From assembly GCA_009838845.1 (NCBI GenBank), contig VXRD01000091.1:1-64000 (forward strand): a DNA stretch of 64,000 nucleotides, in the 5' to 3' direction. Below, piece by piece: positions 1 to 64,000 of the stretch. The notes under the pieces are model-generated. The model was not told the DNA's origin and ran no database searches. It saw only the letters and a list, made by a program, of their open reading frames with translations. A program made the position numbers and the translations under genes. Position 1 is the first letter of the stretch; each line of letters opens with the position of its first letter. This stretch comes from Gemmatimonadota bacterium. GTDB taxonomy: Bacteria; Latescibacterota; UBA2968.

Positions 1-35
1 CGAAGCTCGTAGTGATTTGGGGTGGTTGGGTGGGA

Positions 36-98
36 TTCGTCTATTCGTCTATTCGTCTATTCGCGCTTTTCTCGTCTATTCGTCTATTCGCGCTTTTT
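36..98. repeat. Tandem octamer repeat (CGTCTATT)n
   Basis: The octamer CGTCTATT is repeated three times, followed by CGCGCTTTT, and then twice more followed by CGCGCTTTT again. The array sits directly after the stop codon of the DUF72 gene that ends at 100. No gene or terminator hairpin is visible in it. It looks like a slippage-prone intergenic array. Confidence 0.7.
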
Positions 99-99
99 C

Positions 100-945
100 T
101 TAAAACAAATCCATCTGCACAGGCGCCTCTACGACCTGTTCCGCGGGCCAGGGCGGCATCTCGCCGACATCTATATCCCCGGACAACATCTGGTGAAAAT
201 GGCGCGCCAACTGCGGCGCGTAAAAATCATCGGGCGCATGCATAAACACAAACGGCGTTCGCCCCTCGCGTATCCAATTGGCAACCACCGGCACCCACTC
301 TGCGAGAAGCGGCAGATTCTTATCAACCTCCGGATGCCCGACAAACCTCACAAAAGGAAAACGCCCCGTCGCAAGAAACCGAACGGGGACCTTTGGCTTG
401 TTACTTGCTACTTGCGCACTATGCACCCCGCGCGTATCAAAAACCACGCGATCCACGCCCTGGCTTTTGAGCACCGCATTCAACTCATTTTCTGCCTCGG
501 CAAAAAACAGATGGTGCCGGATCTCCACAGCATAAGAAAATGTATCGGGCAACGCGTCTAAAAACCTGTCCAACACCGGCAAATCGCGCGGCCCATAAGA
601 CGGAGGCAACTGCAAAAATGACGGACCCACCCGATCCCGTAACACCGTGAGAACATCTACAAACGCAGCCGTCTCCAACTCGGCATCTCGCAACCGCTTA
701 TCGTGACTAATAGCGCGCGGAAACTTGAGCGCAAAGCGAAAACCCGGCGGCGTATCAGCCAGCCAGCGCATCGCGGCTTTTTCCGAAGGCAAACCGTAAA
801 AAGTGGTATTGCCCTCCACGGTATTAAACACAGAGGCGTACTGTCTCAAAAAATCTCTCTGCACAACATCGGGCGCAAACAACTCGCCCACCCACTCTTT
901 ATTGCCCCAAATCGGACAGCCCAAAAAATATCGTTCGATACTCAT
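100..945 (-). CDS. DUF72 (YecE-like) family protein
   Basis: The 281-aa product has the hallmarks of the DUF72/YecE family. These are an early 'GCPIWGNKEWVGELF' segment, then 'YASVFNTVEGNTTFYGLP', 'FRFALKFPRAISHDKRL' and 'FLQLPPSYGPRD'. The family folds as a TIM barrel of unknown enzymatic role. I chose the ATG at 945 (MSIERYFLGC) because the upstream extension is not conserved-looking and overlaps the preceding gene. It is the last gene of a minus-strand run (dioxygenase, small membrane peptide, glycosidase-like protein, DUF72), 8 nt after the glycosidase stop, so co-transcription is likely. Family assignment is confident; function is unknown. Confidence 0.9.
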   Translation of the reverse strand: MSIERYFLGCPIWGNKEWVGELFAPDVVQRDFLRQYASVFNTVEGNTTFYGLPSEKAAMRWLADTPPGFRFALKFPRAISHDKRLRDAELETAAFVDVLTVLRDRVGPSFLQLPPSYGPRDLPVLDRFLDALPDTFSYAVEIRHHLFFAEAENELNAVLKSQGVDRVVFDTRGVHSAQVASNKPKVPVRFLATGRFPFVRFVGHPEVDKNLPLLAEWVPVVANWIREGRTPFVFMHAPDDFYAPQLARHFHQMLSGDIDVGEMPPWPAEQVVEAPVQMDLF

Positions 946-953
946 AACAGCCT

Positions 954-2522
954 CTATATAGACCCCTTTCCTCCCACCCATAAACCCACAACACACGGCT
1001 GATCTTTATCCCCAAACGGATTGACCAAATCGGTATTAAACCCACCCCAGAAATCCGACTTCTCCATCTCGCCACTGCTCCGCTCACCCGTCAAAATCGC
1101 CATCCAATCCACCGCTATCGGCGTCTCCTCCTGCACATCGGACAAATCGATACGCGTATCGCCTCCCTCGGGTAAATACACCAGATACGCATCTCCCGCC
1201 AGTGCCAGACAAAGACCGCGCTCCACATATTCATTATCCCCAACCATCTGATTAAATGGCAAACCCTCCAAAAAGTCTCTCAACTCTCGATACCTCATCC
1301 AGCTCTCTGGCACCGGCTCAAACTTAATCAAATCCCAAGACGTATTGTCGTAATAATAACACGGATACGCGCCTGCCGCATAAATCGCCCACGTCCACTT
1401 CAAAATATCATCCCACTCGGCAGTCGTGCGCCCGCGATAAGTCTTGAGTTGTTCCTCGGCAAGCTCATACCCGTACTCCACATTCACATAAGGCGTACCC
1501 GAATTTCGCATCCTGCGAATCGCCTCCCGATTATAGCGCGCCGCATCGGACAAATGCACCTGATCCGTCACAAAATCCGACTGGCGATCCGGTTCAGACA
1601 GCGTACCCGCATTTCGGAGTTCAACATCGTGTACCGTCAGCAAATGCCCATACGCATCCGCCCCGCGAATAATATCCATACGATCCAGAACATAATCGTG
1701 ATCGCCCATCTCCCGATACAGATTCTTGCTCTCCTTCCCCACATCCCAGATCACATTCCCAAAAGCCTGGTACCGCGCAACCGCATAGCGCCAGAACCGA
1801 TCATCTGCCTCTGTCTCGCGCGCCGGCCAATTCACCTGCTTATTTTGCACCTGCAACATCAGATGAACCACAATCCCCTGCCCGTGCAAATAGCGCATCA
1901 AGCGATCAAAATCGCGGAAAAAATCGATATTCATCCGCTCGTGATCCGGCGCATCATTCCCGCCCTCAAACAAATACATCTCCGGTGGACCAAAAAGGTA
2001 CTCGGGCAACACAGGGCGCGTATCGTCATTCGGTCGCGAACCAAAACCCGTATGGGCATATAAATTCATAACAAAACAATTGAACCCCCGGCTCGCAACC
2101 AGATCGACATGTCGGTAACACCGCTCGGCATCTGCCTGGTGATAGCTGAACAACCAATCGCACTCAAAACCCAGATATAAAAACGGCGCACCATCAGACC
2201 AGGCAAACCGCTGTGGGTATTCCGGATCAATACCTACCAGACCATGCACATCGCGATTCTCATTTGCCACACACTGCACGCGCCACTCAGACCCATCCAG
2301 ACCCGAAAGCTCAGACCGAGAACACCCCGTCCAAACACCTTCTGTACCCGGACTAAAACGCACAACCCACTTATCCCCATCAAAAAAACCGGGCAGATTT
2401 TCAACCACCCCGCCCAGTTCGTGTGTAAAAGTTGCCGTCACTTCCACCGCAAATGGATTCTTATCACCCACATCCGCATACAATTCAAAATCGCACACTG
2501 CATATTGCTGCACTTCTAACAT
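954..2522 (-). CDS. Glycoside hydrolase-like protein (DUF5060 + DUF4038/apiosidase-like)
   Basis: The 522-aa protein starts with a beta-sandwich resembling DUF5060 (about residues 10-85, 'VTATFTHELGG ... VVRFSPGTEGVWTG'). A TIM-barrel domain resembling DUF4038 follows. The order of motifs, 'PFLYLGFECDWLFSY', 'GFNCFVMNLYAH', 'VIWDVGKESKN' and 'PYVNVEYGYE', fits a clan GH-A glycosidase, with Glu264 as a plausible acid/base and Glu349 as nucleophile. I see no signal peptide, so it probably acts in the cytoplasm on imported glycosides. It lies 13 nt after the 30-aa membrane peptide and 8 nt before the DUF72 gene. The domain call is good; the substrate is unknown. Confidence 0.82.
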   Translation of the reverse strand: MLEVQQYAVCDFELYADVGDKNPFAVEVTATFTHELGGVVENLPGFFDGDKWVVRFSPGTEGVWTGCSRSELSGLDGSEWRVQCVANENRDVHGLVGIDPEYPQRFAWSDGAPFLYLGFECDWLFSYHQADAERCYRHVDLVASRGFNCFVMNLYAHTGFGSRPNDDTRPVLPEYLFGPPEMYLFEGGNDAPDHERMNIDFFRDFDRLMRYLHGQGIVVHLMLQVQNKQVNWPARETEADDRFWRYAVARYQAFGNVIWDVGKESKNLYREMGDHDYVLDRMDIIRGADAYGHLLTVHDVELRNAGTLSEPDRQSDFVTDQVHLSDAARYNREAIRRMRNSGTPYVNVEYGYELAEEQLKTYRGRTTAEWDDILKWTWAIYAAGAYPCYYYDNTSWDLIKFEPVPESWMRYRELRDFLEGLPFNQMVGDNEYVERGLCLALAGDAYLVYLPEGGDTRIDLSDVQEETPIAVDWMAILTGERSSGEMEKSDFWGGFNTDLVNPFGDKDQPCVVGLWVGGKGSI

Positions 2523-2535
2523 CGGCCAAATCCTC

Positions 2536-2628
2536 TCACTTATAAGACTTAATCACATAATACAACAACACGCCCAGCACAATAATCACAACGCCGACCC
2601 AGATCAGTGCCCAAAACTGAACATCCAT
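2536..2628 (-). CDS. 30-aa single-pass membrane peptide
   Basis: A short frame, ATG at 2628 to TGA at 2536, encodes MDVQFWALIW followed by a hydrophobic helix ending in the basic tail KSYK. A strong purine-rich ribosome-binding site (GAGGGGAGGG) precedes it, overlapping the end of the dioxygenase gene. It fits exactly between the dioxygenase and the glycosidase-like gene, which supports real translation. The shape (about 7 polar residues, about 18 hydrophobic, short positive C-terminus) suggests an inner-membrane miniprotein. No function can be assigned; it could assist a transporter or be a spurious but well-placed frame. Confidence 0.55.
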   Translation of the reverse strand: MDVQFWALIWVGVVIIVLGVLLYYVIKSYK

Positions 2629-2643
2629 TCGATGACCCTCCCC

Positions 2644-3453
2644 TCATTCCCCATCCTCAATCGACACATCCCGTACATCATCTGTCCAATCGACCCAGAT
2701 ATCATCTCCCGGGGGTTCTTCCTGAAGCTGGGGCATATCGTTCAGCTTGAAATCGTACAACACCGCCTTTCGAATCTGCCGCGAATAATTGGCCGACGCC
2801 ATATGCCCGATACGGTGATGCCAGAAAACAATATCGCCGGGTTCGCCATGCGTCTGATATGAATTCTCGTCACAAGATTGAAACTGCTCCCTATGCTTCT
2901 CCATCCGGGGCAATGGCTCCCTGAGATAGCGCGTCTGGTAATCGAAGAAAAACGTGCGATGGCTCTTGGGCCACACCGTAAAACCGCCGCCATCTTCGGG
3001 AACGTGATCGATATAACCCACCACTGCAAAATTGAACGCATGGGCATCCACATGCAAATGACGCGGTTGGCGCTCCACATCACCATAGGGCAATGTGCAA
3101 TAAATACCGCGCACGCCTGTAGGCTCTGGAAAATTCCCCTTACCCAGCATCTGCTCCGCAGCACCCCACACAACCGGATTCTTTGCCAACAACTCGACCA
3201 TCCAGGGCTCTCTGCCCACCTTGCGGTATTGCCAGCGATAACCGCGCTTGTAATTGCTGCTATCCATTGATTCCTCTTCCGGCTTAATGGGACCCACCCA
3301 CGAATCGGGATCGTCTTTCTTCAGACTCGGCGGCGGATCGTCCCACAGGCGCTCGCGCGCACGGGCGCACAACTCGGGATCCAGAGCACCCTTCTTCACC
3401 AGATAGCCTTCGCGTTTGAAAAAACGGATCTCGTCTTCCGTAAGCACAGGCAT
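2644..3453 (-). CDS. Phytanoyl-CoA dioxygenase (PhyH) family protein
   Basis: The 269-aa protein matches the Fe(II)/2-oxoglutarate oxygenase family PhyH. The N-terminus 'LTEDEIRFFKREGYLVKKGAL' is typical. The H-x-D metal pair is at about His134/Asp136 ('RHLHVDAH'), the distal His is in 'GDIVFWHHRIGH' (about 212-217), and Arg225 follows for 2-oxoglutarate binding. These enzymes hydroxylate small molecules, and the substrate cannot be read from sequence. A ribosome-binding site (AGAGGAGAG) precedes ATG 3453. The gene begins a four-gene minus-strand unit with the membrane peptide, glycosidase and DUF72 genes. Confidence 0.9.
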   Translation of the reverse strand: MPVLTEDEIRFFKREGYLVKKGALDPELCARARERLWDDPPPSLKKDDPDSWVGPIKPEEESMDSSNYKRGYRWQYRKVGREPWMVELLAKNPVVWGAAEQMLGKGNFPEPTGVRGIYCTLPYGDVERQPRHLHVDAHAFNFAVVGYIDHVPEDGGGFTVWPKSHRTFFFDYQTRYLREPLPRMEKHREQFQSCDENSYQTHGEPGDIVFWHHRIGHMASANYSRQIRKAVLYDFKLNDMPQLQEEPPGDDIWVDWTDDVRDVSIEDGE

Positions 3454-3495
3454 GACACACTCTCCTCTTTTGTGCGAATTGATACTGTCAATCCA

Positions 3496-3501
3496 ATTAT
3501 A
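3496..3501 (-). promoter_or_regulatory. Candidate -10 box upstream of the PhyH operon
   Basis: A perfect TATAAT on the minus strand lies about 43 nt upstream of the dioxygenase start. No convincing -35 hexamer is found 16-18 nt upstream of it, so this is tentative. Confidence 0.3.
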
Positions 3502-3542
3502 GGCACTTACCTATCGTGAAAAAAGTATAAAGTGACCTGATA

Positions 3543-3577
3543 CAACAAAAAACCCGACCTCACATTGAGATCGGGGG
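3543..3577 (-). terminator. Rho-independent terminator of the coiled-coil membrane protein gene
   Basis: Arms CCCGAYCTCA and TGAGRTCGGG (one G-U pair) enclose a 3-nt loop. On the minus strand they are followed by TTTTTTGTT. The position, about 50 nt after the stop at 3625, fits termination of that gene before the dioxygenase operon. Confidence 0.8.
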
Positions 3578-3624
3578 AGAAATTTCATATTTGTAGTGGC
3601 GCATTCGAGAAGCCCTTTTTCTGT

Positions 3625-3891
3625 TCAGGGCTTAGCAAAGGTCATGATGATTGAAACGGCTGTACCGACATTTGCAAGCAACACAACGACTAGCAGGCCA
3701 ATAAGCCACCTGAAATTGCTGTTATTGCGAGTATCCATGTTGGTCAACCGGGTGTCTATATTGGAAAAGCCGTTGTCAACGCGGGTTTCAAGGCTAGTTA
3801 AGCGCGTGTTCATTTGTTCAGCAATTCCCTCGACGCGCGCCAGGCGGGCGTCCATTTCGGACAGTTTGTCTTGTGGTGTCGGAATCTGCAT
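3625..3891 (-). CDS. Small coiled-coil protein with C-terminal membrane anchor
   Basis: The 88-aa product has an N-terminal heptad-patterned region ('MDARLARVEGIAEQMNTRL', then 'LETRVDNGF', 'IDTRLTNMDTR') and one C-terminal transmembrane helix ('FRWLIGLLVVVLLANVGTAVS'). It resembles the short hemolysin-XhlA-like or DUF1640-like coiled-coil/TM proteins, but I cannot place it in a named family. It has its own promoter (TTGCTT-17-TATAAT) and its own terminator, so it is an independent transcription unit. The function is unknown; membrane-tethered oligomerisation is the likely architecture. Confidence 0.72.
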   Translation of the reverse strand: MQIPTPQDKLSEMDARLARVEGIAEQMNTRLTSLETRVDNGFSNIDTRLTNMDTRNNSNFRWLIGLLVVVLLANVGTAVSIIMTFAKP

Positions 3892-3935
3892 GGGTTTCTT
3901 TCTTCGTGTGTAGTGGTCTATACTCCGTCTATGGA

Positions 3936-3964
3936 ATTATAACAGACCTTTTAGACTAAAGCAA
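3936..3964 (-). promoter_or_regulatory. Sigma70-type promoter for the coiled-coil protein gene
   Basis: On the minus strand, -35 TTGCTT (3959-3964) and a perfect -10 TATAAT (3936-3941) are separated by 17 nt. They lie about 45 nt upstream of the ATG at 3891. Confidence 0.6.
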
Positions 3965-3994
3965 GTCCTATGGGCTTTTTTTTCGTAAAAATGC

Positions 3995-5365
3995 TCAGTT
4001 CTGCTTATCCAGATATACAGTAACCTGCCCATCATTTTCATCCACGGTTGCATTGGTGAATTGGGCGGTCAGGCCAGAGCCAGAAATATTCACCGCCTCG
4101 CCGTCAGACACCACCTCTAATGCATCAAGCCCCGCTATAGTCAACCTCAGAACGCCATTCATCAGCGGATGGGGACCCTTTGCCACAGTCAGCGCCACAA
4201 CATCATCCATCCTATCCGTCAGCATCTCTACTTGACCACTCTCGTGACGGATATTAACGAACCGCGTATGAAGAACACCCCCCTCTACAATCATGAGATT
4301 ACTGGGATCCCAACCGCTCGCCCGCAGAGGAACTGTATCAGGTGCTATAACAGACAAGCGCATTCCCGCCTGTGAATCAAACGCCCGCTTTTCCTCAGAC
4401 CGCTGTGCAAGCAGATCTTGCACATCTTCTTTCGCAACAGCTTCAAAATGCGCGATCTCCGCCTCGGTAAAGTCACCACACTGACGCCCCCCATCTCTCT
4501 TTTCGAGAACTTCCGCGAGATATAAATCCAACGCCTGCTCATCATCCGCTTCAAACACCGTCTTCCACATTGGCGCAAACGCATCGAGCAAAACCGCAAG
4601 CGCATGCCCTATCTCGTAGCAGCGTCCGCGCACCTCATTCGCGGCATAACCCTCCCGTGGCAAATCCACACTCATCTGTCCCACAGACATCGCCTCCACA
4701 TAAGAGGCAAGTCCTTCCAGCAACTCTGTACCCCGTTCATAGGTAGAAAACTCCGGATCCATCCCCGCATATCGATCCTGCCGCGCCCTGAGTGCCCGCA
4801 ACGTCCAACATCGCTTCTCCTCGGACCCATTCGCAGCGAGCGCCCGTCGCAACGCCTCTGTCTCCATCCGCCGAAGAGACAGCAAATCCGCATCATCCAC
4901 CGGATAAAGATAAAGCACAGTTTCGTTTCCCTGCCAGGTGGGATGACAAGCCTGTTGATAGACATGAAATGCCTCGTGAATTGCTAACGAAGCTATAACT
5001 GTCGGCGATTGATTTGCCGATCCATCGAACATAACACTGGCTGCCGGCGTTCCCTCAATCTCGACAACACTGCTGGCAGTCACGACGGGATAGCGTCCAT
5101 CGTACACGAACACATCGCATTCACCAACCCGCATCTCCCTGAAACCCTCGGGAACCTCCGAACACCGAAAAAGGTATGTATCGTCACCGTCATAAAAAAC
5201 AAGAGGAATCGCGAGCGGATCAAAGCCCGGCCACAATTCACCCTGTGCAACCAGCCGCTCAATCTCACGCACCAAATCTGACACATGTCTCCTATCCTTG
5301 TGAACGCACATCAAACATATACTCCCGTGGATGGTCCGATTGTGGACATTTATTCTGAGCATCAA
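3995..5365 (-). CDS. Putative zinc metallopeptidase-like protein (HExxH)
   Basis: The protein, up to 456 aa, contains 'SLAIHEAFHVYQQ', an HExxH zinc site with the catalytic Glu. About 90 residues later comes 'ERGTELLEGLASYVEAM', whose Glu could be the third ligand, as in gluzincin-type peptidases. The C-terminal third ('PLRASGWDPSNLMIVEGGVLHTRF ...') looks like a separate beta-rich domain. No signal peptide is evident. The start is uncertain. The frame is open to ATG 5365, but a GTG at 5284 preceded by AGGAG begins just before the first convincing protein sequence ('SDLVREIERLV'), and an ATG exists at 5311. Protease activity is inferred from the motif only. It is monocistronic and divergent from the EF-hand/thioredoxin gene. 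Confidence 0.7.
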   Translation of the reverse strand: MMLRINVHNRTIHGSICLMCVHKDRRHVSDLVREIERLVAQGELWPGFDPLAIPLVFYDGDDTYLFRCSEVPEGFREMRVGECDVFVYDGRYPVVTASSVVEIEGTPAASVMFDGSANQSPTVIASLAIHEAFHVYQQACHPTWQGNETVLYLYPVDDADLLSLRRMETEALRRALAANGSEEKRCWTLRALRARQDRYAGMDPEFSTYERGTELLEGLASYVEAMSVGQMSVDLPREGYAANEVRGRCYEIGHALAVLLDAFAPMWKTVFEADDEQALDLYLAEVLEKRDGGRQCGDFTEAEIAHFEAVAKEDVQDLLAQRSEEKRAFDSQAGMRLSVIAPDTVPLRASGWDPSNLMIVEGGVLHTRFVNIRHESGQVEMLTDRMDDVVALTVAKGPHPLMNGVLRLTIAGLDALEVVSDGEAVNISGSGLTAQFTNATVDENDGQVTVYLDKQN

Positions 5366-5395
5366 AAATACTTCTAATCATTTCGTACTCTAATC

Positions 5396-5423
5396 TTGAC
5401 AACGAGTTTTAATTGGCTATTTT
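5396..5423 (+). promoter_or_regulatory. Candidate promoter for the EF-hand/thioredoxin gene
   Basis: TTGACA at 5396-5401 and TATTTT at 5418-5423 are spaced by 16 nt in an AT-rich region. Just downstream, an imperfect inverted repeat (GATATGC ... GCATAGTATC) may be an operator. The start codon lies about 115 nt downstream. Confidence 0.45.
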
Positions 5424-5538
5424 TTAAAAATGATATGCTAATTATTTCGCATAGTATCATTACATAGCAAAGATGCTTTGGGCACGAGTCGCCTGCTACT
5501 TTTAAATGAATATGCCTGCATTTTCTGGAGGTATGCTC

Positions 5539-6231
5539 ATGTTTAAGTATGTCCTCACATTGATATTACTGCTCCTACCTGCCTGTGTACACGCAGCACC
5601 AACCCCATCAGATTGCGATTTCAACAACAGCGGCAAAGTGGATTTTGCCGATTTTATCGCATTTTCACAGGGATATGGGACAACCCAAACCCAGTTCGAC
5701 CTGAACGGGGATGGCGCAGTCAATTTTCGGGACTTTGTCCTTTTTGCCCAATTCTACGGGCAGACAATCACCACAACAACCCCTCCGCCGACCACCGACG
5801 CTCCTGTTGGCATTCAAGTTGGGATGCAAGCCCCCGACTTTACGCTGAGAACCCTCACTGGCGAATCGTTCAACCTCTATGAAAAGCGCGGCAAGCCCGT
5901 ATTCCTCAACTTCTGGGCAACCTGGTGTAGTCCCTGTATAGCTGAAATGCCCGCCATGCAAAAATTGCAAAATACCATGGGTGACTCTATCCAGATCGTC
6001 GGCATTGATGTACGAGAAACGCGCAGCCAGGTGCTGCATTTTGTCACAGGATATGGCTACACCTGGACTTTTGTTCTCGACTCGACGGGAGAAGTGAACA
6101 ATGCGTATGAGGTTACAGGCTATCCCACATCTTATTTTATTGATGCCAAAGGTGTGATTGTCCGTAAGCTTAATGGTTACCAGAACTATGGAACGTTCTT
6201 AGAAGCAACGCGACTGGCGATAGATAATTAA
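5539..6231 (+). CDS. Exported EF-hand (dockerin-like) + thioredoxin (TlpA/ResA-like) fusion
   Basis: The 230-aa protein has a signal peptide (MFKYVLTLILLLLPACVHAA). Two EF-hand calcium loops of the dockerin kind follow at about 27-75 ('DFNNSGKVDFADF', 'DLNGDGAVNFRDF'), then a TTTTPPPTT linker. A TlpA-type thioredoxin domain follows (about 95-230) with the redox site WATWCSPC (Cys130/Cys133), preceded by 'GMQAPDFTLRTLTG'. It should work as a periplasmic or surface disulfide reductase docked through its calcium-binding pair. I chose ATG 5539 because GGAGG lies 7 nt upstream; upstream in-frame ATGs at 5506 and 5533 are less well placed. The LRR gene follows on the same strand and shares the EF-hand type. 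EF-hand/thioredoxin fusion is unusual. Confidence 0.85.
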   Translation: MFKYVLTLILLLLPACVHAAPTPSDCDFNNSGKVDFADFIAFSQGYGTTQTQFDLNGDGAVNFRDFVLFAQFYGQTITTTTPPPTTDAPVGIQVGMQAPDFTLRTLTGESFNLYEKRGKPVFLNFWATWCSPCIAEMPAMQKLQNTMGDSIQIVGIDVRETRSQVLHFVTGYGYTWTFVLDSTGEVNNAYEVTGYPTSYFIDAKGVIVRKLNGYQNYGTFLEATRLAIDN

Positions 6232-6316
6232 AAATAAGCTGTCAGCGGTCATGGTCAAACCATAAGAAAAACAAGCAGTCAGCTTTAATCGAAAGACATT
6301 TGTAATGGAGAACCCG

Positions 6317-8242
6317 ATGCGGAATCTGATTCTATCAATTTTATCACTACTCGCGCTTCTGATGTACCCCCTGTCTCTTTCGGCGCAAAATAGTTTTTCC
6401 CTCTCGCTGGATGTAAATGATACCGCAGGTGATCAAGCAATCACATCCCTCAATGCGTCCGCAGATCAAATTGTCGCCATTCAGATCTTCGGCAAAGATA
6501 TACAAAATGCGAACGGCCTTGCAGCGCGCTTTGAATACGATGCCAGTCAAGTGACTTACGAGGGCTTTGACGTGGGTGACGTCTTGCCCAATGCTCAGGC
6601 ACTCCCAGAGCAAGGTACAGGTTTTGTCGAAATTGGCATTGCATCTCTGGGTGGTCAAGCGACAACCAATAGCGGTCTGGTGGGTACCGTTCGCTTTCGC
6701 ACAACAGCCGGGTTCTCGGGCACAGCGATTCGGTTGGTCCGTGCAGAACTCAGTCGAGGAGGACAATTTGAGACTGTAAATCTGAATATTCGCATTGCGT
6801 TACAGTTACAAGCCCTCACATCGGACTTCGACGGCGATGGTATGGTTAATTTTGCCGACTTTCTGGCATTTGCGGGTCAGTTTGGGACCCGTCAGGGCGA
6901 TGGGCGATATGAAGCGAAGTACGATCTGGACAGCGATGGCGCGATTGGCTTTGGCGATTTTCTGATCTTTAGCAGCAGCTTTGGCAAAGGAGGGCCTTCT
7001 TCTGGCGGTGGCAGTACATTGATCGTTGACATTCCAGATGCAAACCTGCGTGCGGTCATTGCGGACAGTCTGGGCAAGGCGAGTGGTGCGTCGATCAGCA
7101 GAAGAGAGATAGCGAGCGTGACCGTTCTTGAAGTACCGAACTCGAACATCAGAGATTTGACCGGACTGGAGTTTGCAACTCGTCTGACAAGATTAAATCT
7201 TGATATGGAGGGTTTGAGTAATAGTAACCGTATATACGACCTCTCGCCATTATCAAGCCTGACCAACCTGACAAGCCTGGAGCTTTCCTTCACCGGTCTT
7301 ACAGATATATCCGCGCTGGGACACTTGACCAGTCTGACAACGCTATGGCTACGGCATAACTTAATCTCGGATATATCGCCGCTTGCGAACTTAACAAATC
7401 TGGAAGAGCTGCATCTTAGAGACAACTTAATCTCGGATATATCGCCGCTTGCGAACTTAACAAATCTGAAACGGCTGAATCTTAGAGACAACTTTACCCT
7501 GGATATATCGCCGCTTGCGAACTTGACAAATCTGGAAGCGCTGGATCTTGTCTCTAACAACATTTCAGATGTGTCGGCACTGGCGGGCTTGACCAACCTG
7601 ATAGGGCTGGATCTTAGCTCTAACAACATCTCGGACGTGTCGGCACTGGCGGGCTTGACCAACCTGATAGTGCTGGTGCTTGGCGAAAACGCGATCTCAG
7701 ATGTCTCGACACTGGCGGGCTTGACCAGGTTGGAAAGGCTGGATCTTAGCTCTAACAACATCTCAGATGTGTCGGCACTGGCAGGCTTGACCAACCTGAT
7801 AATGCTGGGGCTTGACTCTAACAACATCTCGAATGTGGCTATACTGGCGAACTTGACAAATCTGATATATCTGGCGCTTGGCAACAACGCGATCTCGGAT
7901 GTGTCGGCACTGGCGGGCTTAAACTATCTGACGGGACTAGGTCTTTCGCGCAACACTATCTCGGACATCTCGGTACTCTCAGACTTGACCGGTCTGAAAT
8001 GGCTGTATCTTGACTACAACACCATCGTGGATATCTCGCCATTAGTGGCAAATACGGGATTGGGCAGTGAAGATAGGGTTGATTTGAGAGGAAACCCGCT
8101 AAGTGCCACATCAATCAACACGCACATTCCAGCCCTTCAAGGCAGAGGGGTTGATGTGATCTTTGGTGCGTCGAAGCCTGCGGTAGGTGAGAATGAGCGG
8201 GGTTTATTTACCCCTCATCTTCCCGCTGATACGACGCCGTAA
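6317..8242 (+). CDS. Exported cohesin-like + EF-hand + leucine-rich-repeat protein
   Basis: The 641-aa secreted protein has a signal peptide ending near 'LSLSAQ'. A cohesin-like beta-sandwich (about 22-155: 'IVAIQIFGKDIQNANGLAA', 'VTYEGFDVGDVLP', 'VGTVRFRTTAGFSG') comes next. An EF-hand pair follows ('DFDGDGMVNFADF', 'DLDSDGAIGFGDF'), and then about 15 internalin-like 22-residue LRRs with consensus 'LTNLxxLDLSSNNISDVSALAG'. It probably mediates surface protein binding. ATG 6317 has GGAGA at good spacing; ATG 6305 is the alternative. Its last 35 bp overlap the convergent queF gene. It is probably co-transcribed with the upstream thioredoxin fusion (about 85 nt gap). Confidence 0.85.
   Translation: MRNLILSILSLLALLMYPLSLSAQNSFSLSLDVNDTAGDQAITSLNASADQIVAIQIFGKDIQNANGLAARFEYDASQVTYEGFDVGDVLPNAQALPEQGTGFVEIGIASLGGQATTNSGLVGTVRFRTTAGFSGTAIRLVRAELSRGGQFETVNLNIRIALQLQALTSDFDGDGMVNFADFLAFAGQFGTRQGDGRYEAKYDLDSDGAIGFGDFLIFSSSFGKGGPSSGGGSTLIVDIPDANLRAVIADSLGKASGASISRREIASVTVLEVPNSNIRDLTGLEFATRLTRLNLDMEGLSNSNRIYDLSPLSSLTNLTSLELSFTGLTDISALGHLTSLTTLWLRHNLISDISPLANLTNLEELHLRDNLISDISPLANLTNLKRLNLRDNFTLDISPLANLTNLEALDLVSNNISDVSALAGLTNLIGLDLSSNNISDVSALAGLTNLIVLVLGENAISDVSTLAGLTRLERLDLSSNNISDVSALAGLTNLIMLGLDSNNISNVAILANLTNLIYLALGNNAISDVSALAGLNYLTGLGLSRNTISDISVLSDLTGLKWLYLDYNTIVDISPLVANTGLGSEDRVDLRGNPLSATSINTHIPALQGRGVDVIFGASKPAVGENERGLFTPHLPADTTP
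7360..7560 (+). repeat. Near-identical 66-bp LRR-encoding tandem repeats
   Basis: Three consecutive 66-bp units encode LRRs with almost the same DNA, for example 'ctcggatatatcgccgcttg' in consecutive copies. A second nearly identical group (GTGTCGGCACTGGCGGGCTTG) continues to about 7920. Such DNA identity indicates recent duplication and scope for copy-number change. Confidence 0.75.
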
Positions 8243-8558
8243 TCTCGTGATCTACACCCCCGCGAATATTGAAACGGCTGATCACCTCCATCTCGACCGG
8301 ATCGCACAGCGCCACCAGATCGTTCAAAATCTGATTCGTCACAGGCTCCATATAAATCCCCTGATCTCGGAACGACCAGAAATAGTGCTTCAGCGACCGC
8401 AACTCCACGCATCGCGGACCCGGAACATACCAGATCACAATCGTCGCAAAATCCGGCTGCCCAGTCTTGGGACACAGCGACGTAAACTCCGGAAACGTAA
8501 ACTCAATCGTATAACGCCGCTCTGGATTCGGATTGTCAAACGCCTCTAACACACTCAT
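8208..8558 (-). CDS. queF: NADPH-dependent 7-cyano-7-deazaguanine reductase QueF (short type)
   Basis: The 116-aa protein has the type I QueF pattern: 'FTSLCPKTGQPDFATI' with nucleophile Cys29 and proton donor Asp36, and the substrate-binding 'CVELRSLKHYFWSFRD' with Glu52. The enzyme reduces preQ0 nitrile to preQ1 in queuosine biosynthesis and folds as a T-fold oligomer. The length matches short bacterial QueFs. Its ATG overlaps the stop of the upstream paralogue (ATGA), so the two are translationally coupled. Its 3' end overlaps the convergent LRR gene by 35 bp. No other queuosine gene is in the window. Confidence 0.93.
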   Translation of the reverse strand: MSVLEAFDNPNPERRYTIEFTFPEFTSLCPKTGQPDFATIVIWYVPGPRCVELRSLKHYFWSFRDQGIYMEPVTNQILNDLVALCDPVEMEVISRFNIRGGVDHEITASYQREDEG

Positions 8559-8914
8559 ACCTCATCCTCGCGCTCATACGCCACAGACACCCGCGTCTCA
8601 ATACCACCCCGCACTGCAAAATCACCCGTCACATCTAACGATAGAGGATCGCACGCCGCTACAAAATCATCCACAATTTTATTAACCACACCCTCGTAAA
8701 ACACCTTCTCATTCCGAAACGACCCCAAATACCGCTTCAACGACATCTGCTCCACACACACCTCTCCCGGCGCATAAGAAATCGAAACCGTCGCAAAAAT
8801 CGGCTGCCCCGTCACCGCGTACAGCGCCGTAAACTCCGACGACTCAAAATCAATCGTATAAACCCGCCTGCGCTCGGGATTGTCAACACACTTTAGCAAT
8901 AAGGAATCGCCCAT
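8555..8914 (-). CDS. QueF paralogue without catalytic Cys/Asp
   Basis: The 119-aa protein aligns with the adjacent QueF over nearly its whole length, but the active-site stretch reads 'FTALYAVTGQPIFATV'. The catalytic Cys is Tyr32 and the catalytic Asp is Ile39. The substrate-side Glu is kept ('CVEQMSLKRYLGSFRNEK', Glu55). It therefore cannot act as a normal nitrile reductase. It may be a pseudoenzyme subunit pairing with QueF, or a T-fold enzyme with another reaction. Its stop overlaps the queF start (ATGA). I chose ATG 8914; the longer frame to 8980 only reads through an intergenic repeat copy. Confidence 0.8.
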   Translation of the reverse strand: MGDSLLLKCVDNPERRRVYTIDFESSEFTALYAVTGQPIFATVSISYAPGEVCVEQMSLKRYLGSFRNEKVFYEGVVNKIVDDFVAACDPLSLDVTGDFAVRGGIETRVSVAYEREDEV

Positions 8915-8931
8915 AGGTTTTCCAAAAAACA

Positions 8932-8964
8932 CTGGATTGCGGCTCAAAATCATACCGCAATGAC
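8932..8964 (+). repeat. Interspersed palindromic repeat, core copy 1
   Basis: CTGGATTGCGGC ... ACCGCAATGAC. It lies just upstream of the QueF-paralogue start and downstream of the 388-aa gene. Confidence 0.8.
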
Positions 8965-8983
8965 ATTCGAATAGAGACACAAA

Positions 8984-10150
8984 TTAATCAAACGGCACCA
9001 AACTCGCGCCTATCGGATCGGGACTCGTGGGCCGAATCGGCATCTTCTCATAAGAACGATAAGATATATCCAGATGCGGCGTCTCAATCCGCCTGTACCC
9101 CTCATACCGCGAATCTATCAACGCCTCCAGCGCACCGGAAATCAGCAACGTGCGCTCAACCGGATACTGCGACTTACCCGTCAAAAACATCTGCTGAATA
9201 TTCAAACTTAAATAACTAAAATGCGCATGCGGATTATCCGGCAAAAAAACGCGCATATTATCCACCTCTTCCCCACGCCGCGCCGCAAAACCCCACCCTC
9301 GCGTGTACCCATTCAACATAAACGTCGCCGCCCTCAACCCATCTGCATACTCTATCAAAAAAACAGCCGGATTCTCGCAATGCTCGCGCGCATCGCCATC
9401 TTCCTTCGCCTCAATATGCGCTATCGCCGCCGCGTACAAATCGCGATCCCACGCATCCGACGCCCAGACATCATCCCCCTCCAGACACTGCACCGCCACA
9501 ATCCCCGTCTCTCCACCCGCGCGGCGCTCAACCATACACTGCAGCGTCTCCAACGCGTGAAAACCATAAGAATCAAGCCCCCCAAAAGCCACCGACATCG
9601 CCGTCTCAATCTCCGTATCCAACTCATACTCAAGCCACGGCTTGCGCCATGCAAGCGGCAGAGACGACCCCGCCATAAACGGCACCTCCAGCTCCCGCGC
9701 GCGATCACACATCCACTTTGCATCGTGCCAATTATACGAAAGATGCTTATCGCTAAACACCGGCACAGACCGCCCCGACGAAGCGAACACCCCGCAAATC
9801 TGCTCAAAAAAATACTTGCGGGGATACATATGTTGCTCCTTCTCATTCCAGGGATAATCGCCGTGCTCGCCAATCAGCAACACCCCATCCACCGCCAGCT
9901 TATCACCGCCCAAAGTCAACGCCTGATTAATACTCCCATACATCGGCACACCGTATTCCTCTGCAATCGCGCACCCGATATCCTGTCCGAAATGCACCTG
10001 ATCCAGATACATCGACACCACATCCACCTCTGGCGAAAGCAACCCATCATCTGTTGGAAACCCCTTCAAAAACTTCGTCACAATCACATCGGCATGTGAC
10101 CGCGGAAAATACGACGTAATCACCGCTGCAATTTTCTTACGCTCGGCCAT
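8984..10150 (-). CDS. Conserved protein of unknown function (388 aa)
   Basis: I do not recognise a named family. The N-terminus 'KKIAAVITSYFPRSHADVIV' and later 'AVDGVLLIGEHGDYPWN' suggest an alpha/beta, Rossmann-like domain. The C-terminus 'PVERTLLISGALEALIDSRY' followed by 'ETPHLDISYR' resembles the tails of Gfo/Idh/MocA-type sugar oxidoreductases, but no glycine-rich GxGxxG dinucleotide motif is present. No signal peptide or membrane segment is seen. It is on the minus strand ahead of the QueF pair, separated from it by a repeat copy. A carbohydrate-related role is a guess from the tail only. Confidence 0.7.
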   Translation of the reverse strand: MAERKKIAAVITSYFPRSHADVIVTKFLKGFPTDDGLLSPEVDVVSMYLDQVHFGQDIGCAIAEEYGVPMYGSINQALTLGGDKLAVDGVLLIGEHGDYPWNEKEQHMYPRKYFFEQICGVFASSGRSVPVFSDKHLSYNWHDAKWMCDRARELEVPFMAGSSLPLAWRKPWLEYELDTEIETAMSVAFGGLDSYGFHALETLQCMVERRAGGETGIVAVQCLEGDDVWASDAWDRDLYAAAIAHIEAKEDGDAREHCENPAVFLIEYADGLRAATFMLNGYTRGWGFAARRGEEVDNMRVFLPDNPHAHFSYLSLNIQQMFLTGKSQYPVERTLLISGALEALIDSRYEGYRRIETPHLDISYRSYEKMPIRPTSPDPIGASLVPFD

Positions 10151-10223
10151 GGCTTTCCCTCCTGTCTCGTTGTTTAAACGTTAAATTATATCACAAGGAG
10201 TATAACAACAATAAAAAAAACCA

Positions 10224-10301
10224 CTGGATTACTGGCGTTGTGCTTGCGCGTGGCGGCTTACAGCATGCCGCAATGACGGGCGAGGCATGCCTCGCCCCTA
10301 C
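10224..10301 (+). repeat. Interspersed repeat copy 2 (core + GGGCGAGGC hairpin)
   Basis: An expanded, imperfect core (CTGGATTACTGGCG ... GCCGCAATGAC) is followed directly by the hairpin GGGCGAGGCATGCCTCGCCC and CTAC. The rest of the 10151-10400 gap holds no gene. A short 'ctgaccgctaa' tail and the cysC leader follow. Confidence 0.8.
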
Positions 10302-10400
10302 ACTGACTACTGACCGCTAAATATTCTTACATCCTCACACCCAAAATTTGGTATCTTAAAGCGTCCAAAACGCATTTTAATCTTTACCAGGAGGAATCTC

Positions 10401-11006
10401 TTGACCGAAGTCAAAGCCACCAACATCGTCTGGCACGAAGGCCATGTCGCGCGCAAACAGCGCGAAGACCTGCTCGAACAAAAAGGCGCACTCATCTGGC
10501 TCACCGGACTGCCCAGCTCCGGCAAAAGCACCATCGCATTCACCACGGAACACGCCCTGATCGAACGCGGGCGCATGGCCTACGTACTCGACGGCGACAA
10601 CATCCGCCACGGCCTCAACAAAAACCTCGGATTCTCAGCCGAAGACCGCGCAGAAAACATCCGACGCATCGGCGAAGTCGGCAAACTCTTTGCCGACGCT
10701 GGCATCATCACCCTCTCCAGCTTTGTAAGCCCCTATCGCACCGACCGCGACGGCGTGCGCGAACTCATGGAAGACAAAGACTTCATCGAAGTATTCATCA
10801 ACACCCCGCTCGACGTATGTGAAGAACGCGACCCAAAGGGCCTGTACAAAAAAGCGCGCACAGGTGAAATACCCAACTTCACCGGCATCTCTGACCCCTA
10901 TGAACCCCCTGAAAACCCCGAACTCGTCATACACACCGTTGACACCACCCCACAAGAAGCCGCATTGCAAATCATAGCCTTACTCGAAACGCGTGAAAAC
11001 ATCTAA
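10401..11006 (+). CDS. cysC: Adenylylsulfate (APS) kinase
   Basis: The 201-aa protein has the CysC signature: P-loop GLPSSGKST (36-44), 'YVLDGDNIRHGLNKNLGFS', 'EDRAENIRRIGEVGKLF', 'FVSPYRTDRDGVRE' and 'EVFINTPLDVCEERDPKGLYKKA'. It phosphorylates adenylylsulfate to PAPS, the donor for sulfation or sulfate assimilation. The start is a TTG at 10401 with a near-perfect CAGGAGG ribosome-binding site 6 nt upstream. It is the first gene of a plus-strand trio with a 2-nt gap to the next. No ATP sulfurylase lies beside it. The three sulfatases in the window suggest an active sulfate-ester economy, though no direct link is shown. Confidence 0.93.
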   Translation: MTEVKATNIVWHEGHVARKQREDLLEQKGALIWLTGLPSSGKSTIAFTTEHALIERGRMAYVLDGDNIRHGLNKNLGFSAEDRAENIRRIGEVGKLFADAGIITLSSFVSPYRTDRDGVRELMEDKDFIEVFINTPLDVCEERDPKGLYKKARTGEIPNFTGISDPYEPPENPELVIHTVDTTPQEAALQIIALLETRENI

Positions 11007-11008
11007 CA

Positions 11009-11668
11009 ATGCCCATCATCGACCTCACCATGCCCATTGCCGACCACTTCCGCTGGCCCGTTGAGCGCAGCCTCAAAAGCAGTTTTGAAACCGGCGACAT
11101 GGCGCAAGTGACCCACATGGGATGGGCAGTCCACGGATTTACGCACGTCGATGCACCGCGCCACATGTTCCCGGAAGGACCCACCACCAGCGAAACCGAA
11201 CTCGACCAAATCGTGGGACAAGCCGCAGTCGTCGATCTCTCGGGCATCGCGCCAGAAACGCCGATCACCGAAGCACAGATTCGCGCTGCCGGACAGCACA
11301 TACGGCCTGGAGACATCGTCGTCATGAAAACGCGGTGGGACGAAGTAGAATCGCATCAAACCCCCGAATTCTGGACCCGCGCACCCTACATGTCGCGCGC
11401 CGCCGCAAAATGGCTACGCGCGCAAAACATCCGCGCCATCGCATTTGACTTTCCCCAGGACTACCCCATTCGCCAGTTGCTCAGTGGCGAGAGAGCACCC
11501 CTTTCCGAATTCGTAACCCACGACATACTCTTGCGCGAAGGCATCATCCTCATCGAATACATCTGCAACACGGGCAGGATAGCAACAGACCGCGTATCCT
11601 TCTTCGCCCTGCCCTTAAAAATCCCCGAAGCCGACGGCGCACCGGCTCGCGTCATCGCAATACCATAA
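11009..11668 (+). CDS. Cyclase-family metal-dependent hydrolase (kynurenine formamidase-like)
   Basis: The 219-aa protein carries the PF04199 metal-binding motif 'HGFTHVDAPRH' (His42, His46, Asp48, His52) after the typical opening 'IIDLTMPIADHF'. Family members hydrolyse amides or lactones such as N-formylkynurenine or isatin; the substrate here is unknown. It starts 2 nt after the cysC stop, which implies translational coupling, and is followed 16 nt later by a SAF-domain oxidoreductase. The late motif 'RAPLSEFVTHDILLREGIILIEYICN' also fits the family. Confidence 0.88.
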   Translation: MPIIDLTMPIADHFRWPVERSLKSSFETGDMAQVTHMGWAVHGFTHVDAPRHMFPEGPTTSETELDQIVGQAAVVDLSGIAPETPITEAQIRAAGQHIRPGDIVVMKTRWDEVESHQTPEFWTRAPYMSRAAAKWLRAQNIRAIAFDFPQDYPIRQLLSGERAPLSEFVTHDILLREGIILIEYICNTGRIATDRVSFFALPLKIPEADGAPARVIAIP

Positions 11669-11684
11669 CCCCCGGAAAACCACC

Positions 11685-13046
11685 ATGATCTACCACCAGC
11701 TCTTCGCCCAAATTGACCGCACCGTACGCGTTGGCGTCATCGGCACCGGACACTACGCCACAGCCCTCGTCACGCAATCGCGCGTCGTCGATCAACTCCA
11801 CGTACCCGTCGTCTGCGACACAAACCCGGACGCAGCCCAAAATGCATATCATCACGCGGGCCTGGACACCGACAAAACCATCATCTGCGACACCACCCAA
11901 CAGGCAGCCCAAGCTATAGAACAGGGCAAACACGTCATCCTCACCGACGCCATGCAAATGATGGACCTGCCCCTCGACGTCATCGTAGAATCCACAGGCG
12001 TCCCGAGTGCAGGCGCAAAACACGGCATAGAAGCCATCCGACACGGCAAACACGTCGCCATGGTATCCAAAGAAACCGACGTCACCGTCGGACCCATCCT
12101 CAAACACCTCGCAGACAAAGCCGGACGCGTCTATACCGCTGTTGACGGCGACCAGCACGGCCTGCTCATGGGCCTCGTGCAATGGGCGCGCAGCCTGGGC
12201 CTCGAAGTCCTCTGCGGGGGCAAATCACTGGACTCCGACCGCGTTTACGACCCGCAAACCAACGCCATCGTCTGGTCCAAAGGCAAAATCCAGATCCCCG
12301 ACGAACAGATATTCTCTGCCCAAAACCCCTCGGCTCACATCGCACAACGCCGCCAAATCATGGGCGAACTCGGCGCCATCGCCGGTTATGACGTCACCGA
12401 ACTCACCATCGCCGCCAATGCCACCGGCCTCATACCCGATATAGACACCCTGCACACCCCCGTAGTCCGCACCGTTGAAATACCCGAAGTCCTCGCGCCC
12501 AGAGAAGACGGCGGCATCTTATCCCATCGCGGCGTCATCGACTGCGTCTCCTGCCTGCGCCAGGCAAACGAACCCGGCCTGGGCGGCGGCGTCTTCATCG
12601 TCATCGCCTGTGAAAACGCCTACTCCCGCCACATCCTCACCACCAAAGGACTCATCCCCAACAAAAAAGGCACCACAGCCCTCATCTACCGACCCTATCA
12701 CCTCTGCGGCGTCGAAACACCCATCACAACACTCGTCGCGGGCCTCTTAAACCTGCCCACGGGCACCACCGACTACCGCCCATCCTTCGACGTTGTGGGC
12801 CGTGCAAAAGAACCCCTCAAAGCCGGCGACCAGATCGGCAACGACCACAGCAAAAACATCGAATACCTCATGCGCCCCGCGCTACCCGTCGCGCCCGACA
12901 ACCCCCTGCCCTTCCACATGGCCAACGGCAATACCCTCAGCCAAGACATCCCCGCTGGCGCATTCATCACCGCAAGCGCGATACAACCCAAAGACAACGA
13001 CCCCCTCTGGACAATACGCAAAGAACAGGACGCGCATTTTTTGTAA
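11685..13046 (+). CDS. Homoserine-dehydrogenase-like NAD(P) oxidoreductase with SAF domain
   Basis: The 453-aa protein opens with a Rossmann fold ('VRVGVIGTGHYATALV', GxGxxA). 'DVIVESTGVPSAGAKHGIEAI' and 'HVAMVSKETDVTVGP' follow, as in homoserine-dehydrogenase-like enzymes. The C-terminus ('EYLMRPALPVAPDNPLPFHM ... LSQDIPAGAFITASAI') looks like a SAF domain. Related proteins act on sugar acids or similar carbon chains and are sometimes mis-annotated as flagellar FlgA because of SAF. It is the third gene of the cysC-cyclase trio and ends just before a repeat copy. The exact substrate is not predictable. Confidence 0.82.
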   Translation: MIYHQLFAQIDRTVRVGVIGTGHYATALVTQSRVVDQLHVPVVCDTNPDAAQNAYHHAGLDTDKTIICDTTQQAAQAIEQGKHVILTDAMQMMDLPLDVIVESTGVPSAGAKHGIEAIRHGKHVAMVSKETDVTVGPILKHLADKAGRVYTAVDGDQHGLLMGLVQWARSLGLEVLCGGKSLDSDRVYDPQTNAIVWSKGKIQIPDEQIFSAQNPSAHIAQRRQIMGELGAIAGYDVTELTIAANATGLIPDIDTLHTPVVRTVEIPEVLAPREDGGILSHRGVIDCVSCLRQANEPGLGGGVFIVIACENAYSRHILTTKGLIPNKKGTTALIYRPYHLCGVETPITTLVAGLLNLPTGTTDYRPSFDVVGRAKEPLKAGDQIGNDHSKNIEYLMRPALPVAPDNPLPFHMANGNTLSQDIPAGAFITASAIQPKDNDPLWTIRKEQDAHFL

Positions 13047-13061
13047 AACAAATAAAAACCA

Positions 13062-13118
13062 CTGGATCGCGGCTCAACTTCACGCCGCGATGACGGGTGT
13101 CATTACGAAGTAATCCAG
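13062..13118 (+). repeat. Interspersed repeat copy 3 with a short inverse copy
   Basis: Core CTGGATCGCGGC ... GCCGCGATGAC spans 13062-13094. Four nt later comes GTCATTACGAAGTAATCCAG (13099-13118), which has the same ends in the opposite direction and a different stem. This is the only opposite-facing copy in the window. The region 13047-13150 otherwise holds no gene. Confidence 0.8.
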
Positions 13119-13150
13119 TCCATCAGATAAAGAGACACAACGATAGTTGT

Positions 13151-13195
13151 AAAAAAAAAGAACCGGGTACATCTATATAATGCACCCGGTTCTTT
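13151..13195 (-). terminator. Rho-independent terminator of the acnA-Uma2 unit
   Basis: A perfect 12-bp stem (AAAGAACCGGGT / ACCCGGTTCTTT) with a 15-nt loop is followed on the minus strand by a run of nine T (13151-13159). It lies 20 nt after the Uma2 stop. Confidence 0.9.
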
Positions 13196-13214
13196 CTAAC
13201 ATTATCCGACCTAC

Positions 13215-13802
13215 TCACCAAACTTCATCCAGATCCAGCTCAAATCCCCGCAAAACAGGATCGCCAGAAATGCGCGAAGGCTGCTCCAATTCTTCTACAG
13301 GCAAACCAGAGCGATACACATAAACGCGCCGTGTATATGGATCGATCAACCACCCCAAACTAAGGCCATTATCGAGATATTCCCGCATCTTTTCCTGCAA
13401 TGGGGCCAACTGATCACTTTCCGACCGCAATTCAATGACAAAATCGGGACATAATGGAACAAACTTGCGTCGGTCTTCCGGAGACAATGCCATCAGCCGC
13501 GTATATTCAATCCATGCGGCATCGGGCGACCGCACCGCCCCATTGGGCAACTGAAATCCACCTGACGAATCAAAACTCGCACCCGTACCATCCCCTTTTG
13601 CCCAAAACCGCAACTGCATAGTAATCTCTGCATTGCGCTCGCTCGTCTCACCCCCCGCTGGTGGCATAATAATCACATCTCCCTGCGCATTGCGCTCAAT
13701 GCAAACATCGCGATTGAGTTGGCAAAACGCATAAAAATCCTCATCACTCACCTCGATCACCGGCTGAAAATGCAAGACAGTTTCCATCTTTGCAATCTCC
13801 AT
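13215..13802 (-). CDS. Uma2 family (DUF820) putative restriction-endonuclease-fold protein
   Basis: The 195-aa protein shows the Uma2/DUF820 PD-(D/E)XK pattern: 'GDVIIMPPAGGETSERNAEI', 'NGAVRSPDAAWIEYTR', 'VPLCPDFVIELRSESDQL' (the D...ExK-like core, with Arg/Ser where Lys often sits) and 'LGWLIDPYTRRVYVYRSG'. The role of this abundant family is unknown. Its ATG overlaps the acnA stop as TAATG. A second start at 13787 (METVLHF) has GGAG 9 nt upstream and may be the real one. It is co-transcribed with acnA and followed by a strong terminator. Confidence 0.88.
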   Translation of the reverse strand: MEIAKMETVLHFQPVIEVSDEDFYAFCQLNRDVCIERNAQGDVIIMPPAGGETSERNAEITMQLRFWAKGDGTGASFDSSGGFQLPNGAVRSPDAAWIEYTRLMALSPEDRRKFVPLCPDFVIELRSESDQLAPLQEKMREYLDNGLSLGWLIDPYTRRVYVYRSGLPVEELEQPSRISGDPVLRGFELDLDEVW

Positions 13803-16483
13803 TATTGATCCTTCAAAAACCCCCGCAACACCGTATGCAAAATCCCCCCATTGCGATAATAATCGATCTCCACAGGCGTATCGATACGCACCGTCGCAGA
13901 AAACGACTTCACATTCCCATCCTCATCCGTCGCCGTCACCGCCACATCTTGCAAAGGCTGCAAATCATCGCTCAAACCCGTAATATCGTACACCTCCCGC
14001 CCCGTAAGCCCCAGCGACTCGGCATTCTCACCCGCCACAAACTCCAGCGGCAACACCCCCATACCCACCAGATTGCTGCGATGAATGCGCTCAAAACTCT
14101 CCACAAGCACCGCGCGCACGCCCAGAAGTAACGGACCCTTAGCCGCCCAATCGCGCGACGACCCCGAACCGTATTCTGCGCCCGCGATCACAATCGACGG
14201 CACGTCCTCATCCACATACCGCATCGCCGCATCGTAAATACTCATCTGCTCACCCGAAGGCAGATGCACCGTCACACCGCCCTCTGTCCCTGGCACCAGC
14301 GAATTGCGAATGCGAATATTCGCAAACGTACCCCGCATCATCACCTCGTGATTGCCCCGCCGCGAACCATAAGAATTGAAATCCATCGGCTCAACCCCTC
14401 GAGCAATCAAAAACTGCCCCGCCGGACTATCCACCGCAATCGAACCCGCCGGAGAAATGTGATCCGTCGTCACCGAATCGCCCAATCGCGCCAGCACCCG
14501 CGCACCTCTAATATCTGTAATCGCGTCTAACTCCGACGACAAATCCACAAAAAACGGCGGCTCCTGCACATAAGTACTCTCCGCCTGCCACCCATAGAGA
14601 TCCCCCTCTTGCCCGCCAACCGCATTCCACATCTCATTGCCCTCAAACACATCGCCATAGCGCGCCTCAAACATATCCGGCTTCAGCGCCCGTGCAATCG
14701 TATCGCCAATCTCATCCTGACTGGGCCAGAGATCGCGCAAAAACACCGCATTGCCATCTCCATCCACCCCTATCGGCTCCGCAGTCAAATCCAGATCCAC
14801 CCGCCCCGCCAGAGCATAAGCCACAACCAGCGGTGGCGAAGCCAGATAATTCGCCTTCACATGCGGATGCACGCGACCTTCAAAATTGCGATTCCCACTC
14901 AACACCGACGCAGCAACCAGATCATCCTCGTGAATCGCGGCAACCACCGGATCGGGCAACGGCCCGCTATTGCCAATACACGTCGTACAGCCATACCCCA
15001 CCGTATGAAAACCCAACTGCTCCAAATACGGCGTCAAACCCGCCTGATCGAGATAATCCGACACCACGCGCGAACCCGGCGCCAGACTCGTCTTGACATG
15101 CGCGTGAACCTTCAACCCCTTCTCCACCGCCTTCTTCGCCAACAAACCAGCGGCCACCATCACAGAAGGATTGCTCGTATTGGTACAACTCGTAATCGCC
15201 GCAATCACCACTGCCCCGTGCCCCAGCACGCCATTCATCCTCTTTTGAGCATCATCATCATCCAGCCCAAAACCACTATTGCCCACCGGTGCGCGCAACG
15301 CGCCCTCAAAAGCATCCTTCATCTGCCCCAGCGCAATGCGATCCTGCGGCCGTTTTGGACCCGCCAAACTCGGCTCCACCGTACTCAAATCCAGTTCAAG
15401 CGTATCCGTAAACCGCGGCTCCGGCGTATCATCTGTACGAAACAAACCCTGCTCCTTCGCGTACCGCTCAACCACATCCACCTCTGCCGCCGTGCGACCC
15501 GTGCGCGCCAGATAACGCAACGTCTCATCATCCACCGGGAAAAACCCCATCGTCGCCCCGTATTCCGGCGCCATATTGGCAATCGTCGCGCGATCAGCCA
15601 GCCCAATACCCGTCAACCCCGTGCCGTAAAACTCGACAAACTTATCCACCACGCCCTTCTCGCGCAACATCTGAACCACCGTCAACGTCAAATCCGTCGC
15701 CGTCGTACCCTCGGGCAACTGCCCATCCAACTTGAACCCGACAACCTCAGGCGTCAGCATATAAATCGGCTGCCCCAGCATCACCGCCTCTGCCTCAATA
15801 CCCCCCACACCCCAGCCCACCACACCCAGACCATTGATCATCGTCGTATGTGAATCTGCCCCCACCAGACTATCGGGAAAAGCCACGCCATCCCGGGCAA
15901 TAACCCCCTTCGCCAGATACTCGAGATTGACCTGATGCACAATACCCGTCAGCGGCGGCACCACCCTGAAACTCTCAAATGCATTGGCACCCCAACGCAA
16001 AAACTCATACCGCTCCCGATTGCGCTCAAACTCGATCTCTGCATTTCTCCGCAACGCATCCGAATTTGCAAAACTATCCACCTGCACCGAATGATCCACA
16101 ACCAGATCCACCGGAATCAACGGCTCAACCCGACTTGCATCGCCCCCCATGCGCCCCATAGCCGAACGCAACGCCGCCAAATCCACCAGCGAAGGCACAC
16201 CCGTAAAATCTTGCAACACCACCCGCGCGGGCTTAAACGGTATCTCTATCGGATTGGGGTTGGCCGCATTCCAATTCGCCAGCGTCTCCACATCTTCCTC
16301 CCGCACCTGATACCCATCCAGATTTCGCAGCGCCGCCTCGAGCAGCACCCGCACGGAAAACGGCAAACTCGACACCGCCCCAACCCCATCAACCTCCAAC
16401 CGATCCAGCCGAAAAATTGCGAGATCACCCGCCATAGTAGAAAGTGTATCACGCGAATTCAAAGGATTATGCGTTTGACTCAT
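13802..16483 (-). CDS. acnA: Aconitate hydratase A
   Basis: The 893-aa protein is full length for AcnA/IRP-type aconitases. The [4Fe-4S] ligands are Cys433 ('[11 protein letters not shown]'), Cys499 and Cys502 ('[15 protein letters not shown]'). '[26 protein letters not shown]' and the swivel-domain '[13 protein letters not shown]' are intact. It converts citrate to isocitrate in the TCA cycle. An AGAGGAA site precedes ATG 16483. It is divergent from gpmI and its stop overlaps the Uma2 start, so the two form one transcript. Confidence 0.97.
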
Positions 16484-16526
16484 AAACAGTTCCTCTTTTC
16501 GTGTTATTTAATTGCACAGGATGAGA

Positions 16527-16554
16527 AAAATACCACAACAACTCATATTTTCAA
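16527..16554 (-). promoter_or_regulatory. Candidate acnA promoter
   Basis: On the minus strand, TTGAAA (16549-16554) and TATTTT (16527-16532) are separated by 16 nt, about 45 nt upstream of acnA. The same 16-nt spacing and TATTTT box occur at 5396-5423. The other half of the 16484-16652 gap holds the gpmI leader with no clear signal. Confidence 0.35.
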
Positions 16555-16652
16555 ACCCTTTTTGTACGCTTCGCACTTGATTATAACGAGCAGAACTTAT
16601 ACTTTCTGACCGCCAACTACTAACCACCAACCCCTATCCAAAATCCACCATT

Positions 16653-18224
16653 ATGTCAAACCAACGCTTTGTCGCACTCATCATCCTCGACGGCTGGGGA
16701 TTAAACCCGCGCCGGGACCACAACGCCGTGGCCCTTGCCAGCACCCCGACAATGGACCGCATCTGGGCCAATTGCGCCCACACCACCCTCAACACCTCTG
16801 GACGCGCAGTCGGACTACCCGACGGACTCATGGGCAACTCCGAAGTCGGCCACCTCAACCTGGGTGCGGGACGCACCGTCATGCAAGCCATGACCCAGAT
16901 CGACGACCGCATACGAGACGGCAGCCTGTACAAAAATGAAGCTCTAATCGCCGCCATAGACCGCATCAAAAACCACAACCGCAACCTCCACCTCATCGGC
17001 CTCGTCTCTGACGGCGGCGTACACGCCTGGCCCAGTCACTACGAGAGCCTCATCAAAATGGCAGCCGAGCGCGGCCTCCCCTCAGACCGCGTCTATATCC
17101 ACGCCTTCACAGACGGACGCGACACACCGCCCCAAAGCGCAATCCACCGCATGCGCGAGCTCCTCGCCATGTTCAAAACCCATGGCATAGGCCGCATAGC
17201 CTCCATATCCGGGCGGTATTACGCCATGGATCGCGACCACCGCTGGGAACGCACCCAAATCGCCTATGACCTCCTCACACAGGGCAAAGGCATCACAGAA
17301 ACCCACCCCATCACAGCCATACAAAACGCCTATAACCGCGGTGAAACCGACGAATTCATCAAACCCATCGCCATCGCTGGCAACCCCACCATAAAAGACG
17401 GGGACAGCGTCATCTTCTTCAACTTCCGAGGCGACAGACCCCGGCAAATCACCCGCGCCTTTGCACTCAAAAACTTCGACGGCTTTGAACGCCACACCTG
17501 GCCCAACACCCACTTCACCACCCTCACCCGATACGAAGCCGACGTACCCGTCACGGGCATCGCCTACTCCCCCGAAACCCTCTCGCAAAACATGCCCAAC
17601 ATCTGCGGATCGGTCATCGCCCGGGCCAACAAACGACAACTACGCATCGCAGAAACAGAAAAATACGCCCACGTCACCTTCTTCTTTAACGGCCAACAAG
17701 AAACGCCCTTTGACGGAGAAGAACGCATCCTCGTACCATCTCCCAAAGACGTCCCCACCTACGACCACAAACCCGAAATGAGCGCACCTGAAATCGCAGA
17801 CCGATTCACAGAGGCCATCGCAACCAACCAATACGACGCCGCAATATGCAACTTCGCCAACCCCGACATGGTGGGCCACACCGGCATCCTCGAAGCCGCC
17901 ATACACGCCGTCACCACAGTTGACACCTGCCTGGACCGCGTCCTCCAAGCCATAGAAAACGCAAACGGCGCAGCCATCGTCACCGCTGATCATGGCAACG
18001 CCGAACAAATGATCCACTACGACACCGGCGAACCCCACACCGCACACACCACCAACCCCGTACCCTTTGTACTCGTTGACCCCACCTACAGGGGAAAACT
18101 CCGCGAAGGCGGCACCTTGCGCGACGTCGCCCCCACCCTGCTCTCCCTCCTCAACCTGCCAAAACCCGATGAAATGACTGGGAAGGATCTAAGGCAAAAG
18201 CAAAACCTTCTGGATCGCGGCTAA
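16653..18224 (+). CDS. gpmI: 2,3-bisphosphoglycerate-independent phosphoglycerate mutase
   Basis: The 523-aa protein begins 'VALIILDGWGLNP' with metal ligand Asp13, and has catalytic Ser63 in 'LMGNSEVGHLNLGAGR'. Later metal motifs 'NFANPDMVGHTGILEAAIHAV' and 'TADHGNAEQM' are intact. It interconverts 3- and 2-phosphoglycerate in glycolysis. No strong ribosome-binding site precedes ATG 16653. The 3' end runs into an interspersed repeat: after 'MTGKDLR' the last residues (QKQNLLDRG) and the TAA stop are read from the repeat, so the native C-terminus was probably altered by insertion without loss of the active domains. Confidence 0.96.
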   Translation: MSNQRFVALIILDGWGLNPRRDHNAVALASTPTMDRIWANCAHTTLNTSGRAVGLPDGLMGNSEVGHLNLGAGRTVMQAMTQIDDRIRDGSLYKNEALIAAIDRIKNHNRNLHLIGLVSDGGVHAWPSHYESLIKMAAERGLPSDRVYIHAFTDGRDTPPQSAIHRMRELLAMFKTHGIGRIASISGRYYAMDRDHRWERTQIAYDLLTQGKGITETHPITAIQNAYNRGETDEFIKPIAIAGNPTIKDGDSVIFFNFRGDRPRQITRAFALKNFDGFERHTWPNTHFTTLTRYEADVPVTGIAYSPETLSQNMPNICGSVIARANKRQLRIAETEKYAHVTFFFNGQQETPFDGEERILVPSPKDVPTYDHKPEMSAPEIADRFTEAIATNQYDAAICNFANPDMVGHTGILEAAIHAVTTVDTCLDRVLQAIENANGAAIVTADHGNAEQMIHYDTGEPHTAHTTNPVPFVLVDPTYRGKLREGGTLRDVAPTLLSLLNLPKPDEMTGKDLRQKQNLLDRG

Positions 18225-18241
18225 AAACATACCGCGATGAC
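18210..18241 (+). repeat. Interspersed repeat copy 4, inside the gpmI 3' end
   Basis: Core CTGGATCGCGGC ... ACCGCGATGAC. It contains the gpmI stop codon (18222-18224) and fills the gap to the convergent sulfatase gene, which ends at 18249. Confidence 0.82.
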
Positions 18242-18248
18242 GAGTGCT

Positions 18249-19676
18249 TCACCCTTCATACCCTTCCCAAACCGGAATCTTCCCCGCAGTTGGGCCGTCT
18301 TTCACCAGAAGCTGTTCGCCATCTGTAAAACCTTCTGGGCGACCGACCAATTCCCCAATAAGACGGGACCGCCACATTGCGATTTCATCCGCCCACCCTG
18401 GATCATCCGCCAGATTGGTCATCTCGCATGGATCATTTTCCACATCGAAAAACAGCTCCCGCCCCTGCCCGGGCAAATACGCGAACTTGCGCTTGCCATC
18501 CGTCACGTATTGCATCCCGCTATTCGACGTAGGCACACTCGCGCACTCGCCATGCACATAATCTCGCCATTCTGCTTGTGAATCGCGAATAATCGGCAAC
18601 ACACTCTCCCCATCCACCGTATCCGGAATCGGAACCCCCACCGCATCGAGCAATGTCGGCATAATATCCATCAACTCAACCGGACGCTCGATCACCTGCT
18701 CCTGCGGCAATCCCAAACCATCGGGAAACTTCATCAACAGCGGAACGCGCGCAGACGGCTCAAAGGGATTGCGCTTACGCAGCCACTGATGATCCCCCAG
18801 CATCTCCCCGTGATCAGAAGCAAACACCACAATCGTATTATCCGGCAACACGCGACCACTCACCAGACGCGCAATCTGATGATCGATATGTTCGACACAC
18901 CCGTAATAACCCGCGCGCGTCGCCTTCATAACCGGAGGATCCAGACACAAACGCCAGCACTCCGGCTGCAACCCCCGCACAGGACCGTCAAAAACCCGCG
19001 CCCAATCCCCCACATAAGGCTCGGGCAAATCCATCGCCATATACTTATCAAAATAATGCACAGGCGGCGTAACCGGCTGGTGCGGATGGATAAAATTAAC
19101 CGCCAGAAACCACGGCTGATCTCCCCTTTGCGAATCGATAAACTCCAGCCCCTTCTGCGTACACCAATTCGTAAAATGCAAATGCTCATCCAAATGCCAC
19201 GGACGCCCTGGAAAACCATTGCTATACATCCCGTGCGCATCGGAAGCCCGGTGCCACGCCGCACCATTCTCCCGCACATACTTCTGATAATCATTATCAA
19301 CCCCTGAAATCGGACTATCTGCCCATTCCGCAGAATCAAACCCCAACTCCCTCGCAGGCGGACCCCAGTGGGCCTTGCCCGAAAGATGGGTGCGATATCC
19401 CGCATCGCGCAAAACCCCGGGCAAAGTCGGCCACGGCAGCGGTGCCTGGGCATTTTGAAGCGCGCCGTGATTGCTCGGCTTGCGCCCCGTAATCACCGTG
19501 CGGCGAGCCGGCACACACACCGGACAAGCCGAATAAGCGTGGCGAAAACGCACCCCCGACGCAGCCATATAGTCCAGATTGGGCGTCTGCAACACGGGAT
19601 GGCCCTCAATCCCCAGGCAATCCCCGCGCTGCTGATCCGTCATAATAAGTAAAATATTTGGTCTGTTATCCGGCAT
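18249..19676 (-). CDS. Sulfatase (arylsulfatase A-like)
   Basis: The 475-aa protein begins 'RPNILLIMTDQQRGDCLG', with the first metal site. The formylglycine motif C-x-P-x-R is at Cys54-Arg58 ('CPVCVPARRTVITGR'), and 'VFASDHGEMLGDHQW' supplies the second metal site. The family hydrolyses sulfate esters, often of polysaccharides. No signal peptide is visible, so it is probably cytoplasmic. The C-terminus ends 'PVWEGYEG'. It is convergent with gpmI. No sulfatase-maturing enzyme is encoded in the window. Confidence 0.93.
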   Translation of the reverse strand: MPDNRPNILLIMTDQQRGDCLGIEGHPVLQTPNLDYMAASGVRFRHAYSACPVCVPARRTVITGRKPSNHGALQNAQAPLPWPTLPGVLRDAGYRTHLSGKAHWGPPARELGFDSAEWADSPISGVDNDYQKYVRENGAAWHRASDAHGMYSNGFPGRPWHLDEHLHFTNWCTQKGLEFIDSQRGDQPWFLAVNFIHPHQPVTPPVHYFDKYMAMDLPEPYVGDWARVFDGPVRGLQPECWRLCLDPPVMKATRAGYYGCVEHIDHQIARLVSGRVLPDNTIVVFASDHGEMLGDHQWLRKRNPFEPSARVPLLMKFPDGLGLPQEQVIERPVELMDIMPTLLDAVGVPIPDTVDGESVLPIIRDSQAEWRDYVHGECASVPTSNSGMQYVTDGKRKFAYLPGQGRELFFDVENDPCEMTNLADDPGWADEIAMWRSRLIGELVGRPEGFTDGEQLLVKDGPTAGKIPVWEGYEG

Positions 19677-19725
19677 TGTAATCTCCTATTATGAGTTTTA
19701 TGGTACAATCGAAAATAAAAACCTT

Positions 19726-19811
19726 CTGGATCGCGGCTCAAAGCATGCCCCTGCAGGTCTTAAGCAGGGGACATGCCGCGATGACGGGCGGGCACGGGGG
19801 CCCGCCCCTAC
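19726..19811 (+). repeat. Interspersed repeat copy 5 with nested hairpin
   Basis: The core CTGGATCGCGGC ... GCCGCGATGAC is interrupted in its loop by a second hairpin (GCCCCTGCAGG ... AGCAGGGG). It is followed by GGGCGGGCACGGGGGCCCGC and CCCTAC. This explains most of the 19677-19832 gap. Confidence 0.82.
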
Positions 19812-19832
19812 ATATTGGATACGTCTCTGGTA

Positions 19833-20549
19833 TTAATCATCCCTTGTAAGATGATACATACAAATCGCGGCAGCGGCAGACACATTCAGAGACCCGATAG
19901 CGCCGCGGGGGGCAATGCGGCATACCTCATCGCACTTATCGCGCGTAAGGCGTCGCATCCCGCTCTCCTCATTCCCCAGCACCAGAAGCCAGGGGCGATC
20001 TGCCGAAAACGCGCTCAAATCCTTCTCCGCATGCTCAGAAGTCCCCAAAACCCACAACCCCGCATCCTTCGCCACATCCAACGCCCGGCTCAAATTTGTC
20101 TGAACAGAAAACGGAACATACTCGACACCCCCCGAAGCAACATCGTACGCCGCGCCCGTCATCGAAGCGGAACGATCTCGACTAAGCAAAACACCGCGCA
20201 CCCCAAAAAAAGCCGCAGAGCGAAAAATCGCCCCCAGATTTTGCGGATCCTGAACCGTATCCAGCGCCAAAAAAAGACCCCCATTATCGGCAAACAGCTC
20301 CGCGAGATCACAACCCGGATGTTCTTTAACCGCAGCTTCAGCGTCTCCTCCACGAGACCGACCCTGCCGCACAGACCCCTGTTCGCCCCGCCCGAAAAAC
20401 ACGCGCACACCGATCTCCTCTGCCCGTTCCCGCACAGTCCGCCACGCATCACCGCCCGGTTTGGCAGGCAATCGAATCTCGAAAATATCCTGCGGACGCT
20501 TTTTCAGCACCGCCAGAATACTGTGCGGATTTTTGAGATAAATCGGCAT
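19833..20549 (-). CDS. rlmB: TrmH/SpoU-family 23S rRNA 2'-O-methyltransferase (RlmB-like)
   Basis: The 238-aa protein has an N-terminal RNA-binding part (HSILAVLKKRPQDIFEI). The three SPOUT motifs follow: 'DTVQDPQNLGAIFRSAAFFG', 'LVLGNEESGMRRLTRDKC' and 'IGSLNVSAAAAICMYHL', which form the trefoil-knot SAM site. It most likely methylates G2251 of 23S rRNA, although tRNA-modifying TrmH paralogues look similar. It starts 5 nt after the DUF2231 gene stop and is probably in one unit with the NYN and DUF2231 genes. Confidence 0.9.
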   Translation of the reverse strand: MPIYLKNPHSILAVLKKRPQDIFEIRLPAKPGGDAWRTVRERAEEIGVRVFFGRGEQGSVRQGRSRGGDAEAAVKEHPGCDLAELFADNGGLFLALDTVQDPQNLGAIFRSAAFFGVRGVLLSRDRSASMTGAAYDVASGGVEYVPFSVQTNLSRALDVAKDAGLWVLGTSEHAEKDLSAFSADRPWLLVLGNEESGMRRLTRDKCDEVCRIAPRGAIGSLNVSAAAAICMYHLTRDD

Positions 20550-20554
20550 TGTCT

Positions 20555-21040
20555 CTACCTGCTCTCAAATTTATCGACTCGCGGCACGCGCTTTTCCAAC
20601 TCAATCTGCGACGTGACTGGCTCTGTTCCAGCGCCGTAAAAATAAACCAAATATCCACCCGTATATCCCGCCGCGCACACCAGACCCGCAGTAACAAGAC
20701 CAAAAACGAGATACACATAGCGAACAAACCCGACAAATTTCTTCTTCAAAACAAAATGCGTGCGTACCAGTGCCAGCGCAACAGCCAGAAACGCGGTGAC
20801 CGTACCCAGCGTATCGTGAACCTCTAAATCTGCGGCAATACCATCGATATGTTGCGCAACCTCGGCAGCACTATCCCCTGTGAGTGCGACCGGAATCGCG
20901 GTCAAAGCACCGAGCGAAAAGAGCAAAAACCCCACTCGCACAAAAAAATCGCGGTGACGCAATATGCCAATCGCATCACAAACAACGCCAATGACCAACA
21001 AGACAATGGGAAAGTGTGTAACAAGAGGATGAATATCCAT
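20555..21040 (-). CDS. DUF2231 membrane protein
   Basis: The 161-aa protein begins 'MDIHPLVTHFPIVLLVIGVVCDAIG', typical of DUF2231, and has four predicted membrane helices ('FFVRVGFLLFSLGALTAIPV', 'LGTVTAFLAVALALV', 'YVYLVFGLVTAGLVCAAGYTGG'). His residues in 'HPLVTHFP' and 'LEVHDTLG' may bind heme or metal, a property suggested for the family. I chose ATG 21040; the frame is open further upstream but overlaps the NYN gene. It sits between the NYN and RlmB-like genes on the same strand. Confidence 0.85.
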   Translation of the reverse strand: MDIHPLVTHFPIVLLVIGVVCDAIGILRHRDFFVRVGFLLFSLGALTAIPVALTGDSAAEVAQHIDGIAADLEVHDTLGTVTAFLAVALALVRTHFVLKKKFVGFVRYVYLVFGLVTAGLVCAAGYTGGYLVYFYGAGTEPVTSQIELEKRVPRVDKFESR

Positions 21041-21063
21041 GACGGGAGATGAGATCGTTTTCT

Positions 21064-21678
21064 TTATGAGCGCAAGTCGAGTTGCAATGGCTCTGCATAC
21101 CGCGGGTCTGCAACGGGTTGTCCCGGCCACGCGCCTTCCAGGAACGTAATACTATTGTAGAAATCGTCCAATGCGATAAATTTTCCATTCTCCTCTGCCC
21201 ATTCTCGCATGCGGCGGTTGCAACTGTGACGCCATGACAGCACTTCTATATCCCAGCCCCTGCGATGCATGCGCTCTATATCCGCGTGAAATCCAACGCC
21301 ATCGACAAAGCCACTGCCATCGCCCGTGAGCAAGACAGCAATACCCGGTACACCATTATAATCTACAGTATCTCGAAGCATAATCGTTTGCAAAACTTGA
21401 TCCACGCCCTGTTCGCTACCCTGCAATGCCCCGCGTTCCAACAACTGCACCTCAACATCCTCATTCTCAAGGCGGTTCCACATCTGACGCAACTCTGGTG
21501 GAATAGAGCCAACAGCAATGGCCCGCTCAATCGGTCGGCCTGCCTGTGCCAGAGCGAGGAGATTGCGAAAATGAATACGCACGCGCGAGCGAGCGGCCTC
21601 CCCCTCGCGCTCTGCAGCGGCCTCTTGCGCGCTAATAAAAATATTGGAATTATCCAAATAGATGAAAACCTTCTTCAT
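21064..21678 (-). CDS. NYN domain (PIN-like ribonuclease fold) protein
   Basis: The 204-aa protein opens with 'KKVFIYLDNSNIFISAQEAA', whose Asp and Asn match the NYN active-site entry. 'GIAVLLTGDGSGFVDGVGFHADIERMHRRGWDIEV' supplies the later acidic cluster. NYN proteins are predicted metal-dependent RNases. The start at 21678 has AGGAGA 9 nt upstream; upstream in-frame sequence falls into a palindromic intergenic repeat. It heads a minus-strand unit with the DUF2231 and RlmB-like genes, so an RNA-related role is consistent. Confidence 0.88.
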   Translation of the reverse strand: MKKVFIYLDNSNIFISAQEAAAEREGEAARSRVRIHFRNLLALAQAGRPIERAIAVGSIPPELRQMWNRLENEDVEVQLLERGALQGSEQGVDQVLQTIMLRDTVDYNGVPGIAVLLTGDGSGFVDGVGFHADIERMHRRGWDIEVLSWRHSCNRRMREWAEENGKFIALDDFYNSITFLEGAWPGQPVADPRYAEPLQLDLRS

Positions 21679-21733
21679 TGATCCAATTCTCCTGTGAAAC
21701 GACCCTGAACTTTCAAAATATGAAGTTAAAACT

Positions 21734-21883
21734 GATGTTACGCAACTGCACAATATAATGGGCCTGTCATTTTGAGCGGAGCGCAGCGGAGTCGAAAAAT
21801 CTTCTACCAACGCAGGTGGAACAGATGCTTCGGCTCCGTTACACTCCGCTCAGCATGACAAACATCCAGACCTGCGTAACATC
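21734..21883. repeat. Large nested inverted repeat between divergent genes
   Basis: Inner arms run from TGTCATTTTGAGCGGA (from 21765) to TCCGCTCAGCATGACA (to 21860), with the purine-rich segments GTCGAAAAATCT and AGATGCTTCGGC also pairing. Outer arms GATGTTACGCA (21734) and TGCGTAACATC (to 21883) extend the palindrome. It is a different repeat family from the CTGGAT core and could fold into a long cruciform. It occupies the promoter region of the NYN gene (minus) and a sulfatase gene (plus). Confidence 0.8.
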
Positions 21884-21980
21884 TGTTAAAAGTAAAAAAA
21901 CTATTTCAATCCCGCGAAAAATCCATTACAATGGGCGGGTTAAAATACAAACAAACAAGACTCTCGACAAGGAAGGTTTT

Positions 21981-23312
21981 ATGACAGATCGACCAAACAT
22001 CTTATTTATGCACTCGCACAACACCGGAACCTATATTGAACCCTACGGACACGCCGTACCAACGCCGCACATGCAGCAACTGTCAGAACAAGGCGTACTC
22101 TTTCGGCGGGCGTATGCCACAGCCCCCACCTGTTCGCCCAGCAGAGCCAGCTTCTTAACCGGCATGTACCCCCACACCTGTGGCATGACGGGCCTTGCAC
22201 ACCGCGGCTTTGCCATGACGAATTACGACTGGCATGCCGCCCGCATCTTCAAGACAAATGGCTACTTCACCGCAACCGCTGGCGTGGAACACACCGCACC
22301 GGACCTGGACACCATTGGATATGACGAAATCCTCTCCGGACTGGACACAAATTACCCCGGACAGCCCAAATGGATCGAACCCGCGGACGCCGTCGTGGAT
22401 TTCATAAAAAACGCACCCCAACAACCCTTCTTTCTCAACCTCGGCCTAAACGAAACGCACCGACCATTTCACAGTGCCGAACCCGACAAATACCCCGCAG
22501 AACGCGAACAATACTGCACCCCACCTCGTCCCTTGCCCGACACACCGGAAACCCGGGCAGACACAGCCGACTACAAAGCCTCTGCCCGCATCATGGACAA
22601 CCACTACGGCAACGTACTCGCAGCACTCGAAGAAACCGGCCTATCCGACAACACCCTCGTATTCTGCTTTGCCGATCACGGCCTGCAATTTCCGCGCAAC
22701 ATGTGCAACCTGACAGACCACGGCATCGGCGTGTACCTCATCATACGCGGACCCGGCGGATTTGAAGGCGGAAAAGTCATAAACGCGATGGTCAGCCTGA
22801 TGGACCTGTTACCCACGGCATATCGCGCTGCCGGCATAGAAATACCCGACCACGTACAGGGAAAATCCCTGCACCCTCTGATAAACGAAGACCGCCATCG
22901 GGAAGAAATCTTTTCAGAAGTCACCTATCACGCCGCGTACGAACCCATGCGGAGCATCCGCACCGAAAGATACAAATATATCCGGCGATACGACAACCGC
23001 GACAAACTCGTATTGCCCAACGTAGATGACACACCCACAAAAGCGTACCTACTCAATCAAAACTGGGAAAAATTGCCGCGCGATCAGGAAATGTTGTACG
23101 ACCTCATATTCGACCCCGATGAAACGCACAACATCATCGACCGGGAAGACATGGCACCTGTGCGGAAAGATCTGAGCCATCGATTGCACACATGGATGGA
23201 AGAAACAAATGACCCCCTCTTGCCAGACGGGCACATCGCTGCACCGGGCGGATCCAAGGTCAACAACTCCGATGGCCGCTCGCCGAATGAGACGCCGGAG
23301 GTTATGGTGTAG
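21981..23312 (+). CDS. Sulfatase with atypical N-terminal metal site
   Basis: The 443-aa protein has the formylglycine motif at Cys51-Arg55 ('APTCSPSRASFLTGMYPH') and 'FCFADHGLQFPRN' as second metal region. The opening reads 'PNILFMHSHNTGTYIEPYGH', with His/Asn where most sulfatases have Asp-Asp or Asp-Gln. This resembles the subgroup with 'HDTGRYIQPYG'. ATG 21981 follows AAGGAAGG, and the frame upstream only crosses the palindromic repeat. No signal peptide is seen. Sulfate ester hydrolysis is likely but the substrate is unknown. A composite repeat follows the stop. Confidence 0.9.
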   Translation: MTDRPNILFMHSHNTGTYIEPYGHAVPTPHMQQLSEQGVLFRRAYATAPTCSPSRASFLTGMYPHTCGMTGLAHRGFAMTNYDWHAARIFKTNGYFTATAGVEHTAPDLDTIGYDEILSGLDTNYPGQPKWIEPADAVVDFIKNAPQQPFFLNLGLNETHRPFHSAEPDKYPAEREQYCTPPRPLPDTPETRADTADYKASARIMDNHYGNVLAALEETGLSDNTLVFCFADHGLQFPRNMCNLTDHGIGVYLIIRGPGGFEGGKVINAMVSLMDLLPTAYRAAGIEIPDHVQGKSLHPLINEDRHREEIFSEVTYHAAYEPMRSIRTERYKYIRRYDNRDKLVLPNVDDTPTKAYLLNQNWEKLPRDQEMLYDLIFDPDETHNIIDREDMAPVRKDLSHRLHTWMEETNDPLLPDGHIAAPGGSKVNNSDGRSPNETPEVMV

Positions 23313-23322
23313 GGGAAGTCAA

Positions 23323-23532
23323 CCTCTGTCTGAAGCGGTGTACAACTGGTCGATTTCCAGACCAGTTCATCAGGATGGGCAGAGCCTGCACTGGAACGCC
23401 TCTATCCAGTGATGAAAGGATGGACAGGATGAAAGGCAAAATCAAAGGCGAAATCAAAGGCAGATAAAACCTTCTGGATCGCGGCTAAAGCATGCCCCTG
23501 CATGACTTAAGCAGGGGACCTGCCGCGATGAC
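23323..23532 (+). repeat. Composite interspersed repeat, near full length (copy 6)
   Basis: In order: ACTGGTCGATTTCCAGACCAGT hairpin region (about 23344-23365), CATCAGGAT, a GCAGAGCCTGCACTGG segment, the CAGGAT tract (GATGAAAGGATGGACAGGAT), and the core CTGGATCGCGGC ... GCCGCGATGAC (23474-23532) with a nested GCCCCTGCATG ... AGCAGGGG hairpin. It accounts for most of the 23313-23592 gap, which has no gene. Confidence 0.85.
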
Positions 23533-23592
23533 GGCTCTGTTGATAGGCATGAATTAAAACAAGAAACACATCATTTTTTAAGGAGACACCCC

Positions 23593-24690
23593 ATGAAAAT
23601 GCAAGCATCGCTACTCTATGAGCCGGGAAGACCGCTGGAAGTAGCGGACCTGGACCTGGAAGGACCGAAAGAAGACGAAGTCATGGTACGCATGACCGCC
23701 ACTGGCGTATGTCACAGTTGTTTGCACGTCGTAGATGGCAGCTGGACCGGATATCCAATGCCCATGGTACTCGGCGATGAAGGGGCTGGAATCGTCCAAG
23801 AAGTGGGACCCGGTGTTCGACACGTAAAACCCGGCGACCACGTCATCCTATCCTGGGCATCGACATGCGGGCGCTGTCACTACTGCGCAACCGGACTATC
23901 GCACCTGTGTGAACGCACCCCACCGGGCAAAGGCGTATTAATGGACGGCACATCCAGAATGAAAATAAAAGGCCAAACCGTGTACCATTACGGACCCGCG
24001 TGTAGCTACGCCTCATACTCCGTCATGCCCGCCTCCTGTGCCGTCCCCATCCGGGAAGACATGCCCCTCGAAGTAGCCGCCTTAATCGGCTGCTCGGTCA
24101 TGACCGGCGTAGGCTCCGTCATCAACACAGCAGCCGTAACGCCCGGAGCGAGCATGGCCGTATTCGGCACCGGGGGAATTGGCCTCAACGTCATACAGGG
24201 CGGAACCCTGGTACAGGCACACCCCATCATAGCAGTCGATATCAACCCCGCCAAACTGGAATACGCGAAATCCTTTGGCGCGACACACACCATAGACGCC
24301 AGCAAAGAAAATCCGGTCGAAGCCATAAAAGACCTCACCGGACGCGGGGCGGATTATTCATTTGTCGCAGTCGGCAACGCGCAAGTCATCAATCAAGCCT
24401 GGGACTGTCTCGCATCCAGGGGCCAGTGCTTGCTCATCGGCCTGCCTCCCACCGGTTCCACCGTCACATTTGACACCGGCAGCCTCCAGTCCAACGAACG
24501 CATCCTGCGCGGCTGCAGGTATGGAAGTGCGAGAATCTATGACGACTTCCCGCGCATGGTAGAACTCTACCTCGCTGGAAAACTAAAAATCGACGAACTC
24601 GTAACCCGGCGATTTGATCTCGAAGGAGCCAACGAAGCCTTTGACGCCCTGGCCGCTGGAGAAGTCGCGCGAGGCCTGATCGTCTTCTAA
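23593..24690 (+). CDS. Zinc-dependent alcohol dehydrogenase (MDR family)
   Basis: The 365-aa protein has the medium-chain dehydrogenase layout. Catalytic Cys40 ('GVCHSCLHVV'), structural zinc Cys92/95/98/106 ('CGRCHYCATGLSHLC'), the NAD motif 'VFGTGGIGLNVIQG' and 'VDINPAKLEYAKSFGATHTID' are present. The usual catalytic-zinc His of the 'GHE' motif is Asp62 ('VLGDEGAG'), which may change zinc coordination. The family includes class III/formaldehyde-type and aryl alcohol dehydrogenases; the substrate is unclear. AGGAGA lies 7 nt before ATG 23593. It is monocistronic and converges with the sigma-factor unit at a 1-nt gap. Confidence 0.9.
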   Translation: MKMQASLLYEPGRPLEVADLDLEGPKEDEVMVRMTATGVCHSCLHVVDGSWTGYPMPMVLGDEGAGIVQEVGPGVRHVKPGDHVILSWASTCGRCHYCATGLSHLCERTPPGKGVLMDGTSRMKIKGQTVYHYGPACSYASYSVMPASCAVPIREDMPLEVAALIGCSVMTGVGSVINTAAVTPGASMAVFGTGGIGLNVIQGGTLVQAHPIIAVDINPAKLEYAKSFGATHTIDASKENPVEAIKDLTGRGADYSFVAVGNAQVINQAWDCLASRGQCLLIGLPPTGSTVTFDTGSLQSNERILRGCRYGSARIYDDFPRMVELYLAGKLKIDELVTRRFDLEGANEAFDALAAGEVARGLIVF

Positions 24691-24691
24691 A

Positions 24692-25102
24692 TCAAAGACT
24701 ATCTACAGGACTCGAAGCGGAAAAAATAGTAGTAATAGCGCGTTGTGAGAGCGTATCCGAAAACGAAACCCGGGGAGAATCGGTCCGGCTCGTATCCATA
24801 ACAGCACCAGGCGATTCGGGAGACCGTGTCGTCGCGGGATCGGGCTGCGACTGGCGGATACCCAAAACAGCAAACAGGACAATCCCCATTGCAAAAGCCA
24901 TTTGATAAACGGGCAAGCGCATCGAAAACCTGAAAGAACGCAACACATTGAACCCACCGCGTTCTCGTGCAGACATCTGAGCAACAACAGCATTGCGAAT
25001 CGCCGGATCGGGTTCAAGACCGCCGGTCCTGGGAACCGCAAGCACCTGGCTCAGCAACTCATCCACATTCTCTTTCTTTTTAAACGGAATAACCCGCCTC
25101 AT
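24692..25102 (-). CDS. Single-pass membrane protein partner of the ECF sigma factor (putative anti-sigma)
   Basis: The 136-aa protein has a cytoplasmic N-terminus ('RRVIPFKKKENVDELLSQVLAVP'), one membrane helix ('VYQMAFAMGIVLFAVLGI') and a Ser/Thr/Pro-rich tail. It lacks the HxxxCxxC zinc anti-sigma motif, so the role is inferred from its position directly after the sigma-factor gene. ATG 25102 has AGGAG 6 nt upstream; ATG 25108 is the other option. I do not recognise a family. Confidence 0.68.
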   Translation of the reverse strand: MRRVIPFKKKENVDELLSQVLAVPRTGGLEPDPAIRNAVVAQMSARERGGFNVLRSFRFSMRLPVYQMAFAMGIVLFAVLGIRQSQPDPATTRSPESPGAVMDTSRTDSPRVSFSDTLSQRAITTIFSASSPVDSL

Positions 25103-25112
25103 ATCCATCTCC

Positions 25113-25700
25113 TCATCCACACAGGGAATTTCGCCCCTGAAGTCTTTCTGCCAACTTCTGCGTAACATGGTGCAGCCTCGATTTAACCGTCCCCTCGGGA
25201 CACCCGAGAATCTCACTAATCTCTCGAATACTGCGACACTCTTGATGCCGCAATAAAAACGTCGTACGCTGATCCACACTGAGCTTATCCAGCTCATCCA
25301 TCAGCGCACTTAGAAAAGCCCGTTCATCGCACGCCTTTTCTATGGCATAAGCACCATCAACCCAGCCACAATGCATATCGATATCGGGATCATTAACCAC
25401 AACCTTCCGCACACTCTGCTTGCGATACTCATTCTTGCACATATTGTGTGCAACCGTATAAAGCCAGGACGCAAAGGCATTACCCCGCTTAAATCGGGCG
25501 GGCTTCTCGACAATTTTCAAAAACAAATCCTGCAAAAAATCCTGCGCCTTCTCCTCGTCCCCCCCCAGCATGCGATGAAAATAATAAAGCATCCGCTTGC
25601 TATATCGGGTATAGAGTTCGTCAAAAGCGGCTGTATCGCCCCGCTGAATGCGGGCCATGAGCTTTTCATCGGAAAGCGTGTGATATTTTATCAGGAACAT
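25113..25700 (-). CDS. ECF-type RNA polymerase sigma factor (sigma-70 family)
   Basis: The 195-aa protein has sigma region 2 ('FDELYTRYSKRMLYYFHRMLGG' ... 'FLQDLFLKIVEKPARFKRGN' ... 'FASWLYTVAHNMCKNEYRK') and region 4 ('LSVDQRTTFLLRHQECRSIREISEILGCPEGTVKSRLHHV', with the helix-turn-helix). It directs polymerase to a stress or envelope regulon. It is followed by a membrane protein that is a candidate anti-sigma factor (11-nt gap). No autoregulatory promoter could be identified in the short 25701-25780 gap. Confidence 0.93.
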   Translation of the reverse strand: MFLIKYHTLSDEKLMARIQRGDTAAFDELYTRYSKRMLYYFHRMLGGDEEKAQDFLQDLFLKIVEKPARFKRGNAFASWLYTVAHNMCKNEYRKQSVRKVVVNDPDIDMHCGWVDGAYAIEKACDERAFLSALMDELDKLSVDQRTTFLLRHQECRSIREISEILGCPEGTVKSRLHHVTQKLAERLQGRNSLCG

Positions 25701-25780
25701 AAAAAACCAAACAGTACGTGATTAACTGCGCGTTTCTACATATGCATACACCTGACATTGCCAAAAAGTTCATATTTTTT

Positions 25781-26251
25781 TTAATGCGTCACATCAGCTT
25801 CTACGACAAATTCGACCTTACAGTTCACAATATGAAATAACGCGAACAATTGCCGAGCGGATTTTCGATAATTAGTCTGATCCAGAAGACGATAGTATTG
25901 CGCGGGCGATGTGCCCAGCCGACGAATAATCTCACGGGTACTCAACGGCGACTTCTTCACAGCCTCCCGAACCCGACACGTCAACTCATAGAGCAACAAA
26001 TCCGCCATATAACCGGGATCGCGATTGTATTCGAGCACATGATCGATATGAACCGTCCCCTCATCTCCAGAAGCGAGCACATAGACAAACCCCTCATTGT
26101 CCAACTCCGGATCCACATAAACGTTGACAACCCAGCGCCCTTTTTGCGGTATTGGTCGCACAACCGCATAGGGAAACACATAGGTATTATTGTACGTATA
26201 AACTTCAAAAGCCTTCTTCCGATTATTCGGCACAACTCTTCGAATTTTCAA
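25781..26251 (-). CDS. HTH-containing partner of the DUF4160 protein (antitoxin-like)
   Basis: The 156-aa protein has a beta-rich N-terminal half ('FEVYTYNNTYVFPYAVVRPIP', 'GRWVVNVYVDPELDNEGFVYVL') and a C-terminal helix-turn-helix ('STREIIRRLGTSPAQYYRLLDQTNYRKSARQLFALF'). The start is a TTG at 26251 that overlaps the stop of the DUF4160 gene (TTGA), so the genes are translationally coupled. The layout of a small DUF4160 protein followed by a DNA-binding protein fits a toxin-antitoxin-like pair. I do not recognise the N-terminal domain. Confidence 0.72.
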   Translation of the reverse strand: MKIRRVVPNNRKKAFEVYTYNNTYVFPYAVVRPIPQKGRWVVNVYVDPELDNEGFVYVLASGDEGTVHIDHVLEYNRDPGYMADLLLYELTCRVREAVKKSPLSTREIIRRLGTSPAQYYRLLDQTNYRKSARQLFALFHIVNCKVEFVVEADVTH

Positions 26252-26442
26252 AGCGCACCTCTATCTTGCAATTCTCGTATATATTTTAAAATTTGACCCG
26301 TCGGCTTTCCCTTCATCGCCCTATTGTTTTCCAAATCCCACTTAACGACCAGCTTGCCCGATCGATAAACATGAACATGTCTCGGGGGATGGTCGCCAGC
26401 CCAAAACACAAAAATGAAATTTCCTCGCCGAATTCTACCCAT
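26248..26442 (-). CDS. DUF4160 family small protein (toxin-like)
   Basis: The 64-aa product contains the DUF4160 core 'FIFVFWAGDHPPRHVHVYRSGKLVVKWDLEN', then a helical end 'TGQILKYIRELQDRG'. DUF4160 proteins are typically encoded with a partner and are thought to be toxin-antitoxin components. I chose ATG 26442 (MGRIRRGN); the longer frame to 26487 would run through a palindromic operator-like site. Its stop overlaps the partner's TTG start. Confidence 0.78.
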   Translation of the reverse strand: MGRIRRGNFIFVFWAGDHPPRHVHVYRSGKLVVKWDLENNRAMKGKPTGQILKYIRELQDRGAL

Positions 26443-26449
26443 TCTTAAA

Positions 26450-26469
26450 TGTAACCATATACGGTTACA
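26450..26469. promoter_or_regulatory. Palindromic operator candidate of the DUF4160/HTH pair
   Basis: The perfect 7-bp arms TGTAACC and GGTTACA enclose ATATAC, 8 nt upstream of the DUF4160 start. The position fits autoregulation by the HTH partner. Confidence 0.55.
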
Positions 26470-26560
26470 CTTGTCAAGAGCGGACAAAAAAATTTTGATT
26501 TATCCTATTATGGCCAAAAGGTTCAAACTTTTTCTATTTTTTATTTATATTGAGAGGGTG

Positions 26561-26566
26561 TATAAT
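26561..26566 (+). promoter_or_regulatory. Candidate -10 box for dctP
   Basis: A perfect TATAAT lies 39 nt upstream of the dctP start in an AT-rich stretch. No clear -35 element accompanies it. Confidence 0.35.
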
Positions 26567-26604
26567 TTGATTTGTACAAACCCCGCAATTAAATCGGAGA
26601 CACA

Positions 26605-27714
26605 ATGGAACGAGTAAAACGACGCGACTTCATAAAAAAAGCCGGACTTGCCGGCGGAGCTGCACTATTGGCGGGCTGTGCATCCCCTCAAGAAACCGGG
26701 GCACCCGCTGTACAAACGCGAAAAAAATACGAATGGAAAATGGTCACAACCTGGCCGCCGCACTTCCCCATCCTGGGAGAATCCGCTGAACACATCGCCA
26801 AATGGACAGAAGAAATGTCCGAAGGCCAGCTCAAAATACAGGTCTATGGCGGCGGCGAACTCATACCCCCCCTCGAAGGCTTTGACGCCGTCAGTGCGGG
26901 AACCGCGGAAATGTGTCACGGCGCCGCGTATTACTGGGCGGGAAAAGCGCAGGCAACCCAATTCTTTGCCTCTGTACCCTTTGGCATGAACGCCCAACAA
27001 ATGAACGCCTGGATCACCAGTGGCGGAGGCCTCGCCTTATGGGAAGAACTCTACGCCCCATTTAACCTCATCCCCATCCCCGCAGGCAACACCGGCGTGC
27101 AAATGGGCGGCTGGTTCAACCGCGAAATCAACGCCACAAGCGACCTTCAGGGCCTCAAAATGCGCATCCCGGGCCTCGGCGGCAAAGTCATATCCAAAGC
27201 TGGCGGATCCGCTATCTTATCAGCCGGCGCAGAAATTTTCACCAACCTCGAACGCGGCGTCATCGACGCAACCGAATGGATCGGACCCTATCACGACACA
27301 CTCATGGGCTTTTACAAAGCCGCCAAATACTATTATTATCCCGGCTGGCACGAACCCGGCACCGTCATAGAACTCATCGTCAACAAATCCGCATATCAAA
27401 CCCTGCCCAAAAACCTGCAAGACATCGTGCGAACCGCCGCAGCGCGCGCAAATGCCTGGACACTATCGGAATTTGAAGCAAAAAACAACGCGCATCTGCA
27501 AACCCTCATAAAAGACCACAACGTCATACTGAAAAAATTCCCCGACGAAGTCCTCGACATACTTCAAAAATACGCCAGAGAAGTCGAAGATGAACTCGTC
27601 GCAGCCGATGCCATGAGCAAAAAAGTATATGAAGCATATGAATCATTTCGCAAAAAAATGCACGGCTGGGCGGCGATATCGGAAAAAATCTATTACGAGA
27701 ACTTGAGTGCATAA
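26605..27714 (+). CDS. dctP: TRAP transporter substrate-binding protein DctP (Tat lipoprotein-like)
   Basis: The 369-aa protein has a twin-arginine signal ('VKRRDFIKKAGLAGGAALLAGC') ending in a lipobox-like LAGC, so it is likely a membrane-anchored periplasmic lipoprotein. The mature part has DctP features: 'WKMVTTWPPHFPILGESAEHIAKW', 'SAGTAEMCHGAAYYWAGK', 'LKMRIPGLGGKVISKAGG' and 'ERGVIDATEWIGPYHD'. That pattern matches the subgroup that binds keto- or carboxylic acids, often as dimers. It converges with dctM, only 3 nt apart, rather than lying ahead of dctQM. Confidence 0.93.
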   Translation: MERVKRRDFIKKAGLAGGAALLAGCASPQETGAPAVQTRKKYEWKMVTTWPPHFPILGESAEHIAKWTEEMSEGQLKIQVYGGGELIPPLEGFDAVSAGTAEMCHGAAYYWAGKAQATQFFASVPFGMNAQQMNAWITSGGGLALWEELYAPFNLIPIPAGNTGVQMGGWFNREINATSDLQGLKMRIPGLGGKVISKAGGSAILSAGAEIFTNLERGVIDATEWIGPYHDTLMGFYKAAKYYYYPGWHEPGTVIELIVNKSAYQTLPKNLQDIVRTAAARANAWTLSEFEAKNNAHLQTLIKDHNVILKKFPDEVLDILQKYAREVEDELVAADAMSKKVYEAYESFRKKMHGWAAISEKIYYENLSA

Positions 27715-27717
27715 TCG

Positions 27718-29037
27718 TTACCCCCCCAAATATTTTGGCAAAGACGTCGCCATCTCGGGAAACGTAATAACCAGCGTCAGCCCAATAAGCTGAATAATAA
27801 TAAACGGAATAATCCCCCGATAAATATGGCCCGTGCGGACCTCGGGCGGCGCGACCCCCTTCAGATAAAAAAGCGCAAAACCAAACGGCGGCGTCAAAAA
27901 AGAAGTCTGCAAATTCATCGCAATCAAAATACCCAACCACAGAAGATCCACCCCCAACGTCACAAAAATAGGCGCCACAACCGGAACAATAATAAACGTA
28001 ATCTCGATAAAATCGATAAAAAATCCCGCCACAAAAATCATAACCATCACAAGCGCGAGAAACGCCCCCGGACTCATATTCGCCGACAGAATCAGATTCG
28101 TCAAATACGCATCCCCGTGCATACCGCGAAACACCAGACCAAACGCCGTAGCCCCCACCAGAATAAGAAAAACCATACACGTCAGATGCGTCGTCTCCAC
28201 CATCACCGACTTCAGCGTCCGATATGAAAACCGCTTTTGCAACACCGTCAAAAGCGTTGCGCCAAACGCACCCACGGCCGCCGCCTCGGTAGGCGAAGCA
28301 ACCCCCGCAAAAATAGAACCCAGCACCGCAACAACCAGAACAGCCGGCAGAACAAACGCCTGCAAAACGCGCTTCACCATCGCCCTGCCGTGAAATTGCG
28401 CGAGCTCCTCCTCTGGCATTGCCGGTACCCACTCGGACTTAAAAATCGCAACCAGAATCAGATAAACCGCATAAAAACCAACCAGAACAAACCCGGGCAA
28501 CACAGCACCCACAAACATATCCCCAATCGGAACATTCAGCACACTACCTAATAGCACCAGCACAATACTCGGCGGAATAATCTGCCCCAAAGTACCCGAC
28601 GCTGAAATCGTCCCTGCGGCAACCTCGGGGCGGTATCCCCGCTTCAGCATCGTCGGCAAACTCAGCAAACCCATCGTAACCACAGTCGCGCCCACAATCC
28701 CCGTAGAAGCCCCGAACAGCGCCCCCACAGCAACCACAGAAATCGCCAGTCCACCGCGCAAATGCCCAAAAAGCAACGCCATCGTCTCCAGCAAATTCTC
28801 AGCCAGCCCGGACTTCTCCAGCATCACCCCCATAAACACAAACAAAGGCACGGCAATCAGCACGTAATTCGTCATCACACCCCAGATACGCAGGGGCAAA
28901 AGATTGAAAAAAGCCGGACCAAACGTCAAATAGCCCAGAATAAAAGAAACGCCACCCAGCGTAAACGCAACGGGAAAACCGATCAAAAGAAGAAGAAAAA
29001 GAACGCCAAACAGAATCAGGGGCATCGCCTCAATCAT
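27718..29037 (-). CDS. dctM: TRAP transporter large permease DctM
   Basis: The 439-aa very hydrophobic protein has about 12 membrane helices and the conserved DctM segments 'GASTGIVGATVVTMGLLSLPTML', 'GTISASGTLGQIIPPSIVLVLLGS' and 'FIDFIEITFIIVPVVAPIF'. It forms the sodium-driven transport channel with DctQ for the DctP-bound solute. Its ATG overlaps the dctQ stop (ATGA), so the two are coupled. It converges with dctP. Confidence 0.94.
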   Translation of the reverse strand: MIEAMPLILFGVLFLLLLIGFPVAFTLGGVSFILGYLTFGPAFFNLLPLRIWGVMTNYVLIAVPLFVFMGVMLEKSGLAENLLETMALLFGHLRGGLAISVVAVGALFGASTGIVGATVVTMGLLSLPTMLKRGYRPEVAAGTISASGTLGQIIPPSIVLVLLGSVLNVPIGDMFVGAVLPGFVLVGFYAVYLILVAIFKSEWVPAMPEEELAQFHGRAMVKRVLQAFVLPAVLVVAVLGSIFAGVASPTEAAAVGAFGATLLTVLQKRFSYRTLKSVMVETTHLTCMVFLILVGATAFGLVFRGMHGDAYLTNLILSANMSPGAFLALVMVMIFVAGFFIDFIEITFIIVPVVAPIFVTLGVDLLWLGILIAMNLQTSFLTPPFGFALFYLKGVAPPEVRTGHIYRGIIPFIIIQLIGLTLVITFPEMATSLPKYLGG

Positions 29038-29558
29038 CCATCCACCTCCTCATCGTGCCCCAGGACGGAAAGCAAAGACCGACACGCCAGACTTAGGCCC
29101 TGTAGCAAAAGCAGAACAAAACCCAGTGGAATAGCCGCCTTGAGCACCCAACGCGCGGGTAGGCCTCCCGGATCGGGTGACGTCTCCCCAATGTGGAAAG
29201 CACTAACCACAAAATACTGCGAACTCACAATCACAATAACGCAAAACGGAATCAAAAACAGAACACTACCAATCAAATTCACCCACGCCTGTTTGCGCGG
29301 AGAAAACCGGCTATAAAACACATCCACGCGCACGTGTTGATCGTGCTTGAGCGAATACGCAGCGCCCAAAAGAAAAATGAGCGCGAACAAATGCCATTCC
29401 AACTCCTGAACAGCCACCAGGCTATTCTTCAGCACATAGCGGGTAAAAACATCGTAACACACCACCGCCACCAGCACAGCAGTAAGCCACGAAACAACAC
29501 GCCCAACGCGCTCGTTTAATCCATCGACAAATCGGATATATGCTCTTAACACCTGCAA
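29034..29558 (-). CDS. dctQ: TRAP transporter small permease DctQ
   Basis: The 174-aa protein has four membrane helices and the DctQ motif 'VAVQELEWHLFALIFLLGAAYSLKHDQHVRVDVFY'. The start is a TTG at 29558 with GAGGAG 6-7 nt upstream. It is coupled to dctM by a 4-nt overlap. The extended C-terminus ('LALLQGLSLACRSLLSVLGHDEEVDG'-like) is slightly long for the family but not unusual. Confidence 0.9.
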   Translation of the reverse strand: MQVLRAYIRFVDGLNERVGRVVSWLTAVLVAVVCYDVFTRYVLKNSLVAVQELEWHLFALIFLLGAAYSLKHDQHVRVDVFYSRFSPRKQAWVNLIGSVLFLIPFCVIVIVSSQYFVVSAFHIGETSPDPGGLPARWVLKAAIPLGFVLLLLQGLSLACRSLLSVLGHDEEVDG

Positions 29559-29577
29559 AATGCTCTCCTCAAAAAAA

Positions 29578-29645
29578 GGATCAGGATGTGCAGAGCCTGC
29601 ACTGGAATGGTTCTATCCAGTGATGGAAGGATGAACAGGATAAAA
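29578..29645 (+). repeat. Interspersed repeat, GCAGAGCCTGCACTGG + CAGGAT modules only
   Basis: TCAGGATGTGCAGAGCCTGC, ACTGGAATGGTTCTATCCAGTG, then a GAAGGATGAACAGGATAAAA tract. It matches the left half of the composite at 23323 and lacks the core. The rest of 29559-29757 has no gene. Confidence 0.75.
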
Positions 29646-29757
29646 TCAAAACCAGGAGCAATCACAGATAAAAAGGCTGTGGTTGCTTGTGTATCAGAAT
29701 ATAAACAATAATTCGCAAAGCAGGCGACAAAATATGACCTTTGATATAGGATCATTT

Positions 29758-29777
29758 TTTGTGTAAATTTACACAAA
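29758..29777. promoter_or_regulatory. Perfect 20-bp palindrome upstream of a sulfatase gene
   Basis: TTTGTGTAAATTTACACAAA is perfectly self-complementary. It lies 29 nt upstream of the sulfatase ATG and about 200 nt upstream of dctQ (divergent). It looks like the site of a dimeric repressor such as a GntR- or LacI-type regulator; no such gene is in the window. Confidence 0.6.
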
Positions 29778-29806
29778 TTATCTCACCCACAAAAAGGAGT
29801 AACCGC

Positions 29807-31237
29807 ATGGCAGAACAACCGAACATCCTGCTCTTCATCAGCGACCAACAGCGCACGGACACCCTGCGGTGTTACGGCAACGACTGGATACAATCGCCGC
29901 ATCAAGACGCATTGGCAGAGCGCAGCTTCGTCTTTGAAAACACCTACGTCACACAACCCGTATGCACCCCTGCGCGCGGATCCCTCATGACGGGCCTGTA
30001 CCCGCACAATCACGAATGCATGGTCAACCGGGACATATTGCGCGACGAAATCCCATCCATCGCAGAAATGCTACCCGACACCTATCGAAAAGCCATGTTT
30101 GGAAAATGGCACCTCGGCGACGACTCCGTGCGACAACACGGATTCGACGAATGGATCAGCACAGAAGACGACCACCGCAACAAATACTCCCGCCCTGGCC
30201 TGCCCTTCAGCAGCTATTACTACTGGATGAAAGAACAGGGCATAGAACCCCAAAACAACAGCGCCACTGGAGAAATCATCTACTCACCGCGCCAGCGATC
30301 CCAACTCCCCGCAGAATACCAGATGGGCACCTTCATCGCCAACCACTCCGAGCGATTCATCCGGGAAAACACAGACCGCCCCTGGCTCCTCGTATTCAGC
30401 ACATTTGAGCCACACCCCCCAATGACCGGACCCTACGACGGCATGTACGACCCCGATGCCCTACCCGTAGGTCCCACCTTCATCAAAAAACCAGAAGGAC
30501 ACGCCTTATTTAACCGCGCGCGCGCAGAACACTACCTCAACAACAGGGTTGAAGGTCACGACATGCGACAAGAAAAATCCTGGCGAAAACTGCGGGCGCA
30601 ATACTACGGCAACGTAAAAATCATCGACGACGCCATAGGCCGCATGGTACAGGCACTGGAAGAAACCGGACAAATGGAAAACACCATCTTTGCCGTCACC
30701 AGCGACCACGGTGAAATGGCAGGCGACCACGCCATGTTCGAAAAACGCGCATTCTACGAAGAATCCGCGCGCGTACCCATGATCTTAAGCGTCCCGTGGC
30801 TCACCCAATCGCAAAAGCGTATCGACGGCGTCTTTGGACACGCGGACCTGATCGCCACCCTTGTGGAACTCGCCAATCAGCCACTATTAGAAACCCTCCC
30901 GGGCCGCCCGTGTGCCGACGTCTTAAACGGCGGTGCCGACCTGCGCGACCACACCGCATTCATGGAATGGAACGGCATTGGCGACCGCAACCTGGGCAAT
31001 CCCAAAATCAACCTCATGTCAACCTTGCCCTGGCGCTGTGCCGTAACCGGAGACCGGTGGAAACTCAACTTATGTGCCGGCGACCAGTGCGAATTATTCG
31101 ACCTGAACAACGACCCCTATGAAGAAACCAACCTCTTCGACGACCCTGCGCACCGCGACCGGGCGCGGGAAATCGCAGCCCGCATTCGACTGTGGCAACA
31201 CGAAACGAATGACCACGCGCCCTTGCCTGCGGTTTGA
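29807..31237 (+). CDS. Sulfatase (third of the window)
   Basis: The 476-aa protein begins 'QPNILLFISDQQRTDTLRCYG' (metal site). The formylglycine motif is at Cys53-Arg57 ('PVCTPARGSLMTGLYPHNH'), 'KAMFGKWHLGDDSVRQHGFDEW' follows, and the late metal site is 'AVTSDHGEMAGDHAMFEKR'. It hydrolyses sulfate esters; no signal peptide is visible. AAAGGAG lies 7 nt upstream of ATG 29807. It is divergent from the TRAP permease genes and shares a regulatory region with a perfect palindrome, so uptake and desulfation of the same compound may be co-controlled (inference). Confidence 0.93.
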   Translation: MAEQPNILLFISDQQRTDTLRCYGNDWIQSPHQDALAERSFVFENTYVTQPVCTPARGSLMTGLYPHNHECMVNRDILRDEIPSIAEMLPDTYRKAMFGKWHLGDDSVRQHGFDEWISTEDDHRNKYSRPGLPFSSYYYWMKEQGIEPQNNSATGEIIYSPRQRSQLPAEYQMGTFIANHSERFIRENTDRPWLLVFSTFEPHPPMTGPYDGMYDPDALPVGPTFIKKPEGHALFNRARAEHYLNNRVEGHDMRQEKSWRKLRAQYYGNVKIIDDAIGRMVQALEETGQMENTIFAVTSDHGEMAGDHAMFEKRAFYEESARVPMILSVPWLTQSQKRIDGVFGHADLIATLVELANQPLLETLPGRPCADVLNGGADLRDHTAFMEWNGIGDRNLGNPKINLMSTLPWRCAVTGDRWKLNLCAGDQCELFDLNNDPYEETNLFDDPAHRDRAREIAARIRLWQHETNDHAPLPAV

Positions 31238-31253
31238 AAAAAAATCAAAACCT

Positions 31254-31312
31254 CTGGATCGCGGCTTACACCCTGCCTGCCCCTGTATGCTTTAAGCAGG
31301 GGCCGCGATGAC
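31254..31312 (+). repeat. Interspersed repeat copy 7 with nested hairpin
   Basis: CTGGATCGCGGC ... GCCGCGATGAC with TGCCCCTGTATGC ... AAGCAGGGG in the loop. The remaining gap to 31453 contains only a candidate promoter. Confidence 0.8.
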
Positions 31313-31378
31313 GGGAGCCTGCCCCGTAGTGTCTCTATACGGGGTCGCACATCTCACGTCTCACCTTTACAATTTACC

Positions 31379-31406
31379 TTGCAAATAAGAAAAGAATGGC
31401 TATATT
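31379..31406 (+). promoter_or_regulatory. Candidate promoter for the 70-aa protein gene
   Basis: TTGCAA (31379-31384) and TATATT (31401-31406) are spaced by 16 nt, 47 nt upstream of the ATG. Confidence 0.45.
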
Positions 31407-31453
31407 GCATTTGTCCTTAATTCTTATCCCCAATTCTCAAAAGGAACCCTGCC

Positions 31454-31666
31454 ATGGACGACGCGGCATTGTTAAAACTGCTGGAGGCTGGGATTGGTGA
31501 AGAAGTTGCTGCTACACAATTGAACATATCTCCCCAACAGGTAAAAGGACGAATCAGAGAATATTTGCAAGCAGGCATATTAAATTGCAATGGCGAACGC
31601 GAAACCATCAACTGGAAAGCCTTTGGCAAATGGAAAAAACTGGCGCGAACTGTTGAAACCGTATAG
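31454..31666 (+). CDS. 70-aa putative helix-turn-helix protein
   Basis: The small protein reads 'MDDAALLKLLEAGIGEEVAA' then 'TQLNISPQQVKGRIREYLQAGIL', which looks like a winged or simple HTH ('ISPQQVKGRIREY' as recognition helix). AAAGGAA precedes the ATG and a strong terminator follows 27 nt after the stop, so it is its own transcription unit. I do not recognise a family. A DNA-binding role is a guess from the helix pattern. Confidence 0.65.
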   Translation: MDDAALLKLLEAGIGEEVAATQLNISPQQVKGRIREYLQAGILNCNGERETINWKAFGKWKKLARTVETV

Positions 31667-31692
31667 AAAAAGCAAAAACGGGTTGATGTAAC

Positions 31693-31732
31693 AAAACGGG
31701 CAGTCGCATGTGTGCAACTGCCCGTTTTTTTT
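31693..31732 (+). terminator. Rho-independent terminator
   Basis: Stem AAAACGGGCAGT / ACTGCCCGTTTT, extended inside by TGCA pairing, ends in a run of eight T. It separates the 70-aa gene from the NamZ-like gene, whose ribosome-binding site begins at its end. Confidence 0.9.
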
Positions 31733-31744
31733 GGAGAACGAAGC

Positions 31745-32956
31745 GTGGAAATAGGTAAATGGTGTACCTCCATTCTCTTTCTTTCCATCTGTCTCAACTG
31801 CACCTCGCAAAAACAGGAGCTACAAATGGGTGTAGATGTATTTTTGGAACACCACACCCCTCTGGTAGCGGACGCACGGGTCGGCCTGATCACCAACCCC
31901 ACGGGACGCACAAAAACAGGCATCACAACAATCGCCGCCCTGCAACAGCACCCGGACGTAAATCTCGTCGCCCTATTCGCACTTGAACACGGAATCAAAG
32001 CAGAGGCAAAAGCGGGCGAACACGTGCGCGACACACAAATGGACAGCCTGCCCGTATATTCCCTCTACGGAAGTGACCGCTCCTTAAAATCCGCACTGGA
32101 CAACATCGACGTCATAATCTACGACATACAGGACGTGGGCAGCAGAGCCTACACCTACATCTGGAGCCTGACCAAAGTCATAAAAGCGGCGGGCGAACAC
32201 GACAAGCGCGTCATCGTCCTCGACCGCCCCAATCCCCTCGGCGGACTAACCGTAGATGGACCCATAACCGAGGAAAAATGGCGATCATTAGTTGGAGGAC
32301 TCTATCCGGTACCCCGCGCGTATGGACTCACAGCAGGAGAACTCGCCCGATATCTCAACCGCGAACACCTGCTCGCGTGTTCCCTCACCGTCGTCCCTAT
32401 GGAAGGCTACCAGCGCAACACGCGCTGGGCGGACATCGGACGCGACTGGATCGAGCCATCGCCCAACATCCCATCGCCCGAATCTGCTATAACCTTTGCC
32501 GCAACCGGAACCATTGGCGCATTGGGGACGGTACACATCGGCATAGGAACCGACATGCCCTTTCAAATCGCTGGCGCGCCGTGGATCAACGCAGAAAAAA
32601 CAGCCCGCGACCTGAACGCCCTGCAACTGCCCGGCGTAGAATTTCAACCCATAATATTTGAACCCGACACATGGCTGTTTCGCGACAAAAAAGTACAGGC
32701 TATATTCCTGCACATAACAGACCCCATCGCCTTTCGCCCAACGCGCACAGAAATATCCATACTCGCACACCTCGTGGCAACATATCCCGAATTCAAAATC
32801 CCAAAAGACCGATATGAACGCTTTGACCAGGCCATGGGAACCAGCACCGTGCGCGAAGCCCTCCTAAAAGGCGACAGCGCACGGGAAATATGGGAGCGAT
32901 GGGAAGGGGAATTGGAGGAATTCGCTACTGTGAGGGAAAAGTATTTGTTGTATTAA
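31745..32956 (+). CDS. NamZ-like exo-beta-N-acetylmuramidase (DUF1343) lipoprotein
   Basis: The 403-aa protein matches DUF1343/NamZ. Motifs include 'VGLITNPTGRTKTGITTIAALQQ', 'LVALFALEHGIKAEAKAGE', 'LPVYSLYGSDRS', 'VIIYDIQDVGSRAYTYIWSL', 'VLDRPNPLGGLTVDGP' and 'EPSPNIPSPESAI'. The family removes N-acetylmuramic acid from the non-reducing ends of peptidoglycan fragments. The start is a GTG at 31745 with GGAG 8 nt upstream. It yields a signal ending 'SICLNC', a likely lipobox. It is followed 13 nt later by the nicotinamidase-like gene. Confidence 0.88.
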   Translation: MEIGKWCTSILFLSICLNCTSQKQELQMGVDVFLEHHTPLVADARVGLITNPTGRTKTGITTIAALQQHPDVNLVALFALEHGIKAEAKAGEHVRDTQMDSLPVYSLYGSDRSLKSALDNIDVIIYDIQDVGSRAYTYIWSLTKVIKAAGEHDKRVIVLDRPNPLGGLTVDGPITEEKWRSLVGGLYPVPRAYGLTAGELARYLNREHLLACSLTVVPMEGYQRNTRWADIGRDWIEPSPNIPSPESAITFAATGTIGALGTVHIGIGTDMPFQIAGAPWINAEKTARDLNALQLPGVEFQPIIFEPDTWLFRDKKVQAIFLHITDPIAFRPTRTEISILAHLVATYPEFKIPKDRYERFDQAMGTSTVREALLKGDSAREIWERWEGELEEFATVREKYLLY

Positions 32957-32969
32957 AAAGGAGTCTCTC

Positions 32970-33593
32970 ATGCCCGGCGTCATATTCTGGGATGTCGATA
33001 CCCAATACGACTTCATCATGCCCGACGGCAAACTCTACGTCACTGCATCGGAAAAGCGCTTGCCGAACCTCAAAAAACTCACAGACCATGCCAGACAACG
33101 GGACATCCCCATCTACGGCTCGGTTGACAACCACCAGATAGACGACCCTGAAATCTCAGACAACCCGGACTTCCTGGAAACCTTTCCGCCCCACTGCATC
33201 GCCGGCACAGAAGGACAAAAAAAAGTACCCGAAACCCAACCGCAAAATCCCCTCTGGATCGACCCGGACGCCCCGGGCGACCTCATCAGCCGGATACAAA
33301 AACACAGCGGTGAAATCATCTTTCGCAAACAGCGTTTCGACGTCTTCACCAACCCCAACGTCGAACCTGTACTCAACGCCATCAAACCCGACCGCATCGT
33401 CCTCTACGGCGTAGCCCTCGACGTATGCAACGCCTACGCCATCAACGGCTTCTTAAACCGCAACACAGCGCCCATACAGCTCGTCCTGGACGCCGCACAA
33501 GCCATCAACCCCGAACGCGGGGACCGCCTGGTAGATGAATGGCAGCAACAGGGCGTTGAAATCGTATCCACAGACCAAATTATCAACGCGTAA
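32970..33593 (+). CDS. Nicotinamidase-like cysteine hydrolase (isochorismatase fold)
   Basis: The 207-aa protein carries the catalytic triad Asp10 ('DVDTQYDF'), Lys120 ('IIFRKQRFDVF') and Cys153 ('GVALDVCNAYA'). It also has the nicotinamidase metal region 'SVDNHQI' and 'FPPHCIAGTEGQKK'. It likely deamidates nicotinamide for NAD salvage, although other amides are possible in this fold. AAAGGAG precedes ATG 32970. It is in tandem with the NamZ-like gene and followed by a repeat before the ABC exporter. Confidence 0.87.
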   Translation: MPGVIFWDVDTQYDFIMPDGKLYVTASEKRLPNLKKLTDHARQRDIPIYGSVDNHQIDDPEISDNPDFLETFPPHCIAGTEGQKKVPETQPQNPLWIDPDAPGDLISRIQKHSGEIIFRKQRFDVFTNPNVEPVLNAIKPDRIVLYGVALDVCNAYAINGFLNRNTAPIQLVLDAAQAINPERGDRLVDEWQQQGVEIVSTDQIINA

Positions 33594-33597
33594 AAAA

Positions 33598-33661
33598 ACG
33601 GGCGACCACGGGCGGTGTACAACTGGTCGCAGTCCAGACCAGTTCACGATCGCCCCTACAC
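33598..33661 (+). repeat. CTGGTC hairpin module inside a GGGCGA ... CGCCCCTAC module
   Basis: GGGCGACCACGGGCG, then TGTACAACTGGTCGCAGTCC and AGACCAGTTCA, then CGATCGCCCCTACAC, followed by TTCGCACTTCACACTTCCC up to the ABC exporter start. One repeat module appears inserted into another. Confidence 0.75.
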
Positions 33662-33689
33662 ACTTCAACCTTCGCACTTCACACTTCCC

Positions 33690-35474
33690 ATGAACGTCTT
33701 CCTCCGCCTCATCACCTACATCCGCCCTTACCTGGGCCGCGTGAGCATCGGCATCGGCGCCACCCTCCTCATCATCGGCCTCGACGCCGTACAACCCCTG
33801 CTCATGCGCGAAGTCATCGACAACATCTTAACCCCCTACTTCACAGAAGGGAACTACATCGGTGATCGATTCTCCGACACAAAAATCGCAGCCGACTTCG
33901 ACCTCCTCCAATACTACGCCCTGCTCCTCCTCGGCGTCTATATACTCCGCACCGTCTTCAGCTTCATCAACCGCTACCTCCTCGGCCGAACGGGACAGGA
34001 CATCCTCTTCAGCCTCCGCGTCCAGGTCTATGACCACCTCCAGCACCTGGGACTGCGCTTTTACAACGACCGCAGCACGGGCGAATTGATGTCGCGCGTA
34101 ACCGCCGACGTCGAATCCCTCCAATACACCGTCACAGACACCCTGGAACGCGTACTCATCGACATCGCAACCGTCTTCATCTTCGGCAGCATCCTCTTTG
34201 CCCTCAGCTTTGAACTCGCCCTCATCACCCTGTTGCCCATGCCCATATACAGCATCCTCATCATCTTCTACAACCGCACCATACGCCCCTATTACACCAT
34301 GGCGCGCGAGCGCATAGCCGACATCAGCGCCCTTTTGCAAGACAACCTCTCCGGCATCCGCGTCATCAAATGCTTTGCCCGCGAAGGCCACGAACTCTCT
34401 CGCTTCACCCAAAAGTGCAAAGCCTTCCTCACCATCAGCATCACCATCATCAAAATCCGCGTCGGCTTCTACCCCCTCACCCGATTCATCATCTCAATGG
34501 GGCCCCTCCTCGTCCTCCTCTTTGGCGGGCGACAAATCATCTCGGGCGACCTCACCATCGGCACCCTCTTCGCCTTTCAAAGCTACCTCTGGCAATTCTA
34601 CAGACCCGTAGAAAGCCTCACCCGCATCAACGACACCATCGTGCGCGCCTCTGCCTCAGCGCGTCGCATCTTTGAAATCCTGGACACCCAGCCCGAGATA
34701 AAAGACACCCCCAACGCCCTCCCCTTTGACCGCCTGAACGGCGGCGTTGAATTTCAAAACGTCACCTTTGCCTACGAACACGGACCCCCCGTCCTCCAGG
34801 GCGTATCCCTCAGCGCACAACCCGGCCAACTCATCGGCCTCGTTGGACCCAGTGGCGCGGGCAAAACCACCATCATCAACCTCATCTGCCGCTTCTACGA
34901 CCCCGACTCCGGAACCGTGTGCGTTGACGGTCATGACCTCAAAAACATGCAACGCGCATCTTTGCGCAGCCAAATCGGCATGGTCTTACAAGAACCCTTC
35001 CTCTTCAACGGAACCATCCGCGAAAACATCGCTTATGGCAAACTCAACGCCACCGAAGCCGACATCATCAACGCCGCCATGATGGCCAACGCACACGACT
35101 TCGTCTGCGGATTCTCAGACGCTTATGACACCCACATTGGCGAACGGGGCGTGCGCTTATCCGGCGGCGAAAAACAGCGCATCTCCATCGCCCGCGCCAT
35201 CCTCAACAACCCGCGTATCCTCATCCTGGACGAAGCCACATCTTCTGTTGACACCGAAACCGAAATGCTCATTCAAAACGCCCTTGAACGCCTCATGGAA
35301 GGCCGCACCACTTTTGCGATCGCCCATCGCTTATCCACCGTGCGCCGCGCCGACTGCCTCTACGTCATCGACCGCGGCAAAATCGTCGAATACGGCACAC
35401 ACACCCAGCTCCTCGCCAGCGACGGCCTCTACGCCCGCCTGTGCGACATGCAATTCGCGTTGGAAGAAGCGTAA
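33690..35474 (+). CDS. ABC exporter, fused permease-ATPase (MsbA-like)
   Basis: The 594-aa protein has an N-terminal six-helix membrane domain and a C-terminal ATPase with Walker A 'GPSGAGKTTIINL', Q-loop 'GMVLQEPFLFNGTIRENI', signature 'LSGGEKQR', Walker B 'ILILDEATSSVD' and the switch 'AIAHRLSTV', all intact. It probably works as a homodimer. I chose ATG 33690; the upstream extension is repeat sequence. No ribosome-binding site is visible because a TTCACAC-type tract abuts the ATG. The following gene encodes a DUF1854 protein. That combination is known as a cyanophycin-associated ABC transporter pair, but no cyanophycin enzyme is nearby. Confidence 0.92.
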   Translation: MNVFLRLITYIRPYLGRVSIGIGATLLIIGLDAVQPLLMREVIDNILTPYFTEGNYIGDRFSDTKIAADFDLLQYYALLLLGVYILRTVFSFINRYLLGRTGQDILFSLRVQVYDHLQHLGLRFYNDRSTGELMSRVTADVESLQYTVTDTLERVLIDIATVFIFGSILFALSFELALITLLPMPIYSILIIFYNRTIRPYYTMARERIADISALLQDNLSGIRVIKCFAREGHELSRFTQKCKAFLTISITIIKIRVGFYPLTRFIISMGPLLVLLFGGRQIISGDLTIGTLFAFQSYLWQFYRPVESLTRINDTIVRASASARRIFEILDTQPEIKDTPNALPFDRLNGGVEFQNVTFAYEHGPPVLQGVSLSAQPGQLIGLVGPSGAGKTTIINLICRFYDPDSGTVCVDGHDLKNMQRASLRSQIGMVLQEPFLFNGTIRENIAYGKLNATEADIINAAMMANAHDFVCGFSDAYDTHIGERGVRLSGGEKQRISIARAILNNPRILILDEATSSVDTETEMLIQNALERLMEGRTTFAIAHRLSTVRRADCLYVIDRGKIVEYGTHTQLLASDGLYARLCDMQFALEEA

Positions 35475-35480
35475 AAGTCA

Positions 35481-35512
35481 CTGGATCGCGGCTTTAAGCA
35501 TGCCGCGATGAC
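35481..35512 (+). repeat. Interspersed repeat copy 8 (minimal core)
   Basis: CTGGATCGCGGCTTTAAGCA then TGCCGCGATGAC. It sits between the ABC exporter and the DUF1854 gene. Confidence 0.85.
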
Positions 35513-35536
35513 GTGCCTTTAACTTCACACTTGCCT

Positions 35537-36082
35537 ATGAATACCATCACACAAAACCAACTCATCCCCGAAACCATTGACATACGTCAAAACGGCGACA
35601 GCCTGATCCTCTGTGCCAACGGAGAAGAACTGCACATCGACCACATCGCGCGCTGCTTCCCCTTTTCCACGCCCGACCAATGGATCAGCCTCCGCGACCG
35701 GGACGGAACCGAACTGGGCCTCTTGCCCACACTCGACGGATTAAACCCACAATCCCGGGCACGCGTTGAAGAACACCTCAAAAACCGCTACGACATCCCC
35801 AAAATCCAGACCATACTCAACATCGAAAGCAACAAAGAAGGCGGCACAACCTGGGACATCAACACCGACGCGGGACCTATGCGCTTCACAATCCGCGGCG
35901 ATCAGAACCTCAACCTCAACGCATTTCCCGAAATCGTATTCACCGACGCCATAACGCGCAAACGCTACAAAATCCCCAACTATACCAAACTCGACCGCGC
36001 CAGTCAAAAAATCGCCCGCGCGTACCTGCCCATGAGCTCTCGCCACTACTCTGGACGACGAGGTGGCAGGAGCAGAAGGTAA
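35537..36082 (+). CDS. DUF1854 family protein
   Basis: The 181-aa protein shows the DUF1854 pattern: 'HIDHIARCFPFSTPDQWISLRDRDGTELGLL', 'LKNRYDIPKIQTILNIESNKEGGTTWDINTDAGPMRFTIRG' and 'EIVFTDAITRKRYKIPNYTKLD'. The family is found beside a specific ABC exporter, as here, and in some genomes beside cyanophycin genes. The Arg/Gly-rich tail (SGRRGGRSRR) is unusual. The start at ATG 35537 follows a repeat and has no clear ribosome-binding site. It ends at a strong two-way terminator. Confidence 0.85.
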   Translation: MNTITQNQLIPETIDIRQNGDSLILCANGEELHIDHIARCFPFSTPDQWISLRDRDGTELGLLPTLDGLNPQSRARVEEHLKNRYDIPKIQTILNIESNKEGGTTWDINTDAGPMRFTIRGDQNLNLNAFPEIVFTDAITRKRYKIPNYTKLDRASQKIARAYLPMSSRHYSGRRGGRSRR

Positions 36083-36117
36083 CAAAAAAGCCGACCACGT
36101 CGTGGTCGGCTTTTTTG
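36083..36117. terminator. Bidirectional terminator between convergent genes
   Basis: An almost perfect palindrome, AAAAAAGCCGACCACG then CGTGGTCGGCTTTTTT, gives a 16-bp stem with A- and T-runs on both sides. It can stop the DUF1854 gene (plus) and the proteasome operon (minus). Confidence 0.93.
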
Positions 36118-36136
36118 TTTATATTCACAATTCCCC

Positions 36137-37597
36137 TCACTTTCCCCTTTTCAACCCCATCATCTTCGACGCGATCTCGACCTCCTCGGCAAACGCCTCT
36201 GCCGCCTCGTCATACGTATCAAACGGATCGCGAAAACTCAAATGGTAATCATTTTCCAAATACACCGAATCCCAATCCACAATATACCGCACCCGATTTT
36301 GCGACAACGTCTTCACCATTGCCGCCCGCGCCTTTGCCCGCGTATCAGCCGGAGGCGTCCCACAAGCCTCTTCAACGCGATCATCGGTCAACACGCGCTT
36401 CATCTTACCCTGTTGCTCCAGATCGAAATACAACCCGCGATTGGGATCGATATTGTGATACTCCAGATCCAAACTCTGCAACCACGGATCGTCCCAGCTC
36501 AAATTCTCCGACTCGCGAAACGCATCCAACAACCACTTCTTCGCCACCCAGTCCAGACGATCTGTCAACTGCATCGGATCGGACTCCAGATCATCCAGCG
36601 TGCGCTCCCACTCATCCAGCACCCAATCCGACTCCTCATCCAGACCCCTCAAATGGCGCTGCGACAAATCCAGATAAACGCGCTGTATATCAATAGCCGA
36701 AATAGACCGCCCATTCTGCCGGTCCAGAATCCACTTATGTGTTGGATCGCGCGAAATCTCCTTCAGTGCCCACACCGGATCGCCCAACTCCACCACATCC
36801 CCGGGAAAAATCTTCCGCTCCAGAAGATTCAGCACCATCGCAGTCGTGCCGACCTTCAGTGCCGTCGCATACTCCGACATATTCGAATCGCCCACCAGAA
36901 GGTGCAAACGGCGGTACTTGCTGTGATCGGCCAGCGGTTCATCTCGCGTATTGATAATCGCGCGAGAAAACTGAATCCACTGATAAATCTCAGTCACAAT
37001 ATGATCCGCACGCTGAGAAATCTGGAAATTCACCGGATCCTCCCGGTTGGTCACATCGCGCGCATTGTGCCCATAATAATAAAAACTGTCGTCATAACTG
37101 CCCACGCGACCTGCACCGCAAAAAATTTGGCGCGTCACCAAAAACGGCAACAGCGCGGGAATCACAACCGTTGAAAACGGCACATTGCGCCTGACCAGAT
37201 AATTTTCGTGACAGCCAAACGTCGCACCCGTATAGTGATCGATATTATTCTTCAAAAACGACGCTTCTTTAGCCAACCCCAGCGCGTGCAATGCCCGGTG
37301 CAAAATGAGATCGCCAGCCCGATCAAAAGCCACAATATCCCACAACCCCATACACTCCGGCGTCGCGTATTCCAGATGCCCCATATCGATATAAACCCGC
37401 CCGGCATTAAACAAAAAACCCCCATTGCCCGGGGGTTCATCCCGTCCGCGATAGTGAATATCCACAATCCCGATACGGTCAACGTGAAAAATGTGATCCT
37501 TAACCTTCACCGAAATGGTATCGGGACTCACAAAACCCTCGTGCTCGGGCGCCAAACACCCATACTCGGTTTCTATGCCAAAAATGCGATCTCTCAT
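36137..37597 (-). CDS. pafA: PafA-type ligase of the UBact/Pup system
   Basis: The 486-aa protein belongs to the Pup ligase/deamidase (glutamine-synthetase-like) family. It begins 'RIFGIETEYGCLAPEHEG'. Its 'RVYIDMGHLEYATPECMGL' is closer to PafA ('DVGSHPEYATAEC') than to Dop ('DHAHPEYS'). 'FGCHENYLVRRNVPFSTVVIPALLPFLVTRQIFCGAGRVG', 'INTRDEPLADHSKYRRLHLLVGDSNMSE' and the late 'SFRDPFDTYDE' also fit PafA. It would join the modifier's C-terminal Glu side chain to substrate lysines using ATP. It is the last gene of the operon, about 108 nt after prcA with a repeat between. The PafA/Dop split is by motif, not tree. Confidence 0.82.
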   Translation of the reverse strand: MRDRIFGIETEYGCLAPEHEGFVSPDTISVKVKDHIFHVDRIGIVDIHYRGRDEPPGNGGFLFNAGRVYIDMGHLEYATPECMGLWDIVAFDRAGDLILHRALHALGLAKEASFLKNNIDHYTGATFGCHENYLVRRNVPFSTVVIPALLPFLVTRQIFCGAGRVGSYDDSFYYYGHNARDVTNREDPVNFQISQRADHIVTEIYQWIQFSRAIINTRDEPLADHSKYRRLHLLVGDSNMSEYATALKVGTTAMVLNLLERKIFPGDVVELGDPVWALKEISRDPTHKWILDRQNGRSISAIDIQRVYLDLSQRHLRGLDEESDWVLDEWERTLDDLESDPMQLTDRLDWVAKKWLLDAFRESENLSWDDPWLQSLDLEYHNIDPNRGLYFDLEQQGKMKRVLTDDRVEEACGTPPADTRAKARAAMVKTLSQNRVRYIVDWDSVYLENDYHLSFRDPFDTYDEAAEAFAEEVEIASKMMGLKRGK

Positions 37598-37644
37598 TGG
37601 GACCCCTCAATTTTCAGCTTTCAGCCCTTCCCTTCCACCACCCA

Positions 37645-37676
37645 CTGGATTGCGGCTTTAAGCATGCCGCAATGAC
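37645..37676 (+). repeat. Interspersed repeat copy 9, within the proteasome operon
   Basis: CTGGATTGCGGCTTTAAGCA then TGCCGCAATGAC. It lies in the pafA-prcA gap, flanked by 'cagctttcagcccttccctt' and 'gaccgttgaccgct' tracts. Confidence 0.82.
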
Positions 37677-37705
37677 GGCTCTAATTGCCGACCGTTGACC
37701 GCTTC

Positions 37706-38503
37706 TTACGCATTCTCAATGAACTGCGCCAGCGCGGGCGCAATTTCTTCTGCATCGACATTGCGGTACTTGTTTTTACCTACCCGCGACCGCTCGAGCA
37801 CCACCGCCTCCACCTCCAGATCCTTCAACTCCGTCCCAAGCACATCAGCCACATCGACCTCCCCGGCCACCTGATCCAACGCGTCGGCATCGGTGGGCAC
37901 CTCATCCATCTTCCCAATCCATCGCCCCATTGCCCATGCGCGAAGCGCGGCACCTGCGGCATCAGACAGAGACAACGCCTCCGTATCCAAACCCGACAAC
38001 TCGCGCACCATCATCACATCCGCCTCCACAACACCCCCCACAGCAGCCCATTTCTCGTGCCGGTGAAACGCGCCATCGTAATCCACAGAATAAAAAATGT
38101 GCGCGCCCTCCTGCCCATCTAACTCCGCGAGAAGCACCCGCGCCAAAAAAGGAGACCGCACCACATCGTCAAACCCCGCCTTAATCGCAGGACCGAGACC
38201 AAAATACACAATTTGACGCAGTGTCACATCGTCTTCTGAATAATTAAACCCAATCGAATGCGCCATATCAATCGCAGCCTGCCGCAGATTCTCGATATCC
38301 GTCGAATGCCCAATCCCCGCGAGCAAGAGGCGATCGTACACCTCAAACACCTTCTGCTGACTCTGCGACAGCGTCAACAACAAAATCCCGCCCTCGTAAC
38401 CCACACCCACGACCGGACTCCCCGTCCGGATCTGATCTTCAATATAATCGCGCCGATTCGCAACAGCCTCTGCCCAGCGATACGGCTCATCAGACAACAT
38501 CAT
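37706..38503 (-). CDS. prcA: 20S proteasome alpha subunit
   Basis: The 265-aa protein matches bacterial PrcA: 'SDEPYRWAEAVANRRDYIEDQIRTGSPVVGVGYEGGILLLTLSQSQQKVFEVYDRL', then 'AGIGHSTDIENLRQAAIDMAHSIGFNYSEDDVT'. Alpha rings gate the core and receive the ATPase. It has no catalytic Thr. Its ATG overlaps the prcB stop (ATGA). The C-terminal extension 'VLERSRVGKNKYRNVDAEEIAPALAQFIENA' is typical of bacterial alpha subunits. Confidence 0.92.
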   Translation of the reverse strand: MMLSDEPYRWAEAVANRRDYIEDQIRTGSPVVGVGYEGGILLLTLSQSQQKVFEVYDRLLLAGIGHSTDIENLRQAAIDMAHSIGFNYSEDDVTLRQIVYFGLGPAIKAGFDDVVRSPFLARVLLAELDGQEGAHIFYSVDYDGAFHRHEKWAAVGGVVEADVMMVRELSGLDTEALSLSDAAGAALRAWAMGRWIGKMDEVPTDADALDQVAGEVDVADVLGTELKDLEVEAVVLERSRVGKNKYRNVDAEEIAPALAQFIENA

Positions 38504-39303
38504 GCGCGTCCCGCCTCCTCCCCATCCACATATTGAACATAGAGCTGTCGCAACGCCTCGGTCTCGATCTCTTCCAAACCCGACGCCGTAATCGTCTTCA
38601 CCGACGGAAAAATATCAGCCGACCGCTCGTATCGACCCGTCGCCGAATCGTATTCCGACGCCGTATCCAGAAGCTGGAGCGCGTGCCCGATAGCCGCATC
38701 GCGATCCATATCCACAAACCGCCGACCGCCCCAGCGATTCAAATAATACATCGCCCCGCGAATCGCCGGCGACCCCGACCCCGTCGTCGTAAAATCCGCA
38801 CTCTCGAACTGCGCCCCCAGCGCATCGTAAAAATAAATTTTACCCCGCGCATCCACCCGGTCATACGTCGCAAAAATGGGAATCACAGCGCCAATACCCT
38901 GCATCGCCATCGGCAAATTATCCTTGATCAACAGCGACAACCGGCGCAACTTCGCCTGCAAACTCATCTCCTGGAGCAAACGGCGGCGATAATACTGAAA
39001 CGCATGCTCTAAAATCCGCGCAATCTCAAACGCAATAGAAGGCGACCCCGAAATCGCCATCACCGAAAACGCATCCAGATCGATCACCTTATCCGCGCGG
39101 TCGTAAAGCACCATATTGCCCGCAGTGGCGCGGCGATCGCCCGCAACGAGCACCCCATCGGCATATTGAAATGCCAAAATCGTCGTCGCATCCGTAGGCT
39201 CAAAAGGCAACGCGCGCTCGGCCTGTACATCGCCCAAATTCTCACCCGGAAACCGGTAGCCCGATTGCCGCAGCAAATCGACAAAATCCCCACCCGATTG
39301 CAT
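38500..39303 (-). CDS. prcB: 20S proteasome beta subunit
   Basis: The 267-aa protein has a propeptide of about 39 residues ending 'PFEPTDA'. The mature start Thr40 follows ('TTILAFQYADGVLVAGDRRATAGNMVLYDRADKV'), with catalytic Thr, Asp and Lys neighbours in place. The residue before the cut is Ala rather than the usual Gly. The mature subunit would be the Thr protease of the core. It starts 3 nt after the modifier gene's stop and overlaps prcA, so these genes are tightly coupled. Confidence 0.93.
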   Translation of the reverse strand: MQSGGDFVDLLRQSGYRFPGENLGDVQAERALPFEPTDATTILAFQYADGVLVAGDRRATAGNMVLYDRADKVIDLDAFSVMAISGSPSIAFEIARILEHAFQYYRRRLLQEMSLQAKLRRLSLLIKDNLPMAMQGIGAVIPIFATYDRVDARGKIYFYDALGAQFESADFTTTGSGSPAIRGAMYYLNRWGGRRFVDMDRDAAIGHALQLLDTASEYDSATGRYERSADIFPSVKTITASGLEEIETEALRQLYVQYVDGEEAGRA

Positions 39304-39306
39304 AAG

Positions 39307-39498
39307 CTACTCGCCTGTACGCTGGCGATAGCGCCGCGCCTGATTGGGATCAACGCGCCGCATGCGCCGCAGCAAATCGCGTGTATCTGGCCGCTCCACC
39401 TTCGGGCGCGCGGGGCCACCATCGCCATCATCACCCGGACCAGGTCCTCCCGGATCGACCGGCTTCGTCCGTCGTTCAAACTGTAAGACCTTATCCAT
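39307..39498 (-). CDS. UBact: ubiquitin-like (Pup-like) protein modifier
   Basis: The 63-aa protein is Gly/Pro/Asp/Arg-rich and probably disordered in its first half ('PVDPGGPGPGDDGDGGPARP'). It ends 'RDLLRRMRRVDPNQARRYRQRTGE', the signature end of UBact modifiers of Gram-negative bacteria. The C-terminal GE means it can be ligated directly, unlike Pup-GQ, which needs deamidation first. A strong AAGGAGG site lies 7 nt before ATG 39498. It is followed by prcB after 3 nt and preceded by dop. Identity rests on the C-terminal motif, size, composition and the operon. Confidence 0.93.
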   Translation of the reverse strand: MDKVLQFERRTKPVDPGGPGPGDDGDGGPARPKVERPDTRDLLRRMRRVDPNQARRYRQRTGE

Positions 39499-39525
39499 CT
39501 ACGGCCTCCTTAATGAAAAAAGCAA

Positions 39526-39652
39526 CCACCGATGAACACCGATGAACACCGATGAAAAGCAAAAGCCTGCCCCTGCATGGTGTTGAGCAGGGGGCAAAAT
39601 CTTCTGGATCGCGGCTTACACCCTGCCGCGATGACGCATGCCTCGCCCCTAC
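39526..39652 (+). repeat. Interspersed repeat copy 10, between dop and the UBact gene
   Basis: Three copies of the decamer CGATGAACAC (39531-39555), a CTGCCCCTGCATGG ... AGCAGGGGGCA hairpin, the core CTGGATCGCGGC ... GCCGCGATGAC (39604-39635), then GCATGCCTCGCCCCTACA. TTCACAC heptads follow into the dop stop codon. Confidence 0.82.
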
Positions 39653-39665
39653 AGGTATTCACACT

Positions 39666-41189
39666 TCACACTTTCTCTAACGCCTCTAAAAAACTCTCCA
39701 ACGTCTCCGAACTATCGAGTACCTCATTATAACGCTGCACCCGCTCTTCATCCACCAATAATTTCATATCCACCGCATGCTGGCGACCATTGCGCTTAAA
39801 CACAATGCGATCCCAGTTAATCGACGACACATAATCGCCGAACTTCTCCAAACTGCGCCCTCGAAAATACGCCCGCGTACCCGAAGGCGGTTCCGACATT
39901 GCCGCTGCCACCTCATCATCGCCGACCAGACGCACCACCTGCCCCTGCGACTCCAGCAAATAATACAACCCCGCATCCCGATCCACATTGCTATATTCCA
40001 GATCCTGACTCTGCATCCAGAACAAATCATCGGGATTATCCCACGCCAGATTCTCCGCCTCGCAAAAACTATCGATCAGCCACTTCTTCGTCACCCAATC
40101 GCACACCCCCACCAGATCCATTGGATCGCGGCTCAACTTCTCTATCACATCTTCCCACGCAGACAACACCCAATCCGTCTCCTGATCCCGCCCGGCAAAC
40201 TCGCGTCGTGCCAGAGCCAAAAACGCATCCTGAATTTCAACCGCGGGAACGAGGCGATGGCCGGGACCCTCGACCTCTACCAGCCACGCATGCGACTGAT
40301 CCCGGGCGATATTCTTCATCGCCGCAATCGGATCCTTCAGCCGATAATCGGGCAAACAATCCGCCTCAATCAAATCGATCACCAGCGCCGTTGACCCCAC
40401 CTTGAGCGCCGTAATATACTCCGACATATTGGCATCGCCCACAATCACGTGCAACCGGCGATATTGCGCCGCATCTGCGTGGGGTTCATCGCGCGTATTC
40501 ACAACCGGACGCTTGTGCATCGTATCCACACTCGCGATCACCTCAAAAAACTCCGCGCGTTGCGACAACTGATAAATCGGTGCGCGATCCTCCCGCTCAA
40601 CACCCACCTTCCCAGCCCCACAAAAAATCTGCCGCGTGGGAAAAAACAGCAACAACCCCTCTAATATACGCTCGAAAGGCACCGAGCGATCCATCAAATA
40701 ATTCTCGTGACATCCATAGCTGTGCCCTTCGAAATCCGTATTATTCTTATACATCCGCACAACGCCCTGATCGAGCATCTCCGTGCGCCGCTGCGCGCAA
40801 ATATCCACAATGCGCTCCCCCGCCTTATCCTGCGCCACAAGCTCGAACAAACTCGTGCACTCACCCGTTGAATACTCCGGATGCGTGTGATCGTTGTAAA
40901 ACCGGGAACCATTGTAAATAATCAAATCGCTCTTCAATTCTTTAAACGGAATCTTGCGCTTGCGGTCCTGTTGCAAATGCACCTTTTCATCGGCATCATT
41001 CAACAGATTTTTAACCTCAAACCCCCGCTCATCCCGCCGGGGATTCTCCAGCCGATAATCCCACAACGGAACAAAAGCCCCTTGCTGATAGCATCGAATC
41101 AACTGCATCGACTCTTCGACCACATCGACCTTATCCACCTCGTCAATCGTGATCCCATATTCCGTTTCTATACCGAATAAACGAGTCAT
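39666..41189 (-). CDS. dop: Dop-type depupylase/deamidase of the UBact/Pup system
   Basis: The 507-aa protein begins 'RLFGIETEYGITIDEVDKVDVVEESMQLIRCYQ'. It has the Dop-like 'NGSRFYNDHTHPEYSTGEC', 'QDKAGERIVD', 'VRMYKNNTDFEGHSYGCHENYLMDR' and 'VNTRDEPHADAAQYRRLHVIVGDANMSEYITALKVG'. It is probably the enzyme that removes the modifier from substrates; deamidation is not needed because UBact ends in Glu. Its stop codon (GTGTGA) is read from a GTGTGAA heptad repeat. It lies between the ATPase gene and the UBact gene. Confidence 0.84.
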   Translation of the reverse strand: MTRLFGIETEYGITIDEVDKVDVVEESMQLIRCYQQGAFVPLWDYRLENPRRDERGFEVKNLLNDADEKVHLQQDRKRKIPFKELKSDLIIYNGSRFYNDHTHPEYSTGECTSLFELVAQDKAGERIVDICAQRRTEMLDQGVVRMYKNNTDFEGHSYGCHENYLMDRSVPFERILEGLLLFFPTRQIFCGAGKVGVEREDRAPIYQLSQRAEFFEVIASVDTMHKRPVVNTRDEPHADAAQYRRLHVIVGDANMSEYITALKVGSTALVIDLIEADCLPDYRLKDPIAAMKNIARDQSHAWLVEVEGPGHRLVPAVEIQDAFLALARREFAGRDQETDWVLSAWEDVIEKLSRDPMDLVGVCDWVTKKWLIDSFCEAENLAWDNPDDLFWMQSQDLEYSNVDRDAGLYYLLESQGQVVRLVGDDEVAAAMSEPPSGTRAYFRGRSLEKFGDYVSSINWDRIVFKRNGRQHAVDMKLLVDEERVQRYNEVLDSSETLESFLEALEKV

Positions 41190-41222
41190 ATTATCTCACA
41201 ACGCCAGTAATGACAAAACCTT

Positions 41223-41339
41223 CTGGATCGCGGCTCAGGCCTGTCCCTGCAGGGTGTTGAGCAGGGAAGCATACCGCGATGACGCATGCCTTGCCCCTAC
41301 AGTTGTTCACACTTCATACTTCACACTTCACACTTCAAA
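41223..41339 (+). repeat. Interspersed repeat copy 11 + TTCACAC heptads, between mpa and dop
   Basis: Core CTGGATCGCGGC ... ACCGCGATGAC (41223-41283) with nested TGTCCCTGCAGG ... AGCAGGGA, then GCATGCCTTGCCCCTAC, then several ACTTCACAC heptads (41308-41339) that run over the mpa stop codon at 41335-41337. Confidence 0.82.
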
Positions 41340-42981
41340 CCACGCCATGCCTTGAGATGCGTCGCTCTCGCCTGGGGCGAATCGGCACTGCGCGCACCAC
41401 ATTTTCCGGATCGTAATCCAGCAACTTCAACCAATCCTCTGTATTATCCGTCGGCGGGAAAATCTCATTCTCGCTGTACTCGGTCTCTATTCCCACGAGC
41501 AAATCGTCAAAACCAATCCCATCTTCTGCGCCCGACGCAATACACCGCTTAATCGCAATCTCCTTCGCGCGCTGCACAATAGACTCGAGAATAGCCCCAC
41601 TACACAGATCTCCGCGGCTCAACACCTCCTTGCGACCGCTTCTGAGCAACACCTCTAAAAAGCGCGTATCATCGCGCCTGGCATATATCTCTGCTATCGT
41701 GCGCGCCACAAGATCGTCAACCGCTGCCCGTACATCGCCATCGTGCGCGTTTAACGCATCCTCTGACAGCGGCAAATCGGCCGTCAAATAAATACCCAGA
41801 ATCTCGCGCGCGGCATCCTCATCCGGACGCAGCACCTTGATCTTGCGATCAATACGCCCCGGGCGCAAAATTGCCGGATCGATCAAATCTGGACGATTGG
41901 ACGTCAAAATAATCACCACATCTTGCAGGGAATCGATCCCGTCCATCTCGGAACAGAACATCGGCACAACCGTATTTGAAATATTGTGCGACCGAATCGC
42001 CCGCCGCGTCCCTAACACCGACTCTGCCTCGTCGATAAACACCACCGGCAAAAACCCCTCGCGCCGCTTCTCGCGCGCCTGAGAAAAAATCTCGCGCACC
42101 TTGCGCTCGGACTCTCCCAACCACATATTCAAAATCTCAGGACCCTTAATATGCATAAAACACGCCTTGAGATTCAGACCGTCTTCCTGCACCTGCTTCT
42201 CCAGATTGTACGCCGTCGCCTTCCCAATCAGCGTCTTGCCGCACCCCGGCGGACCGTACAGCAAAAATCCCTTGGGCGTACTGTACTGAAACCGCTTAAA
42301 CAACTCTGGGTGCAACACCGGCATCTCAATCGTATCTTTAATCGCCTGAATCGCATCCTTTTGCCCACCGATCTTCTCCCACGGCAAATCCGGAACTTCC
42401 TCCAGATAAAAATCCTTAACCTCGGAATGCGGCATCTTCTCCAGCGCCACGCGAAAATGCGGATCGATCCGCACCTCTTCGCCCGCCTTCAAAGCCTCGG
42501 CCTCCAGATCTGCTCCCCGCAGCAAAACATGCGTCTGTGAACCGTGTTCTTGCCCCACCTGCAAACGCCCATCATCCAGCACATCGACAATTTTACCCAC
42601 CGTACCCGACGGAGACTCGCCCATATCGCCCACCACGGCAAACGCCTCATTTACCAGCACCCGCGTCCCCACCTTCAAACGTCGCTCATCCAACCGGGAA
42701 TCCACATTGGCGTAATACTCCGCCCCCCCCACCGTAATGTACGCGATGCCATTTTCCGGCGGCGACAGCAACGTACCAACCCGATTTGCCGGTGCCGTCA
42801 CCTTCTCCAGCGCCCCTTCCAACTCCACAATCGTGCGCCTCGCATCCTCAAATGTAATCTCATCTTCCTGAAGCTGCCGGCGCAACTGGTACAACAGGGG
42901 CCGCCGTCGATCCGTCTCATCCATCGTCATCAAAATTTGATCGATAATCGACAGCGACTGAAACGTATGCTGCATATCCAC
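41335..42981 (-). CDS. mpa: Proteasome-associated AAA+ ATPase (Mpa/ARC)
   Basis: The 548-aa protein has an N-terminal coiled coil (about 20-65, 'LLYQLRRQLQEDEITFEDARRTIVELEGALEKV') that would capture the modifier. Interdomain OB folds with 'GTLLSPPENGIAYITVGGAEYYANV' follow. The AAA module has Walker A 'GPPGCGKT' (243-250), Walker B 'VVFIDEAESVLGTRR' and 'NRPDLIDPAILRPGRIDRK'. It unfolds tagged substrates into the 20S core. The C-terminus is 'RRERRISRHGVV', without the Gln-Tyr-Leu docking end seen in actinobacterial Mpa. The stop lies in a heptad repeat, so the tail may be altered. It is the first gene of the UBact operon. Confidence 0.92.
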   Translation of the reverse strand: MDMQHTFQSLSIIDQILMTMDETDRRRPLLYQLRRQLQEDEITFEDARRTIVELEGALEKVTAPANRVGTLLSPPENGIAYITVGGAEYYANVDSRLDERRLKVGTRVLVNEAFAVVGDMGESPSGTVGKIVDVLDDGRLQVGQEHGSQTHVLLRGADLEAEALKAGEEVRIDPHFRVALEKMPHSEVKDFYLEEVPDLPWEKIGGQKDAIQAIKDTIEMPVLHPELFKRFQYSTPKGFLLYGPPGCGKTLIGKATAYNLEKQVQEDGLNLKACFMHIKGPEILNMWLGESERKVREIFSQAREKRREGFLPVVFIDEAESVLGTRRAIRSHNISNTVVPMFCSEMDGIDSLQDVVIILTSNRPDLIDPAILRPGRIDRKIKVLRPDEDAAREILGIYLTADLPLSEDALNAHDGDVRAAVDDLVARTIAEIYARRDDTRFLEVLLRSGRKEVLSRGDLCSGAILESIVQRAKEIAIKRCIASGAEDGIGFDDLLVGIETEYSENEIFPPTDNTEDWLKLLDYDPENVVRAVPIRPRRERRISRHGVV

Positions 42982-43055
42982 ATAGTCCTGAAGAAAATCT
43001 TCAGGTGACTTTCTCTGACGATCAGAATCATTGGTATTGATGGCTGACCCCCTCT

Positions 43056-43204
43056 CTGTCTGAATCAGGATTTACAGGATTTAAGGATGAACAGGATAAA
43101 GGCAAAAGCAAAACCTTCTGGATCGCGGCTCAACCCCATGCCGCGATGACGGGTACCTTTAACGTCTCTCTTCCTACTTCACACTTCCCTCTTCACACTT
43201 CAAC
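43056..43204 (+). repeat. Interspersed composite repeat copy 12, upstream of the proteasome operon
   Basis: TCTGTCTGAATCAGGATTTA, the CAGGAT tract, core CTGGATCGCGGC ... GCCGCGATGAC (43118-43150), then CTTCACACTTCCCTC heptads. It fills most of 42982-43244. No promoter for mpa could be recognised with confidence. Confidence 0.8.
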
Positions 43205-43244
43205 CAAGAATACCATATCTCAAAACCCGTGTCAAGCCGTGAAC

Positions 43245-44180
43245 CTACTCCTTTTCGAGCTTCTCTAACTTGCGTTCCATATCGATCTTAACCTCAGCGA
43301 CGATATTGGGAATCGGATCCTTCTTCCCCGCCTTAATAACCACAGGCTTAGTGATATCAAAATGCACCTTGTGTTCCAGCACCAGCCCGCGCGTCGCATC
43401 GATCACCCACGACCCCCCGCCTTTACCCTTCCCATTGTAATACAGAGAAGCCACACTCACCTCAACCCATCCCGCGTACTCCACCTCACTCTCCTCATCG
43501 ATATGCACCTCCACGCGCCCCTTCTCATTCTTGATATTCTTCACCTCATAAGTACTCTTAATTTTAATCTGCGAATCGCGCCCCATCATATCCATACTCG
43601 CAAAAGGACGCCAGAAATCGCGCTCGCCCGTCCAGGTATCGCCCTTATTAACCGGTCCCTCTGGCAAAACGGGCGCAAACGCGGGTATCGCTCCCTGGAA
43701 CATATCCGTAATCAAATCCTGACGATCCACGCGAAACGCGGGAAAATCTGGCTCGAACTTCTGCACCACACCCTCGGGCGTCACCTGCCAGGTAAAAACC
43801 CTGTCATTAAACAGATCAAACGTAAACGGAAACTGCTCATACGTCTGCTTCTCGCCCAGAAAAATCGCTGCACTCGCACCCTTTTTAATCTCAGCGCGAA
43901 CACCCATCACCCCTTCGGGAATGGTCCTCCCCGGCAACGCCTGGGGCACAATCACCTCTTCATGGCTGCGCCATTCATTATCTATAATCACGCGAATATG
44001 CCCGCTCTCCATCACAATCTGCTCGCCCATATTGCTGAAATACTCCACCCGGAACTTGTGCTTATATCGCGCCTTGCGACCCTCTGGAAACTTCAGCGTC
44101 AGCGCTGTGGGCTGCGCCCAACAATCGGGTGCAACACCGACGAGTAACCCCAAAATAATCGTTAATTTTGATATACGCAT
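43245..44180 (-). CDS. Exported protein of unknown function (311 aa)
   Basis: The protein has a signal peptide (MRISKLTIILGLLVGVAPDC, cleavage after 'CWAQ'). A beta-rich mature part follows with 'LKFPEGRKARYKHKFRVEYFSNMGEQIVMESGHIRV', 'GDTWTGERDFW' and 'GGGSWVIDATRGLVLEHKVHFDITKP', patterns seen in DUF6263-like exported proteins. The C-terminus is highly charged (VDMERKLEKLEKE-like). I cannot assign a function. A composite repeat follows on each side, so it is probably a single-gene unit. Confidence 0.75.
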   Translation of the reverse strand: MRISKLTIILGLLVGVAPDCWAQPTALTLKFPEGRKARYKHKFRVEYFSNMGEQIVMESGHIRVIIDNEWRSHEEVIVPQALPGRTIPEGVMGVRAEIKKGASAAIFLGEKQTYEQFPFTFDLFNDRVFTWQVTPEGVVQKFEPDFPAFRVDRQDLITDMFQGAIPAFAPVLPEGPVNKGDTWTGERDFWRPFASMDMMGRDSQIKIKSTYEVKNIKNEKGRVEVHIDEESEVEYAGWVEVSVASLYYNGKGKGGGSWVIDATRGLVLEHKVHFDITKPVVIKAGKKDPIPNIVAEVKIDMERKLEKLEKE

Positions 44181-44185
44181 AAGAA

Positions 44186-44370
44186 CCTCTGTCTGAAGCG
44201 ATGTACAACTGGTCGATTTTCAGACCAGTTCATCAGGATTTACAGGATGAAAAGATGAACAGGATAAAAATCAAAAGCAAAACCTTCTGGATCGCGGCTC
44301 AACTGCATGCCGCGATGACGCATGCCTCGCTCCTACAACAATTGGTCTCACCCTTCACCCTTCACACTTC
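44186..44370 (+). repeat. Fullest composite repeat (copy 13)
   Basis: All modules occur in order: CTCTGTCTGAAGCGATGTAC, the ACTGGTCGATTTTCAGACCAGT hairpin, CATCAGGATTTACAGGATG tract, core CTGGATCGCGGC ... GCCGCGATGAC (44287-44319), CATGCCTCGCTCCTAC, and CACCCTTCACACTTCCC heptads. The last module contains the stop codon (44362-44364) of the oxidoreductase gene. Confidence 0.85.
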
Positions 44371-45384
44371 CCACTTCCTACTTCTCGTCCGCTTCACCCG
44401 CACCGGGCGACCGTTTTTTTCTGCCGACTCCCATGCGGCCTCCGTCAACTGAATCACGCGCAAACCGCACACCGGCGGCACCTGAACTTCATCGCGTCCC
44501 AAAATTGCATCCACAAAATTTTGATCTGGACTTACAAACCGCGAAGGCAAACTATCTGCATTGACCTCCACGGGTGCGCTGCCACCGTATTTACACGTCA
44601 ACTTCCCATTGCGAGAATAAATCGCCCCCTTCGTGCCCCAAATCGTAATATCTTCCCACATCCCCGGACCCGGACCTGTACCCACAATAGAAAAATTCGC
44701 CAGCGCGCCATTCTCAAACACAATCGACAGCGCCGAATTGATATCCACCTCTGTATCCAGATTATCCATAAACGCCGACACGCGCGTGGGTGCCTGATCC
44801 ACCATCCACAGCACAATATCCAGCAAATGACTCCCCGAATCGTTCAACTGACCCCCGCCCGACAGCGCGTGAACCTGTCGCCACTTCCCCTGTTGATTCT
44901 CATACCAGTGCTGGTCTTGCATCGCCTGAATAAACTGAACCTCTCCGATCTCCCCAGCCTGAATCTGATTCCGAATAAACCGAAACGTCGGCGCCAGATG
45001 CCGTTGATAAGACACCATCAAAACGCGATCCACCTCCTCTGCCTTATCCATCACCTGAAACGCGTGATCAACCGTACAAACCATCGGCTTCTCCGTCAGC
45101 ACATGCAGACCCTTATCCAGGCTATCCATAATCTGTTCAAAATGCAACGTATGCGGCGTAGAAATCTCGGTCGCATCCATCTCCACCTCTTGCAACATCT
45201 CCCTGTGATCTGCAAACCTCGGCAACGCCTCTGTCTCTGGCACGCGTTCGTACAACCGCGCAAAACTCTCATCACTCGGATCTGCAAGCGCCACAATCTC
45301 CACATCCTGCATATTCATCAAACGCCTGATATGACCGCTCATATTGCCACCGCACCCGATCAAGCCCATTCGCACCTTCTCCAT
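44362..45384 (-). CDS. Gfo/Idh/MocA family oxidoreductase
   Basis: The 340-aa protein has the NAD(P) motif 'MGLIGCGGNMSGHIRRL', then 'EISTPHTLHFEQIMDSLDKGLHVLTEKPMVCTVDHA' with the family EKP Lys, and 'GGGQLNDSGSHLLDIVLWM' with the catalytic His region. It oxidises or reduces a sugar or cyclitol; the substrate is unknown. ATG 45384 has AAGGAGA 6-7 nt upstream; the frame further upstream is only repeat sequence. The stop codon is taken from a GTGTGAA heptad. Confidence 0.92.
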   Translation of the reverse strand: MEKVRMGLIGCGGNMSGHIRRLMNMQDVEIVALADPSDESFARLYERVPETEALPRFADHREMLQEVEMDATEISTPHTLHFEQIMDSLDKGLHVLTEKPMVCTVDHAFQVMDKAEEVDRVLMVSYQRHLAPTFRFIRNQIQAGEIGEVQFIQAMQDQHWYENQQGKWRQVHALSGGGQLNDSGSHLLDIVLWMVDQAPTRVSAFMDNLDTEVDINSALSIVFENGALANFSIVGTGPGPGMWEDITIWGTKGAIYSRNGKLTCKYGGSAPVEVNADSLPSRFVSPDQNFVDAILGRDEVQVPPVCGLRVIQLTEAAWESAEKNGRPVRVKRTRSRKWEV

Positions 45385-45407
45385 CAAAATCTCCTTTTGA
45401 AAACCTT

Positions 45408-45440
45408 CTGGATCGCGGCTCAACTACATGCCGCGATGAC
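45408..45440 (+). repeat. Interspersed repeat copy 14 (minimal core)
   Basis: CTGGATCGCGGC ... GCCGCGATGAC, 24 nt upstream of the oxidoreductase start, followed by CTTCACACTTC. Confidence 0.82.
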
Positions 45441-45503
45441 TCCTCCCACTTCACACTTCTATTCGTGCTCGAATATAGTTTCACATATATAATACCGCAA
45501 TAA

Positions 45504-45544
45504 CAAAAAAAAGGCCACTGGACAAAATGTCCAATGGCCTTTTA
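45504..45544 (-). terminator. Rho-independent terminator of the 699-aa secreted protein gene
   Basis: A 16-bp stem (AAAAGGCCACTGGACA / TGTCCAATGGCCTTTT, one mismatch) with a 4-nt loop is followed on the minus strand by a T-run. A repeat copy lies between it and the gene end. Confidence 0.88.
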
Positions 45545-45551
45545 GAAAACC

Positions 45552-45607
45552 CTGGATTGCGGCTACAACCCTGCCGCAATGACGGGCGAGGCATGCCTCG
45601 CCCCTAC
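45552..45607 (+). repeat. Interspersed repeat copy 15 (core + GGGCGAGGC hairpin)
   Basis: CTGGATTGCGGC ... GCCGCAATGAC followed directly by GGGCGAGGCATGCCTCGCCC and CTAC. It is inserted between the stop at 45632 and that gene's terminator. Confidence 0.84.
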
Positions 45608-45631
45608 AATCATCTGCGTACATCTGCGGAT

Positions 45632-47728
45632 CTACTTCAACAGCAGCATCTTCTGGATCGCGGTATTTGGACCCGCTTTGATCTTGGCGATATAAACGCC
45701 ACTACCAACGCTGCGGCCCATATGGTCCTTAGCATCCCACTGGACACTATAGCGACCCGCCGTATAATGCTGGCTCACGAGTTGACGAATCTCCTGCCCA
45801 ATCGCATCGTAAATAATGACGGACACAGCTGTGTCAGTGGGCAACTCGTAGGAAATCGTCGTCCTCGGGTTAAACGGATTGGGATAAACAGCCGAAGAAA
45901 ACTCTGTGGGCAGGGTGAAACGCGCGCCCAACAGCACCTCAATCGGATTCGAAAGGTTAACCGTCCCATCCAGATCAATCTGCTCGAGAACATAATAAAC
46001 GATCTCAGCAGCGGGAAGACTATTATCCTCAAACATATAATCCATCAACTGATCGGTCGTACCAGCACCAGAGATAAGCTCGCTAACCGCCTCGTAGGTC
46101 TCTCCATCCGTGCTGCGAAGCACGCGGAAACCCGCATTATTGGTCTGCGAAGCCGTGGTCCAATTAATCACCACGCGGTCTTCAACCACCGAACCGACAA
46201 ATGACGACAACTCAACCGCCACCTGCTCGGTAAATTGAATGGTGACCTCAAGAGCTTCCATCATACCATCCGAGGCTGTCACCTTCACAACCGAAGAAAC
46301 ATAACCAGCGGCTGTCAAAGTCAGGACATTACCATCGACCGAATGTTCAATCGTGGATTGTGGATCATCGCCCACACCTTCTAGGAGATCTACAGTGAAC
46401 GTAACCGTAGCCCCTTCGGGAAAACGCAAGGCTGTAACCGTAACCACCGCAGTGCCACCGCGCGGGATTGTATTGATGAGACCAGGTGACACATCCAGAC
46501 CCGGACCGTGGTTATACAACACCGGAGCAGGCACAGGTAGCATCGATTCCTCGCCGGAAGCGAGAACGCCTCTAAACGACGCAACGCCAACTGAAAAAGG
46601 CATCTCCTCGGCACCCGTCATCAGCTTCAGCGTACCCAAAAAACCACCATTGGACAGCATCACCGCTTCTTCGGCACCGACATCGATCTGATTGCCGGAA
46701 ATACCCAGCAGCGTCATACCTTCAGCAGGCGCAAAATCCGTGATCGTTGCCGCAGAAGCCGGATCAACCATAAACACAATACTCGCACCGCCGAGACCAC
46801 CTTCTACATCACCTGCAAACACCTCAATAGCAATCTCTTCATTGGCACCGGCACTGGCCGAGAGCATGCCATCATCCATCATATTCATCATGTCCATGCC
46901 GACAACGGCATCCAGTGAGGGGAGCCTCACTTCGACAAACTCAATCGTAATCGGATCGGTCGTCGTCATGCCATCACTCGCCGTCACCGTCACCTTTGCC
47001 GGGCCACTCGCCGTCAACGTCAGCTTGGCACCATCCATCATGGACTGAACCATCTCGATCATTTCGCCCTGTACATCAAACGTAATCGTCGCATCCGCGG
47101 CAAAATTCACCGCCGTTACCACGACCGACCCCGTGCCACCTGGCGGCACCGGAATCATCATAGACATATCCATCATAGACATATCTGTCATCAGCCTGGG
47201 CTTGACATTAAAGTTAATCGTACTCATCATCGCCATCATCTCTGGCGCGATGACATCGCTCGACGCTGCACTTTCGGCAAGCGTCACCGCTTTAATGCCC
47301 AGATGGAATTCCATATCCGTCACATCTGCCACAGTAGAAAACTCGGCGCGTCCAAGAAAACCGGACTCGGGCAGTGAAACAGGCGCAGTCGCTGCAAAAT
47401 TTACGCCCGTCGCCTCTGGAATAGCAAACAGAAACGCGCTATTCTCGACCTTATCGAGCTTTAACTCTTCAGATTTAAAATCAAATTCGATCTTCACACC
47501 GACCAGCGACGTGGTCACGCCCTTGGCGAAAACCTCAACTGCAATTTTTGTGCCCTGTCCAGAGACATTGCCAGCATGAACGCCATCGTCCGTCTGATTG
47601 CCTGCTCCGCCATCGGTAATCAAATCAATCGACACCGTCGCATTTGCATTGGGACCAGCAGAGGCTTGACCCGCAAACGCCAGAAATGCAAGGGCAGAAA
47701 AAAATAACAATCCTCTTTTCAAAAACAT
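45632..47728 (-). CDS. Secreted cohesin-like/Ig-like protein with FlgD/T9SS-type C-terminus
   Basis: The 698-residue class protein has a signal peptide (MFLKRGLLFFSALAFLAFAG, then QASA). Two cohesin-like modules follow ('GTKIAVEVFAKGVTTSLVGVKIEFDF', 'NEEIAIEVFAGDVEGGLGGASIVFMV'), with Ig-like repeats ('GTAVVTVTALRFPEGATVTFTV') and an FnIII-like part ('ELSSFVGSVVEDRVVINWTTASQTNNAGFRVLR'). The C-terminal domain has 'VYPNPFNPRTTISYELP', 'YDAIGQEIRQLV', 'GVYIAKIKAG' and ends 'QKMLLLK'. The last part looks like a type IX secretion/FlgD-Ig sorting domain. ATG 47728 matches the paralogue's start, with AAGGAG upstream. Note an odd Met-rich stretch ('MTDMSMMDMSMMIPV'). It is probably a surface protein. 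Confidence 0.85.
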   Translation of the reverse strand: MFLKRGLLFFSALAFLAFAGQASAGPNANATVSIDLITDGGAGNQTDDGVHAGNVSGQGTKIAVEVFAKGVTTSLVGVKIEFDFKSEELKLDKVENSAFLFAIPEATGVNFAATAPVSLPESGFLGRAEFSTVADVTDMEFHLGIKAVTLAESAASSDVIAPEMMAMMSTINFNVKPRLMTDMSMMDMSMMIPVPPGGTGSVVVTAVNFAADATITFDVQGEMIEMVQSMMDGAKLTLTASGPAKVTVTASDGMTTTDPITIEFVEVRLPSLDAVVGMDMMNMMDDGMLSASAGANEEIAIEVFAGDVEGGLGGASIVFMVDPASAATITDFAPAEGMTLLGISGNQIDVGAEEAVMLSNGGFLGTLKLMTGAEEMPFSVGVASFRGVLASGEESMLPVPAPVLYNHGPGLDVSPGLINTIPRGGTAVVTVTALRFPEGATVTFTVDLLEGVGDDPQSTIEHSVDGNVLTLTAAGYVSSVVKVTASDGMMEALEVTIQFTEQVAVELSSFVGSVVEDRVVINWTTASQTNNAGFRVLRSTDGETYEAVSELISGAGTTDQLMDYMFEDNSLPAAEIVYYVLEQIDLDGTVNLSNPIEVLLGARFTLPTEFSSAVYPNPFNPRTTISYELPTDTAVSVIIYDAIGQEIRQLVSQHYTAGRYSVQWDAKDHMGRSVGSGVYIAKIKAGPNTAIQKMLLLK

Positions 47729-47780
47729 TTGCAAGACTCCTTCGCTGAAAACTACTCCTTGTAAGTTCTAAATGACAAAT

Positions 47781-47812
47781 TAAGGGCGAGACATAGGCAT
47801 GCCTCGCCCTTA
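47781..47812 (-). terminator. Hairpin after the 1257-aa secreted protein gene
   Basis: A 10-bp perfect stem (TAAGGGCGAG / CTCGCCCTTA) lies 6 nt after the stop and is followed on the minus strand by ATTTGTCATTT. It is a version of the GGGCGAGGC repeat module and may double as a terminator. Confidence 0.6.
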
Positions 47813-47817
47813 CCGAA

Positions 47818-50800
47818 TTACTTGAGCAGCATCAGCTTCCGCACATCCTGGAACTTCCCTGCCGAGAGCTGGTAGAAATAAATACCACTCGAAACCGGCG
47901 TCCCGCGATCATCCATACCGTCCCAACGGACCTGATAACGACCAACCGACTGCGGTTCAGCAGCAATCAGCGTCCGAACGACCTGACCCACCACATTGTA
48001 AACCTGGAGCGTCACATCGGCGGACTCGGCCAATTCGTACCCGATCGTCGTGTCGGGGTTAAACGGATTGGGGAAATTCTGGAGCAGTGCAAACTCTGTA
48101 GGCGTCGTCTGGATATCCAGCACACCGCCAGCCAATGGATTGGCGAGTTGACTCGGATCGAAAACCAGACCCTCGGCAATCTCAAACCGCGCATTATCTT
48201 CAAAATCGCGCAACACGCGGAACACCAACCGAACAATATCGCCACCGCCGGAAACCTCCGAACCATTGACGATCGCATTCATAACGTGAACCTGCCCGGC
48301 CTCAGGCGACCAACCCCTCAACAGCGGCGTCTCGCCACCTGAAGACAAAAGCAAATCTTCAGCAACTGGCATCGCCTCTACAAACTCGAACTTCTCGGCA
48401 TCGTAGTTAAGCACAAACCCATAACCCATCAGAGCCTGCACATTGGCGAGAGACACATCCACAAACATATTCTCGCCAGCCACCACGCGATCACTGCCCA
48501 AACGCAACGTCAACTCGGCAGTCTCATTCACGCCAGGAGGCGGAATCAGAGACTTGCCAGCCGGACCCTGCGCTTCTTTGCCATACGAGCTAAAGAACAG
48601 GATAAAGTCATCGAAATTGACCATCTTATCGTCATTCAGGTCAGCCTGAACAAAGACTCTCCAGTTCTCGTGCGTCTCATCTGTATTAAACGCCATCGTA
48701 AAGGCTATAAAGTCTTCAAAGTCAACCGTCAGCGGCGTTTGAGTTTCCCCGTGCCTGGGAAGTCTGACAATATAAACGGGATTGCCATCTGCATCCACAA
48801 ATCCCCTGCGCGTGGGCGTAAGCTCAACAAGTAGAGGAACACTTGGCGTCATATTGGTACCGTCCATCGCAACCACAGACACCAGCACCGCGGGCAGACC
48901 CTGATTAATCAGAGACTCGATCAAAGCCTGGGGAACCTGGAAACTGCCCGAACCAGCGGGCGCAGGCCCGATATCAATCATCGAATCTTCGCCAGCACCG
49001 CCTCTGACCACGTATCCCGTCACGTGCGGAATCATAATCCCGTAACCGCGATACATCACAATATCCATGCCGCCATCATCGGCGGACACCGTCCAGGTAA
49101 CCATTCCGGTCTCAACATCAGCGGCGAGACCAGTCGCAGCAGCAGGGGCTGTATCGTCAACCGCAGCCACCATATCTTCCGTCGCCGTAATTGCAGACGA
49201 AACAATGGGACCAGATCCATCCGTGCGGATATTCTGCGGAACAGCCAAATCGCCACCGACGAGCACACTCAAATCGGGATCCAGAGCCGCAAACACCACA
49301 TTCTTCTGGTTCCCAATAAGCGCGTTCAAATAATCAGCAGAAGGCATAAACACCTGTGCGAGCTCATCCTCGGTCACAACGAGATTGGGATCCAGACCCA
49401 GGAACTGAACCAACTGTTGCACGCTCTCCTTGGAGAACACGCGCTTGCCAGCAGGCGTAATCACATCCTCTGCCGAACCCATACCGGTCTCGGCAGCAAC
49501 GCCCCAGCGGGTTGCCTTCGCATCCGTCACCGGAACAACGGCGCGCGTCGTACCATCATTATCCATCGCATCGACAACAGCCCAGGCGACCCACTCTGCC
49601 ATCGGGTTACCCTCTGAATCATTCACCATCATCTCGCGATAGACGCGATACTGACTCACATCTCCGTGATTTTCCGAATTGGCAAAAGTCACCATCACAT
49701 AGTGACCATTGTCGCCTTCCTGATCCTGCACCATCACACTCGCAGGCGCAGCGGGCTTCATCTGGCTAAACGAAACTTCTACCGCAGCCGTCGTAACGCC
49801 GGCACCAGAAGCCGTCACACTCACAGAAACTGGACCCGTGGCCGTCAAGGACAAAACATTGCCATCCTGTGACATTGAAAGATCACTCTCTGAACCACTC
49901 GTCACCTGGACATCGAACGTAACCTCAGCACCTTCGGGAAAACCAACAGCCACGACCGATGACGAACCGCTGGGAACAACAGACTGAGGAACCTCGACAT
50001 CAGCCATATTTGTCGTAACAGAAGGCATCGCCCTGAAGATAACCTTCAACGCACTTGTCTCCTTACCGTCACTATCCATGGCTTTCAGCGTCACCTCAGC
50101 AGAACCTTCACCACTACCCGTCAACGTGACCATAGCACCATCCGTAACAGCATTAACCGACGCTGTACCGGATACTTCGGTGAACGTATAAGTAATACCG
50201 TCACCCAGACCCGTTGCCGTAACTGTCACCGTTGCCTCTCCACCAGTCGGAATAATAACATCGGCGTTATCTGCCGTCAGATAAGGCGGAGGATTCACAA
50301 ACGAAATCGTCAGCGGAGCCGTCGTCGCCGTGCCATCGGTGGCCTCCATCGTCACATCCCCGGGATTACTCGTCGTCACCGTCCAGGTCGCAGCACCAGC
50401 ACCTGTAGCAAACCCGGCACCACCCGTAATTTTAAAATTAATCTCGGCACCGGCATCAAAACCGATAGCCGTAACCATCGCTGAAGCTGAGGCACCAAAA
50501 TCTGAAAACACCACCTCGGTACTCTCAGTCTGTAGTTCCGGTGGTGCCTTGGTAAAAACAACCTCAACCGGACCAAGCGCCACGCCACCGACCATTGCCG
50601 ACACCGACACTGTGGCATTGCCCGTTGCGGACAACATCACAGAATTACCATCATCCGACACTGTGCCCGCACTGGCGGGATCTACGGTAAACGCAACCGC
50701 TTTGCCCTGCGTATCCATCGCGGTCACCGTCGCCGTACCCGTCTCGCCGTGGCCAACCGTAACCGCAGTTGCGCTCGCCTCGAGATAGGGCGCGAACTGG

Positions 50801-51591
50801 ACGACCGTCAAAGCATCACCACCACCCACACCCCTCCTCATTCCATCTGCAGTAAGCACCGTAAACGAGGCAACACTAATGGTAAACTCAGTGGCATCGG
50901 GATTCACTGTAAACGTCACAGAGCCGTAACTCCCGCCATCCAGCATCACAGCCGGTATGCCGAGAAGTGTAACGCTCATACCACTTACGCCGCCCGGAGG
51001 TACTCCCAAACCGGTAGCAGGCATACCACCTGTGATCGCCGCCGCTCCAGCGGGTTCAACCGCAAACATGATCTCAGCACCAGTCGTTGCTTGCGCCAAA
51101 TCGGGAACAGCGACATTGACGACGAGTTCACCATCGTCATTGATTGCGCCATCACTCGTCAAAGCAGCTTCAATGCCATTAAACGAGACCGCAGCGGATG
51201 GGGTAAGTGTAAGGCCATCAAGCGTAACCGACTTAATGCCAATGGAAAATTCCTGACCCGCCACATCTGTGTTTGTCGTAAAAGTGAAAGGAACACTTGC
51301 TGGCACAGGTACTGCACTAATAGATAACAGGGAAACCGTGCCGGGATCTGGTTGTAACCAGCCAGCAGGTGCAGCAAGCGTTAAAAGAGACTGGTCAAAA
51401 TCAAATTCAACCTGTATGGCATTTACGGATTGGGTAATACCCGTTTGGGACACGACAACCGTAATTTCCGTGCCCTGTCCAGAAACCTTGCTTGGAGTAC
51501 CCATGATCGAGATACTCTGCGCAGAAGCCTGCCCTGCAAATATCAGCAATGCCAAAGCAGTCATAGACAAAAGACTTTTTTTCAAAAACAT
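47818..51591 (-). CDS. Large secreted Ig/cohesin/EF-hand protein with FlgD/T9SS-type C-terminus
   Basis: The 1257-aa protein has a signal peptide (MFLKKSLLSMTALALLIFAG, then QASA) and an N-terminal cohesin-like domain ('GTEITVVVSQTGITQSVNAIQVEFDFD'). Several Ig-like repeats (about 270-600, each like 'GETGTATVTAMDTQGKAVAF') and an FnIII-like region follow. An EF-hand pair about residues 985-1050 ('DFEDFIAFTMAF', 'DLNDDKMVNFDDFILFF') comes next. Then come a second cohesin-like domain ('GSDRVVAGENMFVDVSLANVQALMGYGFVLNYD') and the NPFNP C-terminal domain ending 'VRKLMLLK'. AGGAG lies 6 nt before ATG 51591. It is highly similar to the 2097-aa neighbour over the last roughly 270 residues, so a tandem duplicate is likely. 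Confidence 0.87.
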   Translation of the reverse strand: MFLKKSLLSMTALALLIFAGQASAQSISIMGTPSKVSGQGTEITVVVSQTGITQSVNAIQVEFDFDQSLLTLAAPAGWLQPDPGTVSLLSISAVPVPASVPFTFTTNTDVAGQEFSIGIKSVTLDGLTLTPSAAVSFNGIEAALTSDGAINDDGELVVNVAVPDLAQATTGAEIMFAVEPAGAAAITGGMPATGLGVPPGGVSGMSVTLLGIPAVMLDGGSYGSVTFTVNPDATEFTISVASFTVLTADGMRRGVGGGDALTVVQFAPYLEASATAVTVGHGETGTATVTAMDTQGKAVAFTVDPASAGTVSDDGNSVMLSATGNATVSVSAMVGGVALGPVEVVFTKAPPELQTESTEVVFSDFGASASAMVTAIGFDAGAEINFKITGGAGFATGAGAATWTVTTSNPGDVTMEATDGTATTAPLTISFVNPPPYLTADNADVIIPTGGEATVTVTATGLGDGITYTFTEVSGTASVNAVTDGAMVTLTGSGEGSAEVTLKAMDSDGKETSALKVIFRAMPSVTTNMADVEVPQSVVPSGSSSVVAVGFPEGAEVTFDVQVTSGSESDLSMSQDGNVLSLTATGPVSVSVTASGAGVTTAAVEVSFSQMKPAAPASVMVQDQEGDNGHYVMVTFANSENHGDVSQYRVYREMMVNDSEGNPMAEWVAWAVVDAMDNDGTTRAVVPVTDAKATRWGVAAETGMGSAEDVITPAGKRVFSKESVQQLVQFLGLDPNLVVTEDELAQVFMPSADYLNALIGNQKNVVFAALDPDLSVLVGGDLAVPQNIRTDGSGPIVSSAITATEDMVAAVDDTAPAAATGLAADVETGMVTWTVSADDGGMDIVMYRGYGIMIPHVTGYVVRGGAGEDSMIDIGPAPAGSGSFQVPQALIESLINQGLPAVLVSVVAMDGTNMTPSVPLLVELTPTRRGFVDADGNPVYIVRLPRHGETQTPLTVDFEDFIAFTMAFNTDETHENWRVFVQADLNDDKMVNFDDFILFFSSYGKEAQGPAGKSLIPPPGVNETAELTLRLGSDRVVAGENMFVDVSLANVQALMGYGFVLNYDAEKFEFVEAMPVAEDLLLSSGGETPLLRGWSPEAGQVHVMNAIVNGSEVSGGGDIVRLVFRVLRDFEDNARFEIAEGLVFDPSQLANPLAGGVLDIQTTPTEFALLQNFPNPFNPDTTIGYELAESADVTLQVYNVVGQVVRTLIAAEPQSVGRYQVRWDGMDDRGTPVSSGIYFYQLSAGKFQDVRKLMLLK

Positions 51592-51612
51592 TACAAACTC
51601 CTATATGAAAAT

Positions 51613-51652
51613 ATGGATCGGGAAGTTTCCCAGATGAGACTTCCCGATCCAT
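51613..51652 (-). terminator. Hairpin terminator of the 2097-aa secreted protein gene
   Basis: A perfect 14-bp stem (ATGGATCGGGAAGT / ACTTCCCGATCCAT) with a 12-nt loop is followed on the minus strand by ATTTTCATAT. It lies 7 nt after the stop. Confidence 0.8.
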
Positions 51653-51659
51653 CGGCGAA

Positions 51660-54600
51660 TTACTTGAGCAGCATCAGCTTCCGCACATCACTGAACTTTC
51701 CGTCTGCCGAAATCTGGTAGAAGTAAATTCCACTCGAAACCGGCACACCGCGATCATCCATACCGTTCCAGCGAATCTGATAGCGACCCGCATTCTGCGC
51801 CTCGGAAGCGACCAGCGTCCGAACCACCTGACCCAACACATTGTAAATCTGGAGCGTCACGTCGGCGGACTCGGCCAAATCGTACTTAATGGTCGTATCC
51901 GGGTTAAATGGATTGGGGAAGTTCTGGTGCAAAGCGAACTCTCTGGGCGTACTCTGAAGTTCCAGCACACCCGCGACCACCGCCGGATTGGAAAGCTGAC
52001 CCGGGTCAAAGACCAGACCGTCGGCAATCTCAAACCTGGCGTTATCCTCAAACTCGCGCAACACGCGGAACACGAACCGAACCACATCGCCACCGCCGGA
52101 AATCGCCGTGCCATTATACAGACCATTGGCAACGGTAACCTGACCGTCGGCAACCACATGGTGGAACAGCGTCTCTCCACCTGTTGACTTGAGCAGATCC
52201 TCATCGGCAGGCGCCACACTCACGAACTCGAACTTATCGGACTCGTAATTGAGCGCGAACCCATAACCGACCAGAGCAGCGACATTGGCAAGCGACACAT
52301 CGACAGCCACCGTCTCGCCAGCGACCACGCGCTCACTACCCAAACTCAGCGAGAACTCAGCATTCTCGTTTACGCCGGGCAGCAACACGAGCGGCTTCGT
52401 CGCCGGACCAACAGCTGTCTTGCCAAAGGACGTGATAAACTCGACGAAGTCAGCGACATTAACCATGCCATCGTCATTGACATCGGCCTGAACATTGTAA
52501 TTATCATCGCCTTCGCTGCTACCAAACGCAGCAACCAGAGCGAGGAAGTCAGCCACGTCAACTGTCATATTCTCTGCAGAGATGAGATAAACCGGATCGC
52601 CGTTTGCATCGACAAACTGCTTGCGCACTGGCTTAGGCGGCGTATCGTCAAAGACAATTGTCAACTCGCCCGTCTCATACAGACCATTCGTAGCCGACAC
52701 CATCGTCGTACTTGCCACACTCGCGGTAATCATCAACTTGGCAACGCCATCGTCATCGGCTTCCACGGTCCCTGCATCCTCACCGTTCCGGGTAAAGGTC
52801 ACCATATCGCCAGCATTATAGCCTTCGGCTGCGACCGTGACCGTTATTTCACCGGGATCAGCGGGAATCATAACATCTTTACCCGCCTGATCCTCTTCCA
52901 TACCGGGCACCCAGAGCGTAAGCATAGGTGTCAAAGGAGCAGAAATCTTGAACTTCGCAGTACTTCTGATGTTCTGGCTTCGGGTATCGCCCTCTTTCAA
53001 GGACCCATTCACGACCCTGACCTGAACCGTCTGACTGCGTCTATTGTCAGGTGCGACGAGATCATAAGTCTCGCCATCCTTCCCGATACTCAAGATCAAC
53101 AGAGCAAAGTCTTCAATAGCGGGAACGCCGATAATTTCGACATCAATGCCATTCTTATATTCAAAGGCACCACTGTCTCCCACTCGGGTATCCAGCACAT
53201 CCAGGGAGTCGTCGAAATCAGCCGCAAACGCTCTTACCGAGGGGTTGCCATGCCTATCGACCGGGACCACCCGAAGGGTGTAATCGCCCCAAATCTCTTG
53301 TGCAGCGCCTTCTACGCCTTCTTCCCAGGCGGTTATATCAAACCCGGCAAAGTCGGCAGCACCAACGTAGAGACTATCGATTGCACTACCAAATCCCACG
53401 ACTGCTGTATCACCCATACCGGAATCCAGATGCTCGACCATAATCTTGATGAAACCAGTAGCCTTGTTCGACTTGACCGTAACTGTGCGCTTACCAATTC
53501 TCCAATCGGCAGCACTCAGCATAGCCTCGCCATCGGGATTATCGGCATCATCTGTCACGCCCGTGCCTTCAAACCACACGGACTCGGCAGCACCACCGTC
53601 TGTATCCCAGGCACTGATCCGCGCCATGTTCTTATACGTCAGCGCCATGCGCTTCGTATCAGACCCGGCATCGTAATCTTCAGCCTGAATCGTCAGCATA
53701 TTTGCCTGACCAGCAATCACAGAGTCCATCCCGGCTTCGAATGTGTACCTGGTCGCTATCGGATTATCGAATTCTGCGTTAAATCGCATACCCGAAGAGG
53801 AATCCGCAGGCGTGATATAGATATTACCCGCGAGATCGCGGACAAATATCGTCATATCATAGCTTGTCTCATCCGTTAACTCACCAGAGAAATCGAAGCT
53901 ATCTTCGCCCTTTGTCGTTACCCCACCACGTTCCTTGATGACATCGGCTCCACCTGTCGCAGTGAACCTGACCGCAATCGAGTCCACGTCTTCCGGCAGT
54001 GTAAAGACCGGCGGTGTCGCATCGTTAAACTGGTCCTCTTCAAGCAAACGGTTCTTGGGGAACCAGTCCGTAAGCTTTGGAGGTGCTGCATCGTGCGTAA
54101 CACCAGAAATCGTCGTCTTGGTTGTGTTACCCAATATATCTGTCGCCAAAACAGCGAGTTCTATGTCTGTACCGGCTATATTCGCGCTCGATGGCACGTA
54201 GGCTTTGCCCGGATATTTATCATCATCGCCTTCCCCGTCTTTCTTCGGAGAGCTGAGATCGTACGTTTCATAAGTAACGGTTGAATCCCCTACACTACTC
54301 GAAGAAAACTGGTCAGTGATATCCAGGGTATCCGCTCCGACTGCAAAGACCTCGAGCATGGAAAGATCTTCATCCACTTCAACGACCAGAGGATTGAGAA
54401 ACTCACTATAGCCATGCACATCATCCGATGTATGACCTGTAAAACGCAGGGGATGCGCATGATCATAGATACTGTCGGGATCCGCAGCAGGATACCGGAT
54501 CGTAACGCCCGGCGAACGAGAGTCAATGGCAAACGTCTTTTTGAAGGCAACACTACTATAGTTGCCCGCCTGATCATTTACCTGTACAAGGACCTCACCC

Positions 54601-57600
54601 GTCGCTTCATCCGGCTCAAAGAAGACACCTTGCCGTCCTATACCCTCGACATAGTTATCGGTTTTAAATCGGAAGAATCCTTCATTTACCGTCCAGGAGA
54701 CACGCAATGAATCTGCGGTGGAAGCGATGACCTGAGCAGCACTAAAGTTGACGGTCTTAGCCTGAGGTGCGACATCGCCAGCAGGATATGAGACGCCTCC
54801 CATAGCTGTCCCGGAACCATCAACAGGCCGTACCTGAACCCGGACACCAGAGTCTCGGAAAAGAACATTTCCACTAACCTTGATAGCGACGCGAATATCA
54901 TCGCCAACTGTAGCAGTAATACCCGAGTTCACTTCTTCGTCGTCCCCTGACCCAGATGTAACCCTGACATCAGTAATGGCAGAGTTTGAAGGCGCGAGAT
55001 TATCAACCTTAAACAACTTCCCGTCACCTCTGTATCTGTTCGCTTCATCCACAAGTGTGGGATTAGAAGGATAAACCGCTTTGTCTGAATCCCTATTTGT
55101 GAATGAGTCTGAAGCTTGACCAGAAGTGAACTCAATATGCACATACGCGCCCAGATATTGACCATCCCTCGCCGGATCTGTAGTACCCGAATCATCGCGA
55201 GGTCTTATCCTGATCTCAAATCGGATCGTGTCATTGCCGCGCCAGATAACATCACCGCGACTGCGACTTCCCGGTTCCTCAAAAGTAACGGATCCGTTGT
55301 CTTCGAGGTTAAAATTTCTCGCGGTTACGGCATCAATCTCATGAGCAGGATCTGAATTATCATGAGCCGTATCGCGCACCGAGGCCTTAATACTCTCAAA
55401 CTGCGACCAGGGATACGCTACGCTACCGACGCGCATCACATCAACAACGACCTTGTCATTGCCTATGATTGCCCAGCCATTTGCTGCTGGCTTGACCAGG
55501 ACAACGCGATAACCCTGGAGATCAAAGGCGGATCGAGTTGTTACGGGAATCACGCGCTCACTCGCATTATACATATCCGCCGAGGCAGTCACGGTAATCA
55601 TCGTACCCTCAGTTGCTGCATCAGCCGCAGTAAGGGTCAGTGTGATTTTTCTCGTGCCATCGGGAGAGTCCTGATCGGGAATGAGGTCAACGTGATCCGC
55701 CATAGCTATTGAAACTTCGGCAGACATGGGGTTATTCGGATCCACAGTCACAAAGGCAGCATTGGTATTCGTGGTATTCTGGAACGATCCTAAGGTGGTA
55801 GTCAAAGTCGCGACGACCGTACCGTCATCCTCCAATTTATCGAATAGCAAGCCCTTCACCGTCAAAATCACGTTCGTAGCTTCACCCGTAGTCACACTGG
55901 GTGGACTGGCAGCAGTGATTGTGAGGTCTCCGATAGCATTATCATCATCCAGGACTGTAATATCTGCAGAGTCTGACATATAACCATCGGCCACAGCACT
56001 ACCTGTCACCCGGATTTTTCTATTCGTAAGCACATCGTCATCAGACGGATCAAGCGATAGCGTGGTTGATCCAGAGGCAGAACCAGCCGCGATCTCAATC
56101 GTGCCTGTAGGCGTGGCCGTCGTAATCTCCTCTGGTGTTCCCGTCATCATGGTAGTCACCATCACCGTCACGGGCCCTGTCCCCTCAGACAATGTCGCGG
56201 TTACTACCACATCTCTCGCACGAACATTTTCTCTAATCTCGTCCAGACTGAGAGAGATCATGATGTTTCCAGCAGAGTCACCATCATCGGTTATGGTAAG
56301 GTCAGCCATACCCGATTCTCCCCCAGCCGTAGCGGTAATCTGAACCGTTTCGTCATCCGTATCACCGTCTTGCGCTGGATCAATCGAAAAGGTTACAGTG
56401 ACTGAGCTGGTCATGTTAGCTGGGGCAACGGCGTTTCCGTCAATAACCACCTCGGTATCTTCAAGATCTGCAATGGTGTAATCCCCAGATTCCGCAGTAC
56501 CCATAGCAGAACGCAAGGCCACATCCACAGTCACAGTAGTACCTGCTCCCACCGCAGAATTCAGGGTAACGGTCACCTCTGCTGTCACGGTAGTTGAACC
56601 GTCCGCTTCCATCACGCTACTCGGAGAAAGCGTGATTGTGACCTCTTCCACTTCTCCTTCGCTTATTCCCAGGTTGGCTCTACCCATGTGACCAGCAGCC
56701 GCAGCTTCAAGTACAGCCACTTCGCTATCATTATCAGCATCTGCAGCTGGCTGAAAACTAAAGAGTGCCCGCCCTGTGCCACTCATTGCGCCTTCGGAAA
56801 TATTAACCACAACGTTAAAGGCGGTTATAGCGGCGTAATCCCCATCTTCTGCTGTACCTATATTATCATCGGTCGTAGCGACATCATCATCTGCACCATC
56901 AGCATCAGTAATATCGCTCACGGCCACAGTCACTGACATATTCGATTCCGCCATAGCAGCCAGAGTAACGGTCGCCTCTGCGAGCACCGAAGTGGTGGTC
57001 CCTTCCTTAAAGTTATCATCAGGAGAAAGGGCGAGCGCAACGCTTGATAAGAGTTCTGTTATGGTCAGGTTAGCTCTAACACTTTGACCAGCATCCGCAT
57101 TTGCAGCTTGAATTACAACCATTTCGTCATCAGCATCATCAGTATCTGGAGCTGGATCGAACGTAAAGGTTCCTTCCGCTGTGCCACTGGTTGCGTCTGC
57201 TTCAACAGTCACTGTGATAGGATCACCAGCGGTAAATGTAAAATCAGCAGCTTCTGCTGTACCTATATTATCAGCAGCTGTCTCCAGATCACCATCAGCA
57301 CCATCAGGATCAGTAATATCGGTCAGGGTCACAACCACTTCAGTATCTGCTGACGGAGCTTCATTCAGAGTAACCATCACCTCTGCTGTCACGGTCGTTG
57401 CATCAGCCGTGTCAACAAAGCTATTCATATCGAGCGAGATCGTAATGCTTGATATGAATTCTTGTATGGTCAGGTTAGCTGTACCAGTTTTTTCATCAGC
57501 GTTCTCGCCAGTCGCAGCTTGAATTACAAGCGTTTCGTCATCAGCATCACCAGCACCATCAGGAGCTGGATCAAACGAAAAGGTTCCACTATTTGAGGCA

Positions 57601-57953
57601 CTCATCTCACCAGCTTGAAAAAACACCTCAATGGGAAATGCTGTTATAGCGGCGTAATCCGCAACTTCTGCTGTGCCTATATTATCAGCAGCTGTCTCCA
57701 GATCATCATCGGCACCATCAGGATCGGTAATATTGCTCACGGTCACAGTCACTGCCATATTCGATTCCGCCATAGCAGCCAGGGTGACGGTCACCTGTGC
57801 TGTCACGTCAGTGGCATCGTCCGTGTCAAAAACGCTATTCGGAGCAAGGGTGATTGAGACAGTTGATACATCTTGTGCATAACTATCTGGCACTCCAAGC
57901 CCAAACACCAGCAAGAGAGTTGCCAAAAAGCCAATTGTTTTGTGAAAATTCAT
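51660..57953 (-). CDS. Giant secreted repeat protein (2097 aa) with EF-hand, cohesin-like and FlgD/T9SS-type domains
   Basis: The signal peptide (MNFHKTIGFLATLLLVFGLG) is followed by at least five Calx-beta-like repeats of about 110 residues ('VTAQVTVTLAAMAESNMAVTV', 'DITDPDGADDDLETAADNIG'). A long middle region of Ig-like and adhesin-like domains ('PSNSAITDVRVTSGSGDDEEV', 'FAIDSRSPGVTIRYPA') comes next. An EF-hand pair ('DVADFLALVAAFG', 'DVNDDGMVNVADFVEFITSFG'), a cohesin-like domain ('GSERVVAGETVAVDVSLANVAALVGYGFALNYE') and the NPFNP C-terminal domain follow. ATG 57953 has TAGGAGGT 6 nt upstream; the frame upstream (to 58214) is repeat sequence. It is probably calcium-dependent and surface-exposed. 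DNA-level similarity between repeats suggests recent expansion. Confidence 0.87.
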   Translation of the reverse strand: MNFHKTIGFLATLLLVFGLGVPDSYAQDVSTVSITLAPNSVFDTDDATDVTAQVTVTLAAMAESNMAVTVTVSNITDPDGADDDLETAADNIGTAEVADYAAITAFPIEVFFQAGEMSASNSGTFSFDPAPDGAGDADDETLVIQAATGENADEKTGTANLTIQEFISSITISLDMNSFVDTADATTVTAEVMVTLNEAPSADTEVVVTLTDITDPDGADGDLETAADNIGTAEAADFTFTAGDPITVTVEADATSGTAEGTFTFDPAPDTDDADDEMVVIQAANADAGQSVRANLTITELLSSVALALSPDDNFKEGTTTSVLAEATVTLAAMAESNMSVTVAVSDITDADGADDDVATTDDNIGTAEDGDYAAITAFNVVVNISEGAMSGTGRALFSFQPAADADNDSEVAVLEAAAAGHMGRANLGISEGEVEEVTITLSPSSVMEADGSTTVTAEVTVTLNSAVGAGTTVTVDVALRSAMGTAESGDYTIADLEDTEVVIDGNAVAPANMTSSVTVTFSIDPAQDGDTDDETVQITATAGGESGMADLTITDDGDSAGNIMISLSLDEIRENVRARDVVVTATLSEGTGPVTVMVTTMMTGTPEEITTATPTGTIEIAAGSASGSTTLSLDPSDDDVLTNRKIRVTGSAVADGYMSDSADITVLDDDNAIGDLTITAASPPSVTTGEATNVILTVKGLLFDKLEDDGTVVATLTTTLGSFQNTTNTNAAFVTVDPNNPMSAEVSIAMADHVDLIPDQDSPDGTRKITLTLTAADAATEGTMITVTASADMYNASERVIPVTTRSAFDLQGYRVVLVKPAANGWAIIGNDKVVVDVMRVGSVAYPWSQFESIKASVRDTAHDNSDPAHEIDAVTARNFNLEDNGSVTFEEPGSRSRGDVIWRGNDTIRFEIRIRPRDDSGTTDPARDGQYLGAYVHIEFTSGQASDSFTNRDSDKAVYPSNPTLVDEANRYRGDGKLFKVDNLAPSNSAITDVRVTSGSGDDEEVNSGITATVGDDIRVAIKVSGNVLFRDSGVRVQVRPVDGSGTAMGGVSYPAGDVAPQAKTVNFSAAQVIASTADSLRVSWTVNEGFFRFKTDNYVEGIGRQGVFFEPDEATGEVLVQVNDQAGNYSSVAFKKTFAIDSRSPGVTIRYPAADPDSIYDHAHPLRFTGHTSDDVHGYSEFLNPLVVEVDEDLSMLEVFAVGADTLDITDQFSSSSVGDSTVTYETYDLSSPKKDGEGDDDKYPGKAYVPSSANIAGTDIELAVLATDILGNTTKTTISGVTHDAAPPKLTDWFPKNRLLEEDQFNDATPPVFTLPEDVDSIAVRFTATGGADVIKERGGVTTKGEDSFDFSGELTDETSYDMTIFVRDLAGNIYITPADSSSGMRFNAEFDNPIATRYTFEAGMDSVIAGQANMLTIQAEDYDAGSDTKRMALTYKNMARISAWDTDGGAAESVWFEGTGVTDDADNPDGEAMLSAADWRIGKRTVTVKSNKATGFIKIMVEHLDSGMGDTAVVGFGSAIDSLYVGAADFAGFDITAWEEGVEGAAQEIWGDYTLRVVPVDRHGNPSVRAFAADFDDSLDVLDTRVGDSGAFEYKNGIDVEIIGVPAIEDFALLILSIGKDGETYDLVAPDNRRSQTVQVRVVNGSLKEGDTRSQNIRSTAKFKISAPLTPMLTLWVPGMEEDQAGKDVMIPADPGEITVTVAAEGYNAGDMVTFTRNGEDAGTVEADDDGVAKLMITASVASTTMVSATNGLYETGELTIVFDDTPPKPVRKQFVDANGDPVYLISAENMTVDVADFLALVAAFGSSEGDDNYNVQADVNDDGMVNVADFVEFITSFGKTAVGPATKPLVLLPGVNENAEFSLSLGSERVVAGETVAVDVSLANVAALVGYGFALNYESDKFEFVSVAPADEDLLKSTGGETLFHHVVADGQVTVANGLYNGTAISGGGDVVRFVFRVLREFEDNARFEIADGLVFDPGQLSNPAVVAGVLELQSTPREFALHQNFPNPFNPDTTIKYDLAESADVTLQIYNVLGQVVRTLVASEAQNAGRYQIRWNGMDDRGVPVSSGIYFYQISADGKFSDVRKLMLLK

Positions 57954-58028
57954 CCTTCGACCTCCTAAAAAAAAGTCAGGATCGAGTAAATGATTGTTTA
58001 CGAACGTTTTGAATCTACTGCGAAACGG

Positions 58029-58055
58029 CGGGCAACCACAAGGGATTGCCCCTAC
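58029..58055 (+). repeat. GGGCAA ... TTGCCCCTAC hairpin module
   Basis: CGGGCAACCACAAGGGATTG followed by CCCCTAC. It is the same class as the GGGCGAGGC module. The surrounding 57954-58490 gap holds no gene. Confidence 0.65.
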
Positions 58056-58273
58056 ATTCTCGCGCTGTCCATCGCGTTGTTTAAAGCCGGACCCCGGAAC
58101 AGGGTGAGAGCCGCGACCTTTGCGACCCAGCGGAGAAGCACTACCAGATTCCAAATTTATATCCCTCCCTTCAACGAACTTGTTTTCATATTCTTTAATT
58201 CCTCTAAAAAACAACAGTTTACGAATACTTTATGAACTCGGCATTTTATTCGAGTACCTCCTTCCAAAAACAG

Positions 58274-58329
58274 CCTAACACACACCAATGCAACATCCTC
58301 ACAATAGCATTGAGGAGCAATGCGTTAGG
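58274..58329. promoter_or_regulatory. Nested stem structure in the leader of the 2097-aa gene
   Basis: Outer arms CCTAAC (58274-58279) and GTTAGG (58324-58329) enclose inner arms TCCTCA (58296-58301) and TGAGGA (58311-58316). On the minus strand the structure is followed by CTGTTTTTGG. It may be a leader RNA element or a weak terminator; no known riboswitch is recognised. Confidence 0.35.
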
Positions 58330-58490
58330 AAAAAACAATACCCCTTCTGTTTTGTTTAACGTTTGGTTCATGGGAACTGCTCCACATTAAATATACGACG
58401 GGCTAATTATATGCAATCAAAATGGTAGTGTCAAGCGTTTTTTCTTTGATAATGATATGATAATAAAAAAGAAACGCAAAGGCAATCAGA

Positions 58491-58971
58491 ATCAGGATTT
58501 ACAGGATGAAAGGATGAACAGGATGAAAGGCAAAAGCGAAAAGCAAAAAACATCCGCAGATGACGCAGATGGACACAGATGAAAACGGGTTAAAAGGCAA
58601 AATGCAAAGGCGAAACCTTCTGGATCGCGGCTCAAAATCACGCCGCGATGACAACCAACAGCACGGGACGGCAAAGGGGCCGTCCCCTACAACAACACGC
58701 CGCGATGACAAAAGACGGGACGGCACTGGAACCGTCCCCTATAATATAATGAATATAAGGCAAGAATAAAAGCAAATAGAATCAGGATTTACAGAGCCTG
58801 CACTGAAGTGGTTCTATCCAGTGATGAAAGGATGGACAGGATAAAATCTAAAGACAAAAACAAAACCAACGGCAAAACCTTCTGGATCGCGGCTCAAAAT
58901 CACGCCGCGATGACAACCAACAGCACGGGACGGCAAAGGGGCCGTCCCCTACAACAACACGCCGCGATGAC
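58491..58971 (+). repeat. Dense composite repeat region (core copies 16 and 17)
   Basis: It contains two CAGGAT tracts (58491 and about 58780), two cores (58620-58652 and 58882-58914), and several GGGACGGC ... GCCGTCCCCTAC hairpins. A 97-bp segment (58613-58709) is repeated exactly at 58875-58971. No coding gene is supported in 57954-58998. Confidence 0.88.
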
Positions 58972-58998
58972 GGACGGGACGGCACGGGTGGATGGGTC

Positions 58999-59937
58999 TC
59001 AGGTCTGCGTATTGGCAAAGGCATCGGTAACAGCCGCGAAAATGCTATCGGGATCGAGACCGCCGCGTGCCCGCAAATAGTGTTGATCGCCAGACACGCC
59101 TTTTGTACTGCCCTCTGGCAGGCTGAACGGCAACAGCGCGGCGCGGTCTCCCGACAATTGCGCCAGACAAGACGCCACGGCTTCGCCCAGGCCGCCGATG
59201 GGGCCATGTTCTTCGAGCGTACACAAAAGCGCGCTCCGTCGCGTAGCCGCCGTGACATAAGCCGTATTTAGCGGCTTGAGAAACGGCACACTCGTCACCC
59301 CCGCATCGACGCCCTGTTGGGCGAGTTGATCGGCGACCTGCAATGCAGTTTCCAGCATCCCACCCGTACTCAGCAGGACGACATCGTCCCCATCTCGCAT
59401 CTCGATCACCTCTCCCATCTCAAGCGATGGCACCGCATCGTGCAAAATTGGTTCGCCCGCCTTGCCCAGGCGTAAAAAACCCGGACCCGGATGATTGACC
59501 AACGCACGAGTCAATGCGCGAACCTCTAAAGGATCGCCCGGCGCGGCCACCACCATATTCGGCAACGCCCGCATCACCGCCAGATCTTCAACCGCGTGAT
59601 GGCTGTAGCCCTGGGCGCCATAAGCCACGCCCCCCCCAACGGACACAACAGTAACATTGCAATCGTGATAGCAGACATCATTCCTGATCTGCTCCAGACA
59701 ACGCAACGTCGGAAAATTTGCAATAGAATAGCAAAACGCGACATAGCCACCCTGCGCCAGCCCGGCTGCAATACCGATCATATTCTGCTCGGCAACCCCC
59801 ACATTGACAAACCTGTTGGGAAACCGCTCAAAAAAAGGTTCCAGCACAGAATAACCCAGATCCCCACACAACAAAAAGATGCGATCATCCTCATCAGCCA
59901 GTTCCAGCAACGTATTAATAAACATCGTCCGCATCAT
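58999..59937 (-). CDS. Transketolase-like subunit, pyrimidine/C-terminal half
   Basis: The 312-aa protein matches the second half of split transketolases. Motifs are 'FLLCGDLGYSVLEPFFERFPNRFVNVGVAEQNMIGIAAGLAQGGYVAFCYSIANFPTLRCLEQIRND' (with the TPP-activating Glu in 'VAEQN'), 'GVAYGAQGYSHHAVEDLAVMRALPNM' and 'RLGKAGEP'. Its ATG overlaps the stop of the first-half gene (ATGA). Together they form a heteromeric TPP enzyme that moves two-carbon units. Its place in a polysaccharide cluster points to sugar modification rather than the pentose pathway. Confidence 0.9.
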   Translation of the reverse strand: MMRTMFINTLLELADEDDRIFLLCGDLGYSVLEPFFERFPNRFVNVGVAEQNMIGIAAGLAQGGYVAFCYSIANFPTLRCLEQIRNDVCYHDCNVTVVSVGGGVAYGAQGYSHHAVEDLAVMRALPNMVVAAPGDPLEVRALTRALVNHPGPGFLRLGKAGEPILHDAVPSLEMGEVIEMRDGDDVVLLSTGGMLETALQVADQLAQQGVDAGVTSVPFLKPLNTAYVTAATRRSALLCTLEEHGPIGGLGEAVASCLAQLSGDRAALLPFSLPEGSTKGVSGDQHYLRARGGLDPDSIFAAVTDAFANTQT

Positions 59938-60749
59938 CCACCCCCCACCTCTCGCAGTGCCGCGGCGAGTTGATCGTCGTCGGGATTGCGGTAGTGCCAG
60001 AGCAAATCGTCCTCCATAAAACTCACACCCTTGCCCTTCACCGTATGCGCGATCAACGCCAGAGGACGATCCGCACCCGCATCCACACCGTGCAAAGCAT
60101 CGTCAATAGCGACCAGATCGTGACCGTCAACCTCCAAAACCCGCCAGCCAAAAGCCCGCCACTTATCTGCAAGCGGCTCCAGGTCGAGAACCTCTGCAAC
60201 CGTGCCAAAACTCTGAATCTTATTATAATCAATTATAACCGTCAAATTGCCGAGCCGATGGTGCGGTGCAAAAAGCGCCGCCTCCCAGATAGACCCCTCG
60301 TCGCATTCTCCGTCACTCAGCAAAACAAAGCAGCGGTATGGATCGGACGCCGCGCGCCCGGCCAATGCCATGCCACAGCCAATAGAAAGCCCGTGCCCAA
60401 GCGAACCCGTTGACACCTCCACGCCCGGCACACCCAGATGGTTGATATGCCCGGTCAGAGGAGAACCATCCGCGCAATAGCGGTCCAACCACTCGACCGG
60501 AAAAAACCCGCGCTCTGCCAGCGCCGCATACAAAATCGCGGTACCGTGCCCCTTGCTCAAAACAAATCGGTCGCGCCCCGGCCAGTCGGGTCTCTGCGGA
60601 TCAATCCGCAGCGTGCGGCAATACAGCACCGCCAGCAAATCGGCCATCGACAAACAGGTACCGATATGCGAAGCCCCCGCGTGATGTACCATACACAGCG
60701 CATGCCGACGAATCCTCGCGGCAAATGTGGCAATGTCTTCAATATTCAT
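59934..60749 (-). CDS. Transketolase-like subunit, TPP-binding/N-terminal half
   Basis: The 271-aa protein has the TPP features 'HHAGASHIGTCLSMADLLAVLYCRTLRIDPQRPDWPGRDRFVLSKGHG', 'VSTGSLGHGLSIGCGMALAGR' and 'LLSDGECDEGSIWEAALFAPHHRLGNLTVIIDYNKIQSFG' (GDGx-type motif as SDGECDEG). It pairs with the downstream second-half gene by a 4-nt overlap. ATG 60749 has GGGAGA upstream. The frame upstream would overlap the glycosyltransferase fragment. Confidence 0.9.
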   Translation of the reverse strand: MNIEDIATFAARIRRHALCMVHHAGASHIGTCLSMADLLAVLYCRTLRIDPQRPDWPGRDRFVLSKGHGTAILYAALAERGFFPVEWLDRYCADGSPLTGHINHLGVPGVEVSTGSLGHGLSIGCGMALAGRAASDPYRCFVLLSDGECDEGSIWEAALFAPHHRLGNLTVIIDYNKIQSFGTVAEVLDLEPLADKWRAFGWRVLEVDGHDLVAIDDALHGVDAGADRPLALIAHTVKGKGVSFMEDDLLWHYRNPDDDQLAAALREVGGG

Positions 60750-60781
60750 AAAAATCTCCCACCCTCCGTCAAAGCACCAGA

Positions 60782-61555
60782 TCAACGCCGATCTTCATCT
60801 ACAAAGCGAATCCCCGCATTGGGCGGAAAAGGACGCGCGTCGGAACTGGCCCTGAGCATGATCTGCGCGAGATCCTCCCCAAAAACAGGGGTATAGTGTT
60901 CCCACTGACGTATTGCCAGATCTTTTTGCTCCCGGCGATAAATCCGCACAGGCCCAAATTTCTTTTCCAGCACATAGGCGGGTATGGAAATGTCCTTTAG
61001 AGACACAATGTGACTGACCGAAGTAAGTATCTTGTTTAAATTGGTGCCTATATGCGCCATGCCCGTTTTATGATCATAGAACGGCACTTTTTGGTGTAAA
61101 TAATAATACCCCGGTGTTGAAACATAAACCATATCGAGTTGCCATACCCCCACCATATCAGGAGCCTGGGCCAGATAACGGTAGGCATCGAAAAGATGAG
61201 GCCAGGCGTCTAAAAGCAGATTCTGCTTGTCAATGAAACCGACTTTATGAGACTTTTGCCCAAAGAACGCCGGATACATCCTGTCTTGATACGGCAACCG
61301 CTCTAAAATACCGCCCACTGAAACAACGACAAACACCACAGCCGCGCACAGGTACTTGCGGCTCATTGTCAACTGCGCCAAAATATCTGCACCGATCATG
61401 AGAAAGAGGGGAATGACGAGAAAAATATAGCGATATTCCTTATGGCCCGGCACCGAATGCAAGATCAGGAGCGCGATCAGCAGTACCAACAGGAACCCGT
61501 AGCGACGCACATCCCGCAGAGCCAGTACAACGCACAGCAAACCCGACACTGGCAA
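60782..61555 (-). CDS. C-terminal part of a frameshifted GT22-like mannosyltransferase
   Basis: This 257-aa frame, whose only start is a TTG at 61555 without a ribosome-binding site, reads 'LILHSVPGHKEYRYIFLVIPLFLMI', the C-terminal motif of GT22/Alg9-like lipid-linked mannosyltransferases. It continues in sense the 61440-62540 frame, which breaks off at the matching point ('IWLAIASVG'). The two overlap in different frames near 'GGGTTTG', so a one-base shift (or a sequencing error) most likely splits one gene. The soluble end ('RASSDARPFPPNAGIRFVDEDRR') runs close to the transketolase gene. Confidence 0.7.
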   Translation of the reverse strand: MPVSGLLCVVLALRDVRRYGFLLVLLIALLILHSVPGHKEYRYIFLVIPLFLMIGADILAQLTMSRKYLCAAVVFVVVSVGGILERLPYQDRMYPAFFGQKSHKVGFIDKQNLLLDAWPHLFDAYRYLAQAPDMVGVWQLDMVYVSTPGYYYLHQKVPFYDHKTGMAHIGTNLNKILTSVSHIVSLKDISIPAYVLEKKFGPVRIYRREQKDLAIRQWEHYTPVFGEDLAQIMLRASSDARPFPPNAGIRFVDEDRR

Positions 61556-62540
61556 TCGCCAGCCAAATCAAATATTGGTAACCGGGATGGTTGACGATAT
61601 TACTGGCAACAAGCGTTTGATATGTATTTTGGTAGCGAAAATAGGAAATATAAGAGTGAAATAACCCGCCGCCCCATGTTACCGCATCAAATACGCCAAC
61701 CACAATGACAGACGCAACCACAACGATCCCGAACGCCATTTTCTTTTCCGTGCGCAAAAAGAACAAGCCGAGCAGCACAAACGCGATGGGCGCGTATTGT
61801 ATCCGCAAAGCCGCCAGCAGCACCGTCAAAAATGCCAGCAACCAAATTTTTATCCCAATCTTGTCCGACGAAGGGCGCATACAAACAGCAAGCGCAACCA
61901 GCAGGAGTCCGGTTGCCACAAATTCAGCCAGCGGCTTGTGTGCAAAACCGACAAACTCGTACCAAAACGCCCCTGCCAACAGCGCGATCCGCCCCGCAGT
62001 CTCGCCAAAATGCTGTCGTGCAAAAAAGTACATCCCCGCCGGAATCAACAGGGAAATCGCACAAAACAGCAATTTGACGCCATCCACATACCACATTGGT
62101 TGACCGAGACCGAAGACATCAAACACCATCAACATCCCCGCGATCACCACAGGCAGCAGCAATGGACGCACGCCGTAGAAATACTCCCAGGGAACCAGAC
62201 CATTGCCAAAAGCGAGGCGATGCCCCTGCTCCAGGAATTGATAGAGTTCGTCGGCATGTAAGAGAAAGTCGCTGTAAAGCGCGATAGCGGCGCGTGCCGC
62301 AAACGCCAGCGCCAATATGGGGACGAAATATTTCCAAACAGGTGCATCGGTCCCCTGTGGATGTAGCAGTACATCCGGCAAAGATCGCCAGTTCAAAGCG
62401 CGCGTGTGTTCTCGCCTATCCCGGCGCCTACCTCTCCGCGTGCGCTTACCCATGCGCGCTTCCAATCCGACGATCATCCCCGACAATTCGCATATCTCGT
62501 CGTCTCGCCATTTATACCTCTTGTTCCCCTTGCGGATCAT
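61440..62540 (-). CDS. N-terminal part of a frameshifted GT22-like mannosyltransferase
   Basis: The frame (up to 366 aa) has multiple membrane helices and the GT22-type motif 'FLLHADELYQFLEQGHRLAFGNGLVPWEYFYGVRPLLLPVVIAG', with the catalytic-type Asp-Glu. Homology ends at about 'YQYLIWLAIASVGFA', after which the frame encodes unlike sequence ('VRCTGSAGCASLRVPVGTA'). The native continuation is in the 60782-61555 frame. The start is unclear: ATG 62540 overlaps the GT2 gene by 29 nt, while ATGs at 62477 and 62453 also fit. It would add a sugar from a polyprenyl donor on the periplasmic side. Confidence 0.75.
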   Translation of the reverse strand: MIRKGNKRYKWRDDEICELSGMIVGLEARMGKRTRRGRRRDRREHTRALNWRSLPDVLLHPQGTDAPVWKYFVPILALAFAARAAIALYSDFLLHADELYQFLEQGHRLAFGNGLVPWEYFYGVRPLLLPVVIAGMLMVFDVFGLGQPMWYVDGVKLLFCAISLLIPAGMYFFARQHFGETAGRIALLAGAFWYEFVGFAHKPLAEFVATGLLLVALAVCMRPSSDKIGIKIWLLAFLTVLLAALRIQYAPIAFVLLGLFFLRTEKKMAFGIVVVASVIVVGVFDAVTWGGGLFHSYISYFRYQNTYQTLVASNIVNHPGYQYLIWLAIASVGFAVRCTGSAGCASLRVPVGTADRAPDLAFGAGP

Positions 62541-63489
62541 CCGAAAAATTCACGCGCTCTCGTTCAATCACCAATGGGCGGCGGCGCACCTGGGAATGGA
62601 TCGCGAGAATATACTCGCCGAGAAGACCCATAAAAAAAAGCTGGAAACCAGCGAAAAAAAACAGAGAAACAGTCAGCAGTGGAATCCCGGGCGGCGCCAA
62701 CTCTCTATAGTAGATCAAATTGATAATCAACATAATCAAAGCGACCAGTATGCTGAGTGACGCCAGAGAAAACCCGGCGAACAGCGCGATCCGGATGGGC
62801 ATCATACTAAAAGAAATGAGACCGTTCAACCCGTCTTCGATAAGCGAAGACGCCGATGACTTAGACAAACCGCGCCCTCGCTTCTTCCAGGTATAGGGCA
62901 CGCCAATCGAATCAAAACCACAATAGGCAATCATCCCTCGCAAATACGGAAAGTGGTCGTCAAAAGCGCGGAGATTCTCCACCACAACGCGGTCAATCAA
63001 CTGAAACTCCCCGGCATTTTGGGGAATCTCAAAAGGCGACCAGTGGTTGACCAGCTTGTAAAACCACCGGCGCATAGTACGCATCGGCCACGACTCCTCC
63101 CGATTGGCGCGAATACCATAGAACACCTTATATCCCGCTTCCCAATGCTGGACAAACGTGGGCAAAAGATCAGGGGGGTCCTGCAGATCAGCAGGCAAAA
63201 ACGGCACCACAGCATCCCCGCCGACCGCCATCGTGCCATTGAACAGATTGCGAAAAGCCCCAAAATTCCGCGAATTGGCAATCACCCGCACATTGGAATC
63301 GGCACTGGCAATAGCGCGCAATCTTTCAAGCGTAGCATCCGTAGAACAATTATCACAAAAAAGGTGTTCATAATCATAATCAGATAGAGGACCTGCAAAC
63401 AGGGCTTTCACCGTCGCATGGCACTCCGCGACGGTCTCTTCCTCATTGTAGCAAGGCGTGACAATGCCGATTTTTTTTCTCGCCGTCAT
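62512..63489 (-). CDS. GT2 family glycosyltransferase (polyprenyl-phosphate sugar synthase-like)
   Basis: The protein (about 325 aa) has the GT2 entry 'KIGIVTPCYNEEETVAECHATVKAL', the metal-site context 'FCDNCSTDATLERLRAIA', 'FLPADLQDPPDLLPTFVQHW' (the QDPP motif of DPM1/ArnC-like enzymes) and two C-terminal membrane helices ('IALFAGFSLASLSILVALIML', 'LLTVSLFFFAGFQLFFMGLLGEYI'). It likely makes a polyprenyl-phosphate sugar used by the GT22-like enzyme next door. ATG 63489 has GAGG 9 nt upstream. A TTG at 63504 overlapping the RfbH stop (TTGA) is the alternative. Confidence 0.9.
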   Translation of the reverse strand: MTARKKIGIVTPCYNEEETVAECHATVKALFAGPLSDYDYEHLFCDNCSTDATLERLRAIASADSNVRVIANSRNFGAFRNLFNGTMAVGGDAVVPFLPADLQDPPDLLPTFVQHWEAGYKVFYGIRANREESWPMRTMRRWFYKLVNHWSPFEIPQNAGEFQLIDRVVVENLRAFDDHFPYLRGMIAYCGFDSIGVPYTWKKRGRGLSKSSASSLIEDGLNGLISFSMMPIRIALFAGFSLASLSILVALIMLIINLIYYRELAPPGIPLLTVSLFFFAGFQLFFMGLLGEYILAIHSQVRRRPLVIERERVNFSDDPQGEQEV

Positions 63490-63500
63490 AGCACATGTCC

Positions 63501-64000
63501 TCAAACGCGCACAAAATCGGCAATCACTTCCAGCATATAATCGATATGGGCATTATCCAGACCGGGATAAACGCCAATCCAAAAAGTCCGATTCATAACA
63601 ACATCCGCGTTGTCCAGATCGCCGACAATCCGATATTCCCTGCCACGCATATAGGGTTGATGCACCAGATTGCCGCCAAAGAGAAAGCGAGTACCTATTC
63701 GCCGCGCATTTAGATGCCTCACCAGTTCGTCGCGAGAAAAAGGCGCGCCATCGCGCACGGTAAGAGGCAATCCGAACCAGGACGGTTCGCTACCCGGCGT
63801 CGCTTCGGGCAAAATAAAATATTCCCGAAACTGCGCGAGACCGCGCAACAACCGTTCCGCATTGTGCTGCCGCTTCTCGAGAAACCCGTCCAGATGAGAA
63901 AGCTGTGCCACACCAACAGCAGCCTGCATATCCGTAATCTTCAAATTAAAACCGAGATGTGAGTAAATGTACTTATGGTCAAACCCATACGGCAGATTGC
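63501..64000 (-). CDS. rfbH: RfbH-like CDP-4-keto-6-deoxyglucose-3-dehydrase, C-terminal part (cut by window edge)
   Basis: The visible part starts in 'NLPYGFDHKYIYSHLGFNLKITDMQAAVGVAQLSHLDGFLEKRQHN' and ends 'GTRFLFGGNLVHQPYMRGREYRIVGDLDNADVVMNRTFWIGVYPGL'. This matches RfbH (E1), a PLP enzyme of the DegT/DnrJ/EryC1 fold that uses a His instead of Lys and removes the 3-hydroxyl in 3,6-dideoxyhexose synthesis. The PLP-binding region lies beyond the window, so the His/Lys distinction cannot be seen. It heads the visible polysaccharide gene run. Confidence 0.85.
   Translation of the reverse strand, partial: NLPYGFDHKYIYSHLGFNLKITDMQAAVGVAQLSHLDGFLEKRQHNAERLLRGLAQFREYFILPEATPGSEPSWFGLPLTVRDGAPFSRDELVRHLNARRIGTRFLFGGNLVHQPYMRGREYRIVGDLDNADVVMNRTFWIGVYPGLDNAHIDYMLEVIADFVRV

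Follow-up and report, generated by a model that had tools for sequence, protein, structure and literature searches.

A putative operon of T9SS-exported cohesin scaffold proteins in a Candidatus Latescibacterota genome

Three tandem minus-strand genes, which we call P3, P2, and P1, lie in the 64,000-nt stretch of DNA analyzed here (the window), taken from contig VXRD01000091.1 of Gemmatimonadota bacterium GCA_009838845.1, a Candidatus Latescibacterota genome. We propose, with a probability of roughly 0.55, that they constitute an operon of surface-anchored cohesin scaffolds that are exported by the type IX secretion system (T9SS) and display the dockerin-tagged secretome of the cell. Each protein would form a rod of Ig/Fn3-like domains capped by a type A C-terminal domain (CTD), which would direct its export and its fixing to the cell surface by SprA, PorV, and PorU. 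Once anchored, the cohesins carried by P2 and P3, and less surely by P1, would hold Sec-exported, dockerin-tagged enzymes and repeat proteins at the cell surface.

The gene trio and its putative transcript

The three tandem genes described in the earlier note were recovered with the following parts.

51660..57953 (-), P3, 2097 aa: an apparent signal peptide, repeats of Calx-beta-like type, a long Ig-like middle region (P3mid), a degenerate EF-hand/dockerin-like dyad, the cohesin, and the T9SS type A CTD
47818..51591 (-), P2, 1257 aa: apparent signal peptide and N-terminus of P1 type, an Ig-like and an Fn3-like part (the latter P2fn), a degenerate EF-hand dyad, the cohesin, and the T9SS CTD
50653..51591 (-), N-terminal region of P2, homologous to the P1 N-terminus: 27.5% identity in 367 aligned columns (E 4e-16); the first domains of the two proteins match at 96% in hhalign
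45632..47728 (-), P1, 698 aa: two beta domains homologous to each other (the second cohesin-like in fold), Ig-like domain, Fn3-like domain, T9SS CTD

The open reading frame of P1, given as 699 aa in the earlier note, is opened by a TTG at 47734, and 698 aa are counted from the ATG. Signal peptides of all three proteins look typical by eye, and the labels "Calx-beta-like" and "Ig-like" in P3 were assigned in the same way. The N-terminal parts had been said to differ completely, which turned out to be true of P3 only, since those of P1 (residues 1 to 331) and P2 (residues 1 to 313) are homologous in an alignment that takes in the signal peptide. P1 is without the full cohesin-CTD module, and a Pfam domain search (E 0.01) found no carbohydrate-binding module in P1, P2, or P3.

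A promoter-like site lies upstream of P3, and a strong hairpin lies 3' of each gene.

58406..58434 (-), promoter-like site some 450 nt upstream of P3, matching sigma-70 at 12 of 12 positions (consensus scan only)
51613..51652 (-), stem-loop after P3, 16 bp, T-run of 4, z -3.62; not terminator-like
47779..47814 (-), stem-loop after P2, 15 bp, T-run of 3, z -3.44; member of an interspersed palindrome family
45509..45543 (-), intrinsic terminator after P1, 16 bp, T-run of 8, z -4.96

Judged by its consensus match, the site is likely the operon promoter. The claim that each gene has its own hairpin terminator was upheld for the hairpins and not for termination, because a long U-tract (8 T) follows P1 only; with T-runs of 4 and 3, the two internal hairpins were rejected as terminators, and the next ribosome-binding site follows each of them closely. 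Of 37 module genes, 35 have a stem of 10 bp or longer and 2 have a T-run of at least 6, the latter being present at 4 of 5 P1-type ends. Compensatory pairs occur in the hairpins of a sister family. The palindrome family has 8 hits within the window versus 0.23 expected, and the hairpin between P2 and P1 may simply be a copy of this palindrome.

Stable 3' stem-loops without a U run between genes, as found here, are a feature of operons subject to selective RNA processing and stabilization. PMC4423207 describes this process for the cip-cel operon of Clostridium cellulolyticum, where 28 of 33 such stem-loops genome-wide lack a U run. The two loci are alike in being scaffold operons with stem-loops at gene 3' ends and differ in that their genes are unrelated and that the trio has its enzymes outside the operon. 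We infer that the stem-loops after P3 and P2, having no long U-tract, probably tune relative mRNA levels as in the clostridial operon and may set subunit ratios, and that termination would occur at the last hairpin only.

Cohesins of the trio and dockerins of the genome

P2 and P3 share a C-terminal module of 334 residues at 64% identity, which, judging from profile matches and a structure model, holds a genuine cohesin.

51987..52349 (-), P3 cohesin: PF00963 42.4 bits (cut-off 24.1); AF2 model versus 2vo8, Z 18.1, 1.9 A over 131 residues
48148..48507 (-), P2 cohesin: PF00963 36.9 bits (cut-off 24.1)
46505..46909 (-), cohesin-like fold in P1, residues 274 to 408: AF2 model of modest confidence versus CipA cohesin 4fl4, Z 10.9, 2.7 A over 126 residues

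The P1 domain had no Pfam match and no hhalign link. When the domains at the N-terminal ends of P1 and P2 were compared with the C-terminal cohesin, hhalign gave at most 5% and Pfam nothing; they are at most candidate cohesins, the sole hint being the P1 model (mean pLDDT 62.6). The sure cohesins are one in P2 and one in P3.

The genome has 44 Dockerin_1 matches, 42 of them marked over the cut-off. Position could be assigned for 42: 20 dockerins are C-terminal, 18 come just behind the signal peptide, and the remaining 4 are internal. One of these dockerins has matches among dockerins whose structures were solved in cohesin-dockerin complexes (2y3n_B, E 9e-7). The secreted proteins that bear them include chondroitinase-B-like lyases, sulfatases, GH10/GH113 enzymes, an S41 peptidase, and leucine-rich-repeat, WD40, and beta-propeller proteins. 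Two candidate partners lie in the window.

5506..6231 (+), AhpC/TSA-thioredoxin protein with N-terminal dockerin
6305..8242 (+), leucine-rich-repeat protein with dockerin: Dockerin_1 20.3 bits (cut-off 22.9) in one search, 23.4 bits (over the cut-off) in another

Against display by the trio we count the small number of cohesins in the genome, four PF00963 matches and the C27 protein versus 44 dockerin matches. The cohesin module is present in all 21 genomes of the order, among which dockerin number and cohesin-CTD number showed no significant correlation (Spearman -0.23); across 64 genomes the coefficient was 0.43. One family of 25 genomes (f4) has a mean of 3.9 cohesin-CTD modules and yet few dockerins (mean 4.2), indicating that the module is older than the dockerin expansion.

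These distributions bear on the possible, though on balance unlikely, alternative that the trio serve as ordinary surface adhesins of the T9SS or form S-layer-like fibres, in which the cohesin is a beta-sandwich spacer that does not bind the dockerins of the genome. The missing dockerin-module correlation within the order and the module copies of relatives with few dockerins would fit such a role, as would the structure model of P1, a string of Ig/Fn3-like domains for which a whole-model Foldseek search returned mostly generic Ig strings; non-cellulosomal cohesins are moreover known, and 2xdh and 2vo8 were among the structure matches. However, the cohesin scores over its Pfam cut-off and is kept in every aligned module copy while the flanking domains turn over, and the same genome encodes a large canonical dockerin set on secreted proteins, both of which count against this alternative.

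The shared module had been described as an EF-hand/cohesin module, and its cohesin part stood, while the EF-hand dyad proved degenerate. By a strict motif, none of the 16 rows has a canonical first calcium loop and nine have a canonical second one, P2 being among the seven rows that lack the latter. A PF00404 search of the trio's own genome gave no match to the dyad, and the dyad was rejected as a working dockerin. Two loops were found in 38 of the 44 dockerin ORFs, by a motif looser at two positions than that used for the dyad. Since the dyad is degenerate and the dockerin ORFs are mostly two-looped, the partners of the cohesins are more likely other proteins. We therefore consider it improbable that the scaffolds assemble with one another alone, the dyad of one docking in the cohesin of the next to give a fibre or layer, even though dyad and cohesin adjoin in P2, P3, and their homologues.

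Sorting domain and T9SS genes

The C-terminal NPFNP domain that the earlier note had seen in all three proteins was confirmed as a T9SS type A CTD, with TIGR04183 (NCBI cut-off 23) scoring 39.1, 38.7, and 39.9 bits in P1, P2, and P3, respectively, and FlgD_ig over its cut-off in each.

51672..51920 (-), type A CTD of P3
47830..48075 (-), type A CTD of P2
45644..45889 (-), type A CTD of P1

T9SS genes, which the earlier note had expected elsewhere in the genome, are present: SprA/Sov (TIGR04189, 618.7 bits, cut-off 200), 27 PorV-family proteins, 23 of them over the cut-off (230 bits for the PorV/PorQ family, cut-off 90, and 167 for the PorV equivalog, below its cut-off of 250), and a PorU-like sortase (Peptidase_C25 257 bits, over the cut-off; NF033707 341.6 bits, below the equivalog cut-off of 420). 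A search for PorM/GldM (TIGR03517) gave no match at E 0.1 in the 97.8% complete assembly, where a divergent PorM is possible, and we accordingly state that the trio carries a T9SS cargo signal rather than that the genome has a complete canonical T9SS. A role of the FlgD-like domain other than T9SS export is very improbable: FlgD_ig by itself is not specific and GldM/PorM gave no family match, but TIGR04183 is over its cut-off, the genome encodes SprA/Sov, the PorV family, and a PorU-like sortase, and flagellar FlgD models score far under their cut-offs on this domain. The trio resembles Bacteroidota type A cargo (TIGR04183) in its putative signal peptides, Ig/Fn3 domains, and PNPFNP-containing CTD, and differs in belonging to Latescibacterota, with PorM/GldM undetected.

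The dockerin proteins are without a CTD, and the dockerin and CTD sets are near-disjoint. A secretin was looked for in the assembly and not found, on which ground a T2SS route was rejected. That neither a CTD nor a secretin would account for the passage of these proteins across the outer membrane also counts against display by the trio. The near-disjoint sets and the missing secretin would fit a hitch-hiking export through the T9SS, in which dockerin proteins dock in the periplasm on cohesin-CTD carriers (P2, P3, and a 281-aa cohesin-CTD protein) and pass folded through SprA; we regard this route as speculative and rather improbable. If it were true, cohesin-dockerin pairing would act as an adaptor not only in display but also in export.

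History of the trio and relation to cellulosomes

All 8 regions taken from outgroups and from the odd member of the genus show a two-gene state, the outgroup pair being one gene with P3-mid, P2-fn, cohesin, and CTD and another of P1 type. The three-gene state occurs in the window's genome and in three other regions of the genus that hold the whole locus; two more are cut by contig ends. This gene order in relatives supports the proposal that modular surface proteins were diversified by duplication and domain swapping, and it indicates that, within the genus, the large gene was duplicated, its domains were partitioned between the copies, and P2 took a P1-type N-terminus. From the ancestral pair onward, the two copies would have kept different inner domains together with the cohesin-CTD module.

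Synonymous divergence of the C-terminal modules, a comparison proposed in the earlier note, points to an old duplication: the P2-P3 dS of about 1.0 to 1.1 (mean 1.08 within genomes, n = 5; 1.00 between genomes, n = 25) exceeds that of orthologues (0.28 to 0.38), and the similarity of the values within and between genomes speaks against recent gene conversion. Conversion had been suggested by a P2-P3 dS as low as 0.27 at the 3' end of the module, and it was rejected there too, since in the last 100 columns paralogue dS was 0.51 within and 0.54 between genomes and orthologue dS also drops at this end. Tree building placed the five P2 rows in one clade (100/100), but left the P3 rows unresolved when the full module was used and brought them together only on the CTD (91/88).

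The trio has what is expected of a scaffoldin in its cohesin domain (PF00963, fold Z 18.1) and in the dockerin-bearing enzymes of the genome; as P1, P2, and P3 have no carbohydrate-binding module, we consider that it would work like a cellulosomal scaffoldin and do not count it as a member. PMC8542988 reports a cellulosome-like complex in Candidatus Stygibacter (Cloacimonadota), in which one 3,755-aa protein carries tandem cohesins and CBMs. The two systems share a cohesin-bearing scaffoldin-like protein whose own C-terminal domain is proposed to attach it to the surface, dockerin enzymes, and an uncultured non-clostridial host. Unlike that single protein, the trio is an operon with a duplicated gene in which P2 and P3 have one sure cohesin each and no CBM was found, and the dockerins of the present genome extend to LRR, WD40, and propeller proteins. 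Within the same phylum as the trio, Farag et al. 2017, as cited in PMC5991650 and PMC7081726, are reported to have found cellulosome genes or domains in three orders of Latescibacteria.

The locus is a clean natural example of a multidomain surface gene that split in two: the gene was duplicated, its domains were partitioned, and an N-terminus was replaced, with the module for docking and export held fixed throughout. The phylum includes sponge associates. If the scaffold reading is right, an uncultured lineage would show eukaryote-like repeat proteins and polysaccharide-degrading enzymes on its surface by means of a T9SS-anchored cohesin-dockerin system, which would give such secreted proteins a concrete route of attachment.

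The gene trio, its cohesin module and its hairpins

The three tandem genes of the window, which encode putative surface proteins, form a head-to-tail row, with a promoter-like site upstream of P3; a consensus scan of 16 kb found a full match at that site only.

51660-57953, minus strand: P3, 2097 aa
47818-51591, minus strand: P2, 1257 aa
45632-47728, minus strand: P1, 698 aa
58434-58406, minus strand: promoter-like site, 12/12 consensus positions

At the C-terminus of each protein is a type A T9SS sorting domain (CTD) scoring above the NCBI cut-off, and FlgD_ig exceeded the Pfam cut-off in all three, bearing out the common C-terminal domain claimed in the earlier note. The module ascribed there to the two larger proteins was also recovered, P2 and P3 being 64% identical over their final 334 residues. 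The N-terminal parts had been said to differ completely, but this is limited to P3, because P1 and P2 share homologous N-termini (27.5%, E = 4e-16 by pairwise alignment; 96% for their first domains in hhalign). Over the last 100 codons of P2 (47821-48120) and P3 (51663-51960), synonymous divergence is low among paralogues and orthologues alike.

The P3 module, modelled with AlphaFold2 at a mean pLDDT of 79, holds a cohesin, matching 2vo8 with Z 18.1 and 1.9 A over 131 residues in a structure search whose top 40 rows were all cohesins. PF00963 gave 42.4 bits for P3 and 36.9 bits for P2, and the EF-hand dyad ahead of the cohesin is degenerate in both. Searching the genome with the module alignment gave 86 matches, which by hand tally comprise 9 CTD-only places, 74 EF-hand-only places and, besides P2 and P3, one cohesin-plus-CTD protein, on C27 (281 aa; Pfam cohesin 20.6 bits, below cut-off). 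A small protein resembling it occurs in many genomes of the order. Two additional proteins of the genome, C41 and C89, combine cohesin with dockerin.

Each gene had also been assigned its own hairpin terminator. The hairpins after P3, P2 and P1 are all stronger than those of shuffled sequences, but the terminator role probably does not hold for the two internal ones. Readable 3' flanks came with 37 genes that bear the module or encode similarly large CTD proteins: 35 showed a stem of 10 bp or longer, and 2 showed a T-run of 6 or longer; such a T-run stood at 4 of 5 P1-type ends, three further rows of other kinds being excluded from both counts. Stem sequence varies among families while position is conserved. 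Double changes affected 3 of the 16 pairs in one sister family, and the covariation score there exceeded all 500 shuffles, although the number of pair types was no more than average, which lends the hairpins modest support. The obvious precedent is the cip-cel operon of C. cellulolyticum, in whose genome 28 of the 33 stem-loops linked to processing have no U run (PMC4423207).

The P2-P1 hairpin is formed by one copy of an interspersed palindrome family, GGGCGAGGCATGCCTCGCCC, with 8 window matches at up to 2 mismatches (0.23 expected), copies lying at 10278, 39634, 41282, 44318, 45584 and 47795. An intergenic repeat, AACCTTCTGGATCGCGGCTCAA...GCCGCGATGAC, lies on both operon flanks (44267, 45388, 58600 and 58862), a 110-bp copy being duplicated at 58600 and 58862.

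Gene-order history

We compared gene order in 13 regions, one from each of 13 genomes. Eight of them, belonging to two further genera within the family, to five sister-family genomes and to G020 of the same genus, hold two genes, a large one joining the Ig-like middle part of P3, the Fn3-like part of P2, the cohesin module and the CTD, followed by a P1-type gene. Genomes G014, G015 and G016 have three genes; G012 shows P3-P2 as far as the contig end, and G017 P2-P1 starting at one. Loci L046, L047 and L049 read P3-P2-P1, and L045 and L048 P3-P2 to the locus end, possibly in the same genomes. P3 has the Ig-like part without the Fn3-like part, P2 the reverse with a P1-type start, and both retain module and CTD. 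The simplest reading is that the large gene was duplicated, with reciprocal loss, the second copy gaining a P1-type 5' end. The comparison of synonymous divergence proposed in the earlier note gave a paralogue dS of the C-terminal modules of about 1.0, far above the 0.28-0.38 of orthologues, with no sign of recent conversion in that comparison. Downstream of the locus, many compared genomes carry a Gfo/Idh/MocA gene and genes that we take to be those of a proteasome ATPase and a Dop/PafA-like protein, and since the same neighbors follow it, the locus is inherited in place. In G020 (L194/L228), the P1-type protein is enlarged to 1912 aa and the first hairpin has a 7-T tract.

Sorting machinery and dockerin proteins

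T9SS genes, which the earlier note had suggested looking for, were found by profile searches of the 5.75-Mb assembly (97.8% complete), to which the closest records bearing a name are Candidatus Latescibacterota MAGs: SprA/Sov (618 bits), a PorU-like protein (1894 aa; 341.6 bits, below the cut-off of 420) carrying a propeptide and a C25 peptidase domain, and 27 PorV-family matches, 23 above cut-off; the same searches gave no match to GldM/PorM. TIGR04183 matched at 14 places genome-wide. One locus (L035, C15:22158-27650) lines up a PorV gene, a dockerin-tagged glucose/sorbosone-dehydrogenase-like protein and a T9SS M6-like CTD protein, and another (L034, C98:27503-35091) is a further array of T9SS cargo, in which four CTD proteins, each 593-623 aa long, stand in tandem; the one tested matched dCache_2 weakly.

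Dockerin_1 matched 44 times in the genome, 42 times above cut-off. We examined 45 ORFs drawn from the matches that had a locus, a subset of all matches that includes the cohesin-plus-CTD protein (L125) and two pieces of a single gene (L156 and L185). By hand count, the dockerin is C-terminal in 20 of 42 located cases, directly after the signal peptide in 18 and internal in 4. Of the 36 ORFs that had a start of their own, 34 showed a hydrophobic N-terminal stretch, and two calcium loops were found in 38 of 44 ORFs. Pfam assigned LRRs to 8 ORFs, chondroitinase B to 2 and sulfatase to 2, as well as WD40 or other beta-propellers, GH10, GH113, peptidase S41, esterase, AhpC/TSA, VWA and NHL; the dockerin of an LRR protein found matches among dockerins of known structure (2y3n_B, E = 9e-7). 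The sorting domain is absent from the 25 commonest NCBIfam families of the set, a list reaching down to 2 members, and the dockerin and CTD sets are therefore nearly disjoint. Adjoining dockerin-tagged secreted proteins, one thioredoxin-like and one LRR/internalin-like, lie at window 5506-8242.

Distribution in the phylum and overall reading

The module was found in all 21 genomes of the order, the best match in some being merely the cohesin-plus-CTD part, and matched strongly in 57 of 64 genomes of the phylum. Mean dockerin number was 33.5 in the window's own genus (n = 11), 13.2 in other family members (n = 4), 20.8 in the sister family (n = 6), 11 in family f3 (n = 1), 4.2 in family f4 (n = 25) and 2.5 in the remaining phylum (n = 17). 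Dockerin and module numbers correlated at 0.43 over the 64 genomes and at -0.23 within the order. It is thus the dockerins that expanded in the lineage, while the module itself is older, and because it predates that expansion, a strict scaffold reading is weakened.

Cellulosome genes have reportedly been described in Latescibacteria by Farag et al. in 2017. Sponge-associated Latescibacterota have LRR, NHL and WD40 proteins (PMC12993501), and no mention of "dockerin" was found in that article. No paper was found joining Latescibacteria or Latescibacterota to "type IX secretion," although the literature coverage was incomplete and does not prove absence.

With the two corrections, to the P1/P2 N-termini and to the internal hairpins, the trio is real and its interpretation as modular surface proteins sound. 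The boldest answer, that dockerin proteins get to the surface by hitch-hiking on cohesin-CTD carriers, seems improbable. We predict, with a probability of roughly 0.55, that the trio is a T9SS-anchored cohesin scaffold operon alongside a large dockerin-tagged secretome.
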